Assembly: GCA_902516285.1 (NCBI GenBank)
Contig: CABXXT010000007.1
Location: forward strand, 1 to 63,939
DNA from: an uncultured SAR86 cluster bacterium
GTDB taxonomy: Bacteria > Pseudomonadota > Gammaproteobacteria > Magnimaribacterales > D2472
Length of the DNA: 63,939 nucleotides
Direction: 5' to 3'
The translations under genes were made by a program, and so were the position numbers. The notes under the pieces were generated by a model. The model saw nothing but the letters and a program-made list of their open reading frames with translations, was not told the origin of the DNA and did not search any database. Shown here in pieces: positions 1 through 63,939 of the stretch. Numbering within the stretch: the stretch's first letter is position 1; every line of letters starts with the position of its first letter.

Positions 1-509
1 ATAGTTTAATCTGTATTGGAACCATTGGAAGGCCTAAAGGTCTTAAGGGAGAATTTTTTTTAAACTCCTTCTGCAATCCTGCAGAAAACATCATAGATTA
101 TACTGAAGATATCAAAATTAATGATGAGGAGTTAAAGTTACAATATATTAAGAAAAATAATTCTAAATTTCTTTCGAAAATTATGAATATAGATGATCTA
201 GAAACCATTAAAGGCTATACAAACACGAAATTATTTATTTCACCTGACAATTTACCAATTCTATCTTCAGATGAGATTTATTGGCATCAACTCGCAGGAA
301 TGCTTGTGTTCGATATTAATAAAGACGAATTATTAGGAAAAGTTAGTGGATTAAATAACTTTGGTTCGACTGATTGTTTAATTATTGATCCTACAAATGA
401 TTCAATTGATAAAAAAGAAAGAATAATTCCTTTTATACGAGAAACTTTCATTAAAAAAATTGATCAAGAGAAACAAATTATAGAAGTTGATTGGCAAAAA
501 GATTACTAG
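1..509 (+). CDS. rimM: Ribosome maturation factor RimM (5' end cut by window)
   Basis: RimM binds ribosomal protein S19 in the 30S head and assists 16S rRNA processing. The reading frame is open from base 3, well upstream of the first internal ATG at 183, and encodes the classic N-terminal beta-barrel signature GTIGRPKGLKGEF near the left edge. The C-terminal PRC-barrel-like half follows (YWHQLAGMLVF, then LLGKVSGLNNFGSTDCLII, ending IEVDWQKDY). No start codon lies in frame inside the window before the signature, so the gene begins upstream. trmD starts one base after the stop, as in the usual rpsP-rimM-trmD-rplS operon. The family assignment is secure; only the start is unknown. Confidence 0.93.
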   Translation, partial: SLICIGTIGRPKGLKGEFFLNSFCNPAENIIDYTEDIKINDEELKLQYIKKNNSKFLSKIMNIDDLETIKGYTNTKLFISPDNLPILSSDEIYWHQLAGMLVFDINKDELLGKVSGLNNFGSTDCLIIDPTNDSIDKKERIIPFIRETFIKKIDQEKQIIEVDWQKDY

Positions 510-510
510 C

Positions 511-1242
511 ATGAACATAAATATATTAACAATATTTCCTGAAATATTTGAAATCTTAAAATTTGGAGTTTTATCAAGATCGATAAGCAATAAAACTCTA
601 TTAATTAGTTTATTTGATATAAGAGCTAACTCTGTAAATAGACACAAACATATTGATGCGAAGCCATATGGAGGAGGTGAAGGAATGGTTATGATGGCTG
701 AACCAATAATCAAAACTCTTAAGAAGATACATAAAAAAAAACGAGGCCATGTAATATATCTTTCTCCTCAAGGAAAAAAATTGAATCAGAAAAAAATTAT
801 TTCAATGTCAAAGCTAAAAAACATAACTCTAATTTGTGGAAGGTATGAAGGCATTGATCAAAGAATCATTGATAAATATGTTGATGAAGAAGTATCAATA
901 GGTGATTTTGTTCTAAGTGGAGGTGAATATGCAGCAATATGTCTAATAGATGCAATTTCTAGACATATCCCAGGCACACTTGGTAATAAAGAATCATATC
1001 TAAAAGATACTTTCTCTAATGGTCTGCTCAAAGGAGATGTTTATACAAAACCAGAAGTGTTTGAATCAATGAAAGTACCAGATGTTCTTATGTCTGGTGA
1101 TCATAAGAAAATTGAAGCTTGGAGATCAGAGAAAGCATTAATCAAAACATTTCTTAAAAGACCAGATTTGCTTCAAGATATTAAATTAACAAAAAAACAA
1201 AAAAAACTCTTGGAAGAATGGTCATCTAACGCTATCCTATAG
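511..1242 (+). CDS. trmD: tRNA (guanine-N1-)-methyltransferase TrmD
   Basis: TrmD methylates N1 of G37 in tRNAs reading CNN and some GGG codons, which prevents +1 frameshifting. It is a SPOUT-class enzyme with a trefoil knot. Visible motifs are LSPQGKKLNQ, ICGRYEGIDQRI, EEVSIGDFVLSGGEYAA and the downstream DAISRHIPGTLGN, which form the SAM and tRNA binding site. The protein is 243 residues, the normal length. The ATG at 511 is chosen because it gives the family N-terminus (MNINILTIFPEIFE) and sits directly after the rimM stop; an in-frame TTG at 487 would add eight unsupported residues. Confidence 0.97.
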   Translation: MNINILTIFPEIFEILKFGVLSRSISNKTLLISLFDIRANSVNRHKHIDAKPYGGGEGMVMMAEPIIKTLKKIHKKKRGHVIYLSPQGKKLNQKKIISMSKLKNITLICGRYEGIDQRIIDKYVDEEVSIGDFVLSGGEYAAICLIDAISRHIPGTLGNKESYLKDTFSNGLLKGDVYTKPEVFESMKVPDVLMSGDHKKIEAWRSEKALIKTFLKRPDLLQDIKLTKKQKKLLEEWSSNAIL

Positions 1243-1261
1243 CCCATTTTAGGCGAATATT

Positions 1262-2281
1262 ATGAGTGATAACAAAGATAATAAGAAGAAAGGTTTTTTT
1301 TCTAATTTATTTAGAGGTTTTGGATCTTCTAAACAATCTAAGGCAGAAGAAAGCACGTCAAGTAATTTAATAGAAAGTTCGTCAAATAATTTAAATGATA
1401 TTCCATCGAAAACCGCTCTAAATAAGATGAAAAAGGCTGATATAGTATCAGCTGCAAAAGAACATGGACTTGAATTAGATATTAGTTTAACAAAAGCGAA
1501 ATTATTAGAGGAATGGGAAATTCATTTTGATAAATCATCTGCACCAAGTGCTGTCGACGATGCTGCAACATCAATGGCAGAATCTGCTGCAGAAGAAGCC
1601 AAAGAGGCTCCAATTGAGGAAGCAAAAGAGGAAGTAGTAGCAGAAGCTCCAGTTGAGGAAGAAGCTCCAGCAAAAGAAGAAGTAGTCGCAGAAGCAGCAG
1701 AAGCAGCTGAAGATGCTCCAGTTGAAGAAGAAGCTCCTGCTGAGGAAGCAAAAGAAGAAGTAGTCGCAGAAGCAGCTGAAGCAGCTGAAGCAGCTGAAGA
1801 TGCTCCAGTTGAGGAAGAAGCTCCTGCTGAGGAAGCAAAAGAAGAAGTAGTCGCAGAAGCAGCTGAAGAAGCTCCAGTTGAGGAAGAAGCCCCATCAGAA
1901 GAAGAAGTTAAAATTTCTCTAGATGAACAATCTCCAGCTCAAATAATTAATTCCTTTGAATCTAAACAAATGAAATCTGACATTCCTGAATTTAGACCTG
2001 GTGACACAGTTGTAGTTTCGGTAAGAGTTAAAGAGGGAGATAGAACAAGACTTCAAGCCTTTGAAGGTGTAGTAATGGGTGTTAAAAAAGCTGGGTTAAA
2101 TTCATCATTTATTGTAAGAAAAATATCAAGTGGTATCGGCGTTGAAAGAACATTCCAAACACATAGCCCAATGATAGATTCCATAAATGTAAAAAGAAAA
2201 GGTGACGTTCGTCAAGCAAAATTATTTTACCTTAGAGAAAGATCAGGTAAATCTGCAAGAATAAAAGAAAGATTAGAATAA
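1262..2281 (+). CDS. rplS: Ribosomal protein L19 with a 225-residue acidic N-terminal extension
   Basis: Residues 226-339 align end to end with ordinary bacterial L19 ([56 protein letters not shown]), a 50S protein at the subunit interface. L19 is normally about 115 residues. Here the same frame continues 225 residues upstream without a stop. The extension has a basic, aromatic start ([14 protein letters not shown]), a SAP/Rho-N-like helical segment at 50-86 ([26 protein letters not shown]), then Ala/Glu/Pro/Val repeats at about 108-217. No internal ATG with a good ribosome site was seen at the L19 boundary, though leaderless internal initiation cannot be excluded. The gene is last in the rimM-trmD-rplS run, two bases before xerD. 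Confidence 0.95.
1590..1895 (+). repeat. In-frame tandem repeats inside rplS
   Basis: This GA/GC-rich stretch encodes repeated blocks of the type [22 protein letters not shown]. The clearest pair starts at 1712 and 1799, a period of 87 bases, and is nearly identical at the DNA level for more than 70 bases. Partial copies flank it on both sides. All unit lengths are multiples of three, so copy-number change by slippage or recombination would keep the L19 frame. Its base composition is visibly richer in G and C than the surrounding AT-rich DNA because of the Ala and Glu codons. Confidence 0.85.
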
Positions 2282-2282
2282 G

Positions 2283-3173
2283 ATGAATGATAAAAGTAAA
2301 GAAGATCAATATCTTGGGTCTTTCTTTAATTATCTTGTCATTGAGAAGGGTCTTTCATCAAACTCAATAAAAGCATACAAAATAGATATTAAAAAATTTG
2401 TATTATGGTTGTCTCGCTCAAAAAAGCCTTCTTTTAAAAATATCTGTGAATCTGACTTAAATGAATACATAGCATATATGTTTAAAAATAAACTTAGTAG
2501 CTCATCTGTTAATAGAAATATCTCATCTATAAAAGCTTTTTATTTATTTTTAATCAAAAGAAAAATAATTATGATTTCGCCTGCAGCTGAAATTATTACT
2601 CCGAAACAAGAAAGATATCTACCTACATCAATGTCAGAACTAGAAGTAGAAAAATTACTTAATAGCCCTAAATCGTCAATTAGAATTGAAATAAGGGATA
2701 AAGCTATGATTGAAATGCTATACGCAACTGGTATGAGAATCTCTGAATTGGTTAATTTAAAATTAAATAATGTTGATACCAATAGATGTGTTGTAAAAGT
2801 TTTGGGGAAAGGATCAAAGGAAAGATTAATACCTTTTGGTGAAAATGCTTTAGAAGCATTAAATTTATACCTAAACATTAGACCAAGCTCAAATTCTAAA
2901 GAAGTTTTCTTGTCAAATAGAAAAAGGAGATTATCAAGAGTAACTTTTTGGCAAAGAATCAAAATTTATTTAAAAAGAGAAAACCTAAAATTATCAATAT
3001 CACCTCACACTCTAAGACATGCATTTGCAACTCATCTTTTAAACAGAGGTGCTGATTTAAGATCTGTTCAGCTTTTATTAGGTCATAGTGACTTATCTAC
3101 TACTCAAATATATACTCATATTGCAAAACAAAGATTAAGTGATGTATTAAAAAAACATCATCCAAGGGGCTAA
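2283..3173 (+). CDS. xerD: Site-specific tyrosine recombinase XerD
   Basis: XerD works with XerC at dif to resolve chromosome dimers, activated by FtsK. The 296-residue length is typical. The N-terminal SAM-like core-binding domain covers residues 1-95 and the catalytic domain about 110-290. The active site is complete: R152 in ATGMRISELVNL, K176 in GKGSKERLIPF, H242 and R245 in PHTLRHAFATH, H268 in LLGHSDLSTTQ and the nucleophile Y277 in IYTHI. The assignment to XerD rather than XerC rests on the neighbour dsbC (2 bases apart), the arrangement seen in E. coli and pseudomonads. Nothing suggests it belongs to a mobile element. Confidence 0.93.
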   Translation: MNDKSKEDQYLGSFFNYLVIEKGLSSNSIKAYKIDIKKFVLWLSRSKKPSFKNICESDLNEYIAYMFKNKLSSSSVNRNISSIKAFYLFLIKRKIIMISPAAEIITPKQERYLPTSMSELEVEKLLNSPKSSIRIEIRDKAMIEMLYATGMRISELVNLKLNNVDTNRCVVKVLGKGSKERLIPFGENALEALNLYLNIRPSSNSKEVFLSNRKRRLSRVTFWQRIKIYLKRENLKLSISPHTLRHAFATHLLNRGADLRSVQLLLGHSDLSTTQIYTHIAKQRLSDVLKKHHPRG

Positions 3174-3174
3174 T

Positions 3175-3969
3175 ATGATTAAAAGTTACTTTTTGGCTAT
3201 AGCTTTAATTTTCTCTTTAAGCTCAATTTCTGAGGAGTTCTCTGATTTTAGTGAAAAAAGAAAAATTGAAAGTATTAAAAATCAAATTTCTTTAATTCTC
3301 CCAGAAGGGTCAAGCATTGTGTCAGTAGAAAAATCTGAATTTCCTGGTATTTATAAAGTGTTTTATGGAGATATACAACCAATTTATGTTTCTGAGGAGG
3401 GCACATATTTTATTTATGGAAATATGTTCAAAATAAAATCAAAAAGCATGATGACTGGAGGAAATGAAGCAGGAGCAACATATACCAATTATCCTGTCAT
3501 AGAAAATATCACCGACCTAGATGTAGCTGAAAGAAGATTATCTTTGATGAAAGATATTAAAAAAGAAGGTCTAATAAGTTTTGAGGCTGAAGATCAAATA
3601 TTCGATATAACTGTTTTTACAGATGTTGATTGTGGCTATTGTCGAAAATTACATAAGCAAATCAGAGAATACAATGATTTAGGAATTAGTATTAGATATG
3701 CTGCGTTTCCCAGATCAGGCTTGGGAACTGAAACATTTACAAAAATGGTTGGTGCTTGGTGTTCAGAGGATACAAAAACAGTTCTAACTAATCTAAAAGA
3801 TGGAAAAGAGCCAAGACTTGAATTTTGTGAATCTCAACCTGTAGCAAAACATTACGCTATTGGAAAAAAATTAGGTATTACAGGCACTCCTGCAATTATT
3901 ACAAATGATGGTGAACTTTTGCCTGGATATTATTCACCACAAGATTTGCTAAAAAAACTAAAGAGTTAA
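3175..3969 (+). CDS. dsbC: Thiol:disulfide interchange protein DsbC
   Basis: Periplasmic disulfide isomerase of the DsbC/DsbG family. A signal peptide is visible at residues 1-20 (FLAIALIFSLSSIS), followed by an N-terminal dimerisation domain (about 25-85) and a thioredoxin-fold domain with the CGYC active site at C153-C156 in FTDVDCGYCRKLH. The cis-proline loop is present as GITGTPAII. Two further cysteines (GAWCSED and LEFCESQ) match the structural pair of the E. coli protein. It lies between xerD and hom with gaps of 1 and 2 bases, so it is probably cotranscribed with them. Confidence 0.93.
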   Translation: MIKSYFLAIALIFSLSSISEEFSDFSEKRKIESIKNQISLILPEGSSIVSVEKSEFPGIYKVFYGDIQPIYVSEEGTYFIYGNMFKIKSKSMMTGGNEAGATYTNYPVIENITDLDVAERRLSLMKDIKKEGLISFEAEDQIFDITVFTDVDCGYCRKLHKQIREYNDLGISIRYAAFPRSGLGTETFTKMVGAWCSEDTKTVLTNLKDGKEPRLEFCESQPVAKHYAIGKKLGITGTPAIITNDGELLPGYYSPQDLLKKLKS

Positions 3970-3971
3970 AA

Positions 3972-5231
3972 ATGAATAAGTTAAGAATAGGAATATGTGG
4001 ATGGGGGAATGTTGCTACTGGTCTTTTCAAAACCCTTCAAACTAATGCAGGAGAAATAAAAAAAAGAAGCAATCTGGAGATTGAAATTATTGCAATAGGG
4101 GCAAGACGAGATAATCCTAAATGTGATCCGGGTAATATAATTATAGAAAGAGATATCTTTAAAATTATAGATTATGATATTGACGTTGTTGTTGAGCTTA
4201 TTGGAGGTGTTGATGTTGCACGAGATTTAATTATCAAATCACTCAATGCTAAAAAGCATGTAGTTACTGCTAATAAAGCCGTTATATTCAATCACGGAGA
4301 TGAGCTTTTAAGTATCGCAAACAAAAATGGAGTAAATTTACTTTATGAGTCTTCTGTTTGTGCAGGCACACCAATTATTAAACTTCTTAAGCAGGAGCTA
4401 GCTGCAAGTAAGATTTCTAAAATTTCAGGTATGCTTAATGGCACCTCTAATTATATTTTATCGAATATGGAAGAGGGGATGGAATTTGAGTCAACTTTAA
4501 AATTAGCTCAAGAAAAGGGATATGCAGAACCTGATCCAACATTTGATATTGAAGGTACAGATGCTGCCCACAAAATAGGTATTTTGTCTTCACTTGCCTT
4601 TGGAAGTTCCCTGCCTCCAAAAGATTTTTATATTAAAGGCATCAATGAAATTCATAAAGATGACTTTAAATATGCCCATGAAATGGGCTATACAATTAAA
4701 CATCTTGCAATTGCAAAATTAACAAATAATTCAATTGATTTAAGGGCGCATCCGTCTCTTGTGAAGCTTGATTCATACCTTGCTAGTCTAAAAGGAGTTA
4801 GGAATGGTATTGAAGTAGAAACTGACTTGTTAGGTACTCTTCATATTGCAGGATCGGGAGCCGGACAGGAAGCAACCGCTTCGGGTGTTATTTCCGACTT
4901 AATTTATTTATCAGATTCAAAAATTCAAAAAGTAAATAATAATAATGAGAGTAGTGGGCTGATTAATTTTATTGATTTAGACTTTCAATATTATTTTTAC
5001 ATCGAAGCTAGCGATTTATCCGGTGTGATGGCTTCTATTTCGTCTATTTTTGCAAATAAAGATGTCAGCATTGAATCAATAAGTCAAAAAGAAAATCTTA
5101 ATAATGACTTAGTGCCAATTATAATTATTACAGACCCTTTTAAAGAAAAAGATCATCAAGAACTAGTTGATAAATTATTGGACCTGGATTCAGTAAATAA
5201 AATAAGGTCTATTAGGATAGAACCACAATAA
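3972..5231 (+). CDS. hom: Homoserine dehydrogenase
   Basis: Reduces aspartate semialdehyde to homoserine, the branch point to threonine and methionine. It has an N-terminal NAD(P)-binding fold (GICGWGNVATGL at residues 7-18), the KHVVTANKA strand, and the catalytic region (SSVCAGTPIIKLL, GMLNGTSNYIL, PTFDIEGTDAAHKIGIL). A C-terminal ACT domain at about 348-419 implies allosteric feedback, probably by threonine. This is the stand-alone form, not fused to aspartokinase. It is followed directly by thrC, so the last steps of threonine synthesis are in one transcription unit, as in Pseudomonas. Confidence 0.96.
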   Translation: MNKLRIGICGWGNVATGLFKTLQTNAGEIKKRSNLEIEIIAIGARRDNPKCDPGNIIIERDIFKIIDYDIDVVVELIGGVDVARDLIIKSLNAKKHVVTANKAVIFNHGDELLSIANKNGVNLLYESSVCAGTPIIKLLKQELAASKISKISGMLNGTSNYILSNMEEGMEFESTLKLAQEKGYAEPDPTFDIEGTDAAHKIGILSSLAFGSSLPPKDFYIKGINEIHKDDFKYAHEMGYTIKHLAIAKLTNNSIDLRAHPSLVKLDSYLASLKGVRNGIEVETDLLGTLHIAGSGAGQEATASGVISDLIYLSDSKIQKVNNNNESSGLINFIDLDFQYYFYIEASDLSGVMASISSIFANKDVSIESISQKENLNNDLVPIIIITDPFKEKDHQELVDKLLDLDSVNKIRSIRIEPQ

Positions 5232-5232
5232 A

Positions 5233-6618
5233 ATGTTATTTCATAGCACAAGGGGTAATGATAAAAACAAGACCTTTGAAGAGGTTTTGATGCAAGGTCT
5301 TGCTGATGATGGCGGTCTATTTATGCCTGATTTTTGGCCTCAGGTTGACTTGAAAGAGATGAAAAATCTTGAATCTTTTGTTGATGTTGCAAAGTATATA
5401 GTTCCTTTATTTACAAAATCATCTTTTGATGATGATGAGGTAATAAAAATGCTTGATGAGACTTGGCATGATTTTGAAGATAAAAATTTACTTAAAATTC
5501 ATAATATAAACGATTCTATTGATATCTTAGAATTATTCCTCGGACCCACAGCTGCTTTTAAAGACTTTGGGCTTCAGCTCGCTGCAGCTTTCTTTAACAA
5601 ATCACTTAAAAAACAAAATCAAACTGCAATTGTTTTTGGAGCAACATCTGGCGATACTGGTTCCGCTGCAATAGATGCATGTAAAAAATTTGATGCAATA
5701 AAAAGCTTTATCTTAATACCTGATGGGAACATGTCGGATATCCAGAGAAAACAAATGACTACTGTTGATCAACAAAATGTCTTTGCAATTCTTGTAAATG
5801 GTACATTTGATGATTGTCAGGATATTGTTAAAGAGGGATTTAAAACAAGATCTTTTTTAAAAAAAGATCAATATCTTCTTGCAGTAAATTCAATAAATTG
5901 GGTACGAATAATTGGGCAAATTTGTTATTATTTTTATGCTGCTCTAAGTATTAATAAGTTATCTGAACCTTTAAACTTTTCTGTTCCAACTGGCAATTTT
6001 GGAAATGTTTTTGCTTGTTATTCTGCATATAAAATGGGAATGCCTTTAGCGAAAATTGTAGTTGCTGTTAACAAAAATGACATATTGCAAAGATTTTTCA
6101 ATAATAATGATTATTCCAAATCTGAGGTGTATGAAACAATATCACCAAGCATGGATATTAGTGTAGCCAGTAATTTTGAGCGTTTAATATATGATTTTTT
6201 CCTCGATAGAGATGAAAATCAGTGTTCCAAGATTTATACTGATTTTCCAAGCAAACCAATTCAAATGGATGAGTCAATATGGAAAAAATCACAAGATTTA
6301 TTTTTTAGTTATAAAGTTAATGACGAATCAACCCTTAATTGTATTAATAAATTTTCTGATCAATATAACTATCTAATGGATCCGCATACTGCTGTCGCGG
6401 CAGAAGCAGTTTTAAATAATTCAAATGATCTTAAAAATAAAACAGTAATTTTATCTACAGCACATCCTGCAAAATTTCCAAATGTTTTTGAAAAAATTAA
6501 TAAAGAAATTTCATATATACCAAACTCGATAAGAAATGTTCTACATAAAAAGGAAATAGCTAATAAATTAAATGCATCAAAAAAAGAAATTTTTAGTTTC
6601 ATAGAGCAAAATAATTAA
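5233..6618 (+). CDS. thrC: Threonine synthase
   Basis: PLP enzyme that converts O-phosphohomoserine to threonine. The N-terminus carries the family strand ([19 protein letters not shown]). The PLP lysine is K110 in [11 protein letters not shown], and the phosphate-binding loop is [11 protein letters not shown] at about 136-146. The C-terminus contains the conserved [10 protein letters not shown] segment. At 461 residues it has the length of the long bacterial form. The start is one base after hom. In pseudomonads recJ usually follows, but here prfB follows after 4 bases. Confidence 0.96.
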
Positions 6619-6622
6619 ACTA

Positions 6623-7720
6623 ATGGATAGTCAGGAAATTAAGCTAAATATCAATGATCTTGAAGAAAGGTTAGATGAAATTGAAAATAGTGTTCTTAAC
6701 ATAGAAGCTAAGGAAATAAGACTCAAAGAAATAGAAAATCAATTATCTCAGGAAGAAACATGGTCAGACTTAGACTTATCCCAAAAGCTCAATAAAGAAA
6801 AAACTTCTATTGATAAAACATTAGAATCATTTAGAGATGTTAAAAATAAGCTTTCTGATTGCAGTTTGTTACTACAAATTGCGAACGAAGATAACGATGA
6901 TTCTCCTTTACAAGAAATCATAGAGGATTTAATTAAAATTAAATCAAAAATTGAAGAATTTGAATTTAACAAGATGTTTTCAAATAAAATGGATCCAGCT
7001 TCAGCATACATTGAAATTCAATCTGGTTCTGGAGGCACTGAAGCACAGGATTGGGCTGAAATGCTTTACAGGATGTATTCAAAGTGGTCCGAAAGCAGAG
7101 GATTTGAAACTAAGGTCGTTGATATATCTCATGGAGAGGTTGCTGGAATTAAATCAGCTTCTATTCATATCATTGGAGATTACGCTTATGGTTGGCTTAG
7201 AACAGAAACAGGCATACATAGATTGGTAAGGAAATCTCCTTTTGATTCTGGAAATAGAAGACACACTTCATTTGCATCTGTTTTTATTTCTCCAGAAATT
7301 GATGAGTCTATTGAGATTAGTTTAGATAAGTCTGATATCAGAACTGATACTTATAGAGCTTCAGGAGCAGGAGGTCAACATGTTAACAAAACAGATTCTG
7401 CGGTTAGATTAACTCATATTCCAACTGGAATTGTTGCTCAGTCTCAAAGCGATCGTTCTCAACACAAAAATAAAGAAAGTGCATTAAAACAATTAAAATC
7501 TAAGTTATACGAGTTAGAATTACAAAAGCAGAACGAAGAACAGCAGCTGCTTGAGGATAGTAAGTCTGATATTGGTTGGGGAAGTCAGATAAGATCTTAT
7601 GTTTTAGATCAATCTAGAATTAAAGACTTAAGGACTAATCATGAAACAGGAAACACTAATGCAGTTCTCAATGGAGATTTAGATGATTTCATGAAATCAT
7701 CACTAAAGGCAGGTATATAA
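6623..7720 (+). CDS. prfB: Peptide chain release factor 2, single-frame form
   Basis: RF2 terminates translation at UGA and UAA. The tripeptide recognition motif SPF is at residues 205-207 ([11 protein letters not shown]) and the peptidyl-hydrolysis GGQ is at 250-252 ([17 protein letters not shown]). The gene encodes 365 residues in one uninterrupted frame. At the place where E. coli and many bacteria carry the in-frame UGA and +1 frameshift (after L25), the sequence reads CTT AAC for L25-N26 at 6695-6700, so the autoregulatory frameshift is absent. prfB and lysS are adjacent with no spacer, as in E. coli. Confidence 0.97.
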
Positions 7721-9211
7721 ATGGATAATGATAATTTAGGTGGCGAAAAAGCTTTACTTGAAGAAAGAAGAAAAAAATTAGACCAGCTCAGAGATAAAGG
7801 ATCTGCATATGGTAATACATTTAAACCCCAAAATAAGGCACAAAAACTTCATGATGAGTATGGATCATTTTCAAAAGAAGAATTAGTAGAAAAAGATATT
7901 AAAAATATCTCTATTGCAGGACGGATTATTCTAAAGCGTGTAATGGGGAAAGCTAGCTTCGCTACTTTAAGAGATTCATCGGGAGACATCCAAATTTATG
8001 TAACCAAAAATAATGTCGACGAAGATGTTTATGAAGACTTTAAGACATGGGATCTTGGAGATATCGTTGGTATATCAGGTGCATTGTTTAGAACACAAAA
8101 GGATGAACTAACTATTGATGTATGGGATCTTGAAATGATCACAAAATCATTAAGACCAATGCCAGAAAAATTTAAAGGATTGACTGATATCGAAGCCAGA
8201 TATAGACAAAGGTATTTAGATTTAATGACAAATACTTCTACAAAAGAAGTATTTATAAAAAGAACAAAAATTATAGATTCTATGAGAAAAATAATGAACA
8301 AAGTTGGATACTTAGAAGTTGAGACTCCAATGATGCATCCTTTGGCCGGTGGAGCAGTTGCTAGACCATTTGTTACTCAGCACAATGCATTGGGGCAAGA
8401 TTTGTATTTAAGAATAGCACCAGAGCTTTATTTAAAGAGATTGTTAGTTGGAGGATTTGAAAAAGTCTTTGAAATAAACAGAAGTTTTAGGAATGAGGGA
8501 CTTTCTACAAAACATAATCCAGAATTCACAATGATGGAATGGTATGAGGCCTATGCAAGCATGCAAGATCAAATGGACTTAACTCGAGACATTATTCTCA
8601 ATGCTGCGAAAGCAATTAACTGCGAATCAATTATTAAATGGGATGATATTGAAATAAATTTAGATAATTTTAAACAAGCCACCTTAACAAGTTTGGTTTT
8701 AGAACATAACAAAGATCTTTCAATAGATAATCTAAATGATCCAAAAAAACTTGAAAAATTTTTAAAGAATAAAAATATAAAAATTGAAAATAGCTGGGGT
8801 CCTGGAAGAATGCTCCTAGAGGCATTTGAAGAAACGGTTGAATCAAACTTAATTGATCCTACTTTTGTTACAGAATATCCTGTAGAAGTATCACCATTGT
8901 CTAGACGAAATGAAGAAAAGCCTGAATTTGCAGATAGGTTTGAATTATTCATTGGAGGAAAAGAATTTGCTAATGGCTTTTGTGAATTAAATGATCCAGA
9001 TGATCAGGCCTCAAGATTTGCTGATCAAGTTGCTGCTAAAGATTCTGGTGATAAAGAAGCAATGGATTACGATCAAGACTATATTACAGCTCTAGAGCAC
9101 GGCATGCCTCCAGCTGTCGGAGTAGGTATGGGAGTTGACAGATTAGTAATGCTTTTGACAAATCAATCGTCTATAAGAGATGTTTTATTATTTCCACAAC
9201 TTAAATCTTAA
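7721..9211 (+). CDS. lysS: Lysyl-tRNA synthetase, class II
   Basis: Charges tRNA-Lys. The N-terminal OB-fold anticodon-binding domain (about residues 60-170) contains GRIILKRVMGKASFATLRD. The catalytic domain shows motif 1 (VETPMMHPLAGGAVARPF), motif 2 (FRNEGLSTKHNPEFTMMEWY) and motif 3 (GVGMGVDRLVMLL), ending DVLLFPQLK. Length (496) is normal. The ATG immediately follows the prfB stop and suggests a translationally coupled pair. Confidence 0.97.
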   Translation: MDNDNLGGEKALLEERRKKLDQLRDKGSAYGNTFKPQNKAQKLHDEYGSFSKEELVEKDIKNISIAGRIILKRVMGKASFATLRDSSGDIQIYVTKNNVDEDVYEDFKTWDLGDIVGISGALFRTQKDELTIDVWDLEMITKSLRPMPEKFKGLTDIEARYRQRYLDLMTNTSTKEVFIKRTKIIDSMRKIMNKVGYLEVETPMMHPLAGGAVARPFVTQHNALGQDLYLRIAPELYLKRLLVGGFEKVFEINRSFRNEGLSTKHNPEFTMMEWYEAYASMQDQMDLTRDIILNAAKAINCESIIKWDDIEINLDNFKQATLTSLVLEHNKDLSIDNLNDPKKLEKFLKNKNIKIENSWGPGRMLLEAFEETVESNLIDPTFVTEYPVEVSPLSRRNEEKPEFADRFELFIGGKEFANGFCELNDPDDQASRFADQVAAKDSGDKEAMDYDQDYITALEHGMPPAVGVGMGVDRLVMLLTNQSSIRDVLLFPQLKS

Positions 9212-9251
9212 AGGATGTATTCTAGCCCTAATACAATTAGTGCTCTAAGAT

Positions 9252-9713
9252 TTACCACCTAAACTTATCAAAATTTTCTGGATTAGCCCAACCAGTTGGA
9301 TTATTCCAAGTTCTCTTATTGTTATAAGTTTTTAAATTATATGAAAAACATTTCAATTTATTTGTTTCGTCCCTTAGTTCTTTATTAAATCCAAGTTTTA
9401 GCATTATCTCGTCGGTATTTTTGTCATTTTTTAAATCAGTAAAGACTACAACTTTTTGGCTAAGTAAGTTTTTTACAGTACCAATGTCTGCTTCAGAAAA
9501 CTTAATATCATCCAAAATAATATATAGATCAAAATTCTCATCAGATTTCTTGTCTATTTGTGGTGAGATATTAAGAGATTTTATTTTAGTTTTCTCAATT
9601 CTTTTTAATAGTTGTGACAAATCTTTTTCTGAAAGCATATGAAGACTAGATGGTTTTTCGTCTTCAATAATATTTACTATAAAGCTGCTTAAAATTTTCT
9701 CTTTTTTTGTCAT
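9252..9713 (-). CDS. Conserved hypothetical protein, probably DUF6231 family
   Basis: A 153-residue cytoplasmic protein with an alternating hydrophobic core (DLYIILDDIKF, KVVVFTDL) resembling a reduced Rossmann-like or methyltransferase-like sheet, but lacking a recognisable SAM-binding glycine loop. The C-terminus is the most distinctive part: NPTGWANPENFDKFRW. This tail resembles the WANP...KYRW ending I associate with the DUF6231 proteins of pseudomonads; that link is from memory and moderate. The gene overlaps the end of mdh by four bases (ATGA), so it is probably translationally coupled to malate dehydrogenase. Function is unknown. Confidence 0.7.
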   Translation of the reverse strand: MTKKEKILSSFIVNIIEDEKPSSLHMLSEKDLSQLLKRIEKTKIKSLNISPQIDKKSDENFDLYIILDDIKFSEADIGTVKNLLSQKVVVFTDLKNDKNTDEIMLKLGFNKELRDETNKLKCFSYNLKTYNNKRTWNNPTGWANPENFDKFRW

Positions 9714-10705
9714 TGCATAAGATGCTTCACAGCATCTCTCTCAGACACCAATTCATCAATTGAAATCTGAAATTTTGACAAAGCGAATTCTGACAATGAT
9801 AAATCTCTTTTGATTTCAATACTTCCATCTTCAAGTGTCATAAGCGGATATCCGCATATTAATCCTTCAGGAACATCATATGCACCATCACTCGCAATTG
9901 CAGCGCTGAAACAATCTCCATGATCAGTTGGAGTTTCACAAGCAATCACAGTATCAATTGCTGCTTTCGCAGCAGAAGTTGCAGAAGATGCTCCTCTAGC
10001 ATTAATAACAGCCTTACCTCTTTGCTGTACTGAGGGTAAAAAATCTGACTCTATCCATTCCATATCGTTTATTAAATCACTTCCTCTTTGACCAGAAATG
10101 AAAGCATTCTCAGAGTCTGGATACATAGTAGGACTATGGTTGCCCCAAATAATCATATTGGTAATCTCTGAGATATTTTTGTTAGTTTTTTTTGAAAGAA
10201 TTGATTTTGCTCGATTTGAATCAAGCATTGTCATAGCCATCCATGTTTGAGAATTATTATTTGCAGCATTTTTGCCTATTAAAGCATTTGTATTAGCTGG
10301 ATTTCCCACAACCAGAACCTTTGCGTTATCATTTCCATTTTTTCCAATAGCCTTTCCTTGGTCTACAAAAATACCACCATTTATGCTGAGCAGATCTGAT
10401 CTTTCCTCGATTTTTTTACCGTTATATACAATGCCTCTGGGAATACTTCCTACCAATAGAAACCAATCTCCATTAACAGATGCTTCCTCAAAGTTACTGG
10501 TATATGAAACCTCTCCCATATTTGGAAAATATGAATCTTCAAGTTCCATTACTAATCCTTTTAACTTATCAACTACTTGTGGTATTTCTACTAGACATAA
10601 ATCAACTGTTTTGTCACCAAAAGTTTTTCCATCAACCAATCTTGGTATCAATGAATAAGCTATTTGACCAGCTGCACCTGTAACAACTACTTTTATTGTA
10701 CTCAT
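9710..10705 (-). CDS. mdh: Malate dehydrogenase (type 2, NAD-dependent)
   Basis: Interconverts malate and oxaloacetate in the TCA cycle. The N-terminal NAD fold is TGAAGQIAYSLIPRL (residues 9-23). Substrate-site segments are the mobile-loop SIPRGIVYNGK region and VVGNPANTNALI, and the catalytic histidine is in IWGNHSPTMYPD. At 331 residues it matches the longer group related to cytosolic MDH rather than the 312-residue E. coli type. Its strand runs opposite to the upstream SDR gene, and a probable promoter lies in the shared 146-base gap. Confidence 0.95.
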   Translation of the reverse strand: MSTIKVVVTGAAGQIAYSLIPRLVDGKTFGDKTVDLCLVEIPQVVDKLKGLVMELEDSYFPNMGEVSYTSNFEEASVNGDWFLLVGSIPRGIVYNGKKIEERSDLLSINGGIFVDQGKAIGKNGNDNAKVLVVGNPANTNALIGKNAANNNSQTWMAMTMLDSNRAKSILSKKTNKNISEITNMIIWGNHSPTMYPDSENAFISGQRGSDLINDMEWIESDFLPSVQQRGKAVINARGASSATSAAKAAIDTVIACETPTDHGDCFSAAIASDGAYDVPEGLICGYPLMTLEDGSIEIKRDLSLSEFALSKFQISIDELVSERDAVKHLMQ

Positions 10706-10851
10706 TTTTTCCTTAATTTAAATTGTATATGATAATTATATTCCTAAATTAAAATGTAATCCTTAATTTTTATTTCATAGTATATAATTTTAATTTGATT
10801 AAAATAATAACTGAATTCTTTATCAAACTTTCATTAATATTGGAGTGATGT
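10706..10851. promoter_or_regulatory. Divergent promoter region between mdh and the SDR gene
   Basis: This very AT-rich gap separates two divergently transcribed genes. A perfect -10 hexamer TATAAT reads towards mdh on the minus strand (10735-10740 in plus coordinates), and another reads towards the SDR on the plus strand (10783-10788). Neither has a strong -35 at 17 bases, so strength is uncertain in such AT-rich DNA. A ribosome site GGAGTG lies 7 bases before the SDR start. Confidence 0.4.
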
Positions 10852-11754
10852 ATGAATATTAAATTCGATGACAAAGTTGCCATTGTAACTGGCGCTGGTG
10901 GTGGTATTGGCAAACAACATGCCTTAGAGCTTGCTAGAAGAGGTGCAAAAGTTGTGGTCAATGATCTTGGAGGAAGTGTTGATGGAAGTGGAACAAGTGA
11001 TGCTGCAGAGGCTGTTGTTGATGAAATTACATCAAACGGTGGTGAAGCCATTGCCAATGGTGCCAGTGTAACTGATTTAGAAGCAGTTAAAGAGATGACT
11101 CAGCAGACAATTGATAAATGGGGGCGAATAGATATTCTCATAAATAATGCAGGTATTTTAAGAGATAAAAGTTTTCATAAGGTAACGCTAGATGATTTTA
11201 ATCTAGTAATGGATGTTCATTTTCAAGGAACATTAAATTGTACACATACTATTTTTCCAATAATGAGAGAACAAGAGTATGGAAGAATTATCTTTACTAG
11301 TTCTTCTAGTGGTGTTTTTGGAAATTTTGGTCAAACAAATTATGGTTCTGCAAAAATGGCAATGGTAGGTCTTATGAATACGCTGAAGCTAGAAGGGCAA
11401 AATAAAAATGTTTTCACAAATTCAATCACTCCCGTTGCATATACAAGAATGACAGAAGGACTAATTCCAGAGGATTTTGGTAAGAATTTGCAACCAGAAT
11501 TTATTACTCCAGCAGTCATTTATTTAGCAAGTGAAAATGCACCTAATGGTGCAATTGTAGCTGCTGGCGCTGGAGTGTTTTCAAGAATTTTTATTCATGA
11601 AACTATGGGAGTTTCACTGGGCATGGGTGAGGATATGACTCCTGAAAATATTCATGCAAACTGGGATAATATATCTGACATGACAGATGCTAGAGCTCTT
11701 CAAAACGGTGGAGAACAAACCCTCAAGTTTTTTGAATTAATAAATAAAAAATAA
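10852..11754 (+). CDS. Short-chain dehydrogenase, MFE-2 (3-hydroxyacyl-CoA dehydrogenase)-like
   Basis: Classical SDR of 300 residues. The NAD site TGAGGGIGKQHALELA is at 13-28, the NNAG motif is in ILINNAGILRD, and the catalytic Ser/Tyr/Lys set is in TSSSSGVFGNFGQ and NYGSAKMA. The long insertion after the second strand (VVNDLGGSVDGSGTSDAAE) and overall pattern are those of the D-3-hydroxyacyl-CoA dehydrogenase domain of peroxisomal multifunctional enzyme type 2 (17beta-HSD type 4). A role in fatty acid or side-chain beta-oxidation is therefore likely, but the substrate is inferred only. A GST gene follows after 3 bases. Confidence 0.85.
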   Translation: MNIKFDDKVAIVTGAGGGIGKQHALELARRGAKVVVNDLGGSVDGSGTSDAAEAVVDEITSNGGEAIANGASVTDLEAVKEMTQQTIDKWGRIDILINNAGILRDKSFHKVTLDDFNLVMDVHFQGTLNCTHTIFPIMREQEYGRIIFTSSSSGVFGNFGQTNYGSAKMAMVGLMNTLKLEGQNKNVFTNSITPVAYTRMTEGLIPEDFGKNLQPEFITPAVIYLASENAPNGAIVAAGAGVFSRIFIHETMGVSLGMGEDMTPENIHANWDNISDMTDARALQNGGEQTLKFFELINKK

Positions 11755-11757
11755 GAC

Positions 11758-12369
11758 TTGAAACTTTACTCCAGTAAACTTGCTCCCAGCCCATTAAAAG
11801 TAATAATTTTTTTGGCCGAAAAAAATATCAAAGATGTTGAAATTATAAATTTAAACTTAGCCGAATTAGAACACAAAAAGCCTGAATATATGTCTATTGC
11901 TCCGAACTCAAGAGTGCCCGCTCTTCAGTTAGACGATGAGTCAGTTATTCTTGAAACAACTGCAATTTGCAGATATTTGGAATCAATATATCCCGAACCA
12001 AATATGTTTGGTGAAACTCCTATAGAAATTGCAATGATTGAAATGTGGTACTCTCGAGTAACATATGAACTTTCAACACCATTAGCACATGGCTTTAGAC
12101 ATACACATCCTCACATGAGTAAAATGGAGGATCAAAATAAAGAGTTTGGACTTTCTCAAAGAAATATTGGCCTAAGCGCTTTAGAAGCATTCAACGAAAT
12201 CATTGCTTCAAAAGAATTCATAACCTGTGATAAATTTACCTATGCGGACATTCAGATGGCTACCAACTTAAATTTTTTAGTTAGATTAAATAGACTTGAA
12301 CTTAAGGATTACAAAAATCTAAATGATTATGTCACTCAGATTTTTGCAAGACCCAGCTTTTCAGTTTAA
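11758..12369 (+). CDS. Glutathione S-transferase family protein
   Basis: A 203-residue protein with the thioredoxin-like N-terminal GST domain (MKLYSSKLAPSPLKVIIFLAEK, then SRVPALQLDDESVILETTAI, with the cis-proline and Glu-Thr glutathione-contact motif) and an all-helical C-terminal domain with FTYADIQMA. The start is a TTG, chosen because it gives the canonical strand start and lies 3 bases after the SDR stop. It ends one base before the convergent nrdB stop. Substrate is unknown; coupling to the SDR suggests a shared oxidative or detoxification pathway, which is inference. Confidence 0.85.
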   Translation: MKLYSSKLAPSPLKVIIFLAEKNIKDVEIINLNLAELEHKKPEYMSIAPNSRVPALQLDDESVILETTAICRYLESIYPEPNMFGETPIEIAMIEMWYSRVTYELSTPLAHGFRHTHPHMSKMEDQNKEFGLSQRNIGLSALEAFNEIIASKEFITCDKFTYADIQMATNLNFLVRLNRLELKDYKNLNDYVTQIFARPSFSV

Positions 12370-12370
12370 T

Positions 12371-13630
12371 TTATTCCCAGTTAAGAGCACCACCAACTTG
12401 GTATTCAGTTACCCTAGTCTCAAAGAAGTTTTTTTCTTTTCTAAGATCAATAATTTCTGACATCCATGGAAAAGGATTGCTAACACCAGTAAATTCTTCA
12501 TCTAAACCTATTTGGGTAAGCCTCCTATTGGCAATAAATTTTAGATATTCTTCCATCATTGATGCATTCATCCCTAACACACCTCTAGGCATGGTATCTC
12601 TTGCATATTGAATTTCTAATTCTGTTCCTTCAAGAATCATTTGTGCTGCTTCTTCTTTCATTGCATCATCCCATAGATGAGGATTTTCAATCTTGATTTG
12701 ATTTATTACATCAATTCCAAAATTCACGTGCATGGACTCATCTCTCAATATATATTGAAATTGCTCAGCAGTTCCTGTCATTTTATTTCTTCTACCCATA
12801 GAAAGAATTTGAGTAAAACCACAGTAGAAAAATATACCTTCTAAGACACAATAAAAAGCAATAAGATTCTTAAGTAACTGCTTATCAGTTTCCTCCGTTC
12901 CAGTTTTAAAGTCTGGATTAGATATCTCTTGAGTATACTTTAGTCCCCATGATGCCTTTCTTGCTACGCATGGTATTTCTCTATACATATTAAATATTTC
13001 ACCCTCATCCATTCCGAGTGACTCAATGCAATATTGATATGCATGAGTATGAATTGCTTCCTCGAGACTCTGTCTTAAAATATATTGCCTACATTCTGGA
13101 TTAGTTATTAGTCTATATAGAGCTAATACCAAATTATTTGCAACTAAAGAGTCCGCAGTTGAAAAGAAACCTAAATTTCTTTTAACAATTATTCTCTCAT
13201 CTTCTGTCAATCCATCTTCTGATTTCCATAATACGATATCATTTGTCATATTAATCTCTTGAGGCATCCAGTGATTAGCACTTCCATCAAGATATTTTTG
13301 CCATGCCCAGTCATACTTAAATGGGACAAGCTGATTTAAATCTGCTTTACAGTTAATCATCATTTTTTGATCGACCTCAACTCTACCGTTAGCCATCATT
13401 TCATCTAATTCTTCAATACCAGCTGTTTCATCAAGATTATTTACAGCCTCTCTTGCTGCCTCTGCTCTTGATCCTTCAGTTATATTTGATTTTACTTCGG
13501 TTGATGTTGATTGTTTTTCAACTTTTTGTTCAACTTTTGGCTCTACGATGTCCTCAGGACTTTTAGAAGTCACTGGTGGTTGTGGTGGTGAAGTTAATTC
13601 TTCCTTTCCATATTCATCCCAATTTAACAT
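12371..13630 (-). CDS. nrdB: Ribonucleoside-diphosphate reductase beta subunit (class Ia)
   Basis: R2 subunit that holds the diiron-tyrosyl radical cofactor. Metal ligands and radical tyrosine are in the expected spacing: Asp in FSTADSLV, then 31 residues later Glu, +3 His and +7 Tyr in [10 protein letters not shown], and the second Glu/His pair in [10 protein letters not shown]. The C-terminal tail that docks to R1 is present (YQVGGALNW). The N-terminal 80 or so residues are low complexity ([20 protein letters not shown]) and absent from the E. coli protein. It lies 17 bases after nrdA and is cotranscribed. Confidence 0.95.
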
Positions 13631-13647
13631 ATTATTTCTCCTTTAAT

Positions 13648-16539
13648 TTACTGGCATGCTTCACAATCTGGGTCGTCAAGTGAACATGCATCAGGAACCG
13701 GAGCTGGTGCTCCTAGTTCTTCTGTTGAATTTTGGTTAGCATCAGAGCTTACCGCATTTAATTTTCCTTTTTGTACTGTTGATTTTTCAGTTGAAGTGGC
13801 TGCTATTGATCTCAAGTAATAGGTTGTTTTTAGACCAGAGTACCAAGCCATTCTGTATGTAATATCTAGTTTTTTCCCATCAGCATTACCTATATAAAGA
13901 TTTAAAGATTGAGCTTGATCAATCCATTTCTGCCTTCTGCTTGCTGATTCCACTATATATTTTGGTTCAACCTCAAAGGCTGTTGAAAATAATTTTTTAA
14001 TATCTTCTGGAATCCTTGATATTTCAGATAAACTTCCTTCAAAATATTTTAAATCATTGATCATTACATCGTCCCACAATTCTAACTCTTTCAATTTTTT
14101 TACAAGATGTGGATTAACAATAGTAAATTCTCCTGACAAGTTAGATTTAACATATAGATTTTGATATGTTGGTTCGATTGACTGAGTAACCCCTGTAATA
14201 TTAGAAATTGTAGCTGTTGGAGCAATTGCCATTACGTTAGAATTTCGCATTCCATCTTTTATGACTTTTTTCCTTAACTTATCCCAGTCTAATGTTTCAG
14301 ATTTATCAACTTTGATATATTGTTCACCTCTATTTTTCTCTAAGATATCAATCGAATCTTTAGGTAATATTCCTTTGCTCCAAAGCGATCCCTCAAATGA
14401 CTCATATGATCCTCTCTCTTTTGCAAGTTCTGTTGACGCAAGTATTGCGTTATAGCTTATTAGTTCCATGCTTCTGTCAGCAAATTCAATAGCCTCTTCA
14501 CTGCAATATGGAATGTTTTGTAAATACAATGCATCTTGGAAGCCCATTAGGCCTAAGCCAATTGGTCTATGTTTGTAATTTGAATTTTTTGCTGTATCAA
14601 CTGAATAGTAGTTAATATTAATTACGTTATCTAGCATTCTTATTGCTGTTGATACTGTTTGTTTAACTTTTTCTTCGTTTAATATGCCGTTTTCCATATG
14701 ATTCGCTAGATTCACTGAACCTAGATTACAAACTGCGATTTCTTTATCAGCACTTGTATTTAAAGTTATCTCTGTACATAAATTAGAGGAGTGGATGACT
14801 CCTGTGTGTTGCTGTGGAGACCTTAAATTACATGAGTCCTTGAATGTTATCCATGGATGTCCTGTTTCAAATAGCATTGTTAACATCTTCCTCCATAACT
14901 CTTTGGCAGGAATAGTCTTATGTTGATTAATTTCTCCATTTTTTGCTTTTTCTTCATATTCTTCATATTTCTCTTCAAATTCTTTTCCAATAAGGTCATG
15001 AAGGTCTGGTGCTTCTCCTGGTGAAAACAAGGTCCAATTTTTGTCTTGCTCAACTCTTTTCATAAACAAGTCAGGTACCCAGTTTGCAGTATTCATATCG
15101 TGTGTTCTTCTTCTTTCGTCACCTGTATTTTTTCTTAATTCTAAAAATTCTTCTATGTCTAAGTGCCAGGTTTCAAGATAACCACACATGGCTCCTTTTC
15201 TCTTTCCTCCTTGGTTTACTGCAACAGCTGTATCATTTGCAACTTTTAAAAAAGGAACTACACCTTGGCTTTTTCCATTTGTTCCTTTGATATATGAATT
15301 CATCGCTCTTACCGGTGTCCAGTCATTACCTAATCCTCCTGCCCATTTTGAAAGCAGAGCATTGTCTTTCATGGCAGAGAAAATCCCATCTAAGTCATCT
15401 GGAATTGTTGTTAGGTAACATGATGAAAGCTGAGGTCTCTTTGTTCCTGAGTTGAAGAGTGTGGGAGTAGAACTCATATAATCAAAGCTTGAAAGAAGTC
15501 TATAAAACTCTATCGCTCTTTCTTCTCTATTTTCCTCTTCAATAGCAAGACCCATTGATACTCTCATAAAAAATAATTGAGGAAGCTCGTATCTTGTATC
15601 ATCGCAATGTATAAAATATCTGTCATACAAAGTTTGAAGACCCAAATATGTAAATTGATTGTCTCTTGTGTAATCAATAGCATTACTTAGTTTTTCTAGA
15701 TCAAAATTCTTGAGTTCAGGATCAAGAATGTCTAATTCAATACCTTTATCGATATAAGCCTTAAAGGCGTTAGGGTAATGATCTTCCATTTCCTGATATG
15801 TTGATTCTTCAGCAACACCTAAAAAGTTTAGCGCCTCATTTCTTATCTGATCCATCAAAATTCTTGCAGTTACAAATGAATAATTTGGCTCCTTTTCAAC
15901 TTTTGTTCTTGCAGACATTACAAGGCTTGTTCTCATGTCTGAAACTGAGACTCCGTCATAAAGATTTTTAAGAGCTTCATCCAAAACTTCATTAACAGAA
16001 ACTTCATCTAAGCCTGAGCAGGCATCGCTTATAAGACCAGCCAACTTTTCAATATTTAGAGGTACCTTAGTTCCATCACTCTTTGTAATATTTATATTTG
16101 GTGAATCAGGTATATCAACCTTTGGTGCTTCTTTTTTTCTTTCTTGTGTTCTTTCCGCTCTATATAATATGTAGCTTTTAGCTACCTCCAGTTCTTCTGA
16201 TCTCATTAATTGAAGCTCAACTTGATCTTGTATTTCTTCAATATGTAGAGTCCCGCCGGAAGGCATTCTTCTTTTAAAAACCTCTATAACACCTAGTGTG
16301 AGTGAATTTACTTTTTTGTGAATTCTTTCACTTGCTGCTGCATTTCCTGATTCAGTAGCTAGAAATGCTTTTGTAATTGCAACTTTAATTTTATCATCTT
16401 CAAATGCAACTACTTTTCCATTACGTTTTATAACTCTTAACTTACCTGGTGCGGTAGCTTCTATCTCATTTATTGACTGATTTATTTTGTTTTGTTCTTC
16501 TTGTTGTTGTACTTCCATATTTTTTTTTTGCTCCACCAA
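13648..16539 (-). CDS. nrdA: Ribonucleoside-diphosphate reductase alpha subunit (class Ia)
   Basis: R1 catalytic subunit reducing NDPs to dNDPs. Two ATP-cone allosteric modules precede the catalytic barrel: one at about residues 32-130 (LRVIKRNGKVVAFEDDKI) and a second at about 145-240 (ITKSDGTKVPLNIEKL). The catalytic part shows LSSCYLTTIPDD, SSNLCTEITLN and the C-terminal redox-active cysteines in CSLDDPDCEACQ. The start is a GTG with AAGGAA upstream; an ATG seven codons later (16518) is an alternative with GGTGGAG upstream. NrdR and DnaA boxes lie in front. A duplicated ATP cone suggests tight dATP control. Confidence 0.95.
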   Translation of the reverse strand: MVEQKKNMEVQQQEEQNKINQSINEIEATAPGKLRVIKRNGKVVAFEDDKIKVAITKAFLATESGNAAASERIHKKVNSLTLGVIEVFKRRMPSGGTLHIEEIQDQVELQLMRSEELEVAKSYILYRAERTQERKKEAPKVDIPDSPNINITKSDGTKVPLNIEKLAGLISDACSGLDEVSVNEVLDEALKNLYDGVSVSDMRTSLVMSARTKVEKEPNYSFVTARILMDQIRNEALNFLGVAEESTYQEMEDHYPNAFKAYIDKGIELDILDPELKNFDLEKLSNAIDYTRDNQFTYLGLQTLYDRYFIHCDDTRYELPQLFFMRVSMGLAIEEENREERAIEFYRLLSSFDYMSSTPTLFNSGTKRPQLSSCYLTTIPDDLDGIFSAMKDNALLSKWAGGLGNDWTPVRAMNSYIKGTNGKSQGVVPFLKVANDTAVAVNQGGKRKGAMCGYLETWHLDIEEFLELRKNTGDERRRTHDMNTANWVPDLFMKRVEQDKNWTLFSPGEAPDLHDLIGKEFEEKYEEYEEKAKNGEINQHKTIPAKELWRKMLTMLFETGHPWITFKDSCNLRSPQQHTGVIHSSNLCTEITLNTSADKEIAVCNLGSVNLANHMENGILNEEKVKQTVSTAIRMLDNVININYYSVDTAKNSNYKHRPIGLGLMGFQDALYLQNIPYCSEEAIEFADRSMELISYNAILASTELAKERGSYESFEGSLWSKGILPKDSIDILEKNRGEQYIKVDKSETLDWDKLRKKVIKDGMRNSNVMAIAPTATISNITGVTQSIEPTYQNLYVKSNLSGEFTIVNPHLVKKLKELELWDDVMINDLKYFEGSLSEISRIPEDIKKLFSTAFEVEPKYIVESASRRQKWIDQAQSLNLYIGNADGKKLDITYRMAWYSGLKTTYYLRSIAATSTEKSTVQKGKLNAVSSDANQNSTEELGAPAPVPDACSLDDPDCEACQ

Positions 16540-16630
16540 ATTCCTTACCAGCTTTGGTTTATTTCTATTTTTTTACCTGGAAAAATTTAAGTGTGTCTGC
16601 AGTAACGAAAACTTTTTTCTCCTAAACACT

Positions 16631-16658
16631 AATATACTTGTTGTGGACAAAGAATCAA
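16631..16658 (-). promoter_or_regulatory. Candidate sigma-70 promoter of nrdAB
   Basis: Reading on the minus strand, TTGATT (16653-16658 in plus coordinates) and TATATT (16631-16636) are separated by 16 bases. Transcription would start near 16620, about 80 bases before nrdA. The DnaA-like box at 16642-16650 lies in the spacer and the NrdR boxes lie just upstream of the -35, a layout consistent with regulation. Confidence 0.4.
16642..16650 (-). promoter_or_regulatory. DnaA-like box in nrdAB promoter
   Basis: The minus strand reads TTGTCCACA, one mismatch from the DnaA consensus TTATCCACA. It falls between the proposed -35 and -10 of nrdAB. DnaA is a known regulator of nrdAB in E. coli, so a functional site is plausible; on its own a 9-base match in AT-rich DNA is weak. 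Confidence 0.4.
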
Positions 16659-16666
16659 GCAAAAAA

Positions 16667-16713
16667 ACACAATATATTGTGACAATTTCATTTTTTTACA
16701 CAATATAGTGTAT
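16667..16713. promoter_or_regulatory. Tandem NrdR boxes upstream of nrdAB
   Basis: Two 16-base near-palindromes, ACACAATATATTGTGA (16667-16682) and ACACAATATAGTGTAT (16698-16713), both close to the NrdR-box consensus acaCwAtATaTwGtgt. Their starts are exactly 31 bases apart, the three-helical-turn spacing typical of paired NrdR boxes. NrdR is the ATP/dATP-sensing repressor of ribonucleotide reductase genes. The nrdR gene itself is not in this window. Confidence 0.82.
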
Positions 16714-16752
16714 ATATCGTGTTTTTTTACTGTTGGTAAAAAGTTAATAAAT

Positions 16753-16761
16753 TGTGGATAA
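16753..16761 (-). promoter_or_regulatory. Consensus DnaA box between nrdA and glpK
   Basis: The minus strand reads TTATCCACA, a perfect DnaA box, 8 bases before the glpK start and on the upstream side of the NrdR boxes. Together with the imperfect box at 16642 it brackets the nrdAB control region. Confidence 0.5.
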
Positions 16762-16768
16762 TTAACTA

Positions 16769-18226
16769 ATGAGTAATGAATTAAAAAGATTTTTGGCAAT
16801 TGATCAAGGTACAACAAGCTCAAGATCAATTATTTTTGATAGTGATCTAAATCCAATCACAGACTCTCAAAAAGAATATGACTTGACGTATCCAGAAGAT
16901 GGTTGGGTAGAGCTAAATCCTGATGATATAGTGAATACAGTAGCTTACACATTAAATAATGTAATAAATAGAAATGATGACATAGAGGCATGCGGAATTA
17001 CAAATCAAAGAGAAACTACAATAGTTTGGTCAAGAATAACTGGAGAACCAATATACCCGGGAATTGTTTGGCAAGATAGAAGAACAACAAAAATATGTTC
17101 ACAGCTTAAGCTTGAAGGACACGAAGAAAAAGTAAAACAAAAAACTGGATTAGTGCTAGATCCATATTTTTCAGCAACAAAAATTCAATGGATTTTAGAC
17201 AATGTTAAAGGAGCGAGGAAGAAAGCAAACAAAGGTGAATTAATGTTTGGAACAGTTGATTCATATCTAATTTACAAATTAACTAACGAGAAAAAACATT
17301 TAACTGATGTAACAAATGCATCTAGAACATTACTATTCAACATACACAGCATGGAGTGGGATGAAGACTTAATGAATCTTTTTAATATTCCTATGTCTAT
17401 GATGCCAGAAGTAAAAGATTGTGACTCTGAATTTGGAACCCTATCAATATCTGATGCAGAAATACCAATTAAAGGAGTGATAGGTGACCAGCAGGCTGCT
17501 TTAGTTGGTCAAAACTGTTTTAAAGATGGTGATATGAAATCAACATACGGAACAGGATGTTTTTTAATGGTTAATACAAATCAGAATATTATTTCGGTTG
17601 ATGAAGGTCTCCTTACCACAGTAGCTTACAAAATAAATAATGAAGTTCATTATGCAATTGAGGGAAGCATATATTCTTGTGGAAATATTATTAAATGGCT
17701 AAGAGATAAAATGAAATTTTTTGAAAACTCTAAAGACAGTGAAGATTTTTTAAGGAAAGATGGAAATTCAAATAATGTTCTTTTTCTACCAGCTTTTAAT
17801 GGTCTAGGAGCTCCATATTGGAATTCTGAAATAAGAGGTGGTTTTTATGGAATTACTCAAGATACTAGCATTGAAGACATGGCAACAGCAGCCTTCCAAT
17901 CAGTTGCTTTTCAGACAAAAGATATAACAAATATTATTAGTCTCTACGATATTAAAATTCAAAAACTTTTAGTTGATGGAGGCATGGTTTCTAATAAAAC
18001 ATTTTGTCAAGTACTTGCCGACACACTTCAAATAGAAATTGTTAAACCTAAAAATGTTGAATCAACTGCAATTGGTGCTTGTAAGATTGCAATGCTCAGC
18101 TCAGGTATTAGCGTAGAGAATCTTTCAAAAAATGAAATATCTTATAAAGTAAATAAAGATCGCAGAGATGTTTATTTTAGGAATTACTCAAAATGGCAAG
18201 AATATCTTTTAAACACGATCAAATAA
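16769..18226 (+). CDS. glpK: Glycerol kinase
   Basis: FGGY-family kinase forming glycerol 3-phosphate. The N-terminal phosphate-binding segment is AIDQGTTSSRSIIFD (residues 9-23). Characteristic motifs follow: GITNQRETT, IVWQDRRT, GVIGDQQAALVGQ, TYGTGCFLMVNT, LFLPAFNGLGAPYWN and LLVDGGMVSNKTF. Length 485 is close to the usual 495-500. No glpF or glpD is adjacent, so the context does not say whether it serves glycerol uptake or lipid salvage. It ends 2 bases before the convergent ABC ATPase. Confidence 0.95.
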   Translation: MSNELKRFLAIDQGTTSSRSIIFDSDLNPITDSQKEYDLTYPEDGWVELNPDDIVNTVAYTLNNVINRNDDIEACGITNQRETTIVWSRITGEPIYPGIVWQDRRTTKICSQLKLEGHEEKVKQKTGLVLDPYFSATKIQWILDNVKGARKKANKGELMFGTVDSYLIYKLTNEKKHLTDVTNASRTLLFNIHSMEWDEDLMNLFNIPMSMMPEVKDCDSEFGTLSISDAEIPIKGVIGDQQAALVGQNCFKDGDMKSTYGTGCFLMVNTNQNIISVDEGLLTTVAYKINNEVHYAIEGSIYSCGNIIKWLRDKMKFFENSKDSEDFLRKDGNSNNVLFLPAFNGLGAPYWNSEIRGGFYGITQDTSIEDMATAAFQSVAFQTKDITNIISLYDIKIQKLLVDGGMVSNKTFCQVLADTLQIEIVKPKNVESTAIGACKIAMLSSGISVENLSKNEISYKVNKDRRDVYFRNYSKWQEYLLNTIK

Positions 18227-18228
18227 AA

Positions 18229-18846
18229 TCAGATTTTTATAGTATGAGAAATGTCTAGAGCGTTTATTTGATTTGTGTCATGAGTAACTATCAAACAGGG
18301 TATTTTAAATAACTTAATGTATTCTTTTATCAAGTTTTGAGTTCCTAGAGCTGTCTGCTTATCCAAGTTTGAAAAAGGCTCATCGAGAATCAACAACTCT
18401 GGACTCATCATTAAAGCTCTCGCAATTGATACTCGTTGCATCTGACCACCAGAAAGTTCGTGCGGCATTTTACTTAAATGTTTTTTAATTTTTAATTCTG
18501 TTGTGTATTTATCAAACATTTTTTTTGAGCTTGCATTTTCTGAGAAGCGAATATTTTTTTCCGCGTTAATATGCGGGAAAAGTGCAAAATCTTGAAAAAC
18601 ATAGCCAATATTTCTTTCGTGAGGATCAAGGCTTGATTGAGAATCACAAATTAGTTTTCCATTCAGTTGTATTGAACCGAAATCAGGTTTTTTTAATCCA
18701 GCAATAACATTAAGTAATGAAGATTTTCCAGCGCCACTTTCACCAACTACAATCGCAACCTCACCATTTTTTATTTCAAAGCTTAATTCTGAAACCAGTG
18801 TATCCTTATCAAATGAAATACTTAAATTTTTAACAACAATTGACAT
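18229..18846 (-). CDS. ABC transporter ATP-binding protein, orphan
   Basis: A compact 205-residue ABC ATPase. Walker A is GESGAGKSS (about 35-43), the Q-loop is VFQDFALFPH, the signature is ELSGGQMQRVSIARAL, Walker B is LLILDEPFSNLD and the switch histidine is in IVTHDTNQ. The pattern (FQDFALFPH, N-terminal ESGAGKSS) is closest to ATPases of the PotA/CysA/ThiQ importer group, but the C-terminal regulatory domain of those is absent. There is no permease or binding protein nearby, so the substrate cannot be assigned. Confidence 0.88.
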   Translation of the reverse strand: MSIVVKNLSISFDKDTLVSELSFEIKNGEVAIVVGESGAGKSSLLNVIAGLKKPDFGSIQLNGKLICDSQSSLDPHERNIGYVFQDFALFPHINAEKNIRFSENASSKKMFDKYTTELKIKKHLSKMPHELSGGQMQRVSIARALMMSPELLILDEPFSNLDKQTALGTQNLIKEYIKLFKIPCLIVTHDTNQINALDISHTIKI

Positions 18847-18922
18847 TTATATGACTAATATATGTCAAATTTATATATAATGCTTCTGTTTTTTATTTCA
18901 AAACCACATTAATCTCAGCGCT

Positions 18923-20098
18923 ATGTATACATTTAAAACTCATAACAATATTGCTCAAGAGGGAACAGATGTCTTGATTGAAAATAATTTTGCTATCAAT
19001 GAAGTTGAACCAGACGCTCTTTTAATTAGAAGCTTCATTCTTGAAGATAAAAATTTTAATGAATCTTTAAAGTGTATAAGCAGAGCAGGAGCTGGAGTAA
19101 ATCACATACCCATAGAGATAGCAACTGAAAAAGGAATAGTAGTTTTCAATACACCTGGTGGAAATGCAAACGCTGTAAAAGAACTCGTGATATGTGGATT
19201 ATTGCTATCTTCAAGAGGAATAATACAAGGTCATTTATTTGCTGAGGGAATTGATGAAATCGATCCAATTAAAGTTACAAACCTTGTTGAGGGCAACAAG
19301 AAGAATTTTAAAGGAAATGAGTTAAAGGGAAAAACTATAGGAATTGTTGGCTTAGGGTCTATTGGATCACTATTAGCTCAATCATTAGAAGTTATGGGAA
19401 TGAAAGTTATTGGATATGATCCTAATATTTCTGTAGATGCTGCTTGGCAGTTGCCTAAGGAAGTTGAAAAAGCAGAGAGTTTAAAATATTTGTTTTCAAA
19501 CTCAGATTATATTTCTCTCCATGTGCCTCTGGTTGAAGATACAAGAAATTTAATATCAAAAGAAACAATAAAATTCATTAAAAAAGGCGCTAAGCTTATA
19601 AATCTCTCAAGAGGAGAAATAGTTAATAATCAAGATTTATTACATGCACTCAATGAAAACCATATTAGTTCCTTCGTAACTGATTTTCCAACTCCTGAAA
19701 TGATTCAAAGATCAAAAGAATTTAATGATGTTATTTTATTACCTCACCTTGGAGCAAGTACAAAAGAAGCAGAAATTAATTGCGCAATTATGGCCGCAGA
19801 ACAAGTCAAGAATTTTTTACATGAAGGAGTTATTAAAAATTCAGTTAATTTCCCATCAATAAAGCTTAGCAAAAGTTCAAATTATAGATTAATTTTAATT
19901 CATCAAGACGAGCCAGGAATGCTTGGAAAAATTACAAATGAGATTGCCAAAGAAAAACTTAATATTTCAGATATGATCAACAAAAGTAGAAATAATATAG
20001 CGATTACTCTTATTGATACGTCTGAAAAACCAAGCGATGATCTAATAAATACTATAAGACAAATTCCAAGTTTAGTTAGTGCAAGGCTTTGTAAGTAG
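18923..20098 (+). CDS. serA: D-3-phosphoglycerate dehydrogenase
   Basis: First step of serine synthesis. It has the D-2-hydroxyacid dehydrogenase fold with the NAD site GKTIGIVGLGSIGSLLAQ, catalytic Arg in LINLSRGEIVNN, Glu in TDFPTPEM, and His in ILLPHLGASTKEA. The substrate domain contains SRAGAGVNHIPIEIATEKGI and NTPGGNANAVKE. A C-terminal ACT domain (about 318-391, YRLILIHQDEPGMLGKIT) probably binds serine. At 391 residues it is the short ACT-only form. Confidence 0.93.
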   Translation: MYTFKTHNNIAQEGTDVLIENNFAINEVEPDALLIRSFILEDKNFNESLKCISRAGAGVNHIPIEIATEKGIVVFNTPGGNANAVKELVICGLLLSSRGIIQGHLFAEGIDEIDPIKVTNLVEGNKKNFKGNELKGKTIGIVGLGSIGSLLAQSLEVMGMKVIGYDPNISVDAAWQLPKEVEKAESLKYLFSNSDYISLHVPLVEDTRNLISKETIKFIKKGAKLINLSRGEIVNNQDLLHALNENHISSFVTDFPTPEMIQRSKEFNDVILLPHLGASTKEAEINCAIMAAEQVKNFLHEGVIKNSVNFPSIKLSKSSNYRLILIHQDEPGMLGKITNEIAKEKLNISDMINKSRNNIAITLIDTSEKPSDDLINTIRQIPSLVSARLCK

Positions 20099-20396
20099 CT
20101 CTAATTAAGCAAGTTTTTTTAAGACTTTTGTCCTTCTTTTTTAAATACGAACTTTATATAGAAAAACACTTGTCAACAGAAAAATTTAGTGTTAAAAGCA
20201 GATTAACTATCTTTAAGCATTTATATACAAAAAGATAGTATAAATTACTTAAAGTACTGATATTAGGTTATTTTTATTATTTTTGTATAATTTTTATACA
20301 AGTATGTCAAAACCCTTATTTAATGGCTTTAATAGGAGGATTAATAAAGTTATCCATAACTTTATCCACAGATTCTGTGGATAAAAATTTGTTAAA
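20099..20396. other. Intergenic region with DnaA-box cluster (origin-like or DnaA-regulatory)
   Basis: A 298-base, strongly AT-rich gap between serA and ung. Its right end holds three DnaA boxes: TTATCCATA (20350-20358), perfect TTATCCACA (20362-20370) and a perfect inverted copy (20376-20384). A second inverted repeat with weak DnaA-like arms (TTGTATAA/TTATACAA, 20283-20301) lies upstream next to T-rich DNA that could unwind. There is no dnaA, dnaN, rpmH or mnmG here, which argues against calling oriC outright. The rest of the gap shows no gene I can support. Confidence 0.45.
20361..20384. repeat. Perfect palindrome formed by two inverted DnaA boxes
   Basis: TTATCCACAG and CTGTGGATAA form 10-base arms (20362-20371 and 20375-20384) around a 3-base ATT centre. 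In RNA this would also be a hairpin 12 bases before the ung start, so it could affect ung translation as well as bind DnaA. Confidence 0.6.
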
Positions 20397-21074
20397 ATGA
20401 GCAATATTATTTTTGATAATTTTCTATCTGATAATTGGCTTGATGCGCTTGGCAGAGAATCTAGTATTCAAAGCTTAAGCAAGCCAATTACATTCATCAA
20501 CAATGAAATTAAATTAAACAAAAAAATATTTCCAGATATAAATAAAATTTTTGAGGCCTTTAGATGCTGCCCTTTTAAATCAACTAAAGTTGTAATTTTT
20601 GGGCAAGATCCATACTTCCAACCTGGCCTAGCCAATGGTCTTGCTTTCTCAGTAAATGACGGAGCAAAGATACCAGCATCATTAAAAAATATTTACAAGG
20701 AAATATATAATGATATTGGTACACCTTCTCAAACAAACGGCTGTCTAAAAAAATGGGCATCTCAAGGTGTCTTACTTTTAAATTCTTCTTTAACAGTCGA
20801 GGAATCAAAGCCTGGATCACATTCAAATATTGGATGGGAAAAATTCATGGATGATGTAGTTGAATGTTTAAACAAAAAAGAAAATATTGTTTACATGCTG
20901 TGGGGTAATAATGCTAAAAATTATCTAAATAAAATTAATAAAAATAATAATTTGATTTTGACAAGCTCACATCCTTCACCTTTGTCATCTCACAGAGGTT
21001 TTTTTGGGTGTAAACATTTTTCAAAATGTAATGATTACTTAATTAAAAATAATCTTGAGCCAATTAAGTGGTAA
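20397..21074 (+). CDS. ung: Uracil-DNA glycosylase
   Basis: Removes uracil from DNA, family 1 UDG. The water-activating motif GQDPY is at 69-73 (catalytic D71), with the uracil-pocket GLAFSV after it, and the minor-groove intercalation loop HPSPLSSHRGFFG is near the C-terminus. Length 225 is normal. The DnaA-box palindrome lies directly upstream. The gene converges with ygfZ with a 2-base gap. Confidence 0.95.
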   Translation: MSNIIFDNFLSDNWLDALGRESSIQSLSKPITFINNEIKLNKKIFPDINKIFEAFRCCPFKSTKVVIFGQDPYFQPGLANGLAFSVNDGAKIPASLKNIYKEIYNDIGTPSQTNGCLKKWASQGVLLLNSSLTVEESKPGSHSNIGWEKFMDDVVECLNKKENIVYMLWGNNAKNYLNKINKNNNLILTSSHPSPLSSHRGFFGCKHFSKCNDYLIKNNLEPIKW

Positions 21075-21076
21075 AT

Positions 21077-21865
21077 TTATTCTAAATAAAGAACAGGATC
21101 TAAGTTTTGTATATTTTTAATATCTTCTTTTTTTAAGATCGCATTAAAAATTATTAAATCACCTGCCTTTACTGTTTCTCCAACAATTTTTACTGTCTCT
21201 GGAACATCAAAACCATTTTTAATAATTAAAATACAAAATTTTCTTCTATCAACTCCAAGATATTTCATTCGAGCAACAATTTCTTGACCTCTAAAACATC
21301 CTTTATCAAATGAAACCCTTAAATAATCATAATTTATTTCATTTGGTCTAAATTTTTTAGATTCATTGATGGTTAAGAATAAATTACCTAGGATTTTATT
21401 TGAAATATCCCAAGCATTAGCTTCAACTAATGCTTCATCTTTTGAATTATCTTCAAGACTTATTGATAATTCAAAGTGATCATTAGAAAGAAATGCATTT
21501 AATACATGATCCTTCCTTGATACAGTGCCAAAAACGTCCTGTTTTATTTTAACGAAGCTAACTTTATTGAACTTTGCGAATACAGAGAGTTCTTTTATTA
21601 AAAGCTCTTCAAAACATTTATTAATAATTAATTTATATACATTTTTATTCATATATATAAAAAAATCACAAAGCACTTGCCCTTTGTGATCACAAATAGC
21701 TGATAGCTGAAAACAATTATTTTTTAAAAGATTTATATCTGAAGTTACTTGTCCTTGAAGAAATTCGTGGACTTGGTCTGGCTCACCATCCAAATCTAGT
21801 ACTCTCATATCTTTGAGATGAAGCGAGCCAAATTTGATTAAATTATTATGAATATCCAATTTCAA
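21077..21865 (-). CDS. ygfZ: Folate-binding Fe-S cluster repair protein YgfZ
   Basis: GcvT-like, folate-dependent protein that supports Fe-S enzymes such as MiaB. The family signature KGCFRGQEIVARM (normally K-G-C-[YF]-x-G-Q-E) is present at about residues 188-200, with the key cysteine. The N-terminal folate-domain motif FLQGQVTSDI is at about 35-44. Length 262 is somewhat short compared with the 326-residue E. coli protein, chiefly in the C-terminal part. It is divergent from sdhE, the same neighbourhood as in E. coli. Confidence 0.9.
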   Translation of the reverse strand: MKLDIHNNLIKFGSLHLKDMRVLDLDGEPDQVHEFLQGQVTSDINLLKNNCFQLSAICDHKGQVLCDFFIYMNKNVYKLIINKCFEELLIKELSVFAKFNKVSFVKIKQDVFGTVSRKDHVLNAFLSNDHFELSISLEDNSKDEALVEANAWDISNKILGNLFLTINESKKFRPNEINYDYLRVSFDKGCFRGQEIVARMKYLGVDRRKFCILIIKNGFDVPETVKIVGETVKAGDLIIFNAILKKEDIKNIQNLDPVLYLE

Positions 21866-21899
21866 GTAAAATATCTTTATTAAAACTTTATTTTAACCA

Positions 21900-22157
21900 A
21901 TGAATATCGAAATAAACAGAATACAATGGAAATGTAGAAGAGGAATGAGAGAAATCGACTTGCTTTTAAGAGAATTTTCAAATTCTAAGCTTCAAACATT
22001 GGATAAAGATAATCTGTTTATATTTAATCAAATTCTTGATTATGACGATCAAACTCTTTTTGATTATATTTTTAAACAGGAATCTTTGAATAATAAGATC
22101 CATGAGGACTTTATTAATAAATATTTAAAAAAATTCACAAAGCAAGGAAACTTTTAG
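21900..22157 (+). CDS. sdhE: FAD assembly factor SdhE
   Basis: Small helical protein of the SdhE/YgfY family (85 residues) that promotes covalent flavinylation of succinate dehydrogenase. The RGxxE motif is present as CRRGMREIDLLLREF at residues 12-26, followed by the family pattern of acidic helices (ILDYDDQTLFDYIF). Its position divergent from ygfZ and upstream of rpoE supports the call. Confidence 0.9.
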   Translation: MNIEINRIQWKCRRGMREIDLLLREFSNSKLQTLDKDNLFIFNQILDYDDQTLFDYIFKQESLNNKIHEDFINKYLKKFTKQGNF

Positions 22158-22174
22158 AACAATTTCTTGTCAGA
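22147..22174 (+). promoter_or_regulatory. Candidate sigma-E promoter of rpoE
   Basis: GAAACTT (22147-22153) and TCAGA (22170-22174) are separated by 16 bases, matching the sigma-E pattern GGAACTT-N16-TCTGA with one change in each element. The site overlaps the end of sdhE and would start a transcript near 22180, giving rpoE a very short leader. Autoregulation of rpoE from its own promoter is the rule in E. coli and Pseudomonas; the match here is by eye. Confidence 0.45.
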
Positions 22175-22195
22175 CAGCATAGGAATAATATTTAT

Positions 22196-22771
22196 ATGAA
22201 AAATAGTTCGAAAGATATTGATTCCCGTTTAATAGAAAAAGTAAAAAATGGAAATGAAAAAGCCTTTAAAATACTTATGATCAAATATTATCCAAGAGTT
22301 TATTTGGCTTTGTTTTCTTTTACTAAATCTAAAGAAGACTCTGAAGATTTAGCACAACAAACCTTTGTGAAAGTATGGGACCAAATTAATAGTTTCAGAG
22401 GCGACAGCGCTTTTTTTACCTGGGTGTATAGAATAGCAATTAATTTAGCGAAAAACTTTGTAGTAAGTGCAAATTATAGGAAACAGTCTTTGAATTCCTC
22501 GATAGATGAATTTGAAATGGATTTTAGTTCATTTAACGATGTTGAATCTTTGCTAATTCATGATGAATCTTTAAAAAAGATTAGTAATTATGTCGATACA
22601 CTCCCTGAGTCCCTTAAGACATCATTTATTTTAAGAGAAGAGAGTGGAAAAACATATGAAGAGATTTCAGAAATGACTGATACGCCAATTGGCACAGTGA
22701 GATCAAGAATATTTAGAGCAAGGGAGCTTGTAATAGACTTTATTAAAAAGGATTTAATTATAAATGATTAG
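22196..22771 (+). CDS. rpoE: RNA polymerase sigma factor RpoE/AlgU
   Basis: ECF sigma factor of the envelope stress response, 191 residues. Region 2 is visible as LMIKYYPRVYLALFSFTKSKEDSEDLAQQTFVKVW in pieces at about 25-60, with FRGDSAFFTWVYRIAINLAKN typical of RpoE. Region 4 (about 130-185) contains LPESLKTSFILREE and YEEISEMTDTPIGTVRSRIFRAREL. The following rseA start overlaps the rpoE stop by 8 bases, so sigma and anti-sigma are translationally coupled. Confidence 0.95.
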   Translation: MKNSSKDIDSRLIEKVKNGNEKAFKILMIKYYPRVYLALFSFTKSKEDSEDLAQQTFVKVWDQINSFRGDSAFFTWVYRIAINLAKNFVVSANYRKQSLNSSIDEFEMDFSSFNDVESLLIHDESLKKISNYVDTLPESLKTSFILREESGKTYEEISEMTDTPIGTVRSRIFRARELVIDFIKKDLIIND

Positions 22772-23426
22772 TAGCGAAGAAAAACTATCTGCACTATTTG
22801 ATGGTGAGCTAGATGCAGCAGAATTAGATGAATTAATAGATGTTGTAACCAATGATCCTTTGTTAGAAAATAAAATGAGTTTGTACAGCCTTCTTTCACT
22901 TTCAATAGCAGCTCGAAATAAGGCTATCCCAATAAATAAAAAAGTTAATAAATCATTTTATAATTTTTGGTTTTCAAACAGCATAACAGCAGCCGCCTCA
23001 ATCGCTTTCACTCTAATAATTATTAATAACTCAGATTTAACAAGAATGAAAGTTAATTTAGACTCAGCCAATCAAATTGAGTCAGCTATCAATAGCATTG
23101 AAGCTAAAAAAATTATTTCTCAATCAGAGGAATTTCTTACTGACCATGTTATGAAGGTTATAAATGATCCAACATACATGTCTAACAATAAAAATCTTGA
23201 TTTTAAAGAAGTTGGGTTTAAAAGTATTAATTCTAATTACATAAGAGGTAATGAAAATTTTAATCTTCGTGTTGAAAAGAAAAATTTAGGTATAAAACAA
23301 GTAAAATCCTGGAGGCATGGAAATAAAAATATATTTCTTGTTCCACTAAGTGATGGAAGGGTTATTACAATTTATGGTAATATTTCACGTTCAACAGCAC
23401 TTGCAATAGCTGAAAAAATTAAATAG
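22764..23426 (+). CDS. rseA: Anti-sigma-E factor RseA with an RseB-like C-terminal domain
   Basis: The N-terminus (SEEKLSALFDGELDAAELDELI, read in pieces) is the sigma-binding domain of RseA/MucA, followed by a single membrane segment at about 70-88 (ITAAASIAFTLIIIN). The periplasmic tail is longer than in RseA and ends with GRVITIYGNISRSTALAIAEKI (residues 198-219, quoted without the last lysine), which closely resembles the C-terminus of E. coli RseB (ITIVGELPPQTAKRIAENI). Residues about 147-220 therefore look like the RseB C-terminal domain. No separate rseB or rseC follows; the protease gene starts 10 bases later. The RseA call is strong by context; the fusion is inference from motif resemblance. 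Confidence 0.85.
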   Translation: MISSEEKLSALFDGELDAAELDELIDVVTNDPLLENKMSLYSLLSLSIAARNKAIPINKKVNKSFYNFWFSNSITAAASIAFTLIIINNSDLTRMKVNLDSANQIESAINSIEAKKIISQSEEFLTDHVMKVINDPTYMSNNKNLDFKEVGFKSINSNYIRGNENFNLRVEKKNLGIKQVKSWRHGNKNIFLVPLSDGRVITIYGNISRSTALAIAEKIK

Positions 23427-23436
23427 CAAAAATAAT

Positions 23437-24840
23437 ATGAGAAAAAAAATATTTAAAAATATATTTATAGCTTTTACTTTTATTTACTCTATAAATATCT
23501 ATGCATCAGCACTTCCTAGCAACATTGCTGATCTTGTTGAATCATCAGCACCTGCTGTAGTGAACATAACTTCAAAAAGGGAAGTTGCTCAAGGTTCTTC
23601 ATATGGCTATAGGGGTATTCCTGATGAGATGCTGGAGAGATTTGGTATACCAAGACAATTTAGAGATATGCCTCAACAAAAAAGAGAAGCTATATCTTAT
23701 GGGTCAGGCTTTATATTAAAAGATAATTACATAATGACGAACTTTCATGTTGTAGAAAATGCAACCGAGGTTATAGTATCACTATCGGATAGAAGAGAAT
23801 TTGTTGCAGAAGTCATTGGGGTTGATCCGTTATCTGATTTGGCAGTACTTAAGGTACAGGGACAAGACCTACCAACAGTAAATACTGGTAATAGCGAAAA
23901 ACTTAAGGTTGGGGATTGGGTAATTGCTATAGGATCACCGTTTAGTTTTGATTTTTCAGTAACTGCAGGAATTGTTAGTGCAAAAGGGAGAAGTATTCAA
24001 AATAACAATATCGGAAATTATGTTCCTTTCCTACAAACTGATGTAGCAATTAATCCTGGTAATTCTGGAGGTCCTTTATTTAATCTCGATGGAGAAGTTG
24101 TAGGTATTAATTCCCAAATATATTCTCGAAGTGGCGGATATCAAGGTTTAGCTTTTGCTATACCGATAAATGTTGCAGTTGATGTTGCTGATCAAATTAT
24201 CTCTAGTGGTGAAGTTTCAAGGGGTTATTTGGGAGTGCGTATGAGTGAGGTTGATAGCGATCTTGCAGATGCTCTTGGAATGAAAAAACCATATGGCGCA
24301 TTAATAAATGATGTTGAAGAAGGAGAGTCTGCTGACAATGCCGGCTTAGTGCCCGGAGATGTCATAATTGAATTTGACAATAAAGAAATTAAATTTAGTA
24401 CAGATTTGCCTCATGTTGTTGGCCAGATAAAACCAAATACAGAAGCAGATGCAAAAGTTATTAGAGATGGTGAAGAAATTACTCTTAACTTCATACTAGG
24501 TGAGCTACCTGTAAATAAAGATTCTTTCATTCCAGCTAAAACTCAATCCTCTTCGGATCCTCTTGGCCTTAAAGTTGCAGATATTGATAGAGATAATCCA
24601 TCAATGACTAATTTGCCTGATGGTGTGATTGTATCAAGGGTAAGTCCAAATTCTTCAGCTTCTGGCAAAATTACTAGAGGTGATGTAATAACGATGATTC
24701 AATATCGAGGAAAAAAGTATGATATTTTCGACACGGAATCGTTCGATAAAGCTGTTGATAATTTTTCGTCAAATGACAAAATTGCCATACACCTTATTAG
24801 GTCTGGAAATAGATTAATTCAATCTATCACTTTAAATTAA
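23437..24840 (+). CDS. mucD: Periplasmic serine endoprotease DegP/MucD
   Basis: HtrA-family protease of 467 residues. A signal peptide covers about 1-24 (IFIAFTFIYSINIYASA). The catalytic triad is H104 (NFHVVENA), D134 (DPLSDLAVLKV) and S210 (NPGNSGGPLF). A flexible LA loop (about 53-85) and two PDZ domains (about 265-350 and 370-465) follow. It is the last gene of the rpoE-rseA unit, the position of mucD in pseudomonads. It probably degrades misfolded periplasmic proteins. Confidence 0.93.
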   Translation: MRKKIFKNIFIAFTFIYSINIYASALPSNIADLVESSAPAVVNITSKREVAQGSSYGYRGIPDEMLERFGIPRQFRDMPQQKREAISYGSGFILKDNYIMTNFHVVENATEVIVSLSDRREFVAEVIGVDPLSDLAVLKVQGQDLPTVNTGNSEKLKVGDWVIAIGSPFSFDFSVTAGIVSAKGRSIQNNNIGNYVPFLQTDVAINPGNSGGPLFNLDGEVVGINSQIYSRSGGYQGLAFAIPINVAVDVADQIISSGEVSRGYLGVRMSEVDSDLADALGMKKPYGALINDVEEGESADNAGLVPGDVIIEFDNKEIKFSTDLPHVVGQIKPNTEADAKVIRDGEEITLNFILGELPVNKDSFIPAKTQSSSDPLGLKVADIDRDNPSMTNLPDGVIVSRVSPNSSASGKITRGDVITMIQYRGKKYDIFDTESFDKAVDNFSSNDKIAIHLIRSGNRLIQSITLN

Positions 24841-24894
24841 GATTCAACATTGCTAACGTTTTTTAATAGTTTGCTTGTAAAATAGCAACAAATC

Positions 24895-26682
24895 ATGAAG
24901 AACATTAGAAACTTTTCTGTTATTGCACACATTGACCATGGTAAATCTACTTTATCTGACAGATTAATTGAGTTTTGTGGTGGACTTTCATCAAGAGAAA
25001 TGGAGGCACAAATTCTTGATTCAATGGATATTGAAAGAGAAAGAGGCATTACTATTAAAGCTCAAGCGGTATCTCTAAAATATAAAACGAATGAATGTGA
25101 ATATCTATTAAATTTTATTGATACACCTGGTCACGTCGATTTTTCTTACGAGGTATCAAGATCTTTGTCAGCATGCGAGGGTGCCCTTTTAGTTGTTGAC
25201 GGATCACAAGGAGTAGAAGCACAAACCTTAGCAAATTGTTACACAGCTGTTGAAGAGGGCTTGGAAGTTGTCCCTGTAATCAATAAAATTGATCTGCCTC
25301 AGTCTGAACCAGATAGAGTAAGAGTTGAGATTGAAGAAATGGTCGGGATTAATGCATCTGAATCACCGCTAGTAAGTGCAAAAACCGGAGAAGGCATTCA
25401 AATGCTGTTAGATAAATTAGTACAAGATATTCCAAGTCCAGAGGGCGACATTAATAAAAATTTACAGGCTCTTATTGTAGATTCTTGGTTTGATTCTTAT
25501 CTTGGAGTAGTCTCATTAATTAGAATTAAGAATGGAGTAATCAAAACCGGACAAAAGTTTAAGATCCATTCTACCGAACAAACATATATTGTGGATGACG
25601 TTGGAATTTTTTCACCTAAAAAAATTTCAAAATCTGAATTGTCGGCAGGTGAAGTAGGTTATATAGTTGCAGGGATAAAGGATATAAAGGGTGCTCCAGT
25701 TGGAGACACTTTAGTAGAACATAATGATGAGTCAACTGAAGCATTGGCTGGTTTTAAAAAAGTTAATCCAAAAGTATTTGCTTCAATATTTACATTGAAT
25801 TCTGATGATTATGAAAAGTTTAGAGATGCCTTATCAAAGCTAGTTCTAAATGATTCATCTTTAATATATGAGCCTGAAGTATCAGATGCCTTAGGTTTCG
25901 GTTTTAGATGTGGTTTCCTAGGAACACTGCACATGGAAGTTGTTCGCGAAAGACTCGAAAGAGAATATGATCTCGATTTAATCTCTACAGCCCCCTCGGT
26001 AGAATATGAAGTCCTCAAAACAGATGGAACAATATTAAAATGTGATAATCCTTCTCAATTACCCCTTTCAAATGAGATAGATGAAATAAGAGAGCCAATT
26101 GTAAATACAACTATTATTTCTCCTAATGATTACATTGGAAATATCATTACACTTTGTACTTCTAAGAGAGGCATACAAAAGGATATGAAATACTTTGGTA
26201 ATCAGGTATCAATTACTTTTGAAATGCCATTATCTTCTGTCATTATTGATTTTTTTGATCAAATCAAATCATCCACTAAAGGATTTGCTTCCATAGAGTA
26301 TTCTTTAATTGGATTCCAAAAGTCAGACTTAACTAAAATCGATGTCTTAATAAATAATAACAAAATTGATGCATTATCTATGATTGTTCATAAATCATTT
26401 TCAACATCAAAAGCTAGAGAAATTGCAAAAAATCTCCAAAAATTAATTCCAAGACAAATGTTTGATGTTCCTATCCAGGTAGCTCTTGGTGCTAAAATAA
26501 TATCAAGAGAGACGGTAAAAGCTTACAGAAAGAATGTTACCGCTAAGCTATATGGTGGTGATGTTACAAGAAAAATGAAGTTACTTGAAAAACAAAAACA
26601 AGGAAAGAAAAAGATGAAACAACTTGGTAAGGTATCTATTCCGCAAGATGCATTTTTAAATTATTTCAGTTCAGGAGAATAA
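24895..26682 (+). CDS. lepA: Elongation factor 4 (LepA)
   Basis: Ribosome-dependent GTPase. It has the G1 motif AHIDHGKST (residues 11-19), [10 protein letters not shown] in switch I, DTPGHVDF for G3 and NKIDLP for G4. The LepA-specific C-terminal domain ends [19 protein letters not shown]. Length 595 is typical. It opens a long run of closely spaced plus-strand genes with lepB following 7 bases later, the conserved lepA-lepB-rnc-era order. Confidence 0.97.
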
Positions 26683-26689
26683 AAATTAA

Positions 26690-27637
26690 ATGATTACTGA
26701 TCCGCTTTTTATATTTGGTATGTTGGGCATGATCTTATGCTTATACAGCTGGATTAAATTTAATATCAAAGAAGAATTAAAAGAATCTATAGTTGTTAAG
26801 AATATATCTACTATTAGTTTCATCTCTGGAGCTTTTGTACTAATGAGCATTTTTACAAACTCTGGTGATCTCGGAATAGTACTTTTTTTTGGATCTATTG
26901 TTTCACTATTAGTTATGTTGTTAGGATTTATTCTCAAAAATAAAAATATTACTACAACTTCTAGAGGTTACTTTATTCCGATTTTCCTAATTTTTGTTCT
27001 AAGAACCTTTCTCTACGAGCCATATCAAATCCCGTCTGGGTCAATGGAGCCTCAGCTCAAAAAGGGTGATTTTTTACTAGTTAATAAGTTTGCCTATGGG
27101 CTGAAGATTAATAGAATTGGAATTCCTAGTTTTTTAAGAAGCGAACCTCAATATGGTGATCCTGTTGTGATTATTCCTCCACATAATCCCGTACCCTATA
27201 TTAAACGTTTAGTTGGCAAGCCAAATGATGTAATTCGAATCATTAATAAACAGCTTTTTGTGAATGGTGTTCCCTTAGAGAGATCATTCATAAAGTCAGA
27301 AGAGATTACCCTAAAAAAACGTTATTTATATAGCTCTGGGGAAACTATTGTTAGAGAAATGAATGCAACTGGCGATCTTTTTTACGAAAGAAATGGCTCA
27401 GCAGAATATATTATTAGAAATACAAGGAATGAAAATCAGCAGTACCCTCAAGAGTGGGTTGTTCCAGATGATCACTATTTTGTGATGGGAGATAATAGAG
27501 ATAATTCTAATGACAGCACAAAGGATGTTGGATTTGTACCTAGAGCAAACTTTTTTGGAAGAGCTGATATATTGTGGATGAGCTGGGAGTGTTGGACATG
27601 CATACCTTCTTTTGGGAAAGTTGGAAAAATAAATTAA
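26690..27637 (+). CDS. lepB: Signal peptidase I
   Basis: Membrane-bound serine/lysine peptidase that cleaves Sec and Tat signal peptides. The first half has three hydrophobic segments (about 5-22, 42-80 and 93-106). The catalytic serine is S118 in PSGSMEPQL and the general base is K172 in YIKRLVGKPNDVI; the later box GDNRDNSNDS is intact. Length 315 fits the gammaproteobacterial type. The stop overlaps the rnc start as TAATG. Confidence 0.95.
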   Translation: MITDPLFIFGMLGMILCLYSWIKFNIKEELKESIVVKNISTISFISGAFVLMSIFTNSGDLGIVLFFGSIVSLLVMLLGFILKNKNITTTSRGYFIPIFLIFVLRTFLYEPYQIPSGSMEPQLKKGDFLLVNKFAYGLKINRIGIPSFLRSEPQYGDPVVIIPPHNPVPYIKRLVGKPNDVIRIINKQLFVNGVPLERSFIKSEEITLKKRYLYSSGETIVREMNATGDLFYERNGSAEYIIRNTRNENQQYPQEWVVPDDHYFVMGDNRDNSNDSTKDVGFVPRANFFGRADILWMSWECWTCIPSFGKVGKIN

Positions 27638-28296
27638 TGAATTTTCATAAATTACAAAAAAAAATAAAATATGAATTTAAAAATATTGATCTTCTAACTT
27701 TAGCTTTATCTCATAAAAGCTCAAATAACACTGATAATAATGAAAGACTAGAATTCCTTGGAGACTCAATATTAAATTCAGTTATCTCGCAATACTTATT
27801 TTTAAAATTTCCACTTGTCAAAGAGGGCCAATTGACCAGAATGCGATCTTATCTGGTCAAAGGCGAGACCCTGACAAAAAAAGCTAATCAAATTAACCTT
27901 ATAGATCATATAAGTCTTTCAAAAGGCACTTCAAATCTCTCAAAAGAAAGAAAATCTTCAATATTAGAAGGCTCAATTGAGTCAATTATTGGTGCTGTCT
28001 TTCTTGATAGCAGTTGGGAGCAAGTAAATATCTTTATACTTAATTTTTTTAATGATGAATTAAGTCAAATTAAATCTGACCAGGAATTTAGAGATTCAAA
28101 AACAGAATTACAAGAGCTGCTTCAATCAAAAAAATTAAATCCTCCTAAATATGTAACTGTAGACTCAACAAAAGGTTTTAATAGTCAAATTAAATTAAAC
28201 AAAGAAAATTTTTCATCTTTTGGAAGCTCAAAAAGACAAGCTGAGGTAGCAGTTGCTAAAAAAGCATTAAAATATTTAAAAGAACAAAATGGATAA
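27637..28296 (+). CDS. rnc: Ribonuclease III
   Basis: Processes double-stranded RNA, including rRNA precursors. The signature NERLEFLGDSIL contains the catalytic Glu and Asp, with a second acidic pair in EGSIESIIGAVFLDS. The C-terminal dsRNA-binding domain is at about 150-218 (DSKTELQELLQSKKL, SKRQAEVAVAKKALKYL). The ATG at 27637 overlaps the lepB stop by one base and gives 219 residues, normal for the family; the frame stays open 21 codons further upstream inside lepB, which is not needed. Confidence 0.95.
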   Translation: MNFHKLQKKIKYEFKNIDLLTLALSHKSSNNTDNNERLEFLGDSILNSVISQYLFLKFPLVKEGQLTRMRSYLVKGETLTKKANQINLIDHISLSKGTSNLSKERKSSILEGSIESIIGAVFLDSSWEQVNIFILNFFNDELSQIKSDQEFRDSKTELQELLQSKKLNPPKYVTVDSTKGFNSQIKLNKENFSSFGSSKRQAEVAVAKKALKYLKEQNG

Positions 28297-29194
28297 GAAT
28301 TATTGTGGTTATATTTCAATTATTGGAAAACCAAATGTTGGAAAATCATCTATTTTAAATACAATTCTAGATAAAAAAGTTTCTATAACCTCCAGGAAAT
28401 CACAAACTACAAGAAATAATATTCTTGGCATCAAAACTATAAAAAATAAACAAATGATCTTCATTGACACTCCAGGTATGCACATAAAATCAAAGAAAAC
28501 TATGAATAAGATTCTTAATAAGTCTGCTGAAAGTATTATTGAGGACTCTGACATAATTATTCTAGTTCTTCAAAGATTAAAAATAGATATGCTTGATAGG
28601 CAAATAATTGAGAAGATTAAAAATTTTGATAAAAAAATAATTTGTGTGATTAATAAAATTGATCAAATAGATAATAAAAATAAGTTGCTGCCTTTTATTG
28701 ATGAAATATCAAATGAATATTATTTTAAGGATATATTACTTTTTTCAGCTAAAACAAAGGATGGTCTAGAAAATCTAATTTCATTAATCTCAAAAAACTT
28801 ACCAGAAAATAATCATATATATGATGAAAACTTTAACATCCAAAAGGACAATAAATTCATTTTCTCAGAGTTGATTAGAGAGAAGATTATTAGAAAGCTT
28901 GGAGATGAAATTCCTTACGATACTTTTGTAGAAATCGATAAATGTGAGGATAAAAAAGATATCTATCAAATTTATGCAACTATTTATGTTAATAGAAATA
29001 CTCAAAAGCAGATAGTGGTTGGCTCGGGTGGAAATGTATTGAAAAATATAGGTCAGGAAGCTCGATCAGAAATTGAAAACCTACTTAATAAAAAAGTTTT
29101 TCTAAAGACTTGGGTAAAGGTTAAAAAAAATTGGAATACAAATTCAGGATTTATTCAAAGTATTGGAGTAGGCGGCAGTCATGAGTCACAGTAA
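28289..29194 (+). CDS. era: GTPase Era
   Basis: Essential GTPase that acts on the 3' end of 16S rRNA. G motifs: GKPNVGKSS (G1), QTTRNNI (G2), DTPG (G3) and NKID (G4). The C-terminal KH domain (about 200-300) contains VVGSGGNVLKNIGQEAR, the GxxG-type RNA-binding loop. It overlaps rnc by 8 bases and recO by 14 bases, consistent with one translationally coupled unit. Confidence 0.96.
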   Translation: MDKNYCGYISIIGKPNVGKSSILNTILDKKVSITSRKSQTTRNNILGIKTIKNKQMIFIDTPGMHIKSKKTMNKILNKSAESIIEDSDIIILVLQRLKIDMLDRQIIEKIKNFDKKIICVINKIDQIDNKNKLLPFIDEISNEYYFKDILLFSAKTKDGLENLISLISKNLPENNHIYDENFNIQKDNKFIFSELIREKIIRKLGDEIPYDTFVEIDKCEDKKDIYQIYATIYVNRNTQKQIVVGSGGNVLKNIGQEARSEIENLLNKKVFLKTWVKVKKNWNTNSGFIQSIGVGGSHESQ

Positions 29195-29876
29195 TGCTGA
29201 TGAGTGTTTTATGCTTCACCAAAGATCATATGGTGAGACGAGCTTAATCGTTGAGGTTTTTACAAAAAATAATGGAAAAATTTCATTGATAGCCAAAGGT
29301 GCAAAAAAGCCTAAATCAAAATTTTTTGGTTATCTGGTTCCCTTTCACAAGTTAAACATAACATTTTCAGGAAGATCGGAACTTAAAACACTAACTAGTG
29401 TTGATAGAAATCTTGGCGACCTAGGAAATACTATGACTAAAACAAGTTATAGCCTTCTTTATATCAATGAACTTTTAATAAGATTACTACCTAAAGATGC
29501 TAAACAAGAGGATTTATTTTTCTTATACGATAAGTTTCTTCAGGATATAAATAATAAGGAAAACCTAGAATTAACTCTAAGATATTTTGAACTAGATTTA
29601 TTAGATATGCTTGGATACGGTTTTGATTACAATTATGAGATTGATAATAATCAACCTATTGATCCAAATTCAAACTATGCATTTGTAACTGAAAGGGGAT
29701 TTAAAAAATCTAGTAACTCAAAATTATCTGGCATTGATATAATTAATTTAAAAAATAGAGAGTTGGAAAAAGTATCTTTGAACAATTTAAAAGATATAAC
29801 CAAAAAAGCAATTAGTACTTGCCTTGATGGAAGAGATCTCGCAAGTCGCAAAATATTTAAGTCAATAAAACAATGA
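29181..29876 (+). CDS. recO: DNA repair protein RecO
   Basis: RecF-pathway mediator that binds SSB and loads RecA with RecR. The N-terminal OB fold is recognisable (FMLHQRSYGETSLIVEVFT, ISLIAKGAKKPKSKFFGYL) and is followed by the helical domain (YINELLIRLLPKDAKQEDLF, RYFELDLLDMLGYGFD). Length 231 is typical. It sits between era and acpS; pdxJ, which separates them in E. coli, is missing. Confidence 0.92.
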   Translation: MSHSNADECFMLHQRSYGETSLIVEVFTKNNGKISLIAKGAKKPKSKFFGYLVPFHKLNITFSGRSELKTLTSVDRNLGDLGNTMTKTSYSLLYINELLIRLLPKDAKQEDLFFLYDKFLQDINNKENLELTLRYFELDLLDMLGYGFDYNYEIDNNQPIDPNSNYAFVTERGFKKSSNSKLSGIDIINLKNRELEKVSLNNLKDITKKAISTCLDGRDLASRKIFKSIKQ

Positions 29877-30250
29877 TCTTTGGAATTGGAACAGACATTG
29901 TTGATATTAGCAGAATCAAAAAAATGAATTCTGTTCAAAAATTTGCTCAAAAGATTTTGGGAAATCAAGAGATGGATATATTTGAATCAATTGATGACAA
30001 AAAAAAGATATATTTTCTTTCAAAGCAGTTTGCAGCAAAGGAAGCCTTTTCAAAAGCACTAGGTACCGGGATAAATAAAAGTCTAAGATTCAAAGATATT
30101 GAAATACTCAGAGATGAGAAGGGCAAACCTTTTTTTGACTTAAATTCTTCTTCCTCTGAACTTATTTCAAGTTTTGGAATAGTTGGAACACATGTTAGTC
30201 TTTCTGATGAAAAAGATAATGCTATTGCGTTTGTAATATTAGAAAAATGA
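29873..30250 (+). CDS. acpS: Holo-[acyl-carrier-protein] synthase
   Basis: Transfers 4'-phosphopantetheine from CoA to acyl carrier protein. The N-terminal GIGTDIVDISRIKK carries the Mg-binding aspartate and the second motif FAAKEAFSKALGTGI carries the Glu/Lys pair. Length 125 is normal. It overlaps recO and adk by 4 bases each (ATGA type). Confidence 0.95.
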   Translation: MIFGIGTDIVDISRIKKMNSVQKFAQKILGNQEMDIFESIDDKKKIYFLSKQFAAKEAFSKALGTGINKSLRFKDIEILRDEKGKPFFDLNSSSSELISSFGIVGTHVSLSDEKDNAIAFVILEK

Positions 30251-30891
30251 AAAATATAATCTTATTAGGACCACCTGGAGCTGGAAAAGGAACTCAAGCA
30301 GATCTTATATGCGACTTATGCAGTATACCAAAAATCAGCACTGGTGATATGCTTAGAGAAGCAGTCGCGTCTGGCAGCGGTTTGGGCATAAAGGTTTCAA
30401 AAATCCTAGATACAGGTGGACTTGTTTCTGATGATATTATTGGATCCCTAATTCAAGAGAGGCTTACAAAACCAGACTGTGAAAATGGCTCCTTGTTTGA
30501 TGGAGTTCCCAGAACAATTGGACAAGCAGAGCAACTTGAAAAAATGGGGGTAAATTTTACTCATGTCATTGAGATATATGTTGAGGATGCAACTATCGTG
30601 AATAGGATGTCTGGAAGAAGAGTTCATCCTGGAACTGGCAAGAATTATCATATAGATTTTAACCCACCCAAAATCGATGGTTTTGATGACGAAACTGGCG
30701 AACCACTTATCCAAAGAGAAGATGATAAGCCTGAAACTGTTTTAAAAAGATTAGAGGTCTATCACTCTCAAACCAAACCTTTGACAAATTTTTATAAAAA
30801 TCTATCTAATGACGGACACTTAAAGTTATTTAAAGTTGATGGGTCTGAAACAGTAGAGGATGTTTTTAAAAAAATCGCCTCTCAAATTTAA
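30247..30891 (+). CDS. adk: Adenylate kinase
   Basis: Interconverts AMP, ATP and ADP. The P-loop is LLGPPGAGKGTQADLI at residues 5-20; the AMP-binding ISTGDMLREAVASG, the catalytic FDGVPRTIGQAE and the LID domain (GRRVHPGTGKNYHIDFNPPK) are present. The usual FDGFPRT reads FDGVPRT. The LID lacks zinc cysteines, as in enterobacterial enzymes. Length 214 matches E. coli. adk-tsaB adjacency is also seen in Pseudomonas. Confidence 0.96.
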   Translation: MKNIILLGPPGAGKGTQADLICDLCSIPKISTGDMLREAVASGSGLGIKVSKILDTGGLVSDDIIGSLIQERLTKPDCENGSLFDGVPRTIGQAEQLEKMGVNFTHVIEIYVEDATIVNRMSGRRVHPGTGKNYHIDFNPPKIDGFDDETGEPLIQREDDKPETVLKRLEVYHSQTKPLTNFYKNLSNDGHLKLFKVDGSETVEDVFKKIASQI

Positions 30892-30893
30892 TA

Positions 30894-31319
30894 ATGAATA
30901 TTTTGGCAATTAAAAGTACTGGTGATACCACATCAATGAGTGTGATTTTAAAAAATGAAATTAATACTTATTCAGCTAAACATGAAAGAAAAGATCGGCC
31001 TAATTGGGATATTTTTCTTGAAAATATAGGCCTTAATAAAATTTTTAATCTAAATGAAATAGACTTGTTTGTTTATGCAGATTCTCAAAATTCTTATACG
31101 GCGACAAGAACTGTGGCCAGTTACTTAAAAGGTGTTTCAGTTGCATTAAATAAACCCTTAATGGTAGTGAAAGACATTAGCGCTGATGACATTAAAGCAG
31201 ATTCAATTGCTAAAATCGCAAAAGAACAATTAAAAAAAGAGAATCCAAGCATGGAAGACTTTGACCCTGGTGATGCAAACCCATTCTATCCAAAAGATTC
31301 AGGGTTTAGAAAGAAGTAG
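30894..31319 (+). CDS. tsaB: TsaB-like protein with internal deletion (t6A biosynthesis)
   Basis: TsaB is the scaffold partner of TsaD in making t6A37 on ANN-decoding tRNAs. The N-terminal half aligns with TsaB: MNILAIKSTGDTTSMSVIL (strand and turn of the ASKHA-like fold) and YTATRTVASYLKGVSVALNKP in place of the usual SFTGVRIG segment. The very C-terminus ANPFYPKDSGFRKK matches the normal AEPVYLRNNVAWKK ending. The protein is 141 residues, against about 230, because roughly 90 residues between these parts are missing. Context beside adk supports the call. Whether it still supports TsaD is unknown. Confidence 0.78.
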   Translation: MNILAIKSTGDTTSMSVILKNEINTYSAKHERKDRPNWDIFLENIGLNKIFNLNEIDLFVYADSQNSYTATRTVASYLKGVSVALNKPLMVVKDISADDIKADSIAKIAKEQLKKENPSMEDFDPGDANPFYPKDSGFRKK

Positions 31320-32111
31320 ATGTTTGATCTTTTTTTGAGTTTTATATTAGCAATCATTCAAGGCTTAACAGAGTTTTTACCAATATCAAGTTCAGCACAT
31401 TTACTTTTACCATCATTATTATTCGGATTAAAAGATTTAGGTCTATCTTATGACATAGCAGTTCATGCAGGAACTTTAGTTGCAGTAATATATTTTTTTA
31501 AATCAGAAATTATTCTGATGACTAAATCCTTTTATGTAAATAATAATGATCTGAATAAATATAAAACTCTTGCTATGTGTCTCATAGCTGCGACTATTCC
31601 AATTGTATTGGTAGGATTTTCAGCTTCAGATCTTTTAAATCAAAGAATTTTTGGCATTCAAAGTATCGCTTTAGTTAATATTATTTTTGCAGGAATACTT
31701 CTGCTTGCTTTTTTAAAGAGAGAAGAAAAAAAAGATTTGTATCAATTGAGTCTTTATGGAGCTCTTTTCATTGGAATTTTTCAATGTTTTGCTCTTATTC
31801 CAGGGGCGTCTCGATCTGGAACTGCAATCACAGCAGCATTATTAATAGGAATGAACATAAAAGATGCAACAAAATTCTCTTTTATGCTCGGCATCCCGAC
31901 AATCCTTGGTGCTCTTGTTTTACTTCTTATTGATATTCAAAAGCTTGGTATTGCATTTAATATTACATATTTAATTGTTGGATTTCTTGTATCAATGATA
32001 TTTGCATTCCTCACAATAAAGTTATTTTTGGCATTTGTTGAAAAAATAGGCATGCTCCCGTTTATTGTATATAGGCTTTTCTTAGGATTGTTTTTATTAC
32101 TAATAATTTAG
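31320..32111 (+). CDS. uppP: Undecaprenyl-diphosphatase (UppP/BacA)
   Basis: Integral membrane enzyme that recycles the undecaprenyl carrier for peptidoglycan synthesis. The two signature regions are present: GLTEFLPISSSAHLLL at about 16-31 with the catalytic Glu/Ser, and PGASRSGTAITAALLIGM at about 161-178 with the phosphate-binding arginine. At least seven hydrophobic segments are visible over 263 residues. It starts immediately after the tsaB stop. Confidence 0.95.
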   Translation: MFDLFLSFILAIIQGLTEFLPISSSAHLLLPSLLFGLKDLGLSYDIAVHAGTLVAVIYFFKSEIILMTKSFYVNNNDLNKYKTLAMCLIAATIPIVLVGFSASDLLNQRIFGIQSIALVNIIFAGILLLAFLKREEKKDLYQLSLYGALFIGIFQCFALIPGASRSGTAITAALLIGMNIKDATKFSFMLGIPTILGALVLLLIDIQKLGIAFNITYLIVGFLVSMIFAFLTIKLFLAFVEKIGMLPFIVYRLFLGLFLLLII

Positions 32112-32843
32112 ATGCAAATCTATGTCGATAAAATCTTTCTTGATAATTATGTAGAAGAGATTTCAACCAGATTCAATTATGAAATAGTTTTTGAAAAACC
32201 ACATACCAACAATTATTTTATATATGACACAAATGGACTCTCTCTAACTCTGCGCTCAAATAATACAATAAAGTTAATGAACATTAACTTTATGAGTGGA
32301 AAGCTTGGATGGAGACTTAAAAGAGCAGATCATGAGAGTAATTTAAAGAAAGCGTTAGGGAAAACTAAGAATTCTCTAAAAATTTTTGATGCAACAGCAG
32401 GTCTATTATCTGATTCTATGATTTTTTTATCTCTCGGCCATAAGGTAGTTGCTGTTGAGCAGAGCAAGATAATATATTTACTAGTTGAAGATGCAGTTAA
32501 AAGATCAAAGAATGAAATACCATTTTTAAAAAACTTAAATTTAATAAATGCCAATTCACTTGATATCTACAAAAGTTCTCTAGAGTCATTTGACGTTGTA
32601 TATCTTGATCCAATGTACCCAATACCAAAAAAGAACATAAAAAAATCTGGTGATCTCAACTCCTTGAGGTCCATTTTAGAAAGTGAAAACATTTTGATCG
32701 AAGAGGATGCATTGATCGATAGTTTTATGCAAACTGATTATAAAAAATTAATTTTAAAAAGACCTTTAAAAGCAAAAAAACTTTATAGTAATATTAACTA
32801 TCAAGTTAAAGGTAAAAGCACGAGATTTGATATTTATTTATGA
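32112..32843 (+). CDS. rsmJ: 16S rRNA (guanine-1516-N2)-methyltransferase RsmJ
   Basis: SAM-dependent methyltransferase of the RsmJ/YhiQ family. Visible: an N-terminal region ending in GKLGWRLKRADHES, the SAM-binding stretch IFDATAGLLSDSMIFLSLGHKVVAVEQS at about 92-119 (motif I; the usual GLGRD reads GLLSD), and the substrate motif VVYLDPMYPIPKK typical of this family. Length 243 is normal. The start abuts uppP and the end overlaps the next gene by 4 bases. Confidence 0.88.
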   Translation: MQIYVDKIFLDNYVEEISTRFNYEIVFEKPHTNNYFIYDTNGLSLTLRSNNTIKLMNINFMSGKLGWRLKRADHESNLKKALGKTKNSLKIFDATAGLLSDSMIFLSLGHKVVAVEQSKIIYLLVEDAVKRSKNEIPFLKNLNLINANSLDIYKSSLESFDVVYLDPMYPIPKKNIKKSGDLNSLRSILESENILIEEDALIDSFMQTDYKKLILKRPLKAKKLYSNINYQVKGKSTRFDIYL

Positions 32844-33907
32844 TTGTTATTAAAAAAAATTCATTAAAAATTTCTATTAAAAATCAGGATTTTGATCTTC
32901 CATTTCTATGGTTAAGAGATAATTGTGAATGTAATCAATGCAGAATAAAAGAGACTGAAGAAAAGCAATTTTTGTTGCATACAGTTCCTGTAAATATTAA
33001 ACCAGCTAAAGTTGAAAGTGACCATGAAAATCTTTTAATTAGATGGGAGGATGACCACAAAACAACAATATCATTAAAAAAACTTCTTCAAAGTAGTATG
33101 CCCAGATATCCAAAACATAAGTTCTGGCCAAAATCGTTCTTACCAAGTAAATTTAGATGGGCAGATTTCCTTAAAGACAAAAATACTGCGCTTAAAGCTC
33201 TAAAAGATTTTGTTCAATATGGTGCCATCATTTTAAAAGAAGCTCCAAGAAAATCCAATTCATTAGAACTTCTTTCAAAAAGGCTTGGTCCAATTCATGA
33301 GACTTTATTCGAAAGGATTCATAATGTTTCTGTAACGGGTCATGTATACAATGTTGCTCATACCTCAAAAGGACTCCCACCACACAATGACTTTGCAAGT
33401 TATAAGGCTCAACCAAGTGTTCAAGCATTGCATATGCTAGAAAATGAGTGTGAGGGGGGAGAATCAATTATTGTTGATAGTTCGAAACTCTTAAATGATT
33501 TCAAAGAAGACCACCCAAAATTTTTTAACATCCTTACAAAATTTGATGTTCCGTTTAGAGAGTTTGATGATCAAAATGAAACCTATGCAGAGGAGCCATT
33601 AATAAAATGTAAAAACGATGGATCAGTTGAAAGTTTTAGATTTTCAAATCAACTGATGCAAATGATCAATCCGTCAAGAAAAGGAATTAATGATTTTTAT
33701 AAAGCCTTGCATGAGCTTTCATCAAGAATTTATGATTATAAGTATCGTTGTAAATTTAGGCTAAACAGCGGTGAAGTATTAATTGTCGCAAGTCATAGAG
33801 TTCTTCATGCTCGAGAAGCATTTGTTCCAAATGGAAAAAGACATTTGCAGGATGCTTATTTCGTATATGATAATGCTGCAAACAACATAGTTTTATTATC
33901 AAGTTAA
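32840..33907 (+). CDS. Gamma-butyrobetaine dioxygenase-like Fe(II)/2-oxoglutarate oxygenase
   Basis: TauD-superfamily oxygenase of 355 residues. The N-terminal zinc domain is seen as cysteines C29, C31 and C34 with H47 (CECNQCRIK), the arrangement of gamma-butyrobetaine hydroxylase. Iron ligands are H182 and D184 (PPHNDFASY) and the distal H323 (RVLHAREAF), followed by the 2-oxoglutarate arginine. Homologues hydroxylate gamma-butyrobetaine or trimethyllysine for carnitine synthesis; substrate here is unproven. It overlaps rsmJ by 4 bases, and a DUF2805-type gene starts directly after. Confidence 0.87.
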   Translation: MIVIKKNSLKISIKNQDFDLPFLWLRDNCECNQCRIKETEEKQFLLHTVPVNIKPAKVESDHENLLIRWEDDHKTTISLKKLLQSSMPRYPKHKFWPKSFLPSKFRWADFLKDKNTALKALKDFVQYGAIILKEAPRKSNSLELLSKRLGPIHETLFERIHNVSVTGHVYNVAHTSKGLPPHNDFASYKAQPSVQALHMLENECEGGESIIVDSSKLLNDFKEDHPKFFNILTKFDVPFREFDDQNETYAEEPLIKCKNDGSVESFRFSNQLMQMINPSRKGINDFYKALHELSSRIYDYKYRCKFRLNSGEVLIVASHRVLHAREAFVPNGKRHLQDAYFVYDNAANNIVLLSS

Positions 33908-34159
33908 GTGGACTTATCACAAAGCGATATCTCAAGAATAATTGAAATGGCATGGGAGGACCGAACCCCATTTGATGCTATAGAAGCGCAATTCAATTTA
34001 ACTCATGATGATGTAGTTAGCTTAATGAGAAAAAATTTAAAAAAGAAAAGCTTCAATTTATGGAGAGAAAGAGTAAGAGGAAGAAAAACTAAACACTCTG
34101 AACTGAGAGATTTTAAGGTTGGAAGACATCATTCGTATGATCAAAACAAACATAAGTAA
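33908..34159 (+). CDS. DUF2805 / TIGR03643 family protein
   Basis: An 83-residue basic protein starting at GTG directly after the dioxygenase stop. It has the family pattern ISRIIEMAWEDRTPFDAIE, a helix-turn-helix-like HDDVVSLMRKNL, then FNLWRERVRGRKTKHS. The family is widespread in marine bacteria and has no known function; the small size, HTH-like helices and arginine-rich tail suggest nucleic-acid binding, which is inference. Confidence 0.82.
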   Translation: MDLSQSDISRIIEMAWEDRTPFDAIEAQFNLTHDDVVSLMRKNLKKKSFNLWRERVRGRKTKHSELRDFKVGRHHSYDQNKHK

Positions 34160-34436
34160 AGATAAAATAAAATTTGAGAATTTACATAAATCTTTTTTTA
34201 ATGATTTAAATACAACTTGTTCAATTGCAGATCAAAAAGTGGCTATTACCAATATTGATGTTGAGAATCAAGATCCTGCCTCGGTGGAACTTGAGATTAT
34301 AGTAGACAAGTTCTATATATCTTTTTGGGACGGATATTCACTAGCTGAAAGATTTGATTTCGTATCCTATGAACCAGCTCTTACCCAATTTAAAAAGTCA
34401 GCAAAAAAGCTTGCGAAGAATTTAAGAAGATTTTAA
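34137..34436 (+). CDS. Small hypothetical protein
   Basis: A 99-residue protein I do not recognise. The ATG at 34137 overlaps the end of the DUF2805 gene by 23 bases; an in-frame TTG at 34119 is possible but less likely. The sequence is soluble, mixed alpha/beta, with a central VELEIIVDKFYISFWDGYSL and a lysine-rich C-terminal helix (QFKKSAKKLAKNLRRF). It is last in the lepA run and is followed by a terminator-like hairpin that includes its stop codon. Confidence 0.6.
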   Translation: MIKTNISKDKIKFENLHKSFFNDLNTTCSIADQKVAITNIDVENQDPASVELEIIVDKFYISFWDGYSLAERFDFVSYEPALTQFKKSAKKLAKNLRRF

Positions 34437-34463
34437 AGAGCCAAAATAATTTGACTCTTTAAA
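34432..34463. terminator. Bidirectional terminator between convergent genes
   Basis: Fourteen-base arms (34432-34445 and 34450-34463) with one mismatch and an ATAA loop; A and T tracts on the outer ends give a U-run in both directions. It separates the end of the lepA run from the convergent lipoprotein gene ending at 34466. Confidence 0.65.
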
Positions 34464-34465
34464 AA

Positions 34466-36385
34466 TTAGTATCCTGAACTTCCTCCATCATCAGATGATG
34501 CATAGTGTGATTTTGGCTTAAACATTGAGTCATCAGAAGAGCTCATCGCTCCGTGATATCCTTGATCAGCTGTCATATAAAACGTTAATCCTGGATATTC
34601 ATAAAACTCATGAGTGTGTTCAGACCCTCCTTGGGAAGTCAAATAAACTTTATAGGTATAGCCAGAGGCCCCTTTAAAGGGTCCAGATGATACTGTGCCT
34701 TTTACCTGGAGAGCAGAGGATGCATTTGTGACGTCTATTTGAGACATATCATATGAAGTAACTTTCACTATTTTTCCATTTGTATACATACCGGAGTGAA
34801 AATCACAATATGGATAAATTGTATCTGGTGTATTAGCACCAACTGTTAAAGTAAGAGTATTTTCATTCCAACCTTCATTTGTACCAATCTTTCCTGCATC
34901 AGAAGAGGTTGCATTTTGAACGGTAGACATTTTAAATGGATGACTAGATGTAACTGAACTAGTTGCATCAAATTGGATCACATCACCTTCTTTTACATAA
35001 ATAATGAATTCAGTAGTTGAAGCATTTACGTTATCGACGACGTAATTGCTATTCCCATTGTTAGATAACGAATAATTTGTTGTCTTGAGGCTTGACTCAT
35101 TATCAGTTATTGTTCCGCCTGCCCATGATGTGTTTTCATTAATCCAATCAATAGTATTAAAAGTTAGCTTATCAATCTCAGCAGAAGTAGAAGTTCCGTC
35201 CACAACAGATTTCATAAGCTGAACAAGCTCCTCAACACCAGCCTTTGTAAAATGTGAGAGTGAATTAGATGAATTTGCATACATTTTTTGCATGTAAGCA
35301 GATGTGCCAGCTGACAAATCAATCAATTGTTGACTAGATAGTGACAATGTATCTTGAATACTATTGGTGTACAAATCTTTTATAAAAGCTGTGTCTCCAA
35401 GGGATGTCTCATTTTCAGATCTTTCCTTGAATACGTCAGTAGCTAAATAGTACTGACCATTACCAACTGTAAAAGTTGGATGAAGGTCAATCAAGATTTT
35501 ATAAAGGACCATTAGTTGAGCATTAACAACTGCAGCTTTATTGTAAATAGCAGAATCTAAGTTTGAATAAGGATTATCAAATCTGATCATAAAACTAGAA
35601 TCTATTCCAAGTCTTGATTTTAATTGTTCATATGTTCCTGTTTCTCTGGCATATGGCATTGAACTTAGTGGTGAAACTACAAAGTTTTGATCAGTAACAG
35701 GCTGACCCAGAGCAAAAGTATAAACGTCATCAAATTGAAGATTTGTAACAGGGTCAAATCCGCCTTCACCTCTAATAACAATATCCGTCGTGCCTGAGTC
35801 AACCGTTAACGAAAAAGTTCCATCTTGTGCAGTTGTTGTTGTGTACTGTGCTCCTGTACATGTATGACGTGTAACCTCGACACATACAGTTGCTCCTTGA
35901 ATTGGACCTGAGCTAATATATACTCCATCATAAGCCTCAGTCGTGATGTCATCAGAAGTATCATTAGTAACTGTTACAGTGAAATTTTCAGAATCAGTTT
36001 CCATCCCATCAGATACAGTGGCAGTAACTAAATATATATTATTCGCATCAGCATCAGAAGGATTTTCAAAGTCTGGCGCAGTTATAAAAGTTACAACACC
36101 GGAGGTTGATACTTGGAAGAATGATGCATCAGTTCCACTTATAGAGTAGGTAAGAGTATCTCCATTTGCATCTGATGCAACTATTGTGAATGCAGATGTT
36201 TGATTTTCAGCGACTGAAACATTTAAAGACGAATTTGTAATTGTTGGTGGAGTATTTGAGGAACTAGTTCCATAACCAGAACCGGAACCTGAATCACTAC
36301 TTGATCCACCGCCACCGCCTCCGCCACCACAAGCGGTAATAATAAAAAGTCCAAATATAAAATATACCCTGTTTAAAGTATTCAT
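34466..36385 (-). CDS. Cadherin-like lipoprotein with a C-terminal cupredoxin domain
   Basis: A 639-residue predicted lipoprotein. The start at 36385 gives a signal peptide with lipobox (FIFGLFIITACGGGGGGG) and a GGAG ribosome site; the open frame extends 20 codons further without need. After a Gly/Ser linker comes a cadherin-like repeat (about 48-140, FENPSDADANNIYLVTATV), a carboxypeptidase-regulatory-like segment (about 145-200), a helical middle, and near 490-545 a blue-copper-like domain with SSHPFKMS and YPYCDFHSGMYTNGKI (C-x2-H-x2-M). The three C-terminal ligands plus the upstream His suggest a type 1 copper site. Probably cell-surface; function unknown. Confidence 0.85.
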   Translation of the reverse strand: MNTLNRVYFIFGLFIITACGGGGGGGGSSSDSGSGSGYGTSSSNTPPTITNSSLNVSVAENQTSAFTIVASDANGDTLTYSISGTDASFFQVSTSGVVTFITAPDFENPSDADANNIYLVTATVSDGMETDSENFTVTVTNDTSDDITTEAYDGVYISSGPIQGATVCVEVTRHTCTGAQYTTTTAQDGTFSLTVDSGTTDIVIRGEGGFDPVTNLQFDDVYTFALGQPVTDQNFVVSPLSSMPYARETGTYEQLKSRLGIDSSFMIRFDNPYSNLDSAIYNKAAVVNAQLMVLYKILIDLHPTFTVGNGQYYLATDVFKERSENETSLGDTAFIKDLYTNSIQDTLSLSSQQLIDLSAGTSAYMQKMYANSSNSLSHFTKAGVEELVQLMKSVVDGTSTSAEIDKLTFNTIDWINENTSWAGGTITDNESSLKTTNYSLSNNGNSNYVVDNVNASTTEFIIYVKEGDVIQFDATSSVTSSHPFKMSTVQNATSSDAGKIGTNEGWNENTLTLTVGANTPDTIYPYCDFHSGMYTNGKIVKVTSYDMSQIDVTNASSALQVKGTVSSGPFKGASGYTYKVYLTSQGGSEHTHEFYEYPGLTFYMTADQGYHGAMSSSDDSMFKPKSHYASSDDGGSSGY

Positions 36386-36699
36386 AAAGTCTCCGTTATT
36401 TTTTATTGCTGGGCGTCTTGAGAAGTGAAGTCTTAATTGACTCAAGCAAAGCAGCTTTTCACATTCATTGAGCGTCTAAAATACATATAAATAGTCGGTT
36501 TACAAACTATTCATGACATTAATGAATGAATTTATGTAGTAGATTAAACCTGTTATCGATAAAAATTGTCAAATATTAAAAATATACTATAAAAACAACC
36601 AATGAAAGGCACTTTTTTAGTAGTTATACTACAAAATAGCAAAATTTAAGAAAGAAATAATTAAAAAAAACACATAAAAATTTCACATAAAGTTTTACA
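36386..36699. other. AT-rich intergenic region upstream of the lipoprotein
   Basis: About 314 bases with no supported gene. It contains two short inverted repeats: GTAGT-TAT-ACTAC (about 36632-36644) and ATTCAT-N7-ATGAAT (about 36508-36526). These could be operators for the lipoprotein gene, but no regulator is recognised. The downstream part of tRNA-Leu (minus strand) also runs into this gap; no clear terminator hairpin was seen. Confidence 0.4.
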
Positions 36700-36784
36700 T
36701 GGTGCCCCATATCTGAGTCGAACAGATACTCCCGAAGGAACGCGATTTTGAATCGCGCGCGTCTACCAATTCCGCCAATGGGGC
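36700..36784 (-). tRNA. tRNA-Leu (anticodon CAA)
   Basis: On the minus strand the sequence begins GCCCCATTGGCGGAATTGG and folds as a class II tRNA with a long variable arm (GTTCCTTCGGGAGT). The anticodon stem CGCGA/TCGCG encloses TTCAAAA, giving CAA, which reads UUG. The T arm contains GTTCGACTC and the 3' CCA is encoded (36700-36702). Acceptor arms GCCCCAT and ATGGGGC pair fully. The next gene, queA, is divergent. Confidence 0.95.
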
Positions 36785-36832
36785 TTGCAAAGCATTGTAG
36801 CTAAGTATTATCTATTTTAAAATCTGCTACTC

Positions 36833-37852
36833 ATGAAAACCTCAGATTTTGATTATCACTTACCAAATGAGCTAATTGCCAACTATCCTTTAGAAAGAAG
36901 AAGTTCCAGCAGATTATTAGTCCATTCTGAGCCATTAGAGCATAAAACCTTTAAAGACATTGTTAATTACTTTGAAGAGGGAGATTTATTAGTTGTTAAT
37001 AATACTTCGGTCATTCCAGCAAGAATATTTGGGAAAAAGGAGTCAGGAGGATCTATCGAGGTAATGCTTGAAAGGATTATGGAGGACAATCAAGCATTAG
37101 TACAAATACGATCAGGGAGAAGTCCAAAACTAGGCTCTAACATTCTTTTAGATTCATATAAGGTTGAATGCATCAATCGCAAAGATAATTTTTTTATTCT
37201 TCAATTTGATAGAGCCCCTTTAGAAGTTTTTAATGCAATTGGGCATATTCCTCTTCCACCATATATAAAAAGACCTGATGAAGATTTAGATAAAGATAGG
37301 TATGCAACTGTATATGAAAATAAGCGACTTCAAGAATCAGTCGCAGCACCAACAGCAGGATTGCATTTTGATAATGAGTTACTAAAAGCTATTAAGGAGA
37401 TTGGTGTTCAAATAGCCTCAGTTAATTTAAGCGTTGGGGCAGGGACCTTTCAGCAAGTCAAAGTTGAAAATATTGTTGAACATGATATCCATAAAGAATA
37501 CTTAGAAGTGAGTGGCGAGGTCATAGATATGATTGAGACAACAAAATCTTTAGGTAAAAGAGTTTTTGCAGTTGGAACGACTGCTGCAAGAGCCTTGGAG
37601 ACTGCATATATTGATGAAACAAAAAAAGGGTTTAAGGGGTATACAAGACTATTTATATATCCAGGATATAAATTTAAGGCAGTTGATAAACTCATTACTA
37701 ATTTTCATTTGCCAAAGTCATCATTACTAATGTTAGTGTCAGCTTTTATTGGACATAAGAATATGAAGGAAATATACAAAACTGCAGTTAATGAGAAGTA
37801 TAGATTTCTTTCTTATGGCGATGCTATGCTTTTAAACAGACATGAAATTTAA
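36833..37852 (+). CDS. queA: S-adenosylmethionine:tRNA ribosyltransferase-isomerase QueA
   Basis: Makes epoxyqueuosine from preQ1 in tRNA. The N-terminus ([19 protein letters not shown]) and later motifs ([74 protein letters not shown]) are diagnostic. Length 339 is normal. Its last codons overlap the tgt start by 11 bases. Confidence 0.97.
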
Positions 37853-38957
37853 TTTAAACAACAAATCTGAATTTGCACGGAGATCAGAGCTTGAATTTAC
37901 AAGAGGTAAGGTACAAACACCTGCATTTATGCCTGTTGGAACCAATGGAACTGTTAAAGGCATGACTGTAGAGGATCTAGAATCTACAGATTCAGAAATT
38001 ATTCTTGGAAATACTTTTCATTTAATGTTGAGGCCAGGAGACGAGAGGATTCGTGATTTGGGAGGACTTCACAAATTTACGAATTGGAAGAGACCTATTC
38101 TTACTGACTCAGGTGGTTTTCAAGTTTGGAGTCTTGGAGATTTGGTCAAAATTAATGAAGAAGGTGTAAAGTTTTCATCTCCATATGATGGAAAAAAGAT
38201 TTTTATGACCCCTGAGGACTCTATTAAAATTCAGCAAAACCTAGGATCGGATATTGTTATGGCTTTTGATGAATGTACAGATTATCCATCAACATACGAG
38301 GAAGCTAAAAAATCTATGGAACTATCAATGAGATGGGCAAAAAGATGCATAAAATCTCATAAATCAGATTCAGCAATATTTGGTATTGTGCAAGGTGGAA
38401 TGTATAGAGACTTGCGTGAAGAATCCTTGAATAAAATAACTGAAATGAACTTTGATGGAATTGCACTTGGTGGCTTAAGTGTAGGTGAATCAAAAGAAGA
38501 AAAAACTGAAATATTAGAATTTATGTCTGATAAATTACCAGAAGATAAGCCGCGATATTTAATGGGTGTTGGAACACCGCAAGATATTGTTGAGGCTGTT
38601 AGGTATGGAATTGATATGTTTGATTGTGTTTTACCAACTAGAAATGCAAGAAATGGTCAATTATTTACTTCAGAGGGAGTCATAAATATCAGAAATGCTG
38701 AATACAAAAATAGTGATGAACCTATTGATAAAAATTGTGACTCAAAAGTATCTCAAAATTATAGTAGAGCATACCTAAACCATCTTCAAAGAACTAACGA
38801 AATGCTAGGATCTATGTTGGCAACTTATCACAATATCGCATACTATCAATCTCTTATGAGAAACTTAAGAAATTCAATAGAAAATAATAAGTTCGCGAAG
38901 TTCATAAAAGAATTTTATAATAGTCAAAATTTAGAAATGCCCGATGGGCCTTTATAG
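37842..38957 (+). CDS. tgt: Queuine/preQ1 tRNA-ribosyltransferase Tgt
   Basis: Exchanges G34 for preQ1 in GUN-anticodon tRNAs. Catalytic Asp residues are in [12 protein letters not shown] and in [13 protein letters not shown]. The zinc site is only partly conventional: the usual C-x-C-x2-C region reads [18 protein letters not shown], with one cysteine where family members have three, so the structural zinc may be lost. Length 371 fits. Followed by yajC-secD-secF, the standard order. Confidence 0.94.
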
Positions 38958-38973
38958 AATATAGGAATTTATT

Positions 38974-39270
38974 ATGGAAGCAGCTCAACCATCTTTATTT
39001 ACGCCATTACTTTTTTTAGGTTTTCTATTATTTTTTATGTATTTTGTGGTTATTCGTCCGCAAAATAAAAGAAATAAAGAAATAAATGAAATGTTGACAA
39101 AACTTGAAGTAGGAGCCGAAATCATTGCTGCAAGTGGAATAATAGGTAAAGTTAAAGAGATAAAAGGTGGATATGTATCTATCGAGGTTGGAGAGAATAT
39201 GGTCTTAAAGCTTCAAAAATCTGCAATAGCAAGTATTTTACCTAAAGGAACAATTGATTCGATCAATTAA
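38974..39270 (+). CDS. yajC: Preprotein translocase subunit YajC
   Basis: Single-span inner-membrane protein of the SecDF-YajC complex. The hydrophobic helix at about 9-27 (LLFLGFLLFFMYFVVIRPQ) ends in the conserved RPQNKRNKE motif, followed by a small cytoplasmic beta domain (LEVGAEIIAASGIIGKV). It lies between tgt and secD. Confidence 0.95.
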   Translation: MEAAQPSLFTPLLFLGFLLFFMYFVVIRPQNKRNKEINEMLTKLEVGAEIIAASGIIGKVKEIKGGYVSIEVGENMVLKLQKSAIASILPKGTIDSIN

Positions 39271-39275
39271 AAAAA

Positions 39276-41132
39276 GTGAATAAATTTTCAATTTATCAGT
39301 ATCTTTTAATTCTTGTTATCCTAACACTTGGATTTATTTATGCATTGCCTAATATTTATCCGACACAACCCTCAATTCAGGTAGCTTATACAGACTCAGG
39401 TAAATCTGCAGATCAAGCGTTGCTTGTTGAATTGAAAGATATTCTTTCACAATCTGAATCGGAATATGATGAGATTTTTCTCAGAGAAAATAAAATTGTT
39501 GTTAAATTTGATGATGTAAACAAACAGCTTGCCTCAAAAACAATTTTACAAAATGCCTTATTAGATAAAGTGATTATTGCTCTCAATCTCGAGCCTTCTA
39601 CTCCTCAGTGGTTAAAAAATCTTGGTGGCAATCCGGTAAAGCTTGGTCTTGATCTCTCCGGAGGAGTTCATTTTCTTTTGGAAGTTGATATTGATACCGC
39701 ACAACTAGGAAGACTAGAACTTTTGTTAGATTCCTATAGGACCACTTTTAAAGATGAAAGAATTTCCTATGATAAATCTTCAATTAAAGACCTAGCTCTA
39801 TTTTTTCAATTTTCAGATAAATCTAGTTATAACAAAGCGTTAAAAAAATATAAAGAAGACAGTCCATTGATTAATGGAGTTCAGTATGTGATCACTGAAA
39901 GACCGAGTTCGAATACTTTATTGCTTGAGTATTCAGACATAGCGCTGCGTGAGATCAGAGACTACGCTGTTGGGCAAAATCTTGTTACTTTAAGAAATAG
40001 AGTAAATGAACTTGGTGTCTCTGAGCCAATTGTTCAAAGGCAAGGAGCTAATAGAATAGTTGTTGAATTACCTGGAGTACAAGATCCTACTGCAGCAAAA
40101 AAAATTATAGGTAAAACTGCTAATCTTGAATTCAGATTGGAAGCAAATTCTAGAACGTCTCCTCTAAGAAAAGAAAAATTTAATTTTAAAGATAATGAAT
40201 TTCAAACAGCTTTCTTAGAAAAAGCTGTAGTTGTCTCGGGGGATAGGGTAACAAATGCAAATACTGGCTTTGATGAAAGTGGTTTTGCTCAAGTGAATAT
40301 AACTCTTGATATGGAAGGAGGGCGTGCATTACAGAAGGCAACGACTGGAAATATTGGAAGAAGGCTTGGAGTTTTATTTGTTGAGCAAAAGAACAAATCT
40401 GAATTAGTAACTAATGACCTTGGTGAAAAAATTATTGAACAAACAAGTTATATTGAGAAAAATATTATCAGCCTGGCAACAGTTCAAGCTGTTTTAGGCA
40501 CAAGCTTTAGAATCACAGGAGTAGGGTCTCCTGCAGAAGCAAGTGAGCTCGCACTTTTGTTAAGAGCAGGCGCACTTGCAGCACCTATGAAATTTGTTGA
40601 AGAGAGAACTGTTGGCCCAAGCCTTGGTAAAGAAAATATTGAGCTTGGTATTAGATCAATAGTTATTGGATTTAGTATGGTGGTTCTGTTTATGTTTTTT
40701 TACTATAGAGTTTTTGGTTTGGCTGCAAACTTCTCATTGGTTATTAATTTAGTACTAATTACTGGGATAATGTCTCTTCTGGGAGCTACTCTAACGCTGC
40801 CAGGTATTGCTGGAATAGTTTTAACTGTTGGTATGGCAGTTGACGCTAATGTTCTTATTTTTTCAAGAATTAGAGAAGAGTTAAAAGAAAAAGATCCTCA
40901 ACTTGCAATAAAAGACGGTTTTTCAAGAGCATTTGTTACTATTTTTGATGCTAATGTTACTACATTGATTGCTGCACTCATACTCTATGTAATTGGAACT
41001 GGTCCAATTAAAGGCTTTGCTATTACATTATCAATAGGAATTGTTACTTCAATGTTTACAGCAATTATGTGTACCAGGGGCATCGTAAATCTAGTTTATG
41101 GCAATAAAAATATTAAGACTTTAAAAATATAA
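39276..41132 (+). CDS. secD: Protein translocase subunit SecD
   Basis: Uses the proton gradient to support Sec export. GTG start 5 bases after yajC. It has an N-terminal membrane helix (7-27), a large periplasmic P1 domain including LGLDLSGGVHFLLEVD, and the RND-type membrane domain with PGIAGIVLTVGMAVDANVLI carrying the functional aspartate. The secF ATG overlaps the stop by one base (TAATG). Confidence 0.96.
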   Translation: MNKFSIYQYLLILVILTLGFIYALPNIYPTQPSIQVAYTDSGKSADQALLVELKDILSQSESEYDEIFLRENKIVVKFDDVNKQLASKTILQNALLDKVIIALNLEPSTPQWLKNLGGNPVKLGLDLSGGVHFLLEVDIDTAQLGRLELLLDSYRTTFKDERISYDKSSIKDLALFFQFSDKSSYNKALKKYKEDSPLINGVQYVITERPSSNTLLLEYSDIALREIRDYAVGQNLVTLRNRVNELGVSEPIVQRQGANRIVVELPGVQDPTAAKKIIGKTANLEFRLEANSRTSPLRKEKFNFKDNEFQTAFLEKAVVVSGDRVTNANTGFDESGFAQVNITLDMEGGRALQKATTGNIGRRLGVLFVEQKNKSELVTNDLGEKIIEQTSYIEKNIISLATVQAVLGTSFRITGVGSPAEASELALLLRAGALAAPMKFVEERTVGPSLGKENIELGIRSIVIGFSMVVLFMFFYYRVFGLAANFSLVINLVLITGIMSLLGATLTLPGIAGIVLTVGMAVDANVLIFSRIREELKEKDPQLAIKDGFSRAFVTIFDANVTTLIAALILYVIGTGPIKGFAITLSIGIVTSMFTAIMCTRGIVNLVYGNKNIKTLKI

Positions 41133-42046
41133 TGGATATCAGATTTAGATTTATGAAATTTAGAAAGATTGCTGCAACTATTTCAGCAGCAGTCTTAATT
41201 GTTTCAATTCTTTCTCTAAGTTTTCGAGGCTTAAATTTAGGATTAGATTTTTCAGGTGGCACCTTAGTTGAAGTTACTTATGACAAACCAGTATCTCTTG
41301 AATCTATAAGAGATAATTTGTCAGACAACGGTTATGCAGATTCTCAAGTAGTTAATTTTGGAACCAATCTTGATGTTTTAATTAAAGTTGCTGATCTTGA
41401 TGGCAACAGCTCAGTTGGAGAAGACATTTTTAATATATTAAATTCATCAGAGTCAACCATTGATCTTAAACGTGTTGAGTTTGTTGGTCCCCAAGTTGGA
41501 GAAGAATTAAGAGATCAAGGTGGTCTGGGAATGCTAGTTGCGTTATTCATGATTCTTTTATACGTTGCTTTTAGGTTTCAATATAAATTTGGGCTCGGAG
41601 CAGTCGCAGCTTTAGGACATGATGTTATTATTATTCTTGGTTGTTTTTCTGTCTTTGCTTGGGATTTCGATTTAACCGTGTTGGCAGCATTGTTAGCTGT
41701 AATTGGTTATTCGCTTAATGACACAATTGTTGTGTCAGATAGAATAAGGGAAAACTTTAGAACTGAAAGAGTTCTGGAGCCTTTAGATATGATTGATTTA
41801 TCTTTGAATCAAACCTTGAGCAGAACAATCATAACTTCTTTAACAACGTTACTTGTCCTTTTTGCTCTTTTCTTTTTTGGTGGGGAACTAATTAAAGGTT
41901 TCAGCTTAGCATTAATTCTTGGAGTTTTAGTAGGTACTTATTCTTCTATATATGTTGTTGCAAATATGCTTTTGTCTTTAAATCTTACTCAAGAAGACCT
42001 TGCCTTGCCTGAACCTGAGGGAGCTGATTTTGACCATATGCCCTAG
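41132..42046 (+). CDS. secF: Protein translocase subunit SecF
   Basis: Partner of SecD. It shows the SecF motif GLNLGLDFSGGTLVEVTY and the membrane part VIGYSLNDTIVVSDRIREN, where the D/R pair takes part in proton coupling. Six transmembrane helices are apparent in 304 residues. It ends in a CTAG shared with the convergent suhB stop. Confidence 0.96.
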   Translation: MDIRFRFMKFRKIAATISAAVLIVSILSLSFRGLNLGLDFSGGTLVEVTYDKPVSLESIRDNLSDNGYADSQVVNFGTNLDVLIKVADLDGNSSVGEDIFNILNSSESTIDLKRVEFVGPQVGEELRDQGGLGMLVALFMILLYVAFRFQYKFGLGAVAALGHDVIIILGCFSVFAWDFDLTVLAALLAVIGYSLNDTIVVSDRIRENFRTERVLEPLDMIDLSLNQTLSRTIITSLTTLLVLFALFFFGGELIKGFSLALILGVLVGTYSSIYVVANMLLSLNLTQEDLALPEPEGADFDHMP

Positions 42047-42834
42047 GGTTTATAGTGGGGTTTCACAGATTTCAATATAGACTTGTAAACTTTTGATGTT
42101 GAACAAAGAATGTTGTTTTCATTTAAAATTTTAGGATCACCATTAAAGTTGCTCAAAAGTGCTCCTCCTTCTTGAGCAATAAGAGCTCCGGATACGAAAT
42201 CAATGTCGTTAACATCAAAAGCCCATAATCCATCTAATCTTCCTGTCCCAACATAAGCTAGATCAAGTGATACGCATCCGGACTCTCTCATACTAGTCTT
42301 TTGATTAGCAAGCTCTTTATAGGTTTTATCAAAATCATAAATTTTAGAAGTTTTTTTTGGTTTTGAGTATGAAAGCATTGCATCATCTAATCCATTTTGC
42401 TTGCTCGCTCTAATTTTATTGTTATTTAAGTTTGCACCACCGCCAAGCGAGGCAGAAAATTCTTCTCGTCTAATGGGATCTATGACAACAGATGAAATGA
42501 TTTCATTATTTATTTTTGAACACAAGGAAATAGAAAAATGTGGGTAGCCATTTATAAAATTGATCTTCCCATCAATTGGTTTAAGCATCCATGTAACATT
42601 AGAATTATTCTCTTCATATCCTTTATGTGGACTTTCTAAATTATCTTCTGGATAAAATTTTTCAATTTCTTCAAAAACAAGATTTTCAACTCTTTTTTCA
42701 ATTGCCTCTAAATATCCTTCAGGCCCTCCCTTAGAAGAATCCAAGCTATGAACTTTTTTTACAGCAAACTCTAATTCAGCAGCACCTTTTCTTGCAGCTA
42801 AAAGATTTACATTTAATAAAGCTTCTTTTGACAT
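42043..42834 (-). CDS. suhB: SuhB-like inositol monophosphatase family protein with altered metal site
   Basis: The 263-residue protein has the IMPase fold and aligns along SuhB (ARKGAAELEFA, YPHFSISLCSKI, DPIRREEFSASLGGGANLN, CVSLDLAYVGTGRLDG, ALIAQEGGALLSNF). The metal-binding motif DPLDGTTNF reads KPIDGKINF, so the first Asp is Lys and the Thr is Lys, and the upstream TEES Glu motif reads NLES. The later Asp (DIDFVSGALI) remains. It is divergent from trmJ, as in E. coli, supporting the SuhB name. Phosphatase activity is doubtful; a role in rRNA antitermination, known for E. coli SuhB, would not need it. Confidence 0.88.
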   Translation of the reverse strand: MSKEALLNVNLLAARKGAAELEFAVKKVHSLDSSKGGPEGYLEAIEKRVENLVFEEIEKFYPEDNLESPHKGYEENNSNVTWMLKPIDGKINFINGYPHFSISLCSKINNEIISSVVIDPIRREEFSASLGGGANLNNNKIRASKQNGLDDAMLSYSKPKKTSKIYDFDKTYKELANQKTSMRESGCVSLDLAYVGTGRLDGLWAFDVNDIDFVSGALIAQEGGALLSNFNGDPKILNENNILCSTSKVYKSILKSVKPHYKP

Positions 42835-42869
42835 GTCGCTATTGTAATAGAAATAAGGATAATAGTTAT

Positions 42870-43592
42870 ATGTCTTTAAAAAGTAATCTTATAAACATTG
42901 TTTTGGTGGATACTATAAGCCCTGGAAACATTGGCTCTGTAGCAAGAGCAATGAAAACAATGGGCCTTTCAAATTTATCACTTATAAATCCAAGAGTTTT
43001 TCCATCAAAAGAGGCAACAGCTCTTGCAGGTAATGCAACTGATGTACTTGAAAATGCAAAAGTTTATAAAGATTTAAAAGAATCCCTTAAAGATAGTACA
43101 TTTGTCTACGCAACTTCATCAAGAGATAGATCAATTAAATGGCCAATTTTAAATGCTGAAGAAGCAGCAAAAATGATATTAAGTGAAACTAATAGTAATA
43201 AAAAAATATCTATTATCTTTGGTAAAGAGGATAGAGGACTTACAAATGAAGAACTAGAATTAGCAAATAAGTTAATTGAAATTCCTGCAAATCCGGACTA
43301 CCCAGTTTTAAATATTGCCATGTCATCTCAAGTCATAGCTTATGAAATATTCAAAGCCTCTAAAGAAAACCAATCAAAAGAATGGAGAGATTATCCAGAA
43401 GTAAATTCAGAAAAATTACAAATGCTAATTGATCATTTCATTGAAACTGCAATAGATATAGATGTAATCGATCCAAATAATCCAAAAAAAATTATTTCAA
43501 GAATAAGAAGGATGTTTTCAAGATTACAACCAGATGAAATGGAAGAGAGTTTCCTTAGAGGATTTTTATCAAAAATCAATAAAATTAAATGA
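42870..43592 (+). CDS. trmJ: tRNA (cytidine/uridine-2'-O-)-methyltransferase TrmJ
   Basis: SPOUT methyltransferase for position 32 of tRNA. Motifs: DTISPGNIGSVARAMKTMGL (motif 1, about 15-34), IIFGKEDRGLTNEEL (motif 2) and IPANPDYPVLNIAMSSQVIAYE (motif 3, read in parts). The ATG at 42870 gives the family N-terminus (MSLKSNLINIVLVDT) and 240 residues; the frame extends upstream into suhB antisense but has no reason to be used. The C-terminal helical region (about 170-240) mediates dimerisation in E. coli. Confidence 0.94.
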   Translation: MSLKSNLINIVLVDTISPGNIGSVARAMKTMGLSNLSLINPRVFPSKEATALAGNATDVLENAKVYKDLKESLKDSTFVYATSSRDRSIKWPILNAEEAAKMILSETNSNKKISIIFGKEDRGLTNEELELANKLIEIPANPDYPVLNIAMSSQVIAYEIFKASKENQSKEWRDYPEVNSEKLQMLIDHFIETAIDIDVIDPNNPKKIISRIRRMFSRLQPDEMEESFLRGFLSKINKIK

Positions 43593-43622
43593 ATTAGGGT
43601 TTTATAATTTAAGATGATTCCA

Positions 43623-43628
43623 TATAAT
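43623..43628 (+). promoter_or_regulatory. -10 element of tRNA-Glu
   Basis: A perfect TATAAT ends 14 bases before the mature tRNA 5' end, a suitable position for a start site just upstream. The region 17 bases before it (TTTTAT) is a poor -35, so only the -10 is called. Confidence 0.45.
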
Positions 43629-43642
43629 ACGACTTTCTACAC

Positions 43643-43718
<76 letters not shown>

Positions 43719-43728
43719 ATTTACTATG

Positions 43729-43752
43729 AAGCCCACATTAGTGGGCTTTTTT
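43729..43752 (+). terminator. Rho-independent terminator after tRNA-Glu
   Basis: Perfect 8-base stem AAGCCCAC/GTGGGCTT (43729-43736 and 43741-43748) with an ATTA loop and a run of T. Confidence 0.88.
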
Positions 43753-43783
43753 ATGATTATAAAGAAACAGCTATAATAAAATA

Positions 43784-44815
43784 ATGAACTTAAAATTTTG
43801 CTTGCTTGTTATCAGTATTTTTACATCAAATTTTATTTTTGCAAAAGAATATTTAATTGGATTTGGTTCATGTATTGATCAAAATTTTCCTCAACCAATT
43901 TGGACTTCAATAAAAGACAAAGATGTAGATACATTTATGTTTCTTGGGGACAATGTATACGGTGATGATCCAACTGGAAACTTGAATATGCTTAAAAATA
44001 GCTATGAAATTCAATCGACTCTTTTTCCGAAGTGGTTAGAAGAAAAAAAGATAATTAGTATTTGGGATGATCATGATTATGGAATAAATGATGGAGGAGG
44101 AGACTTTGTAAATAAAAGGGAATCAGAAAAGTTATTTTTAGAGTTTTGGAACATTCCCAATAATGACATTAGACATTCCAGAGATGGACTATACTTTAAT
44201 GAGGTCCTTAATATAGATGGCTTCAAAATAAATATGATTGTCCTTGATACAAGGTTTTTTAGATCTAGATTAACTTCAAACAAATTTCCTTATTCTCCAA
44301 CTTATAATCCGAATACAACTATTCTAGGAAATGCTCAATGGAGTTGGTTTGAGAAAGTTATAGAGCAAGAATCAGATCTAATAATAGTGCTGTCATCAAT
44401 TCAAGTTTTAGCTACTGAGCATGTTTTTGAAAAATGGAATCTATTCCCTCATGAAAGATCAAGAATTATAAAAAATTTAGAATCTGTTGGAACGAAAAGT
44501 TTAATTATAAGTGGAGACAGGCATAAAGGAGGTCTTTATAAAAAAGGCTCGATAGTTGAATTAACATCCTCCTCTTTAAATAAGCCTGTAAAGACGGCAA
44601 GGATAAGCAAAATACTTCAATATGTTCCTGAGTTCATTCTTAAATACATCCCAGCATCTACAAGAGAGTTGTTGGTAGAAACTGACAAACTTTTATTAAC
44701 AGAAATTTATAATTTTGAGAATTTTGGTTTGATTAAGATTGATACTAAAAATAAAAAAATTAAAATATCATTGAATGACATAAGTGGAAATGAAATATTT
44801 AGTGAGATAATTTAA
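43784..44815 (+). CDS. PhoD-like phosphodiesterase/phosphatase
   Basis: Exported metallophosphoesterase, 343 residues. Signal peptide at about 1-20 (LLVISIFTSNFIFA). PhoD-type metal motifs are LIGFGSCIDQNFPQPIW, FMFLGDNVYGDD, SIWDDHDYGINDGGG, VLDTRFFRS and LIISGDRHKGG. The cysteine and aspartates are those that bind Fe/Ca in PhoD. The C-terminal part is less conserved. Relatives act on phosphate esters or phospholipids; the substrate is not evident from context. Confidence 0.88.
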   Translation: MNLKFCLLVISIFTSNFIFAKEYLIGFGSCIDQNFPQPIWTSIKDKDVDTFMFLGDNVYGDDPTGNLNMLKNSYEIQSTLFPKWLEEKKIISIWDDHDYGINDGGGDFVNKRESEKLFLEFWNIPNNDIRHSRDGLYFNEVLNIDGFKINMIVLDTRFFRSRLTSNKFPYSPTYNPNTTILGNAQWSWFEKVIEQESDLIIVLSSIQVLATEHVFEKWNLFPHERSRIIKNLESVGTKSLIISGDRHKGGLYKKGSIVELTSSSLNKPVKTARISKILQYVPEFILKYIPASTRELLVETDKLLLTEIYNFENFGLIKIDTKNKKIKISLNDISGNEIFSEII

Positions 44816-44835
44816 AAATTAAAATGGAGTGAAAT

Positions 44836-45105
44836 ATGTATGTAGCAGTTAGAGCAGAGGTGGAAAGTGTAGACACTTGGAGAGAACAATTTAAAACTCA
44901 TAATGATTTATTTAAATCACAAGGAGTTTCAATCGCATATATGGGAGCGACAGAAGATAACAAAGTTCTGGCTATTTTTGATACGAATGATTTGGATGCA
45001 TTTATCAAAGTATTTAATGATCCAGAAACAGCAGAGGCAATGTCAAATGACAAAATCACTGGTGGTGTTGAGATGTTCGTTATGGATGAAACATATACTC
45101 CATGA
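44836..45105 (+). CDS. Small ferredoxin-like (ABM-like) protein
   Basis: An 89-residue cytoplasmic protein with the beta-alpha-beta-beta-alpha-beta pattern of stand-alone ABM/DABB proteins: MYVAVRAEVESVDTWREQF, a helix, VSIAYMGATEDN, KVLAIFDTNDLDAFIKVF, a helix and GVEMFVMDET. No active-site residues are recognised. A ribosome site GGAG lies upstream. Its end overlaps the next gene by 4 bases (ATGA). It is one of several proteins of this general fold in the accessory half of the window. Confidence 0.78.
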   Translation: MYVAVRAEVESVDTWREQFKTHNDLFKSQGVSIAYMGATEDNKVLAIFDTNDLDAFIKVFNDPETAEAMSNDKITGGVEMFVMDETYTP

Positions 45106-45479
45106 ATAAAAAATCATTTTTTTTAATATTTGTTGCTTCAGGTGTTTTTATGATTTCATTGTCATATGGAATAGTTCCAGACGTAACCCTTTCTTATTTA
45201 TATGGTATTGAAGTAGATAGCATAAATCTATCAAATATATTTAGGGCTGTCATGGGACTATATATTGGTTTTGTAATTTTTTGGATAACAGGAGCTTTTA
45301 ATGATTCTCTTAAAATTCCTGCATTGTGGAGTTTAATAATTTTTATGGCGGGACTAGCATCTGGAAGGTTTCTAAGCTTAATAATTGATGGTATTCCACA
45401 TCCTCTTTTTGTTCTTTGGATGTTGTTAGAAATTATATTTGGTGTTTTAGGATATAAATATATAAAGGATTCTAACTAA
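45102..45479 (+). CDS. DUF4345-type membrane protein
   Basis: A 125-residue protein with four predicted membrane helices (about 5-23, 45-65, 73-91 and 99-117), including FRAVMGLYIGFVIFWITGAF and ALWSLIIFMAGLASGRFLSL. The pattern fits DUF4345, a small four-helix family of unknown function. It is translationally coupled to the upstream ABM-like gene. It converges with the next gene across 3 bases. Confidence 0.75.
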   Translation: MNKKSFFLIFVASGVFMISLSYGIVPDVTLSYLYGIEVDSINLSNIFRAVMGLYIGFVIFWITGAFNDSLKIPALWSLIIFMAGLASGRFLSLIIDGIPHPLFVLWMLLEIIFGVLGYKYIKDSN

Positions 45480-45482
45480 TAA

Positions 45483-46004
45483 TTAGTCGTCTTCAATTAA
45501 TTTATTTTTATATAATCTTGTTCCAACCAAAAGGTCGCTGTTATATTCTCTTACTTTATAGATTAAGTTATCTTTAAACTTAAAAACCCAAACGTATTTA
45601 TTATCATATTCACCATTTATACCCTCAGCATCTCCTTCTTGAATTAGTGCGACGCCTTCAGTATCTGCAATTGTATCAATAGTCTTCAGAACTATTCCAT
45701 TAGGTAGTAGCTCACCAACAATCGGCCAATAGTCTGAAAAAAAATCTTCTTTCCCATAAGAAACTCCGCCTTTACCATATGGCCCATTTACATTTTCAGT
45801 TATTCCCATGTAGACAAAGGTAAATTCTTCATGCATTGAATTTTTAACATCCTCCAAGTTGTTTGACAAAAGATTGTCTATCCAACTTTGGGCTAATACA
45901 ATATTCTCATTTGTAGCTTTGTCGACATCAGTATATTGAACATTTGAATACTCACATGAATATAAAAACATCAAACCAAAAACCAACGTATAAATTTTTT
46001 TCAT
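45483..46004 (-). CDS. SnoaL/NTF2-like lipoprotein
   Basis: A 173-residue predicted lipoprotein with lipobox LMFLYSCEYS at about 11-20. The body resembles the NTF2/SnoaL fold: IVLAQSWIDNLLSNNLEDVKN, a helix-turn, EEFTFVYMGITEN, then strands ending VWVFKFKDNLIYKVREYN. This cone-like fold binds small hydrophobic ligands or acts as a ketosteroid-isomerase-type enzyme in relatives; no catalytic Asp/Tyr set is assigned here. Confidence 0.72.
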   Translation of the reverse strand: MKKIYTLVFGLMFLYSCEYSNVQYTDVDKATNENIVLAQSWIDNLLSNNLEDVKNSMHEEFTFVYMGITENVNGPYGKGGVSYGKEDFFSDYWPIVGELLPNGIVLKTIDTIADTEGVALIQEGDAEGINGEYDNKYVWVFKFKDNLIYKVREYNSDLLVGTRLYKNKLIEDD

Positions 46005-46150
46005 AGTTAAACCCTCTCTCTAATGCATATCCTAAATAATATTTAATACATAATAAATTATATTTAATACGTACATTTTTTATACTTATTTTTAAAACTT
46101 TATATTAAACTTCAAACTGTTATATTTTTCTAATACAGAGGAGATTTAAG
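46005..46150. other. AT-rich intergenic region with divergent starts
   Basis: Separates the NTF2-like lipoprotein (minus) from the secreted protein (plus). It carries a good ribosome site AGAGGAG at 46137-46143, 7 bases before the downstream ATG. Several TATATT/TATATTT matches could be -10 elements, but the AT content makes any one of them uncertain. Confidence 0.35.
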
Positions 46151-46888
46151 ATGAATAAATTAATTTTTACACTGAGTTTAATATTTTCATTAAATTCATT
46201 TGCGCAAGAAAATAAGTATGAGCCTGTAGCAAATAAAGCTGAGTATTATGCTGTCAAATATTTACCAGGAAAAAACTATATGGATTTTAGAAATTGGGTT
46301 ATGGAGAATCAAGAGAAAGTCCTGAATAAAACCGATGTCTATGATAATTTTGATATTGCACTATTCCAACCTCAATTTGGTACAGACTTGACACAGTTTG
46401 ACGCTGTATTTCTGGGGCTCTGGCCGAACGCCACTGAAATGTTTGCAGGTATGGAGTACTGGGCAAAAAATGGAGGGGAACAAAATGCTAAAGTTCCTGT
46501 AAAAACTGTGCAAGCTGTAGATACTTGGCAATGGGCAGTTTCATCACCTGAGGGAGATCCAGACATTGGAGTAGTAAGATTTTCAGATTGCAAAATGAAA
46601 GATGGTGTAAATGCTAATCAAGTATTTGATGCACTTAAAGATTTTGCTATTGCTGCAAAAGAAACTGGAGATAACCTTGGCAGAAAAATGATTTTCCCAG
46701 GATCTGGAGGAACTGAAGGAGATTATGACTATGTCTATTCACTATACGCTAGATCAATAAGTGAATTAGGTGTTGGCACTGATAATTATTGGGAAAACAT
46801 TCTAGGATCTGATGAGGATATTGCTCTTGGAGAACTACTTGATAACTGTTCAAACTATAGAATGTATATTACTGAAAGACTAAGATAA
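46151..46888 (+). CDS. Exported protein of unknown family, paralogue of the 62.1 kb gene
   Basis: 245 residues with signal peptide (about 1-18, FTLSLIFSLNSFAQ). It shares a clear pattern with the protein at 62111-62863: TW followed by VxFSDC(K/R), a DG/EGV segment, FAxAAK, GRKMI(F/W)P, G(D/W)YDYV and SI...W. Two cysteines in the second half (FSDCKMKDG and LDNCSNYR) are matched by two in the paralogue and could form a disulfide. Two ferredoxin-like halves (about 30-120 and 130-235) are suggested by the beta-alpha pattern. No enzyme motif is recognised. A strong terminator follows. Confidence 0.8.
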   Translation: MNKLIFTLSLIFSLNSFAQENKYEPVANKAEYYAVKYLPGKNYMDFRNWVMENQEKVLNKTDVYDNFDIALFQPQFGTDLTQFDAVFLGLWPNATEMFAGMEYWAKNGGEQNAKVPVKTVQAVDTWQWAVSSPEGDPDIGVVRFSDCKMKDGVNANQVFDALKDFAIAAKETGDNLGRKMIFPGSGGTEGDYDYVYSLYARSISELGVGTDNYWENILGSDEDIALGELLDNCSNYRMYITERLR

Positions 46889-46895
46889 ATAACTC

Positions 46896-46930
46896 AAAAA
46901 AAAGGTCTTTTTTTAAGGCCTTTTTTTTTT
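46896..46930 (+). terminator. Rho-independent terminator
   Basis: Arms 46896-46907 and 46917-46928 (A-tract, GGTC pairing with GGCC through one G-U, T-tract) and a loop of T and A, ending in a ten-base T run. It terminates the secreted protein gene before the RRM gene. Confidence 0.82.
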
Positions 46931-46989
46931 AAATAAGAAAACTATTTTTATTTTTTTCATGTATGATGATGCCATAATATAAGGAAACT

Positions 46990-47235
46990 ATGAATATATA
47001 TGTTGGAAATATCTCTTGGGGTTTAAACGACCAAGATCTAGAAAATATTTTTGCTGAATACGGTACCGTTACATCAGCAAAAATCATCACTGATAGAATG
47101 ACAAACAGATCAAGAGGATTTGGTTTTGTTGAAATGAGTGATGGTGCAGAAGCTGCAATCGAAGCGCTAAATGGATCTGAGCAAGACGGAAGAGCTCTTG
47201 TCGTTAACGAATCAAGACCAAAAGATAAAAGTTAA
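46990..47235 (+). CDS. RRM-domain RNA-binding protein
   Basis: An 81-residue protein that is almost entirely one RNA recognition motif: RNP2 IYVGNI at residues 2-7 and RNP1 RGFGFVEM at about 42-49, with the aromatic residues of both intact. This family of small glycine-poor RRM proteins is common in cyanobacteria and marine proteobacteria and is often cold-induced. The ribosome site AAGGAA is 8 bases before the ATG. Its stop shares TTAA with the convergent gene. Confidence 0.93.
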   Translation: MNIYVGNISWGLNDQDLENIFAEYGTVTSAKIITDRMTNRSRGFGFVEMSDGAEAAIEALNGSEQDGRALVVNESRPKDKS

Positions 47236-47624
47236 TTTAAACCTTCTAAAGCTTCAATCATTTTTTCCTGTACTTTTTGGACGGCTTGATATGGCCTAAT
47301 CATCACCTTAAAATCTACTATTTGACCATCTGAATTCCATTCGATCATATCGACGCCATTAACTGATATGTCGTCTATGAATGTCTCAAATTCCAATACT
47401 GAATACATTCCATCATGAATTTCCTTTGTGTATAAGAACTTCTCCATGTTGAAAGATTGACCGGCTGCAGCTAAATACATTTTTGTAATTTCTTTTCCAA
47501 CAAGAGGTTTAAAAACAACTGGTGAAGAGAAGACAGCACCTTCAGATATTAATTGATCAAGTTTTTTCATTTCACTTGCATTAACTACTTCGTGCCATTT
47601 ATGAATAAAATCTTTTGCCTGCAT
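47232..47624 (-). CDS. NTF2/SnoaL-like protein
   Basis: 130-residue cytoplasmic protein with NTF2-fold signature: FIHKWHEVVNASEMKKLDQLI, EGAVFSSPVVFKPLVGKE, then strands YSVLEFETFIDDISVNGVD and MIEWNSDGQIVDFKVMIRP. Close relatives are annotated as nuclear transport factor 2 family or SnoaL-like; some bind or isomerise polycyclic ligands. No signal peptide, unlike the neighbour at 45483. Confidence 0.82.
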   Translation of the reverse strand: MQAKDFIHKWHEVVNASEMKKLDQLISEGAVFSSPVVFKPLVGKEITKMYLAAAGQSFNMEKFLYTKEIHDGMYSVLEFETFIDDISVNGVDMIEWNSDGQIVDFKVMIRPYQAVQKVQEKMIEALEGLN

Positions 47625-47694
47625 TATATTTTCCCAAAATAAATTGTTGATATTATTTAGTTACAGTAATATCTTATTATCTTAGGAGTTAATT

Positions 47695-48123
47695 ATGAAG
47701 AATTTTTTAATTTTGACATTAATGCTTCCTGGTCTTCTGCTAGGAATGCATCATAAAACAAATCCAATTATTTTTTATTTAGATCTTGAAGTTGCCGATG
47801 GAAAATCAGATAGCGCAGATAATTTTATAAATTATCTTGTAGAAACTGTAGAAAAAACTGAACCTAAAACCATGTATTATAAGTACTGGATCTCTAAGGA
47901 TAAAAAAAATGTATCACTGATGGAAGTGTATCACTCAAATGAAGATGCAATTTTTCATATGAATGCTTTTGCTGAGGCACCTCACAGAGATAAATTTCTT
48001 GAAACTTTTATTGTAAGTAGTTTTCAGGTTTTAGGAGACACTAATGCTGAGTTAAAAGAAGCTTTAAAAGCCTACACTGACGACCATCGAATGTTAGTTG
48101 ATGGTTTTCAGAGGAACAAATGA
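47695..48123 (+). CDS. Exported ABM/DABB-like protein
   Basis: 142 residues with a short signal peptide (FLILTLMLPGLLLGM). The mature part has an ABM-like arrangement: IIFYLDLEVADGKSDSADNF, a helix, TMYYKYWISKDKKNVSLMEVY, a helix HMNAFAEAPHRDKFLETF and a terminal strand. It is preceded by a good ribosome site (TTAGGAG). It overlaps the following NTF2-like gene by 4 bases, so the two are probably coupled. Confidence 0.72.
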   Translation: MKNFLILTLMLPGLLLGMHHKTNPIIFYLDLEVADGKSDSADNFINYLVETVEKTEPKTMYYKYWISKDKKNVSLMEVYHSNEDAIFHMNAFAEAPHRDKFLETFIVSSFQVLGDTNAELKEALKAYTDDHRMLVDGFQRNK

Positions 48124-48485
48124 GTAATAAAGAACAAATAGAAACCTGCATAAATATTTATTATGAGGGTTGCTGCGAATCTGACCCTGCAAAAATTAAA
48201 GAAGCATTTGATAAAAATGCAATGATAAGTGGTTATTTACCAGATGGCTTGCATGAAATGAATTTAGATGAATTTGCAGGATTTGTTGCCGATCAACAAC
48301 CATCACCTAAGGAAAAAGGCGATGAAGAATTTCTAGAAATAATTTCATGTGAAATAGTTGGAGATACCGCAATTGTTCAAATAAGAGAGGCATACTTGGG
48401 GATGACTTTTATTGATTCATTCTCTTTTTTAAAAAAGGATAATTCATGGAGAATATACACAAAGTTATTCCATGTTGAGTCATAA
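48120..48485 (+). CDS. NTF2-like (putative lumazine-binding type) protein
   Basis: 121-residue protein with the pattern IETCINIYYEGCCESDPAKIKEAFDKNAMI (read in parts), LDEFAGFVADQQPSP, CEIVGDTAIVQIREAYLGM and FSFLKKDNSWRIYTKLFH, which fits the NTF2-like/Lumazine_bd_2 family. Function of these small proteins is generally unknown. It begins inside the last codons of the exported ABM-like gene (ATGA overlap). Confidence 0.82.
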   Translation: MSNKEQIETCINIYYEGCCESDPAKIKEAFDKNAMISGYLPDGLHEMNLDEFAGFVADQQPSPKEKGDEEFLEIISCEIVGDTAIVQIREAYLGMTFIDSFSFLKKDNSWRIYTKLFHVES

Positions 48486-48514
48486 AAAATATATATACAT
48501 AGAGGAGAAAAAAT

Positions 48515-49411
48515 ATGTTGTTCAAAAATAAATTGATGATAGCTTTTGTAATAAGTATTTTATTTGTTACAAGCTGTTCAAATGAGATGTCTAATGAATC
48601 TTCTGAAGACAGAAAAGATGCAGAAATTTATGCAGAATTTGTAGATTCATTGGAAAGCACAGATGGACAAACCTATGTCGAATTTATGGCATGCACACGA
48701 GGATCAGACTTCAATGCTGAAAACTCTACAAAGATGATTGCAGATTGGCAAAAGTTAATAACTGCTGAATCATTGTTTGGTGTTTGGGGGTATGTTCCAG
48801 CTGCAGATACAAATGCTTTCGGAGATTCGTTATGGTGGGAGCTGAATTGGAATTCAAAACAAGAAGCTGATGCCGAATGGAATGCTTGGAATCTGAATGA
48901 AGAAGCACAAGCTTGGGCTGAAGAATATTCAAATGTAATGGTTTGTGATGGAGAAGGAAGAAATTCTTTTGATGGCGTTTATCCAATTTTACCTAATACA
49001 TATGGAGCTGTTAATGAAAGTGGATACTTTTACAGTGAATTTTATCAATGCAGTTATACCAATGGTTCTGACAGGACAAATGCAGAGGCGTTCTTACCAG
49101 GATTTACCAGCGCAGTAAGCAAATCTGATTACAACGGAACTGGTTATTCGTACGCAAATTATTTTGCATATAAAAATGCAGACGGATCTCACACAGATGC
49201 TGATGTTGACTTTTTATGGGCAAATTTTTCAAATACTAAAGATTCGATGGATAAAGCAGCCCAATCATTTGAAAAGGATGTGAGAGGTGAAATGTTTCCT
49301 TTATTTAGTGAGTTTGCAACATGCGCAGAAGTTCCTGATGTTTATCATGGTTGGACATTTTACATAGGCGATAAAAAAGAGTTCATGCCTGATTTCACAT
49401 CAAGAGGCTAG
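48515..49411 (+). CDS. Lipoprotein with two tandem repeats of an unknown module
   Basis: 298 residues. The N-terminus has a lipobox (FVISILFVTSCSN). The mature part contains two similar modules of roughly 110 residues. Module 1 begins TYVEFMACTRGSDFNAENS and module 2 FYSEFYQCSYTNGSDRTNAE; each ends near a second cysteine (NVMVCDGEG and FATCAEVPD), and each has an acidic, tryptophan-rich centre (LWWELNW and FLWANF). The Cys-W-Cys layout resembles the second halves of the secreted proteins at 46.2 and 62.1 kb. No known domain is recognised. Ribosome site AGAGGAG precedes the ATG. Confidence 0.78.
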   Translation: MLFKNKLMIAFVISILFVTSCSNEMSNESSEDRKDAEIYAEFVDSLESTDGQTYVEFMACTRGSDFNAENSTKMIADWQKLITAESLFGVWGYVPAADTNAFGDSLWWELNWNSKQEADAEWNAWNLNEEAQAWAEEYSNVMVCDGEGRNSFDGVYPILPNTYGAVNESGYFYSEFYQCSYTNGSDRTNAEAFLPGFTSAVSKSDYNGTGYSYANYFAYKNADGSHTDADVDFLWANFSNTKDSMDKAAQSFEKDVRGEMFPLFSEFATCAEVPDVYHGWTFYIGDKKEFMPDFTSRG

Positions 49412-49420
49412 ATCTTAAAT

Positions 49421-49456
49421 AAAAAAGAAGCTGCTTTGTGTAGCTTCTTTTTTTTG
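49421..49456 (+). terminator. Rho-independent terminator
   Basis: AAAAAGAAGCT pairs with AGCTTCTTTTT around a GCTTTGTGT loop, followed by T residues. It ends the tandem-module lipoprotein transcript 19 bases before the ald start. Confidence 0.88.
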
Positions 49457-49474
49457 TGGTACATTCTACATATT

Positions 49475-50566
49475 ATGATTATTGGAGTTCCAACAGAAGT
49501 TAAAAATAATGAGAGTCGCGTTGGCTTGACGCCAAGTTCTGTGCAAAAAATTGTAAGTTCTGGACATGATGTTTTTATTCAAAAAAATGCTGGGGCAAAT
49601 ATTGGTTTTTTTGATGATCAGTATTTAAGTTCAGGGGCAAAAATTTTAGACTCTGCAGAAGATGTATATAAATCTTCAGAAATGATCGTAAAAGTTAAAG
49701 AACCTATTCCAGATGAGTATCGTTATTTAAGAGATGATTTAACTTTATTTACATACCTCCACTTAGCAGGAGATCCGGAAAACGCAAAAAAATTAATAGA
49801 TACTGGTGTAACAGGCATTGCTTATGAAACTGTTACTGCTGCTGATGGCTCAATGCCGCTTTTGGCACCTATGAGCACAATAGCAGGCCAGTTAGCTTTT
49901 ATTGTTGGTTCATATCATCTTTTAAAACACAATAAAGGAAAGGGTGTAATGATTGGGAAGATGGAAGATATTGAACCTAGAATAGTTACAGTTGTAGGTG
50001 CTGGAGTAGCTGGAACACAATCCATATCAAAAGCATTGGACAATAACGCCTTAGTGAAGGTTCTAGATACATCAGAATCGAAATTACAGGCACTTGAGAA
50101 GGAATTTGGTTCAAAAAACATTGAATATATTATGTCTACAAATGAATCAGTACAAACTTCAATTAATGATTCTGATTTAGTTATCGGAAGTGTTTATGTT
50201 GTTGGAAAAGAGGCTCCAAAGGTGGTGTCAAAAGATATGCTAATTTCAATGAAACCTGGAACTGTTATGGTTGATGTTTCAATTGATCAAGGCGGGTGTT
50301 TTGAAAGCAGCAAACCAACCACTCACGATAATCCTACATTTATTGAAAATGATATTGTTCACTACTGTGTTACAAATATGCCTGGTGCTGTTCCTTTAAC
50401 TGCAACCGAAGCATTAAACAAAGTTACACTTTCTTATGTAGAAAATTTAGCCAACAAAGGAATTGATAAAGCTCTTTCAGAGGATAAGCATTTAAGAAAC
50501 GGTCTTAATATCCAGCATGGAACCATTACTCATCAAGGTGTAAAAGATTCATTAGAAAAATTTTAA
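49475..50566 (+). CDS. ald: Alanine dehydrogenase
   Basis: Interconverts alanine with pyruvate and ammonia, NAD-dependent. The start at 49475 gives the family N-terminus MIIGVPTEVKNNESRVGLTP; the open frame upstream of it only reads through the terminator. Catalytic and binding segments: FTYLHLAGD (with His), GSMPLLAPMSTIAGQ, VTVVGAGVAGTQSISKAL (NAD) and MVDVSIDQGGCFE. Length 363 is normal. It is followed 10 bases later by an SDR with a strong ribosome site. Confidence 0.95.
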   Translation: MIIGVPTEVKNNESRVGLTPSSVQKIVSSGHDVFIQKNAGANIGFFDDQYLSSGAKILDSAEDVYKSSEMIVKVKEPIPDEYRYLRDDLTLFTYLHLAGDPENAKKLIDTGVTGIAYETVTAADGSMPLLAPMSTIAGQLAFIVGSYHLLKHNKGKGVMIGKMEDIEPRIVTVVGAGVAGTQSISKALDNNALVKVLDTSESKLQALEKEFGSKNIEYIMSTNESVQTSINDSDLVIGSVYVVGKEAPKVVSKDMLISMKPGTVMVDVSIDQGGCFESSKPTTHDNPTFIENDIVHYCVTNMPGAVPLTATEALNKVTLSYVENLANKGIDKALSEDKHLRNGLNIQHGTITHQGVKDSLEKF

Positions 50567-50576
50567 GGAGAAAATT

Positions 50577-51584
50577 ATGGAAAAAGTATTAGTAACAGGA
50601 GCAACAGGATATATTGCATTGCATTGCATTCATCAACTTTTAAATCAAGGCTATGCTGTTAATGGTTCTCTAAGATCTCCTGAAAGAAAAGATGAGATTA
50701 TTGAGGCTTTAAAAAAAGATAACACACCAGTAGAAAATTTGCGTCTATTTACATTTAATTTGACCGAAGATGATGGATGGGATGAGGGAATGGAAGGATG
50801 TGATTTTTTACTACATGTTGCATCTCCACTTTCTATAAATACTCATGATGAAGATTATTTTGTAAAACCTGCAGTGTCTGGGGTTAAAAGAGCATTTAAA
50901 TTTGCAAAAAAACATAATGTAAAAAAAGTGATTTTGACTTCATCAGTTGCTGCCATTTTAGAAACCGGTGAAGATAAACAATATTTTGATGAAACGGATT
51001 GGTCTGATCCAGAAAGCTCTGAAATAAGTCATTATTCAAAAAGCAAAACTTTGGCTGAGATGGCAGCTTGGGATTTTGTGAAAGAGGAAGGACATCCATT
51101 TGAATTAGCAGTCATCAACCCTGCGCTTGTTACAGGACCATCTTTAACAAATGATCTTGGTGAATCCAATAAAGCAATAGAGATGGTGGTAACAGGAAAA
51201 ATGGCAGTTGCTATACCTATACAGTTCGGTTTTGTTGATGTAAGAGATGTCGCAGATGCGCACATTCTTGCTATGAAAAGTTCTTTGAGTAATGGTGAAA
51301 GATTTGCGTTATCTGAAAAAGATCTTTGGTACAAAGATATTGCAAAACTGCTTAAAAGCAATGGATTTAATAAAGTCCCAAGCATGAGCGTACCAATATG
51401 GTTGGCAAAATTTTTAGCTAATTTTAATCAACAGCTTAAAGCTACAGTCCCTTTCATGGGAAGAGTAAGAAGTACAAGTAAAACAACTAAAGCTGAAGAT
51501 ATTCTTGGATGGAATCCAAGACCTGCAGAAGAGTCTATTTTAGATGTCGCAAATCAAATAAAGGAAATGGGATTAATTAAATAA
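50577..51584 (+). CDS. Extended SDR, dihydroflavonol reductase / 3beta-HSD-like
   Basis: 335 residues with VTGATGYIALHCIHQLL at the N-terminus (GxxGxxA-type NAD(P) site) and the catalytic SSVAAIL and HYSKSKTLAE (YxxxK). The pattern is that of NAD-dependent aldehyde/ketone reductases related to dihydroflavonol 4-reductase and 3beta-hydroxysteroid dehydrogenase. It is between ald and a convergent steroid-reductase-like gene whose stop it overlaps by 8 bases. The natural substrate is not known. Confidence 0.88.
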   Translation: MEKVLVTGATGYIALHCIHQLLNQGYAVNGSLRSPERKDEIIEALKKDNTPVENLRLFTFNLTEDDGWDEGMEGCDFLLHVASPLSINTHDEDYFVKPAVSGVKRAFKFAKKHNVKKVILTSSVAAILETGEDKQYFDETDWSDPESSEISHYSKSKTLAEMAAWDFVKEEGHPFELAVINPALVTGPSLTNDLGESNKAIEMVVTGKMAVAIPIQFGFVDVRDVADAHILAMKSSLSNGERFALSEKDLWYKDIAKLLKSNGFNKVPSMSVPIWLAKFLANFNQQLKATVPFMGRVRSTSKTTKAEDILGWNPRPAEESILDVANQIKEMGLIK

Positions 51585-52326
51585 TGCCTGGAATTACAGC
51601 TTTTCTATTTTTTGGATAATTCTCAAACCTTTTTTTATACCATTTGTGATGTGCAATGGCCCTTGGAAATAGATTAGCTACTGTCCAAAAAAAGAAAATA
51701 AGTCCAGCGGAGCTTGCAGTTAAAATAGCCCATCCCAACCATTCAATCATCTCTCCAAAGTAATTTGGAGATGAGATATATTTATATAAAAAAGAATTAG
51801 GTTGATGATATCCAGGTCCCCTCGTTTTTCTCAATGAAATCATGTAGTAGTCTGATCTAATATTTATATACATGCCGGAAATGAACAAACCAATACCAAT
51901 ACAGAAATATGGATTCATAAACCATTGATATGAATATTCACCTGAAAGAAAAATTCCATAAAATTGAATACTCACATTAATAAAATTGAAACTTATAGCT
52001 GATATTGGAATACTAATAGGCATTTTTTGATTTTCCATATCAACCATAAATGGATATATGAATGTCCTGTGTATGTAGTGCGCTAACCATAAGATCAAAA
52101 ATACATAGTGAATAACATTTAGATTTTTATAATAAATTATTGTTAAAAAAATCATCAGAACAACACAGGGTGACTCCATAACAATCCATCCAAGCCTGGC
52201 AGGAATTTCTTTACCCCAGCCTGTCTTGATGTGTCTTCCATACGGGGCATTCTCAAAAAAAAGATAAATGAATGTTATTAATCCAACGATTAACCAGACT
52301 ATTAAAAAAATATTAAAGAAACTCAT
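51577..52326 (-). CDS. Steroid 5-alpha-reductase (SRD5A)-like membrane protein
   Basis: 249 residues, about six or seven membrane helices. The C-terminal half carries the family signature: GPGYHQPNSFLYKYISSPNYFGEMIEWLGWA, with the end FENYPKNRKAVIPGII (quoted here in segments: SPNYFGEMIEWLGWA and YPKNRKAVIPGI). In eukaryotes this NADPH-binding part reduces the delta-4 bond of 3-oxosteroids; bacterial relatives act on unknown enones. It is convergent with the SDR and divergent from the GMC oxidoreductase. Confidence 0.88.
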   Translation of the reverse strand: MSFFNIFLIVWLIVGLITFIYLFFENAPYGRHIKTGWGKEIPARLGWIVMESPCVVLMIFLTIIYYKNLNVIHYVFLILWLAHYIHRTFIYPFMVDMENQKMPISIPISAISFNFINVSIQFYGIFLSGEYSYQWFMNPYFCIGIGLFISGMYINIRSDYYMISLRKTRGPGYHQPNSFLYKYISSPNYFGEMIEWLGWAILTASSAGLIFFFWTVANLFPRAIAHHKWYKKRFENYPKNRKAVIPGII

Positions 52327-52406
52327 AATGTTTTAACTCTATTAAAGTTTACATTTATGATTCTAAAACATAAACTTTATTAAAAATATTTTTGAGTTTG
52401 AGATAT

Positions 52407-54098
52407 ATGAAAAGTTTTGATTTTATAATTTTAGGAGCTGGTTCAGCAGGATGTGTTTTAGCTAATAGATTAAGTGAAAATACTGATTATACAGTATGCC
52501 TTATTGAGGCTGGCTCAAAAGATAGCGATCCAAGACTTCATATTCCAGTAGGGTTTGCTTTTTTGGGAGATGGAAAAGGAAAATATAATTGGGGTTATGA
52601 GACAGAACCACAAAAAGAATTTGAGAAAGTTTTAGTAACAGAACCTCAAAGAGAAATGGTCGATTCAGCTGGAGGTGTTCATAAGGTTAATGCTGAATCA
52701 CTTGATCACAGAAGAGGATATCAACCAAGAGGCAAAACTCTAGGTGGCTCAAGTTCAATCAATGCAATGCTTTATGTAAGAGGCCACAGGTGGGATTACG
52801 ATCATTGGTCAGAGCTTGGAAATAATGGTTGGTCCTATGACGAGGTACTGCCTTATTTTATAAAAGCAGAACATAATGAGATACTCGACGATGAATTTCA
52901 TGGTCAAAATGGTCCTTTAAATGTAACAAAAATAAGACACGAAAATAGGCCTACTAAAGACTTTGTTGAGACTGGATCAAAAATTTTTGGATATAACGAT
53001 GATTTTAATGGTGAAAATCAAGAGGGTATTGGTTTTTATCAGACAACCCAAAAAGATGGTAAACGATGTAGTGCTGCAAAAGCATATCTTGTGCCTTGCT
53101 TAGACAGAGAAAACCTTACAGTAATGACTGAAACTAACGTGAACAAAATAATTATCGAAAACAATAAAGCTATCGGAGTTGAATGTGTTAACAATAAGGG
53201 AGAGTTTTTTAAAATCAATGCAAATAAAGAGGTTCTTTTATCTTCAGGAGCTTTTGGGTCGCCACAAATTCTTTTAAGATCTGGTATAGGCCCTTCTAAT
53301 GAAATCATCAAACATAATATTGAACATGTTCATGATCTTCCTGGTGTTGGGAAAAATCTCCAAGATCATATTGATTATCTTTCAGTTCATAGATACAACT
53401 CAATGGAGCTTATAGGCTTTTCTCTTAAATCAATTTTTTATAAATTCCCACTTGAGATTCTAAAATATATTTTTGCTAAAGTTGGCATGTTTACTTCAAC
53501 AGTAGCAGAAGCTGGCGGATTTATTAAATCCAATGACGAAATTGATATTCCCGATATGCAACTACATTTTGCACCAGCTATGGTTGTTGATCATGGAAGA
53601 ACAAGTGTTTGGGGACATGGACTTAGTTGTCACGTTTGCTTATTGAGGCCTAAGTCAAGAGGCGAAGTAACTCTCAATTCATCAGATCCAAATGATGATC
53701 CAAAGATTGATCCTAAGTTTTTATCTCATCCTGACGATATGCATGCATTAATAGAAGGATATAAAAAAATGATGATGATTTTAAATGAAGAACCAGTATC
53801 AAAATATACTAGCAATCATGTTGAAAGACCAATTGATTTAAATAATGATAAGGATATTGAGCAAGCAATTCGAGAAGAAGCAGATACTGTTTATCATCCT
53901 GTCGGCACATGTAAGATGGGCAATGACGATATGTCTGTGGTTGACGAAAAACTCAAGGTCTATGGAATTGATGGATTAAGGGTAGTAGATGCATCAATAA
54001 TGCCAACTCTTATTGGCGGTAACACAAATGCTCCAACAATTATGATAGGTGAAAAAGCATCAGATATGATTCTTGAATATTGGCAGAGTAATTTATGA
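52407..54098 (+). CDS. GMC-family FAD oxidoreductase (choline dehydrogenase-like)
   Basis: 563 residues. FAD site at the N-terminus: FIILGAGSAGCVLANRLSE. The GMC signature GKTLGGSSSINAMLYVRG is at about residues 111-128, a second signature is SSGAFGSPQILLRSGIG, and the active-site His is in TVYHPVGTCKMG with the C-terminal Asn in GGNTNAPTIMIGEKA. The ATG at 52407 gives the natural N-terminus. Members oxidise choline or other alcohols; no betaine aldehyde dehydrogenase is nearby, so choline is not supported. The rhodanese gene overlaps its stop by 4 bases. Confidence 0.93.
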   Translation: MKSFDFIILGAGSAGCVLANRLSENTDYTVCLIEAGSKDSDPRLHIPVGFAFLGDGKGKYNWGYETEPQKEFEKVLVTEPQREMVDSAGGVHKVNAESLDHRRGYQPRGKTLGGSSSINAMLYVRGHRWDYDHWSELGNNGWSYDEVLPYFIKAEHNEILDDEFHGQNGPLNVTKIRHENRPTKDFVETGSKIFGYNDDFNGENQEGIGFYQTTQKDGKRCSAAKAYLVPCLDRENLTVMTETNVNKIIIENNKAIGVECVNNKGEFFKINANKEVLLSSGAFGSPQILLRSGIGPSNEIIKHNIEHVHDLPGVGKNLQDHIDYLSVHRYNSMELIGFSLKSIFYKFPLEILKYIFAKVGMFTSTVAEAGGFIKSNDEIDIPDMQLHFAPAMVVDHGRTSVWGHGLSCHVCLLRPKSRGEVTLNSSDPNDDPKIDPKFLSHPDDMHALIEGYKKMMMILNEEPVSKYTSNHVERPIDLNNDKDIEQAIREEADTVYHPVGTCKMGNDDMSVVDEKLKVYGIDGLRVVDASIMPTLIGGNTNAPTIMIGEKASDMILEYWQSNL

Positions 54099-54412
54099 AA
54101 AAACTTTTTGCAATTTTTTTGATACTTGGTAGTTTTTATGTTTTTTCAAGTGACGCGTATATTATTGATGTTAGGACCTCGCAGGAGCATCAATCAGGAC
54201 ATATTGAAAGTTCCTTAAATATTGAGTGGCAAAATATTAAAACATTACCAAGTGCTATAAAAAAAAATGACAAAATATATGTTTATTGTAGGAGTGGAAA
54301 CAGATCTGGAAAAGCTAAAAGCATTTTAGATAGACTCGGCTTCACTAATGTTGAAAATGTTGGTGGAATTGAAGAGGCGTCTCAATATCTTAATAAACCA
54401 ATATTAAAATAA
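54095..54412 (+). CDS. Exported single-domain rhodanese
   Basis: 105 residues, signal peptide about 1-19 (LFAIFLILGSFYVFSS). A rhodanese domain follows (YIIDVRTSQEHQSGHIESS) with the active-site loop YCRSGNRSGKA, catalytic C65. Probably a periplasmic sulfurtransferase or thiol protein. It is translationally coupled to the GMC oxidoreductase. Confidence 0.9.
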   Translation: MKKLFAIFLILGSFYVFSSDAYIIDVRTSQEHQSGHIESSLNIEWQNIKTLPSAIKKNDKIYVYCRSGNRSGKAKSILDRLGFTNVENVGGIEEASQYLNKPILK

Positions 54413-54431
54413 ATATCTTATCTAGCTTTAA

Positions 54432-55355
54432 ATGAAAAATATATTTAGTTTTTTATCAAGATTTACAAATAAAAAAATTTTATCTTTTGACGGTGGTGGT
54501 GTAAGAACTATAGCATCGCTAGTTTTTTTAAAAAAACTTGAAGCAGAAAGTGGCAGAAAAATTAGTGATAGCTTTGACATGTTTATTGGCACTAGTGCTG
54601 GAGCCTTTAATGCTGCTTGTTTTGCATTTGGTGGATTTACAGCTGATAAAGTAAAGAGTTATTGGACTGATACTTATCTCAAGAAAATCATGAAAAGTTC
54701 ATTTTTTTGGGATAAAGCATCTTTGATTCAAGCAAGACCAAGATATGAGAATGCTGGCAGATTAGAGGTTCTTAGAGAGATTTTTGGAGAAAATACTCTT
54801 GATCAATCTAATAAGCCTTTTTTATCTCTTTGTTATGACATAGAAAAAAGATCTCATGTTATTCATAACTCTAAAGATACTCCAGAAATAACTTTTGTTG
54901 ATGCCTTAGCTGCTTCAAGTGCTGCACCAATGTATTATCCAACATATCAAATGCCTGATAAATCATGGATGATTGATGGAAGTATTGTCACCAATAATCC
55001 CACTCTTATAGGATATATTCATGCAAAAAAAATACTTGATACTCAAAATATAAAAATATTGAGTATTGGTTCGGGACAAAATAAAAATAAAATTGAGGGA
55101 AATGCATCGAAAAAATGGGGAGGTGTCGGTTGGTTACGTAATGATATTATGGGTATGTTATTGGATTCTGAAATTCATAACGATATTTCTGATGATATAT
55201 TCCAGGAAAATTACTTAAGAGTTAATTCACCCAGAGGCAAAATTAACAAGTTTTTGGATGATGATTCTCCAGAGAATTTAGAAAAAATTCATTTAATGGG
55301 TCTTGAGTGGTGGTCTAAATATGGTGAAGAAACATTAAAATTCATTTATGAATAA
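54432..55355 (+). CDS. Patatin-like phospholipase
   Basis: 307 residues with the oxyanion motif SFDGGGVRTIA at about 18-28 and the nucleophile S55 in GTSAGAFNAA. The catalytic Asp is in WMIDGSIVTNNP, where the usual DGG/DGA reads DGS. No signal peptide is evident, so it probably acts in the cytoplasm or is delivered without Sec. Patatins release fatty acids from phospholipids or sterol esters; the context of lipid-like redox genes is suggestive only. Confidence 0.9.
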   Translation: MKNIFSFLSRFTNKKILSFDGGGVRTIASLVFLKKLEAESGRKISDSFDMFIGTSAGAFNAACFAFGGFTADKVKSYWTDTYLKKIMKSSFFWDKASLIQARPRYENAGRLEVLREIFGENTLDQSNKPFLSLCYDIEKRSHVIHNSKDTPEITFVDALAASSAAPMYYPTYQMPDKSWMIDGSIVTNNPTLIGYIHAKKILDTQNIKILSIGSGQNKNKIEGNASKKWGGVGWLRNDIMGMLLDSEIHNDISDDIFQENYLRVNSPRGKINKFLDDDSPENLEKIHLMGLEWWSKYGEETLKFIYE

Positions 55356-55391
55356 AGATGCATATAAAATATATAATTTATAGTACTTAAC

Positions 55392-55420
55392 TTGACTTAT
55401 TTTGCTCAAAAAAGTCTAAT
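55392..55420 (+). promoter_or_regulatory. Sigma-70 promoter of the TonB-dependent receptor
   Basis: TTGACT (55392-55397) and TCTAAT (55415-55420) with a 17-base spacer, each one mismatch from consensus. It lies 35 bases before the GTG start and is followed by the ribosome site AGGGGG (55444-55449). Confidence 0.65.
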
Positions 55421-55455
55421 ATCCTATTAAATTCACTAATGCTAGGGGGCCCAGC

Positions 55456-58400
55456 GTGAAAAAATATTTTTTATCGTTAATTTTTTTATTACCTTTCACA
55501 ACTTTTATAATTTCTCAAGATGTTGAAGAAGAGGAAAATGTTGAAGAGGTAGTTGTTACAGGCATAAAAGCTAGTCTTATAGATGCCTTAGAAATCAAAA
55601 GAAATAAGGTTGGAGTAACTGAAATTGTTACTGCAGAGGATATAGGTAAGTTTCCAGATGGAAATTTAGCTGAATCTTTAGCTCGTATAGCTGGTATTTC
55701 TATTGAAAGAAGCAATATTGAAGGTTCAACTATTGCTGTTAGAGGACTTGGACCTGAGTTTAACATGGTCACGCTTAATGGTAGACAAATGCCAACAGCT
55801 CCCGCAGAATTTGGCGGTGGAAGAGCATATGACTTTGGCGCAATCTCATCTCATGGAGTATCAAGATTAGAGGTATATAAAAGTCCAAATCCATCATTGC
55901 CCTCAGGTGGACTTGGTGCAACTATAAACATGGTAACTGCAAAACCTCTTGAGTCAGATAATGGAGGCTCGTTTAGCGTTTTATTAATGGGTGATTCCAC
56001 CAATGAAATTGGTCAAGATTACACACCAGAGATTGAATTTGTTAATTCTTATAAAAGCTCATTTGGCGGCCTTGAGTGGGGCTTGGCAGTTTCAGGTTCT
56101 TATCATGATAGAAATAATAGAGAAGAAACTACAAATGAAATAACTTGGTTCCCAAGTAGCTTAGTTTCAGTACCTACTTTTGGTCCAAATATTTCAAATA
56201 ATAATACTAGATCTGATGGAGTCACATTTAGACCAAACTCATTCCAGCTTGGATACAGAGATAACGAAAGGGTAAGAGAAAACTTCTCAGCATCATTTCA
56301 AATCGGTGGTGAAAAAGTAACTTACACTATAGATACTACATTTTCATCTGTAGAGTTTGGGACTAACAGTGATATGGTTGGCTCTTATTTAGATCATCCA
56401 TATAGAACTGATCAATACGGTAATATAAGCGGTTTTGACAATGTTGTTATTGATAAAAATGGCGTAATGACAAACTTTGATGTGATTGGATCTGTGGCTT
56501 CTTATCAACATACATTAAGATATGAAGATAGTAAATCAACTAACCAATCCGTAGGCTTTAATATTGAATGGGAAGTTAGTGATAGTTTAGTTTTAGAATT
56601 TGATGCTCATCAATCTTCTGCAGCTGTAAAAGGAAACCAAAACGCTCTTAACTTTGGAAATGGCTCATGGTCTGGTTATGGAGATGGTTTACCATTTGAT
56701 AATGGTAATCCATATAATCAGTGGGCTGAACTTGACAAAGTAACATGGACAGCAACTGATGATATACCAGGATATATTCCTGTATATGATATTGGTTTCC
56801 AATATTTTGGCAGAACTGTAAGAGATCTTGAGGCAAGAGATATTACCTCAACAACAGCAATGCTTGAAGATGCAAGAAGAATGAATGATACAAATCAATT
56901 CCAATTTAAAGGAGATTGGAAAAATCTTGATGGCGCACTATCAGAATCATTAGTATCTGTTCAGTTTGGTGTTTCCTATACAAAACAGAATTTCAAAAGA
57001 GTCAAAAGAGAAAATCAACTTTTTTCACCTGAACAATTCGGTTCTGATGCTGCTGTTATCTGGGGACCAAATAACTGGGATGACACAGTATTTACTAAAA
57101 CAAGTTTAGCTGGAATTATGGGAGATAGTTCAAGCATACCAACAGTTCCATATTTCTTTAAAATTAGTAAAGCTGATGCAATTGCTGGCTATGAAGCTGG
57201 TTATTGGGCAGCAGGTTGGGGATGTCCAGACAATAAACTAACTGGCTGTTATGGAGATATCTTTGATGATACAAAAGTAGTTGAAGAAACAACAGTTGCT
57301 TTTGCACAAGCAAATTTTGAAGGAGAAATGAACTCAAAACCTTGGAAGTTAACTGCTGCCTTGAGATATGAGGAAATTGATTTGGCTACTCCACAAGATT
57401 ATCAAAGACCAGGCAATTCTTTTATTGGTCAATACAGCTGGGGTGAGGGGCCTTACTTGATTTACAAAGATTTTGTTAATGTAACAGGTAACTTTGAATC
57501 TACAGCTGATGAAATTTTACCAAGTATTGCCTTTAGTATTTCTACTACAGAAAATACAGTGGTTAGGGCAAGTATAGGTAGAACAATTGCTAGACCAAAT
57601 CTTGAAGATTTTTCTCCAAATGTCGTTTTTCCTCAGTTTCCAAATATAGCTGTAAGGAATCAAGCTGCAACTTCAGGTAATCCATCACTTGAACCATTAA
57701 TAAGTGACAATATTGATTTTGCATTTGAATATTATTATGGAGAAGGGAGTTATGTTGCCCTTAATCTTTTCCAAAAAGATCTTTCGAATTTTGTAGGAAA
57801 CGAAACAGCTATTGGTGTAACTTTCCCAGGTATGTATGATGTAAGATATGGTCTACCTGGAAAAGGACCAGCAGATACTACAACCGCAGTTTTAAACTGG
57901 CCTAACATGCAAACTATTGACCAAGTTGCTTTTGGATCAGTAGATTGGTGGCAAACACTCATGAAAATTTATGTTGCAACATTGCCAGGAACATCATGTA
58001 CTCTTGATCAGAGAACATGGAGCGATTATTTCTACTATAACAGTATGGAATGTGTTGAAGGTAATGCAACATTTAATCCATTAGCAGGTTTTGATGTATT
58101 TAGACCTGAAAACATTAATGAAGGTACTGTTGAAGGAACTGAAATTTCTGTTCAACATTTCTTTGCTGACACCGGTTTTGGTGTTGTTGCTAATTACACA
58201 ATGATTGATGGAGATACTGAGGGCACACCAGGTAACGTTGGTGATGAATTTGCATTGCCTGGATTTGGTGACTCTGGAAACGTTTCAGTTTTTTACGAAG
58301 ACGAAAAGTTCTCTGCAAGAATATCAAATAATTATAAAGCTGAAACATATCAAGGGTATGATCAGTACAATCCATTATTTGTAGAGGCTAGAAGTCAGGT

Positions 58401-58566
58401 AGATGTAAGTTTTAACTATAATGTTAACGAAAACACTACAGTATTTGTTGAAGGAATGAATGTTACTGATTCAGAAGTAAGACTATTTAGCAGATATGAG
58501 AATATGTTATTTTTAGCTCAAAATCATGGACCAGTTTATAAAATTGGTTTTAGAGCAAAATTTTAA
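55456..58566 (+). CDS. TonB-dependent receptor
   Basis: 1036-residue outer-membrane transporter. GTG start; signal peptide about 1-20 (FLSLIFLLPFTTFIIS). After an acidic linker the TonB box region EEVVVTGIKASLIDALEIK leads to the plug domain (GKFPDGNLAESLARIAGISIER, AVRGLGPEFNMVTLNGRQM). The beta-barrel ends in the terminal aromatic residue (KIGFRAKF). The plug pattern is that of the Caulobacter/Xanthomonas carbohydrate- or complex-substrate type rather than a siderophore receptor. No cognate degradation enzymes are identified, so its substrate is unknown. Terminator follows. Confidence 0.94.
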   Translation: MKKYFLSLIFLLPFTTFIISQDVEEEENVEEVVVTGIKASLIDALEIKRNKVGVTEIVTAEDIGKFPDGNLAESLARIAGISIERSNIEGSTIAVRGLGPEFNMVTLNGRQMPTAPAEFGGGRAYDFGAISSHGVSRLEVYKSPNPSLPSGGLGATINMVTAKPLESDNGGSFSVLLMGDSTNEIGQDYTPEIEFVNSYKSSFGGLEWGLAVSGSYHDRNNREETTNEITWFPSSLVSVPTFGPNISNNNTRSDGVTFRPNSFQLGYRDNERVRENFSASFQIGGEKVTYTIDTTFSSVEFGTNSDMVGSYLDHPYRTDQYGNISGFDNVVIDKNGVMTNFDVIGSVASYQHTLRYEDSKSTNQSVGFNIEWEVSDSLVLEFDAHQSSAAVKGNQNALNFGNGSWSGYGDGLPFDNGNPYNQWAELDKVTWTATDDIPGYIPVYDIGFQYFGRTVRDLEARDITSTTAMLEDARRMNDTNQFQFKGDWKNLDGALSESLVSVQFGVSYTKQNFKRVKRENQLFSPEQFGSDAAVIWGPNNWDDTVFTKTSLAGIMGDSSSIPTVPYFFKISKADAIAGYEAGYWAAGWGCPDNKLTGCYGDIFDDTKVVEETTVAFAQANFEGEMNSKPWKLTAALRYEEIDLATPQDYQRPGNSFIGQYSWGEGPYLIYKDFVNVTGNFESTADEILPSIAFSISTTENTVVRASIGRTIARPNLEDFSPNVVFPQFPNIAVRNQAATSGNPSLEPLISDNIDFAFEYYYGEGSYVALNLFQKDLSNFVGNETAIGVTFPGMYDVRYGLPGKGPADTTTAVLNWPNMQTIDQVAFGSVDWWQTLMKIYVATLPGTSCTLDQRTWSDYFYYNSMECVEGNATFNPLAGFDVFRPENINEGTVEGTEISVQHFFADTGFGVVANYTMIDGDTEGTPGNVGDEFALPGFGDSGNVSVFYEDEKFSARISNNYKAETYQGYDQYNPLFVEARSQVDVSFNYNVNENTTVFVEGMNVTDSEVRLFSRYENMLFLAQNHGPVYKIGFRAKF

Positions 58567-58582
58567 TTAGATTTCATTAATT

Positions 58583-58611
58583 AAAAGAGGGCTTTATGCC
58601 CTCTTTTTTTT
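58583..58611 (+). terminator. Rho-independent terminator after the TonB receptor
   Basis: AAAAGAGGGC pairs with GCCCTCTTTT around TTTAT, followed by a T run. Confidence 0.9.
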
Positions 58612-58624
58612 ATATAATATATAT

Positions 58625-60682
58625 ATGAGAATTTTTAACTTATTTATAGTTATTTTTTTTATTGCTTCATGTGGAGGCGGTGGAGGTGGTGGCTCGCCTG
58701 CAGTACCATTTGCAATAACATTAGCATCAAATATTTTTTCTCTTGAAGAGGATACTACTTTCAATGGCTCGATATCAGCAACTGCTAATGAAGTTGTTAC
58801 CTTATCCTATTCAATAACGTCAACAACCACTAATGGAAGTCTTAATTTATCCGGCTCTGGTTCAATTACATATATTCCTAATAAAGATTTTAATGGCCAA
58901 GACCAATTTACATATTCAGTGACCGCCAGTGAAAAAAATGTTACTGAAACTTCAACAGTTTCGATCACTGTTAACCCTGTAAATGATGCTCCAACAATCT
59001 CAATAGTCACAAACCAAGATTACGATGACGGAAATTTATTATTTGATCAAAATCCTATATTTTCAATAACTTTTAACGATATAGATAACGAAGTAAATGA
59101 ATTATTATTTAGCTCAAAAGTAAATTCGATTGAAGTACCTTCAACATTCACATCGACTGGAGAAAATTCAGGTGATATTCAACTAGATTTATCAACACTA
59201 ACTAATGCCGGACTATTTAATACAGAAATTATTATTTCAGACGGCAGCTTATCCAATAGTGATATGTTTACCACATGGTTAATTTCTAACAAAACGACTG
59301 TAACAATAAATCAAGACGACAATCCAGATGACGGATTTGATGGTGGCGCAAAAACACAAAAAGATTATTATGTATATTATTTATCTGGAAGTCCAAACTC
59401 AATTGGAAGAACAAAATATTTATTTATTGGTGATTCTCTTGATGGTCAAAGTGATATAGATCTATACAGAAGGGCATTAGTTGCTTCGGTTAATAAATTA
59501 CGAAATTCAGATGCTTCAGAATTTTTTAGTGATGATTACTTTACAGTGGTTTCTGCTGAGCCTGTTGATCCAGATGGTACTTCTCCTGTTGCTGTTAGAA
59601 CAGGTTGTTATGATTTTGACGAAGACATTTATTGTATTGGAGAAATGGATACTGATATTTTTGATGAACTCCTACCAGATAATGTTTTAGTATCTGTCCT
59701 CACAAGAGTTGTAAATCCTGATACTGGACTTGGAAGAGGAGTCAATCAAGGTTATAAAAATATTCAACGTATAAGAGATGACGATCCTGAAAGAACCAGA
59801 CATACTTTAATGCATGAGCTTGGTCATGCTCATGGATTTATGGGGGATGAGTATAGAAGTGATGAAAGAGATCTGACGGACAATGGATACAATGTAAACA
59901 CTTCAACACAATCCGATGTTGATTTAATCAAATGGAATCATCACATTGAAGATAAGTTAAATGTTTTAGGAAAAGAAATTAAAGTTTGCTATAACAGAGC
60001 TGATGGTTCGATTGCAGATTTTGATGATGTTGGTATTAATATTGAGGACTGTAATTGCTTTGTAAATATCTGGGATTCTGACGGTAATTTTGTAAGTAAA
60101 AATCCCGAATGCAGCAAAGTAGGATTATTTGAAGGTAACTACTATGGTCTATATGATAATTTTAGGCCAACTTATTGTTCAGTTATGGATAAATGCACAA
60201 GCGGAGGATATGGCCCAGTTAATGTTGAGGGTTTCGCGGTCGGCTCCATTCAAAACCAAGGATTTTATAGAGCTGATTCTGTTGGCTATACAAGAAATGA
60301 GGCTGGAAATAGAAGTGGAATAAGAATTGAAATGGATGTTGCATATGATACTTCCAAAATTACCTTAAAATGGTATGTTAACGGAGTAGAAGATGCTTCG
60401 AAAGAAAATCAAACCACAGTAACTTTTAATAGACCAACAAATAATTCAATACAATTTTATACAGCAAAAGCAATAGATTTGACAGGAACAATTTCAGCGA
60501 TAGACGATGTTACAGACTACAACGATTTTTATGAGGGAGCTTTTCAATCATATTTTGGATGGTACTCACAAGCTACAGGATGGGTAATCGAGGATAATTC
60601 ATCAGAATATGTAAATTATGATTACGGTTCATTATATGGTCCACTTGGATTTACATGGGCTTTTAACTGGACAAGGCTATGA
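58625..60682 (+). CDS. M64-type metallopeptidase lipoprotein with cadherin-like domain
   Basis: 685 residues. The N-terminus is a signal peptide with lipobox (LFIVIFFIASCGGGG), followed by a cadherin/VCBS-like region (about 30-125, TYIPNKDFNGQDQFTYSVTA and SITVNPVNDAP) and a second Ig-like stretch. The catalytic domain contains the zinc motif at residues 397-410, HELGHAHGFMGDEY: H397, E398, H401, then D408 seven residues later, followed by EY. This HExxH-x6-DEY pattern fits peptidase family M64 (IgA peptidase family). Several downstream cysteines suggest an extracellular, disulfide-bonded enzyme. The next gene overlaps the stop by 4 bases. Confidence 0.87.
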   Translation: MRIFNLFIVIFFIASCGGGGGGGSPAVPFAITLASNIFSLEEDTTFNGSISATANEVVTLSYSITSTTTNGSLNLSGSGSITYIPNKDFNGQDQFTYSVTASEKNVTETSTVSITVNPVNDAPTISIVTNQDYDDGNLLFDQNPIFSITFNDIDNEVNELLFSSKVNSIEVPSTFTSTGENSGDIQLDLSTLTNAGLFNTEIIISDGSLSNSDMFTTWLISNKTTVTINQDDNPDDGFDGGAKTQKDYYVYYLSGSPNSIGRTKYLFIGDSLDGQSDIDLYRRALVASVNKLRNSDASEFFSDDYFTVVSAEPVDPDGTSPVAVRTGCYDFDEDIYCIGEMDTDIFDELLPDNVLVSVLTRVVNPDTGLGRGVNQGYKNIQRIRDDDPERTRHTLMHELGHAHGFMGDEYRSDERDLTDNGYNVNTSTQSDVDLIKWNHHIEDKLNVLGKEIKVCYNRADGSIADFDDVGINIEDCNCFVNIWDSDGNFVSKNPECSKVGLFEGNYYGLYDNFRPTYCSVMDKCTSGGYGPVNVEGFAVGSIQNQGFYRADSVGYTRNEAGNRSGIRIEMDVAYDTSKITLKWYVNGVEDASKENQTTVTFNRPTNNSIQFYTAKAIDLTGTISAIDDVTDYNDFYEGAFQSYFGWYSQATGWVIEDNSSEYVNYDYGSLYGPLGFTWAFNWTRL

Positions 60683-61161
60683 GAATATTCTTGATAATAA
60701 CTATTTTTACTATGTGTATTAGTTTTAATGTATTCTCTTCAAATGCATTAAATATTATTCCTACTGAAAGCAATAAACCATTAGACCCAGTTTCAATTGA
60801 AAATAAAGCTAAAATTTTCTCATTATCTGGTAACAAAAGTGGTTTGAAAATAAATAAATCTGTCATAGCAAAACCCTCAAATACAACCTTAAAAAATTTG
60901 ATGCCATTTTCAAAAAGAGATAAATACGCATTGAAAGTTCTGAATGAAGATAAAAAAACTATTATGATCTATGGTTTAGGCAATCCCTTTTATATTCATG
61001 CACAACATATTGATTTTGAAGATAGAGAATTTTTTGGTGGTTATGTAAATGCAGATTTTAAGGTTGCATTCTCTTTAGATTTAGATATTTCTTATTTAAT
61101 TCTTCTTGAACAAAATGAAGGATTTTTAAGAGAAATTAATGAAATAAAACTCATTAATTAG
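60679..61161 (+). CDS. Exported hypothetical protein coupled to the M64 peptidase
   Basis: 160-residue protein with a signal peptide (about 1-20, FLIITIFTMCISFNVFSS). The mature protein has a basic, extended N-terminal part (IENKAKIFSLSGNKSGLKIN) and a beta-rich C-terminal half (MIYGLGNPFYIHAQHIDFEDRE, FGGYVNADFKVAFSLDLDIS). I do not recognise the family. The ATGA overlap with the peptidase gene and shared export suggest a partner, inhibitor or substrate, which is inference. Confidence 0.7.
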   Translation: MRIFLIITIFTMCISFNVFSSNALNIIPTESNKPLDPVSIENKAKIFSLSGNKSGLKINKSVIAKPSNTTLKNLMPFSKRDKYALKVLNEDKKTIMIYGLGNPFYIHAQHIDFEDREFFGGYVNADFKVAFSLDLDISYLILLEQNEGFLREINEIKLIN

Positions 61162-61185
61162 CTTTAATTACAATCTTTTTATTTC

Positions 61186-61214
61186 TTGAAAGCTTTTGTT
61201 TTAAAGAGTATATT
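61186..61214 (+). promoter_or_regulatory. Promoter of tRNA-Gly
   Basis: TTGAAA (61186-61191), 17-base spacer, TATATT (61209-61214), ending 12 bases before the tRNA. Good match to sigma-70 for this AT-rich genome. Confidence 0.65.
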
Positions 61215-61226
61215 AATCTCCCAAAT

Positions 61227-61302
61227 GCGGTACTAGCTCAGTTGGTAGAGCGTCTGCTTGCCAAGCAGAAGGCCGCCGGTTCGAGACCGGCGTACCGCAC
61301 CA
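61227..61302 (+). tRNA. tRNA-Gly (anticodon GCC)
   Basis: GCGGTAC/GTACCGC acceptor stem, D arm TAGCTCAGTTGGTAGAGC, anticodon stem CTGCT/AGCAG around TGCCA with loop TTGCCAA, giving GCC, and T arm GCCGGTTCGAGACCGGC. CCA is encoded (61300-61302). A weak T-rich stretch after it may terminate transcription. Confidence 0.97.
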
Positions 61303-61396
61303 CATATATATCTATATCAAATTTTTATACTATTTTTTTTAAAATGCTTCATTAATAAGATATTATTATTTTTCATTTATTTAATAGGAGATATAT

Positions 61397-62101
61397 ATGA
61401 AAAATTATATTTATAGTTTTTTTGCATTGTTATTAATATCATCTCAATCTGTTTTTTCTGCAGGCTACTTAGCAACTTATTCTTTTCAAGTTTCAAATCC
61501 AGCAGCATATATAGAAGCAGTTGATGAATTAATGGCTACTGAATGGGGAAAATCTTTTCCATCAGTTGTTGCTGTTCATCAATATGCATTTAATGGATAT
61601 GATGATGCTACACACGTTGTTGTTTTAAATTATGATGATCCTGAGAGTGTAGGTTCTGGTACTGAATCATTTAATGATCCTATATTTCAATCCTTTTTAG
61701 CAAAAACTGCTTCAATTGCTGAACCAGTTGAGCAAACATTAAATATGAAATTAATTAGTGGTGGAAATGAAGATCCATTAAAGAATCAAGTTTATACAAT
61801 ATACAGAATGCAAGTTAAGGATCCTGGATCATATGCAGCAGCTTATTCTGATGTTATCGAAGCGCAGGCTGAAGCTGGAAATATTATAGGTTCATATGGC
61901 TTGAGACAGCTTGTAGGTGGAGACTCAAGATATTACACGCATTACGCATACTTTAGTGCTGGAAGTATTGGTGAACAATTATCAACGAGTGAAGCACTAT
62001 TTTCATCAGATTCTTACGCAACTTTTGCAGAAGAAGTTGGCGAAAATAGAAGAATAATGAATGTTTCTACTTTAGTTAATTTAGTAACATATAACAATTA
62101 G
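61397..62101 (+). CDS. Exported tandem ABM-like protein
   Basis: 234 residues with a signal peptide (about 1-21, FFALLLISSQSVFSA). The mature protein seems to be two ferredoxin-like halves: one beginning YLATYSFQVSNPAAYIEAVDEL and a second beginning VYTIYRMQVKDPGSYAAAYSDV, both continuing with a helix, strands around VVVLNYDDPESV or YAYFSAGSIGE and a helix SFLAKTA or TFAEEVG. The DP(G/A)(S/A)Y motif after the first strand is shared by both halves. Function unknown. Ribosome site TAGGAG; the next secreted gene starts 9 bases later. Confidence 0.8.
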   Translation: MKNYIYSFFALLLISSQSVFSAGYLATYSFQVSNPAAYIEAVDELMATEWGKSFPSVVAVHQYAFNGYDDATHVVVLNYDDPESVGSGTESFNDPIFQSFLAKTASIAEPVEQTLNMKLISGGNEDPLKNQVYTIYRMQVKDPGSYAAAYSDVIEAQAEAGNIIGSYGLRQLVGGDSRYYTHYAYFSAGSIGEQLSTSEALFSSDSYATFAEEVGENRRIMNVSTLVNLVTYNN

Positions 62102-62110
62102 GAGAGATTT

Positions 62111-62863
62111 ATGAAAATTTTATTTAGTTTATGTTTATTGACTAGTTTACTAGTTTTTGCAGATGATCATGAAGAAGATAAACCAATGTATGAAGCTAAT
62201 GTAGCAGAGTATTATTTTTCTTCTTTCAAAGAAGGCAAAGATATGGATGACATGATGAAGTGGGCTGAAAAATGGGAAAAATGGGCAACTACTGGTGATG
62301 CTGCTGAACCTAATGCAGATTATAGTGCATCTATCTTAGTACCATATTATGGTGTTAACTTGGATCAGGTAGACTTTGTATGGCTAGGAATTAATTCAAA
62401 TCCAGAAATGCAAGCAATTGGAAATGACTACTGGGTTCAAAATGGTGAAAAGCTTTTGGCTGAACTGCCGGTTACAAATTCACAAGTTGCAAATACTTGG
62501 CAAAGAACTGTTTCTGAGACACCAGATGGCTCTGCAGGATATGTTGTTTATTCAGATTGTAGATATGGTGAGGGTGTTACTGCTCAACAGGAATACGATG
62601 CATGGTTTGCTTTTGCTCAAGCTGCAAAAAAATTAGGAGATGTCGCTGGCAGAAAAATGATATGGCCTACTATGGGGGTAACACCTGGATGGGATTATGA
62701 TTATGTCCAAGCAGTGTACACATCTTCAATAACTGATTATGGTAAAAACTGGACTAACTTTTGGGGTGCAGATAATGAGATGCCTGAATATGAAGCAATG
62801 GTTGCAATGGGTGGTGAGTGTGAAAATGAAAGATCATTTACTATAGTTCCAATCAAAAATTAA
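62111..62863 (+). CDS. Exported protein, paralogue of the 46.2 kb gene
   Basis: 250 residues, signal peptide about 1-17 (ILFSLCLLTSLLVFA) followed by DDHEEDK. It is alignable by eye with the 46151-46888 protein: AEYYFSSFKEGKDMDDMMKW, TWQRTVSETPDGSAGYVVYSDCRYGEGV, FAQAAKKLGDVAGRKMIWP, GWDYDYVQAVYTSSI (each shown in part). Two cysteines in the second half correspond to those of the paralogue. The partner upstream gene and this one form an operon. A terminator follows after 17 bases. No biochemical role is recognised. Confidence 0.8.
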   Translation: MKILFSLCLLTSLLVFADDHEEDKPMYEANVAEYYFSSFKEGKDMDDMMKWAEKWEKWATTGDAAEPNADYSASILVPYYGVNLDQVDFVWLGINSNPEMQAIGNDYWVQNGEKLLAELPVTNSQVANTWQRTVSETPDGSAGYVVYSDCRYGEGVTAQQEYDAWFAFAQAAKKLGDVAGRKMIWPTMGVTPGWDYDYVQAVYTSSITDYGKNWTNFWGADNEMPEYEAMVAMGGECENERSFTIVPIKN

Positions 62864-62880
62864 TTTTTAGTTTCAGTATC

Positions 62881-62906
62881 AAGGAGGCTTTATGCCTCCT
62901 TTTTAT
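62881..62906 (+). terminator. Rho-independent terminator
   Basis: AAGGAGGC pairs with GCCTCCTT around TTTAT, followed by TTT. It ends the two-gene secreted-protein operon before the monooxygenase. Confidence 0.9.
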
Positions 62907-62927
62907 TTTATAAGGCATAATTAATAC

Positions 62928-63939
62928 ATGAATGATTACAAAAAACATATTGCAATTATTGGAGCAGGTATAGGTGGCCTTGCCTTAGGATGTTTTTTAA
63001 AAAAACATAAAATAGACTGCGTTATTTTTGAAAGATCATCTTCAATGAAACACCTTGGTGCAGGTATTTCTATTTCTCCAAATGGATTAAATATATTAAA
63101 AAAATTAGATTTGATTGACCAAATTAAAAAGATATCAGGTAATCCTAAAAGAGCATACTTTTATAATGAACTGAAAGAAATAACATCACTTCATATTGAC
63201 ATTGTCACAACATCTCGTGAATCACTTTACAAAGTATTATTAAATAGTTACTTATCTAAACAAGGTGAAATTTTATTTAACCATGAATTAAATGATATTG
63301 ATTTGCATAACAAGAAAATTAATTTCACTAATGGATTTACATCTCATGTTAATCACATTGTTGCCAGTGATGGACTAAATTCTAAATGCAGAAAAATAGC
63401 TTTTAAGGATGATGATAAGCCATTTTACAGTGGATATTCAGTGTGGAGATCAATATTATCTATGGATCAAAAAAATATTGAATTTTATCTTGGTAAAAAC
63501 TTTCATTCAGTAGTATATCCTATCAATTCTAAACAAGTTAGCTTTATAGCAGCAGTAAAAACAGACACTAAAACTAATGAATCATGGAGACAAGAAGGCT
63601 CTTTTAATGAGTTAGCAAATGATATTCCAGCTAATATTCTCGAAAGATTTCCGGCATTGAAAAAAAATAACTTATTTAAATGGGGTGTTTATATAAGAAA
63701 GGATATAACAAAACTTTTTAAAGAAAACATAACTTTCATTGGCGATGCTGCTCATCCAATTGTTCCATTTATGGGACAAGGGGGTTGTTTAGCACTTGAA
63801 GATGCATATGTTTTAGGAGAGTTATTTATCAAAAATAACAAGAATTATGGTTTGGCTCAAAAAATTTATAAAAATAATAGATCAAAAAGGATTAAATATA
63901 TTCAAAGAAGATCACTAAACCAAGCAAAGCTCAATCATA
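62928..63939 (+). CDS. FAD-dependent monooxygenase (3' end cut by window)
   Basis: Read directly from the sequence starting at the ATG at 62928; the frame stays open to the end of the window (337 codons). The N-terminal FAD motif is IAIIGAGIGGLALGCFL, a middle segment HIVASDGLNSKCRK corresponds to the DG motif binding both FAD and NAD(P)H, and GDAAHPIVPFMGQGGCLALEDAYVL is the third FAD motif (read as GDAAHPIVPFMGQGG then LALEDA). This is the UbiH/salicylate hydroxylase type. Substrate is unknown. Confidence 0.9.
   Translation, partial: MNDYKKHIAIIGAGIGGLALGCFLKKHKIDCVIFERSSSMKHLGAGISISPNGLNILKKLDLIDQIKKISGNPKRAYFYNELKEITSLHIDIVTTSRESLYKVLLNSYLSKQGEILFNHELNDIDLHNKKINFTNGFTSHVNHIVASDGLNSKCRKIAFKDDDKPFYSGYSVWRSILSMDQKNIEFYLGKNFHSVVYPINSKQVSFIAAVKTDTKTNESWRQEGSFNELANDIPANILERFPALKKNNLFKWGVYIRKDITKLFKENITFIGDAAHPIVPFMGQGGCLALEDAYVLGELFIKNNKNYGLAQKIYKNNRSKRIKYIQRRSLNQAKLNH

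Follow-up and report, generated by a model that had tools for sequence, protein, structure and literature searches.

To our knowledge, structures of M64 peptidases are known almost only from gut bacteria. In BF3526, as reported, the N-terminal domain flanks or overlies the active site and limits access to it, and residue E97 of that domain binds the main chain of the substrate at P2 (PMC12402451). Cutting BF3526 with chymotrypsin resulted in broader hydrolysis, and its catalytic domain alone did not express (PMC12402451). The published igalysin motif is HExxHxxxGxxD; the same sources describe a second, structural zinc site composed of the Glu that follows the third ligand and three Cys residues (PMC12402451, PMC12237041).

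We analyzed a 63,939-nucleotide stretch of DNA from an uncultured SAR86 cluster bacterium (contig CABXXT010000007.1), referred to here as the window. SAR86 is among the most abundant surface-ocean lineages. In the window, the gene for an M64-type metallopeptidase lipoprotein is followed by a gene for an exported protein, hereafter the partner. The two share an ATGA, confirming the four-base overlap reported in an initial annotation made from the sequence alone. The window's own genome, assembled to 81% completeness, yielded a single copy of each gene. Among the papers listed by searches of openly licensed literature, none described an M64 gene paired with an overlapping exported partner in its title or abstract opening. 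The pair comprises the following features:

58625-60682, + strand: M64-type metallopeptidase lipoprotein gene (685 aa, ATG start)
58625-58672, + strand: lipoprotein signal peptide with lipobox IASC (residues 1-16), then a glycine run; read from the sequence, with Cys16 invariant in 35 aligned relatives
58697-59332, + strand: two cadherin/Ig-like domains, approximately residues 25-236 (Big_9, Cadherin_5; boundaries from the model of L127, a fused relative)
59357-60214, + strand: M64 (igalysin-type) catalytic domain, approximately residues 245-530 (Pfam; fold match of L127)
59813-59854, + strand: zinc motif HELGHAHGFMGDEY, residues 397-410, with H397, E398, H401, D408, E409 and Y410 invariant (35 rows)
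60185-60187, + strand: candidate Met-turn methionine M521, invariant in 35 rows and with suitable neighbouring residues (role suggested by PMC12237041)
60242-60679, + strand: C-terminal beta region that may resemble the ThomasA/IgAse wrapping domain (L127 model compared with ThomasA)
60679-60682, + strand: ATGA shared by the M64 stop and the partner start (read from the sequence)
60679-61161, + strand: exported partner gene (160 aa, ATG start), proposed to encode a detached M64_N-like lid subunit
60802-61158, + strand: partner beta-sandwich core, residues 42-160, with motif GLGNPFYIHAQHIDFE at residues 99-114 (AlphaFold pLDDT mostly >85)

A variant M64 catalytic chain

Sequence and fold both placed the protease in family M64. 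Pfam assigned Peptidase_M64 (PF09471) to residues 361-523 of the window protease at 28.9 bits, above the curated cut-off of 26. The fold was judged on an AlphaFold model of the fused relative L127 rather than on the window protein itself; in this model (pLDDT 79, pTM 0.67; interface between the partner and protease parts unreadable), residues 241-558 aligned with residues 156-426 of 9qdi, the catalytic domain of BF3526, with Z 15.2, rmsd 3.5 and 247 aligned residues. The assignment originally read from the spacing of the zinc motif was therefore right by HMM search and by fold, and the catalytic domain was not predicted as another family. A PDB search by sequence with the protease returned only cadherin-like or weak M64 rows.

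The window protein carries the igalysin spacing HExxH-x6-D, with Asp as third ligand and then EY, all invariant in the 35 rows. From this alignment H397, H401 and D408 are predicted to be the zinc ligands and E398 the base, with M521 the likely Met-turn residue. The Gly at position 9 of the published motif is absent from the window protein, which has Gly at positions 8 and 11 instead. Of the structural zinc site, E409 is invariant, but there is no Cys at Met-turn minus-2 and no conserved CxxC after it. Since the Pfam score and fold are those of the family while Gly9 and the Cys residues are missing, we classified the window protease as a variant M64 rather than a canonical igalysin.

Ahead of the catalytic domain, Pfam recognized Big_9 (residues 35-115) and Cadherin_5 (residues 63-117), and the cadherin tandem in the L127 model gave structural matches at Z ~9. 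Together with the lipobox, these bear out the cadherin-like domains and lipoprotein signal noted at the outset. The L127 model also aligned with ThomasA (residues 240-663 against 330-761; Z 11.9), including the beta domain that follows the catalytic one. The sequences gave no evidence of IgA cleavage by the SAR86 protease, and an IgA-directed role was dropped because support for it is absent in this lineage. The family name is historical, and "IgA peptidase" annotations are misleading on such proteins.

Resemblance of the partner to M64_N

In the window sequence the N-terminus of the partner is hydrophobic, and the protein would be exported through the Sec pathway. Its AlphaFold model (pLDDT 84) is a nine-stranded beta-sandwich. 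Residues D81, G99, G101, P103, F104, H110, I111 and E114 are invariant in 37 rows, and P103 is the sole invariant residue once the alignment is widened to 68 rows. No Pfam family matched the partner at E<=1 or E<=10, and a PDB search by sequence returned nothing useful. Of the early description "basic exported protein", export agrees with the N-terminus, and basicity holds weakly for the window protein, with a computed pI of 7.8 over residues 29-160 and of 8.8 over the C-terminal 122 residues. It is not conserved, however, as pI ranges from 4.9 to 9.5 (median 6.9) across 47 relatives encoded by separate (split) genes.

The partner model was compared with 998 chains from Foldseek's top 1000. 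The best PDB matches were 3p1v (Z 6.9), 9qdi (6.8) and 4df9 (6.5), with the next entry at 5.3; even the highest value is below ~8, the level that the tool counts as a safe match. All three are Bacteroides M64 peptidases, aligned at their N-terminal domain (residues 20-147) with rmsd 4.9-5.1. Foldseek alone gave no match to the partner model at E<=0.001 and ranked 4df9 13th.

Profiles were compared with hhalign, using an M64_N profile made from 32 gammaproteobacterial M64_N domains and two PDB rows. The partner core aligned with it collinearly from end to end over 105-110 columns (score 25.8, E 0.001), at a probability of only 19-24%. Among the controls, the best of 150 column shuffles scored 19.4, the reversed profile 12.1 and four other M64 regions 8.7-13.8. 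As the Pfam profile for M64_N (PF16217) was unmatched at E<=10 in 37 partner members and in the window partner, we filed the partner as M64_N-like and not as an M64_N member. At the level of single residues, BF3526 E97, the Glu of LFQEW, aligns to a variable partner position with no conserved Glu, and the invariant H110 and E114 lie a few residues beyond this collinear position. An equivalence of partner E114 and BF3526 E97 is thus not supported.

The fold and profile tests, each weak, converge on M64_N, the family expected beside an M64 catalytic domain. On these model and profile comparisons, the partner is a probable M64_N-like lid. An unrelated beta-sandwich module that aids the protease (e.g. 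by binding substrate or a surface), with the M64_N match reflecting a common Ig-like arrangement, would account for a Z below 8, for the many Ig-like rows at Z 4-5 and for an hhalign probability of ~20%. It sits poorly, however, with three top rows that are all M64 N-domains and cover 107-112 residues, versus ~70-87 for others, and with the end-to-end collinearity of the profile alignment. M64_N is, moreover, missing in cis from these proteases; PF16217 was found neither in the window protease nor in L180 or L181. We judge such a module quite unlikely and retain the M64_N-like lid as the probable identity of the partner.

Conservation, surroundings and fusion of the gene pair

The M64 gene was found in 32 of 34 searched genomes of the window's genus, counting a copy in G016 that is cut by a contig end; no such gene was seen in G010 and G030. 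An M64 peptidase had been called unusual in a free-living marine cell, which is untrue for this lineage. A single-sequence search detected the partner in 31 of 60 related genomes, and profile A3 in 33, with weak matches in G040 and G049. Profile A3 was built without L137 (X letters), L145 and the second L080 copy (fragments), L140 and L144; alignment A4 contained 45 chosen rows. M64 matches occurred in the partner-bearing genomes and, cut short by contig ends, in G016 and as a second G027 copy. Genomes G019, G031 and G056 carry divergent M64s; behind each lies a small, overlapping exported ORF that the partner profile did not recognize above E 0.001. Divergent M64s with overlapping small exported ORFs, barely matched by the partner profile, were observed in SAR86-order genomes at loci L239, L240 and L241.

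Across 71 SAR86-type loci from named genomes, the partner was kept in 70, and the 71st is cut by a contig edge. This conservation answers the doubt, raised with the initial annotation, that the partner might not recur next to M64 homologues. An open partner frame was present in 68 loci, 47 of them split and 21 fused to the M64 frame. In the remaining three, the partner has one internal stop (L144, labelled split by position), or is in fragments (L145), or the locus ends at the contig edge (L140). Of the 47 split pairs, 46 have a longest partner frame that overlaps the M64 frame, and L107 has a 3-base gap. Direct search beyond SAR86 found the partner in 2 of 369 genomes of the class, both from the window's genus. 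The SAR86A scaffold (L062/L080) has two tandem copies of the M64-partner unit, arranged around tRNA-like DNA that is itself repeated; in the first of these copies some bases are unknown and the partner is broken.

Where M64_N is present in cis, an overlapping downstream ORF was seen in one of 32 M64 loci (32 of 33, with L156 left out), and that ORF is not exported-looking. Small ORFs without overlap follow M64 in five of these loci, exported-looking and 16-78 bases behind in L154, L157, L161 and L163, and membrane-anchored-looking and 6 bases behind in L162. In the gammaproteobacterial family f148, an M64 domain was found in 28 of 48 genomes. A small exported ORF overlaps M64 or lies <=75 bases behind it in 24 of these 28 loci and in front of it in one; another locus stops at a contig end, and L181 and L220 are without a companion. 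Six further gammaproteobacterial M64 loci included two with a companion, L232 and L183, which represent two more families, with the L183 companion upstream of M64; L182 and L231 have none, and L233 and L234 were not counted.

The f148 proteins are called companions by position and layout only. Their homology with the SAR86 partner was not borne out, since the profile alignment was not significant (15.2, vs shuffles up to 21.95); with more rows it reached 18.65, against 18.14 for the best of 100 shuffles. The upstream protein of L183 aligned weakly with the SAR86 partner (23.9; best of 150 shuffles, 21.2).

The surroundings of the window pair include the following features:

55456-58566, + strand: TonB-dependent receptor, upstream neighbour (TIGR01782, E 1.5e-149)
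58583-58607, + strand: intrinsic-terminator-like hairpin ending the TonB-dependent receptor gene (2 such hairpins found in the region vs 1.3 expected from shuffles)
58613-58618, + strand: TATAAT, 6 bases before the M64 start, a candidate -10 element of a putative leaderless transcript
61227-61302: tRNA-Gly, behind the partner gene

A similar hairpin before M64 is visible in most of 14 relatives. An exact TATAAT lies <=18 bases from a candidate start in 39 of 64 loci (L078-L148), with a spacing of exactly 6 in 20 of the 39, counts that are biased upward because the start with the best match was chosen. As sequence signals, the hairpin and the TATAAT immediately after it suggest a leaderless M64 transcript and a conserved layout.

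Upstream, 39 of 48 split loci have a patatin homologue, and 35 of 48 have a homologue of the TonB-dependent receptor at a distance of <400 bp. The order rhodanese-patatin-TonB receptor-M64-partner-tRNA-Gly (54095-61302 in the window) is common to many SAR86 loci. An obligate unit of M64 and TonB receptor is not supported, since L083, L084, L112 and L114 lack a receptor between patatin and M64. A functional link between the receptor and the M64 pair is only suggested. Two exported proteins encoded downstream (61397-62101 and 62111-62863) match no Pfam family above cut-off; homologues of the second occur in 36 of 48 split loci.

Fusion was seen in 21 loci, where the M64 protein (818-883 aa) ends in the partner domain, the partner's signal peptide is absent and the zinc motif is retained. 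Several genomes hold a split pair and a fused paralogue together. The fused L116 retains a split-style junction and has a tRNA 61 bases behind it, and the fused L133, L135 and L146 share the patatin-TonB receptor-tRNA locus of split copies. Some other fused copies adjoin a clp-like gene, as read from the sequence. An M64 tree of the window and 69 of the 71 loci (L080 and L145 were under the length limit) has at least two changes between fused and split states; it is unrooted and gives no direction for them, and its most divergent rows are split. With L138 (long branch) also removed, a second tree was built and a single fused clade was rejected (AU test, p-AU 3e-5).

We conclude that M64 and its partner very probably constitute one functional unit. 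The fusions also bear on the roles first proposed for the partner, namely inhibitor, chaperone or processed effector. A substrate would not be permanently fused to its own protease, so the processed effector is not supported and a substrate role is out.

Protease-inhibitor pairs are usually encoded with an adjacent exported protein, the layout seen here. A dedicated inhibitor would keep the protease off in the cell envelope and dissociate outside, and the BF3526 N-terminal domain is reported to restrict access too (PMC12402451). Fusion in 21 loci nevertheless makes dissociation unlikely unless the fused enzymes are permanently latent, and the fused copies still have their zinc motif; a separable inhibitor is accordingly disfavoured and, in our estimation, very unlikely.

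A folding or export helper (foldase/chaperone) that leaves the M64 chain after maturation would fit the overlap of the genes, the export of the partner along with the protease and the reported failure of the BF3526 catalytic domain to express without its N-terminal domain (PMC12402451). Yet the partner, stably fused in 21 loci, need not leave, and its fold resembles a permanent enzyme domain. The chaperone proposal keeps the argument from expression, but we regard it as unlikely, a lid or substrate-gating subunit being better supported.

A proposed two-chain peptidase and known systems

By analogy with the BF3526 N-terminal domain, and from the sequences and models above, we lean towards a split M64 peptidase in which the lid is supplied in trans and, in some lineages, re-fused at the opposite end. 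The two genes would then specify the two chains of one enzyme. By its lipobox, the first chain would be an outer-membrane lipoprotein that combines cadherin-like spacers with an M64 metzincin catalytic domain and lacks the N-terminal beta-sandwich (M64_N) found ahead of the catalytic domain in Bacteroides-type M64s. The second chain, produced by coupled translation and presumably Sec-exported, would bring an equivalent beta-sandwich. It may dock over the active-site cleft as a lid, stabilizing the catalytic domain, adding to non-primed substrate binding and restricting entry to peptide ends that are short or flexible. Loss of the stop, the start and the signal peptide would, in some lineages, have turned the lid into the C-terminus of the protease, an order permuted relative to Bacteroides. 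At the cell surface, the enzyme might trim peptides ahead of TonB-dependent uptake.

More broadly, it is quite possible, and we propose tentatively, that this is a metzincin with a separate, co-translated, exported lid chain, and that the same lid can serve in trans or, from either end of the enzyme, in cis. The lid would be detached and behind the catalytic gene here, in front of it elsewhere in Gammaproteobacteria (L183, L202), and fused to the opposite end in SAR86, either on two or more occasions or once with a later split. If so, assembly or exchange of the lid could regulate what SAR86 trims at its surface before TonB-dependent uptake, and a two-chain M64 would be kept throughout a genus of an abundant surface-ocean lineage. 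A function would also be suggested for an exported protein family that is nameless in Pfam. The split and fused natural constructs would suit tests of how a lid controls a metzincin.

Two-subunit M16 peptidases contain a catalytic and a non-catalytic chain that close around the substrate. They resemble the proposed SAR86 enzyme in having a catalytic chain plus a non-catalytic partner chain, but their fold and clan are unrelated, and in M16 the non-catalytic chain is itself a degenerate version of the catalytic one. ThomasA/IgAse of Thomasclavelia ramosa shares the catalytic fold and the beta domain after it (Z 11.9); it has another N-terminal domain and a sortase anchor, and the available portions of its reports describe no separate lid chain (PMC12402451, PMC12237041).

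BF3526 and BACOVA_00663 (PDB 4DF9, 9QDI, 3P1V) have the same M64 catalytic fold (Z 12-15), and their N-terminal domain resembles the SAR86 beta-sandwich partner. In the SAR86 protease, unlike these Bacteroides peptidases, the three structural-zinc Cys are not conserved and the zinc-motif Gly is one place earlier. Cadherin-like domains stand where the Bacteroides enzymes have their lid. The Bacteroides lid is N-terminal and part of the same chain, whereas the putative SAR86 lid is either encoded downstream as a chain of its own or fused at the C-terminus.
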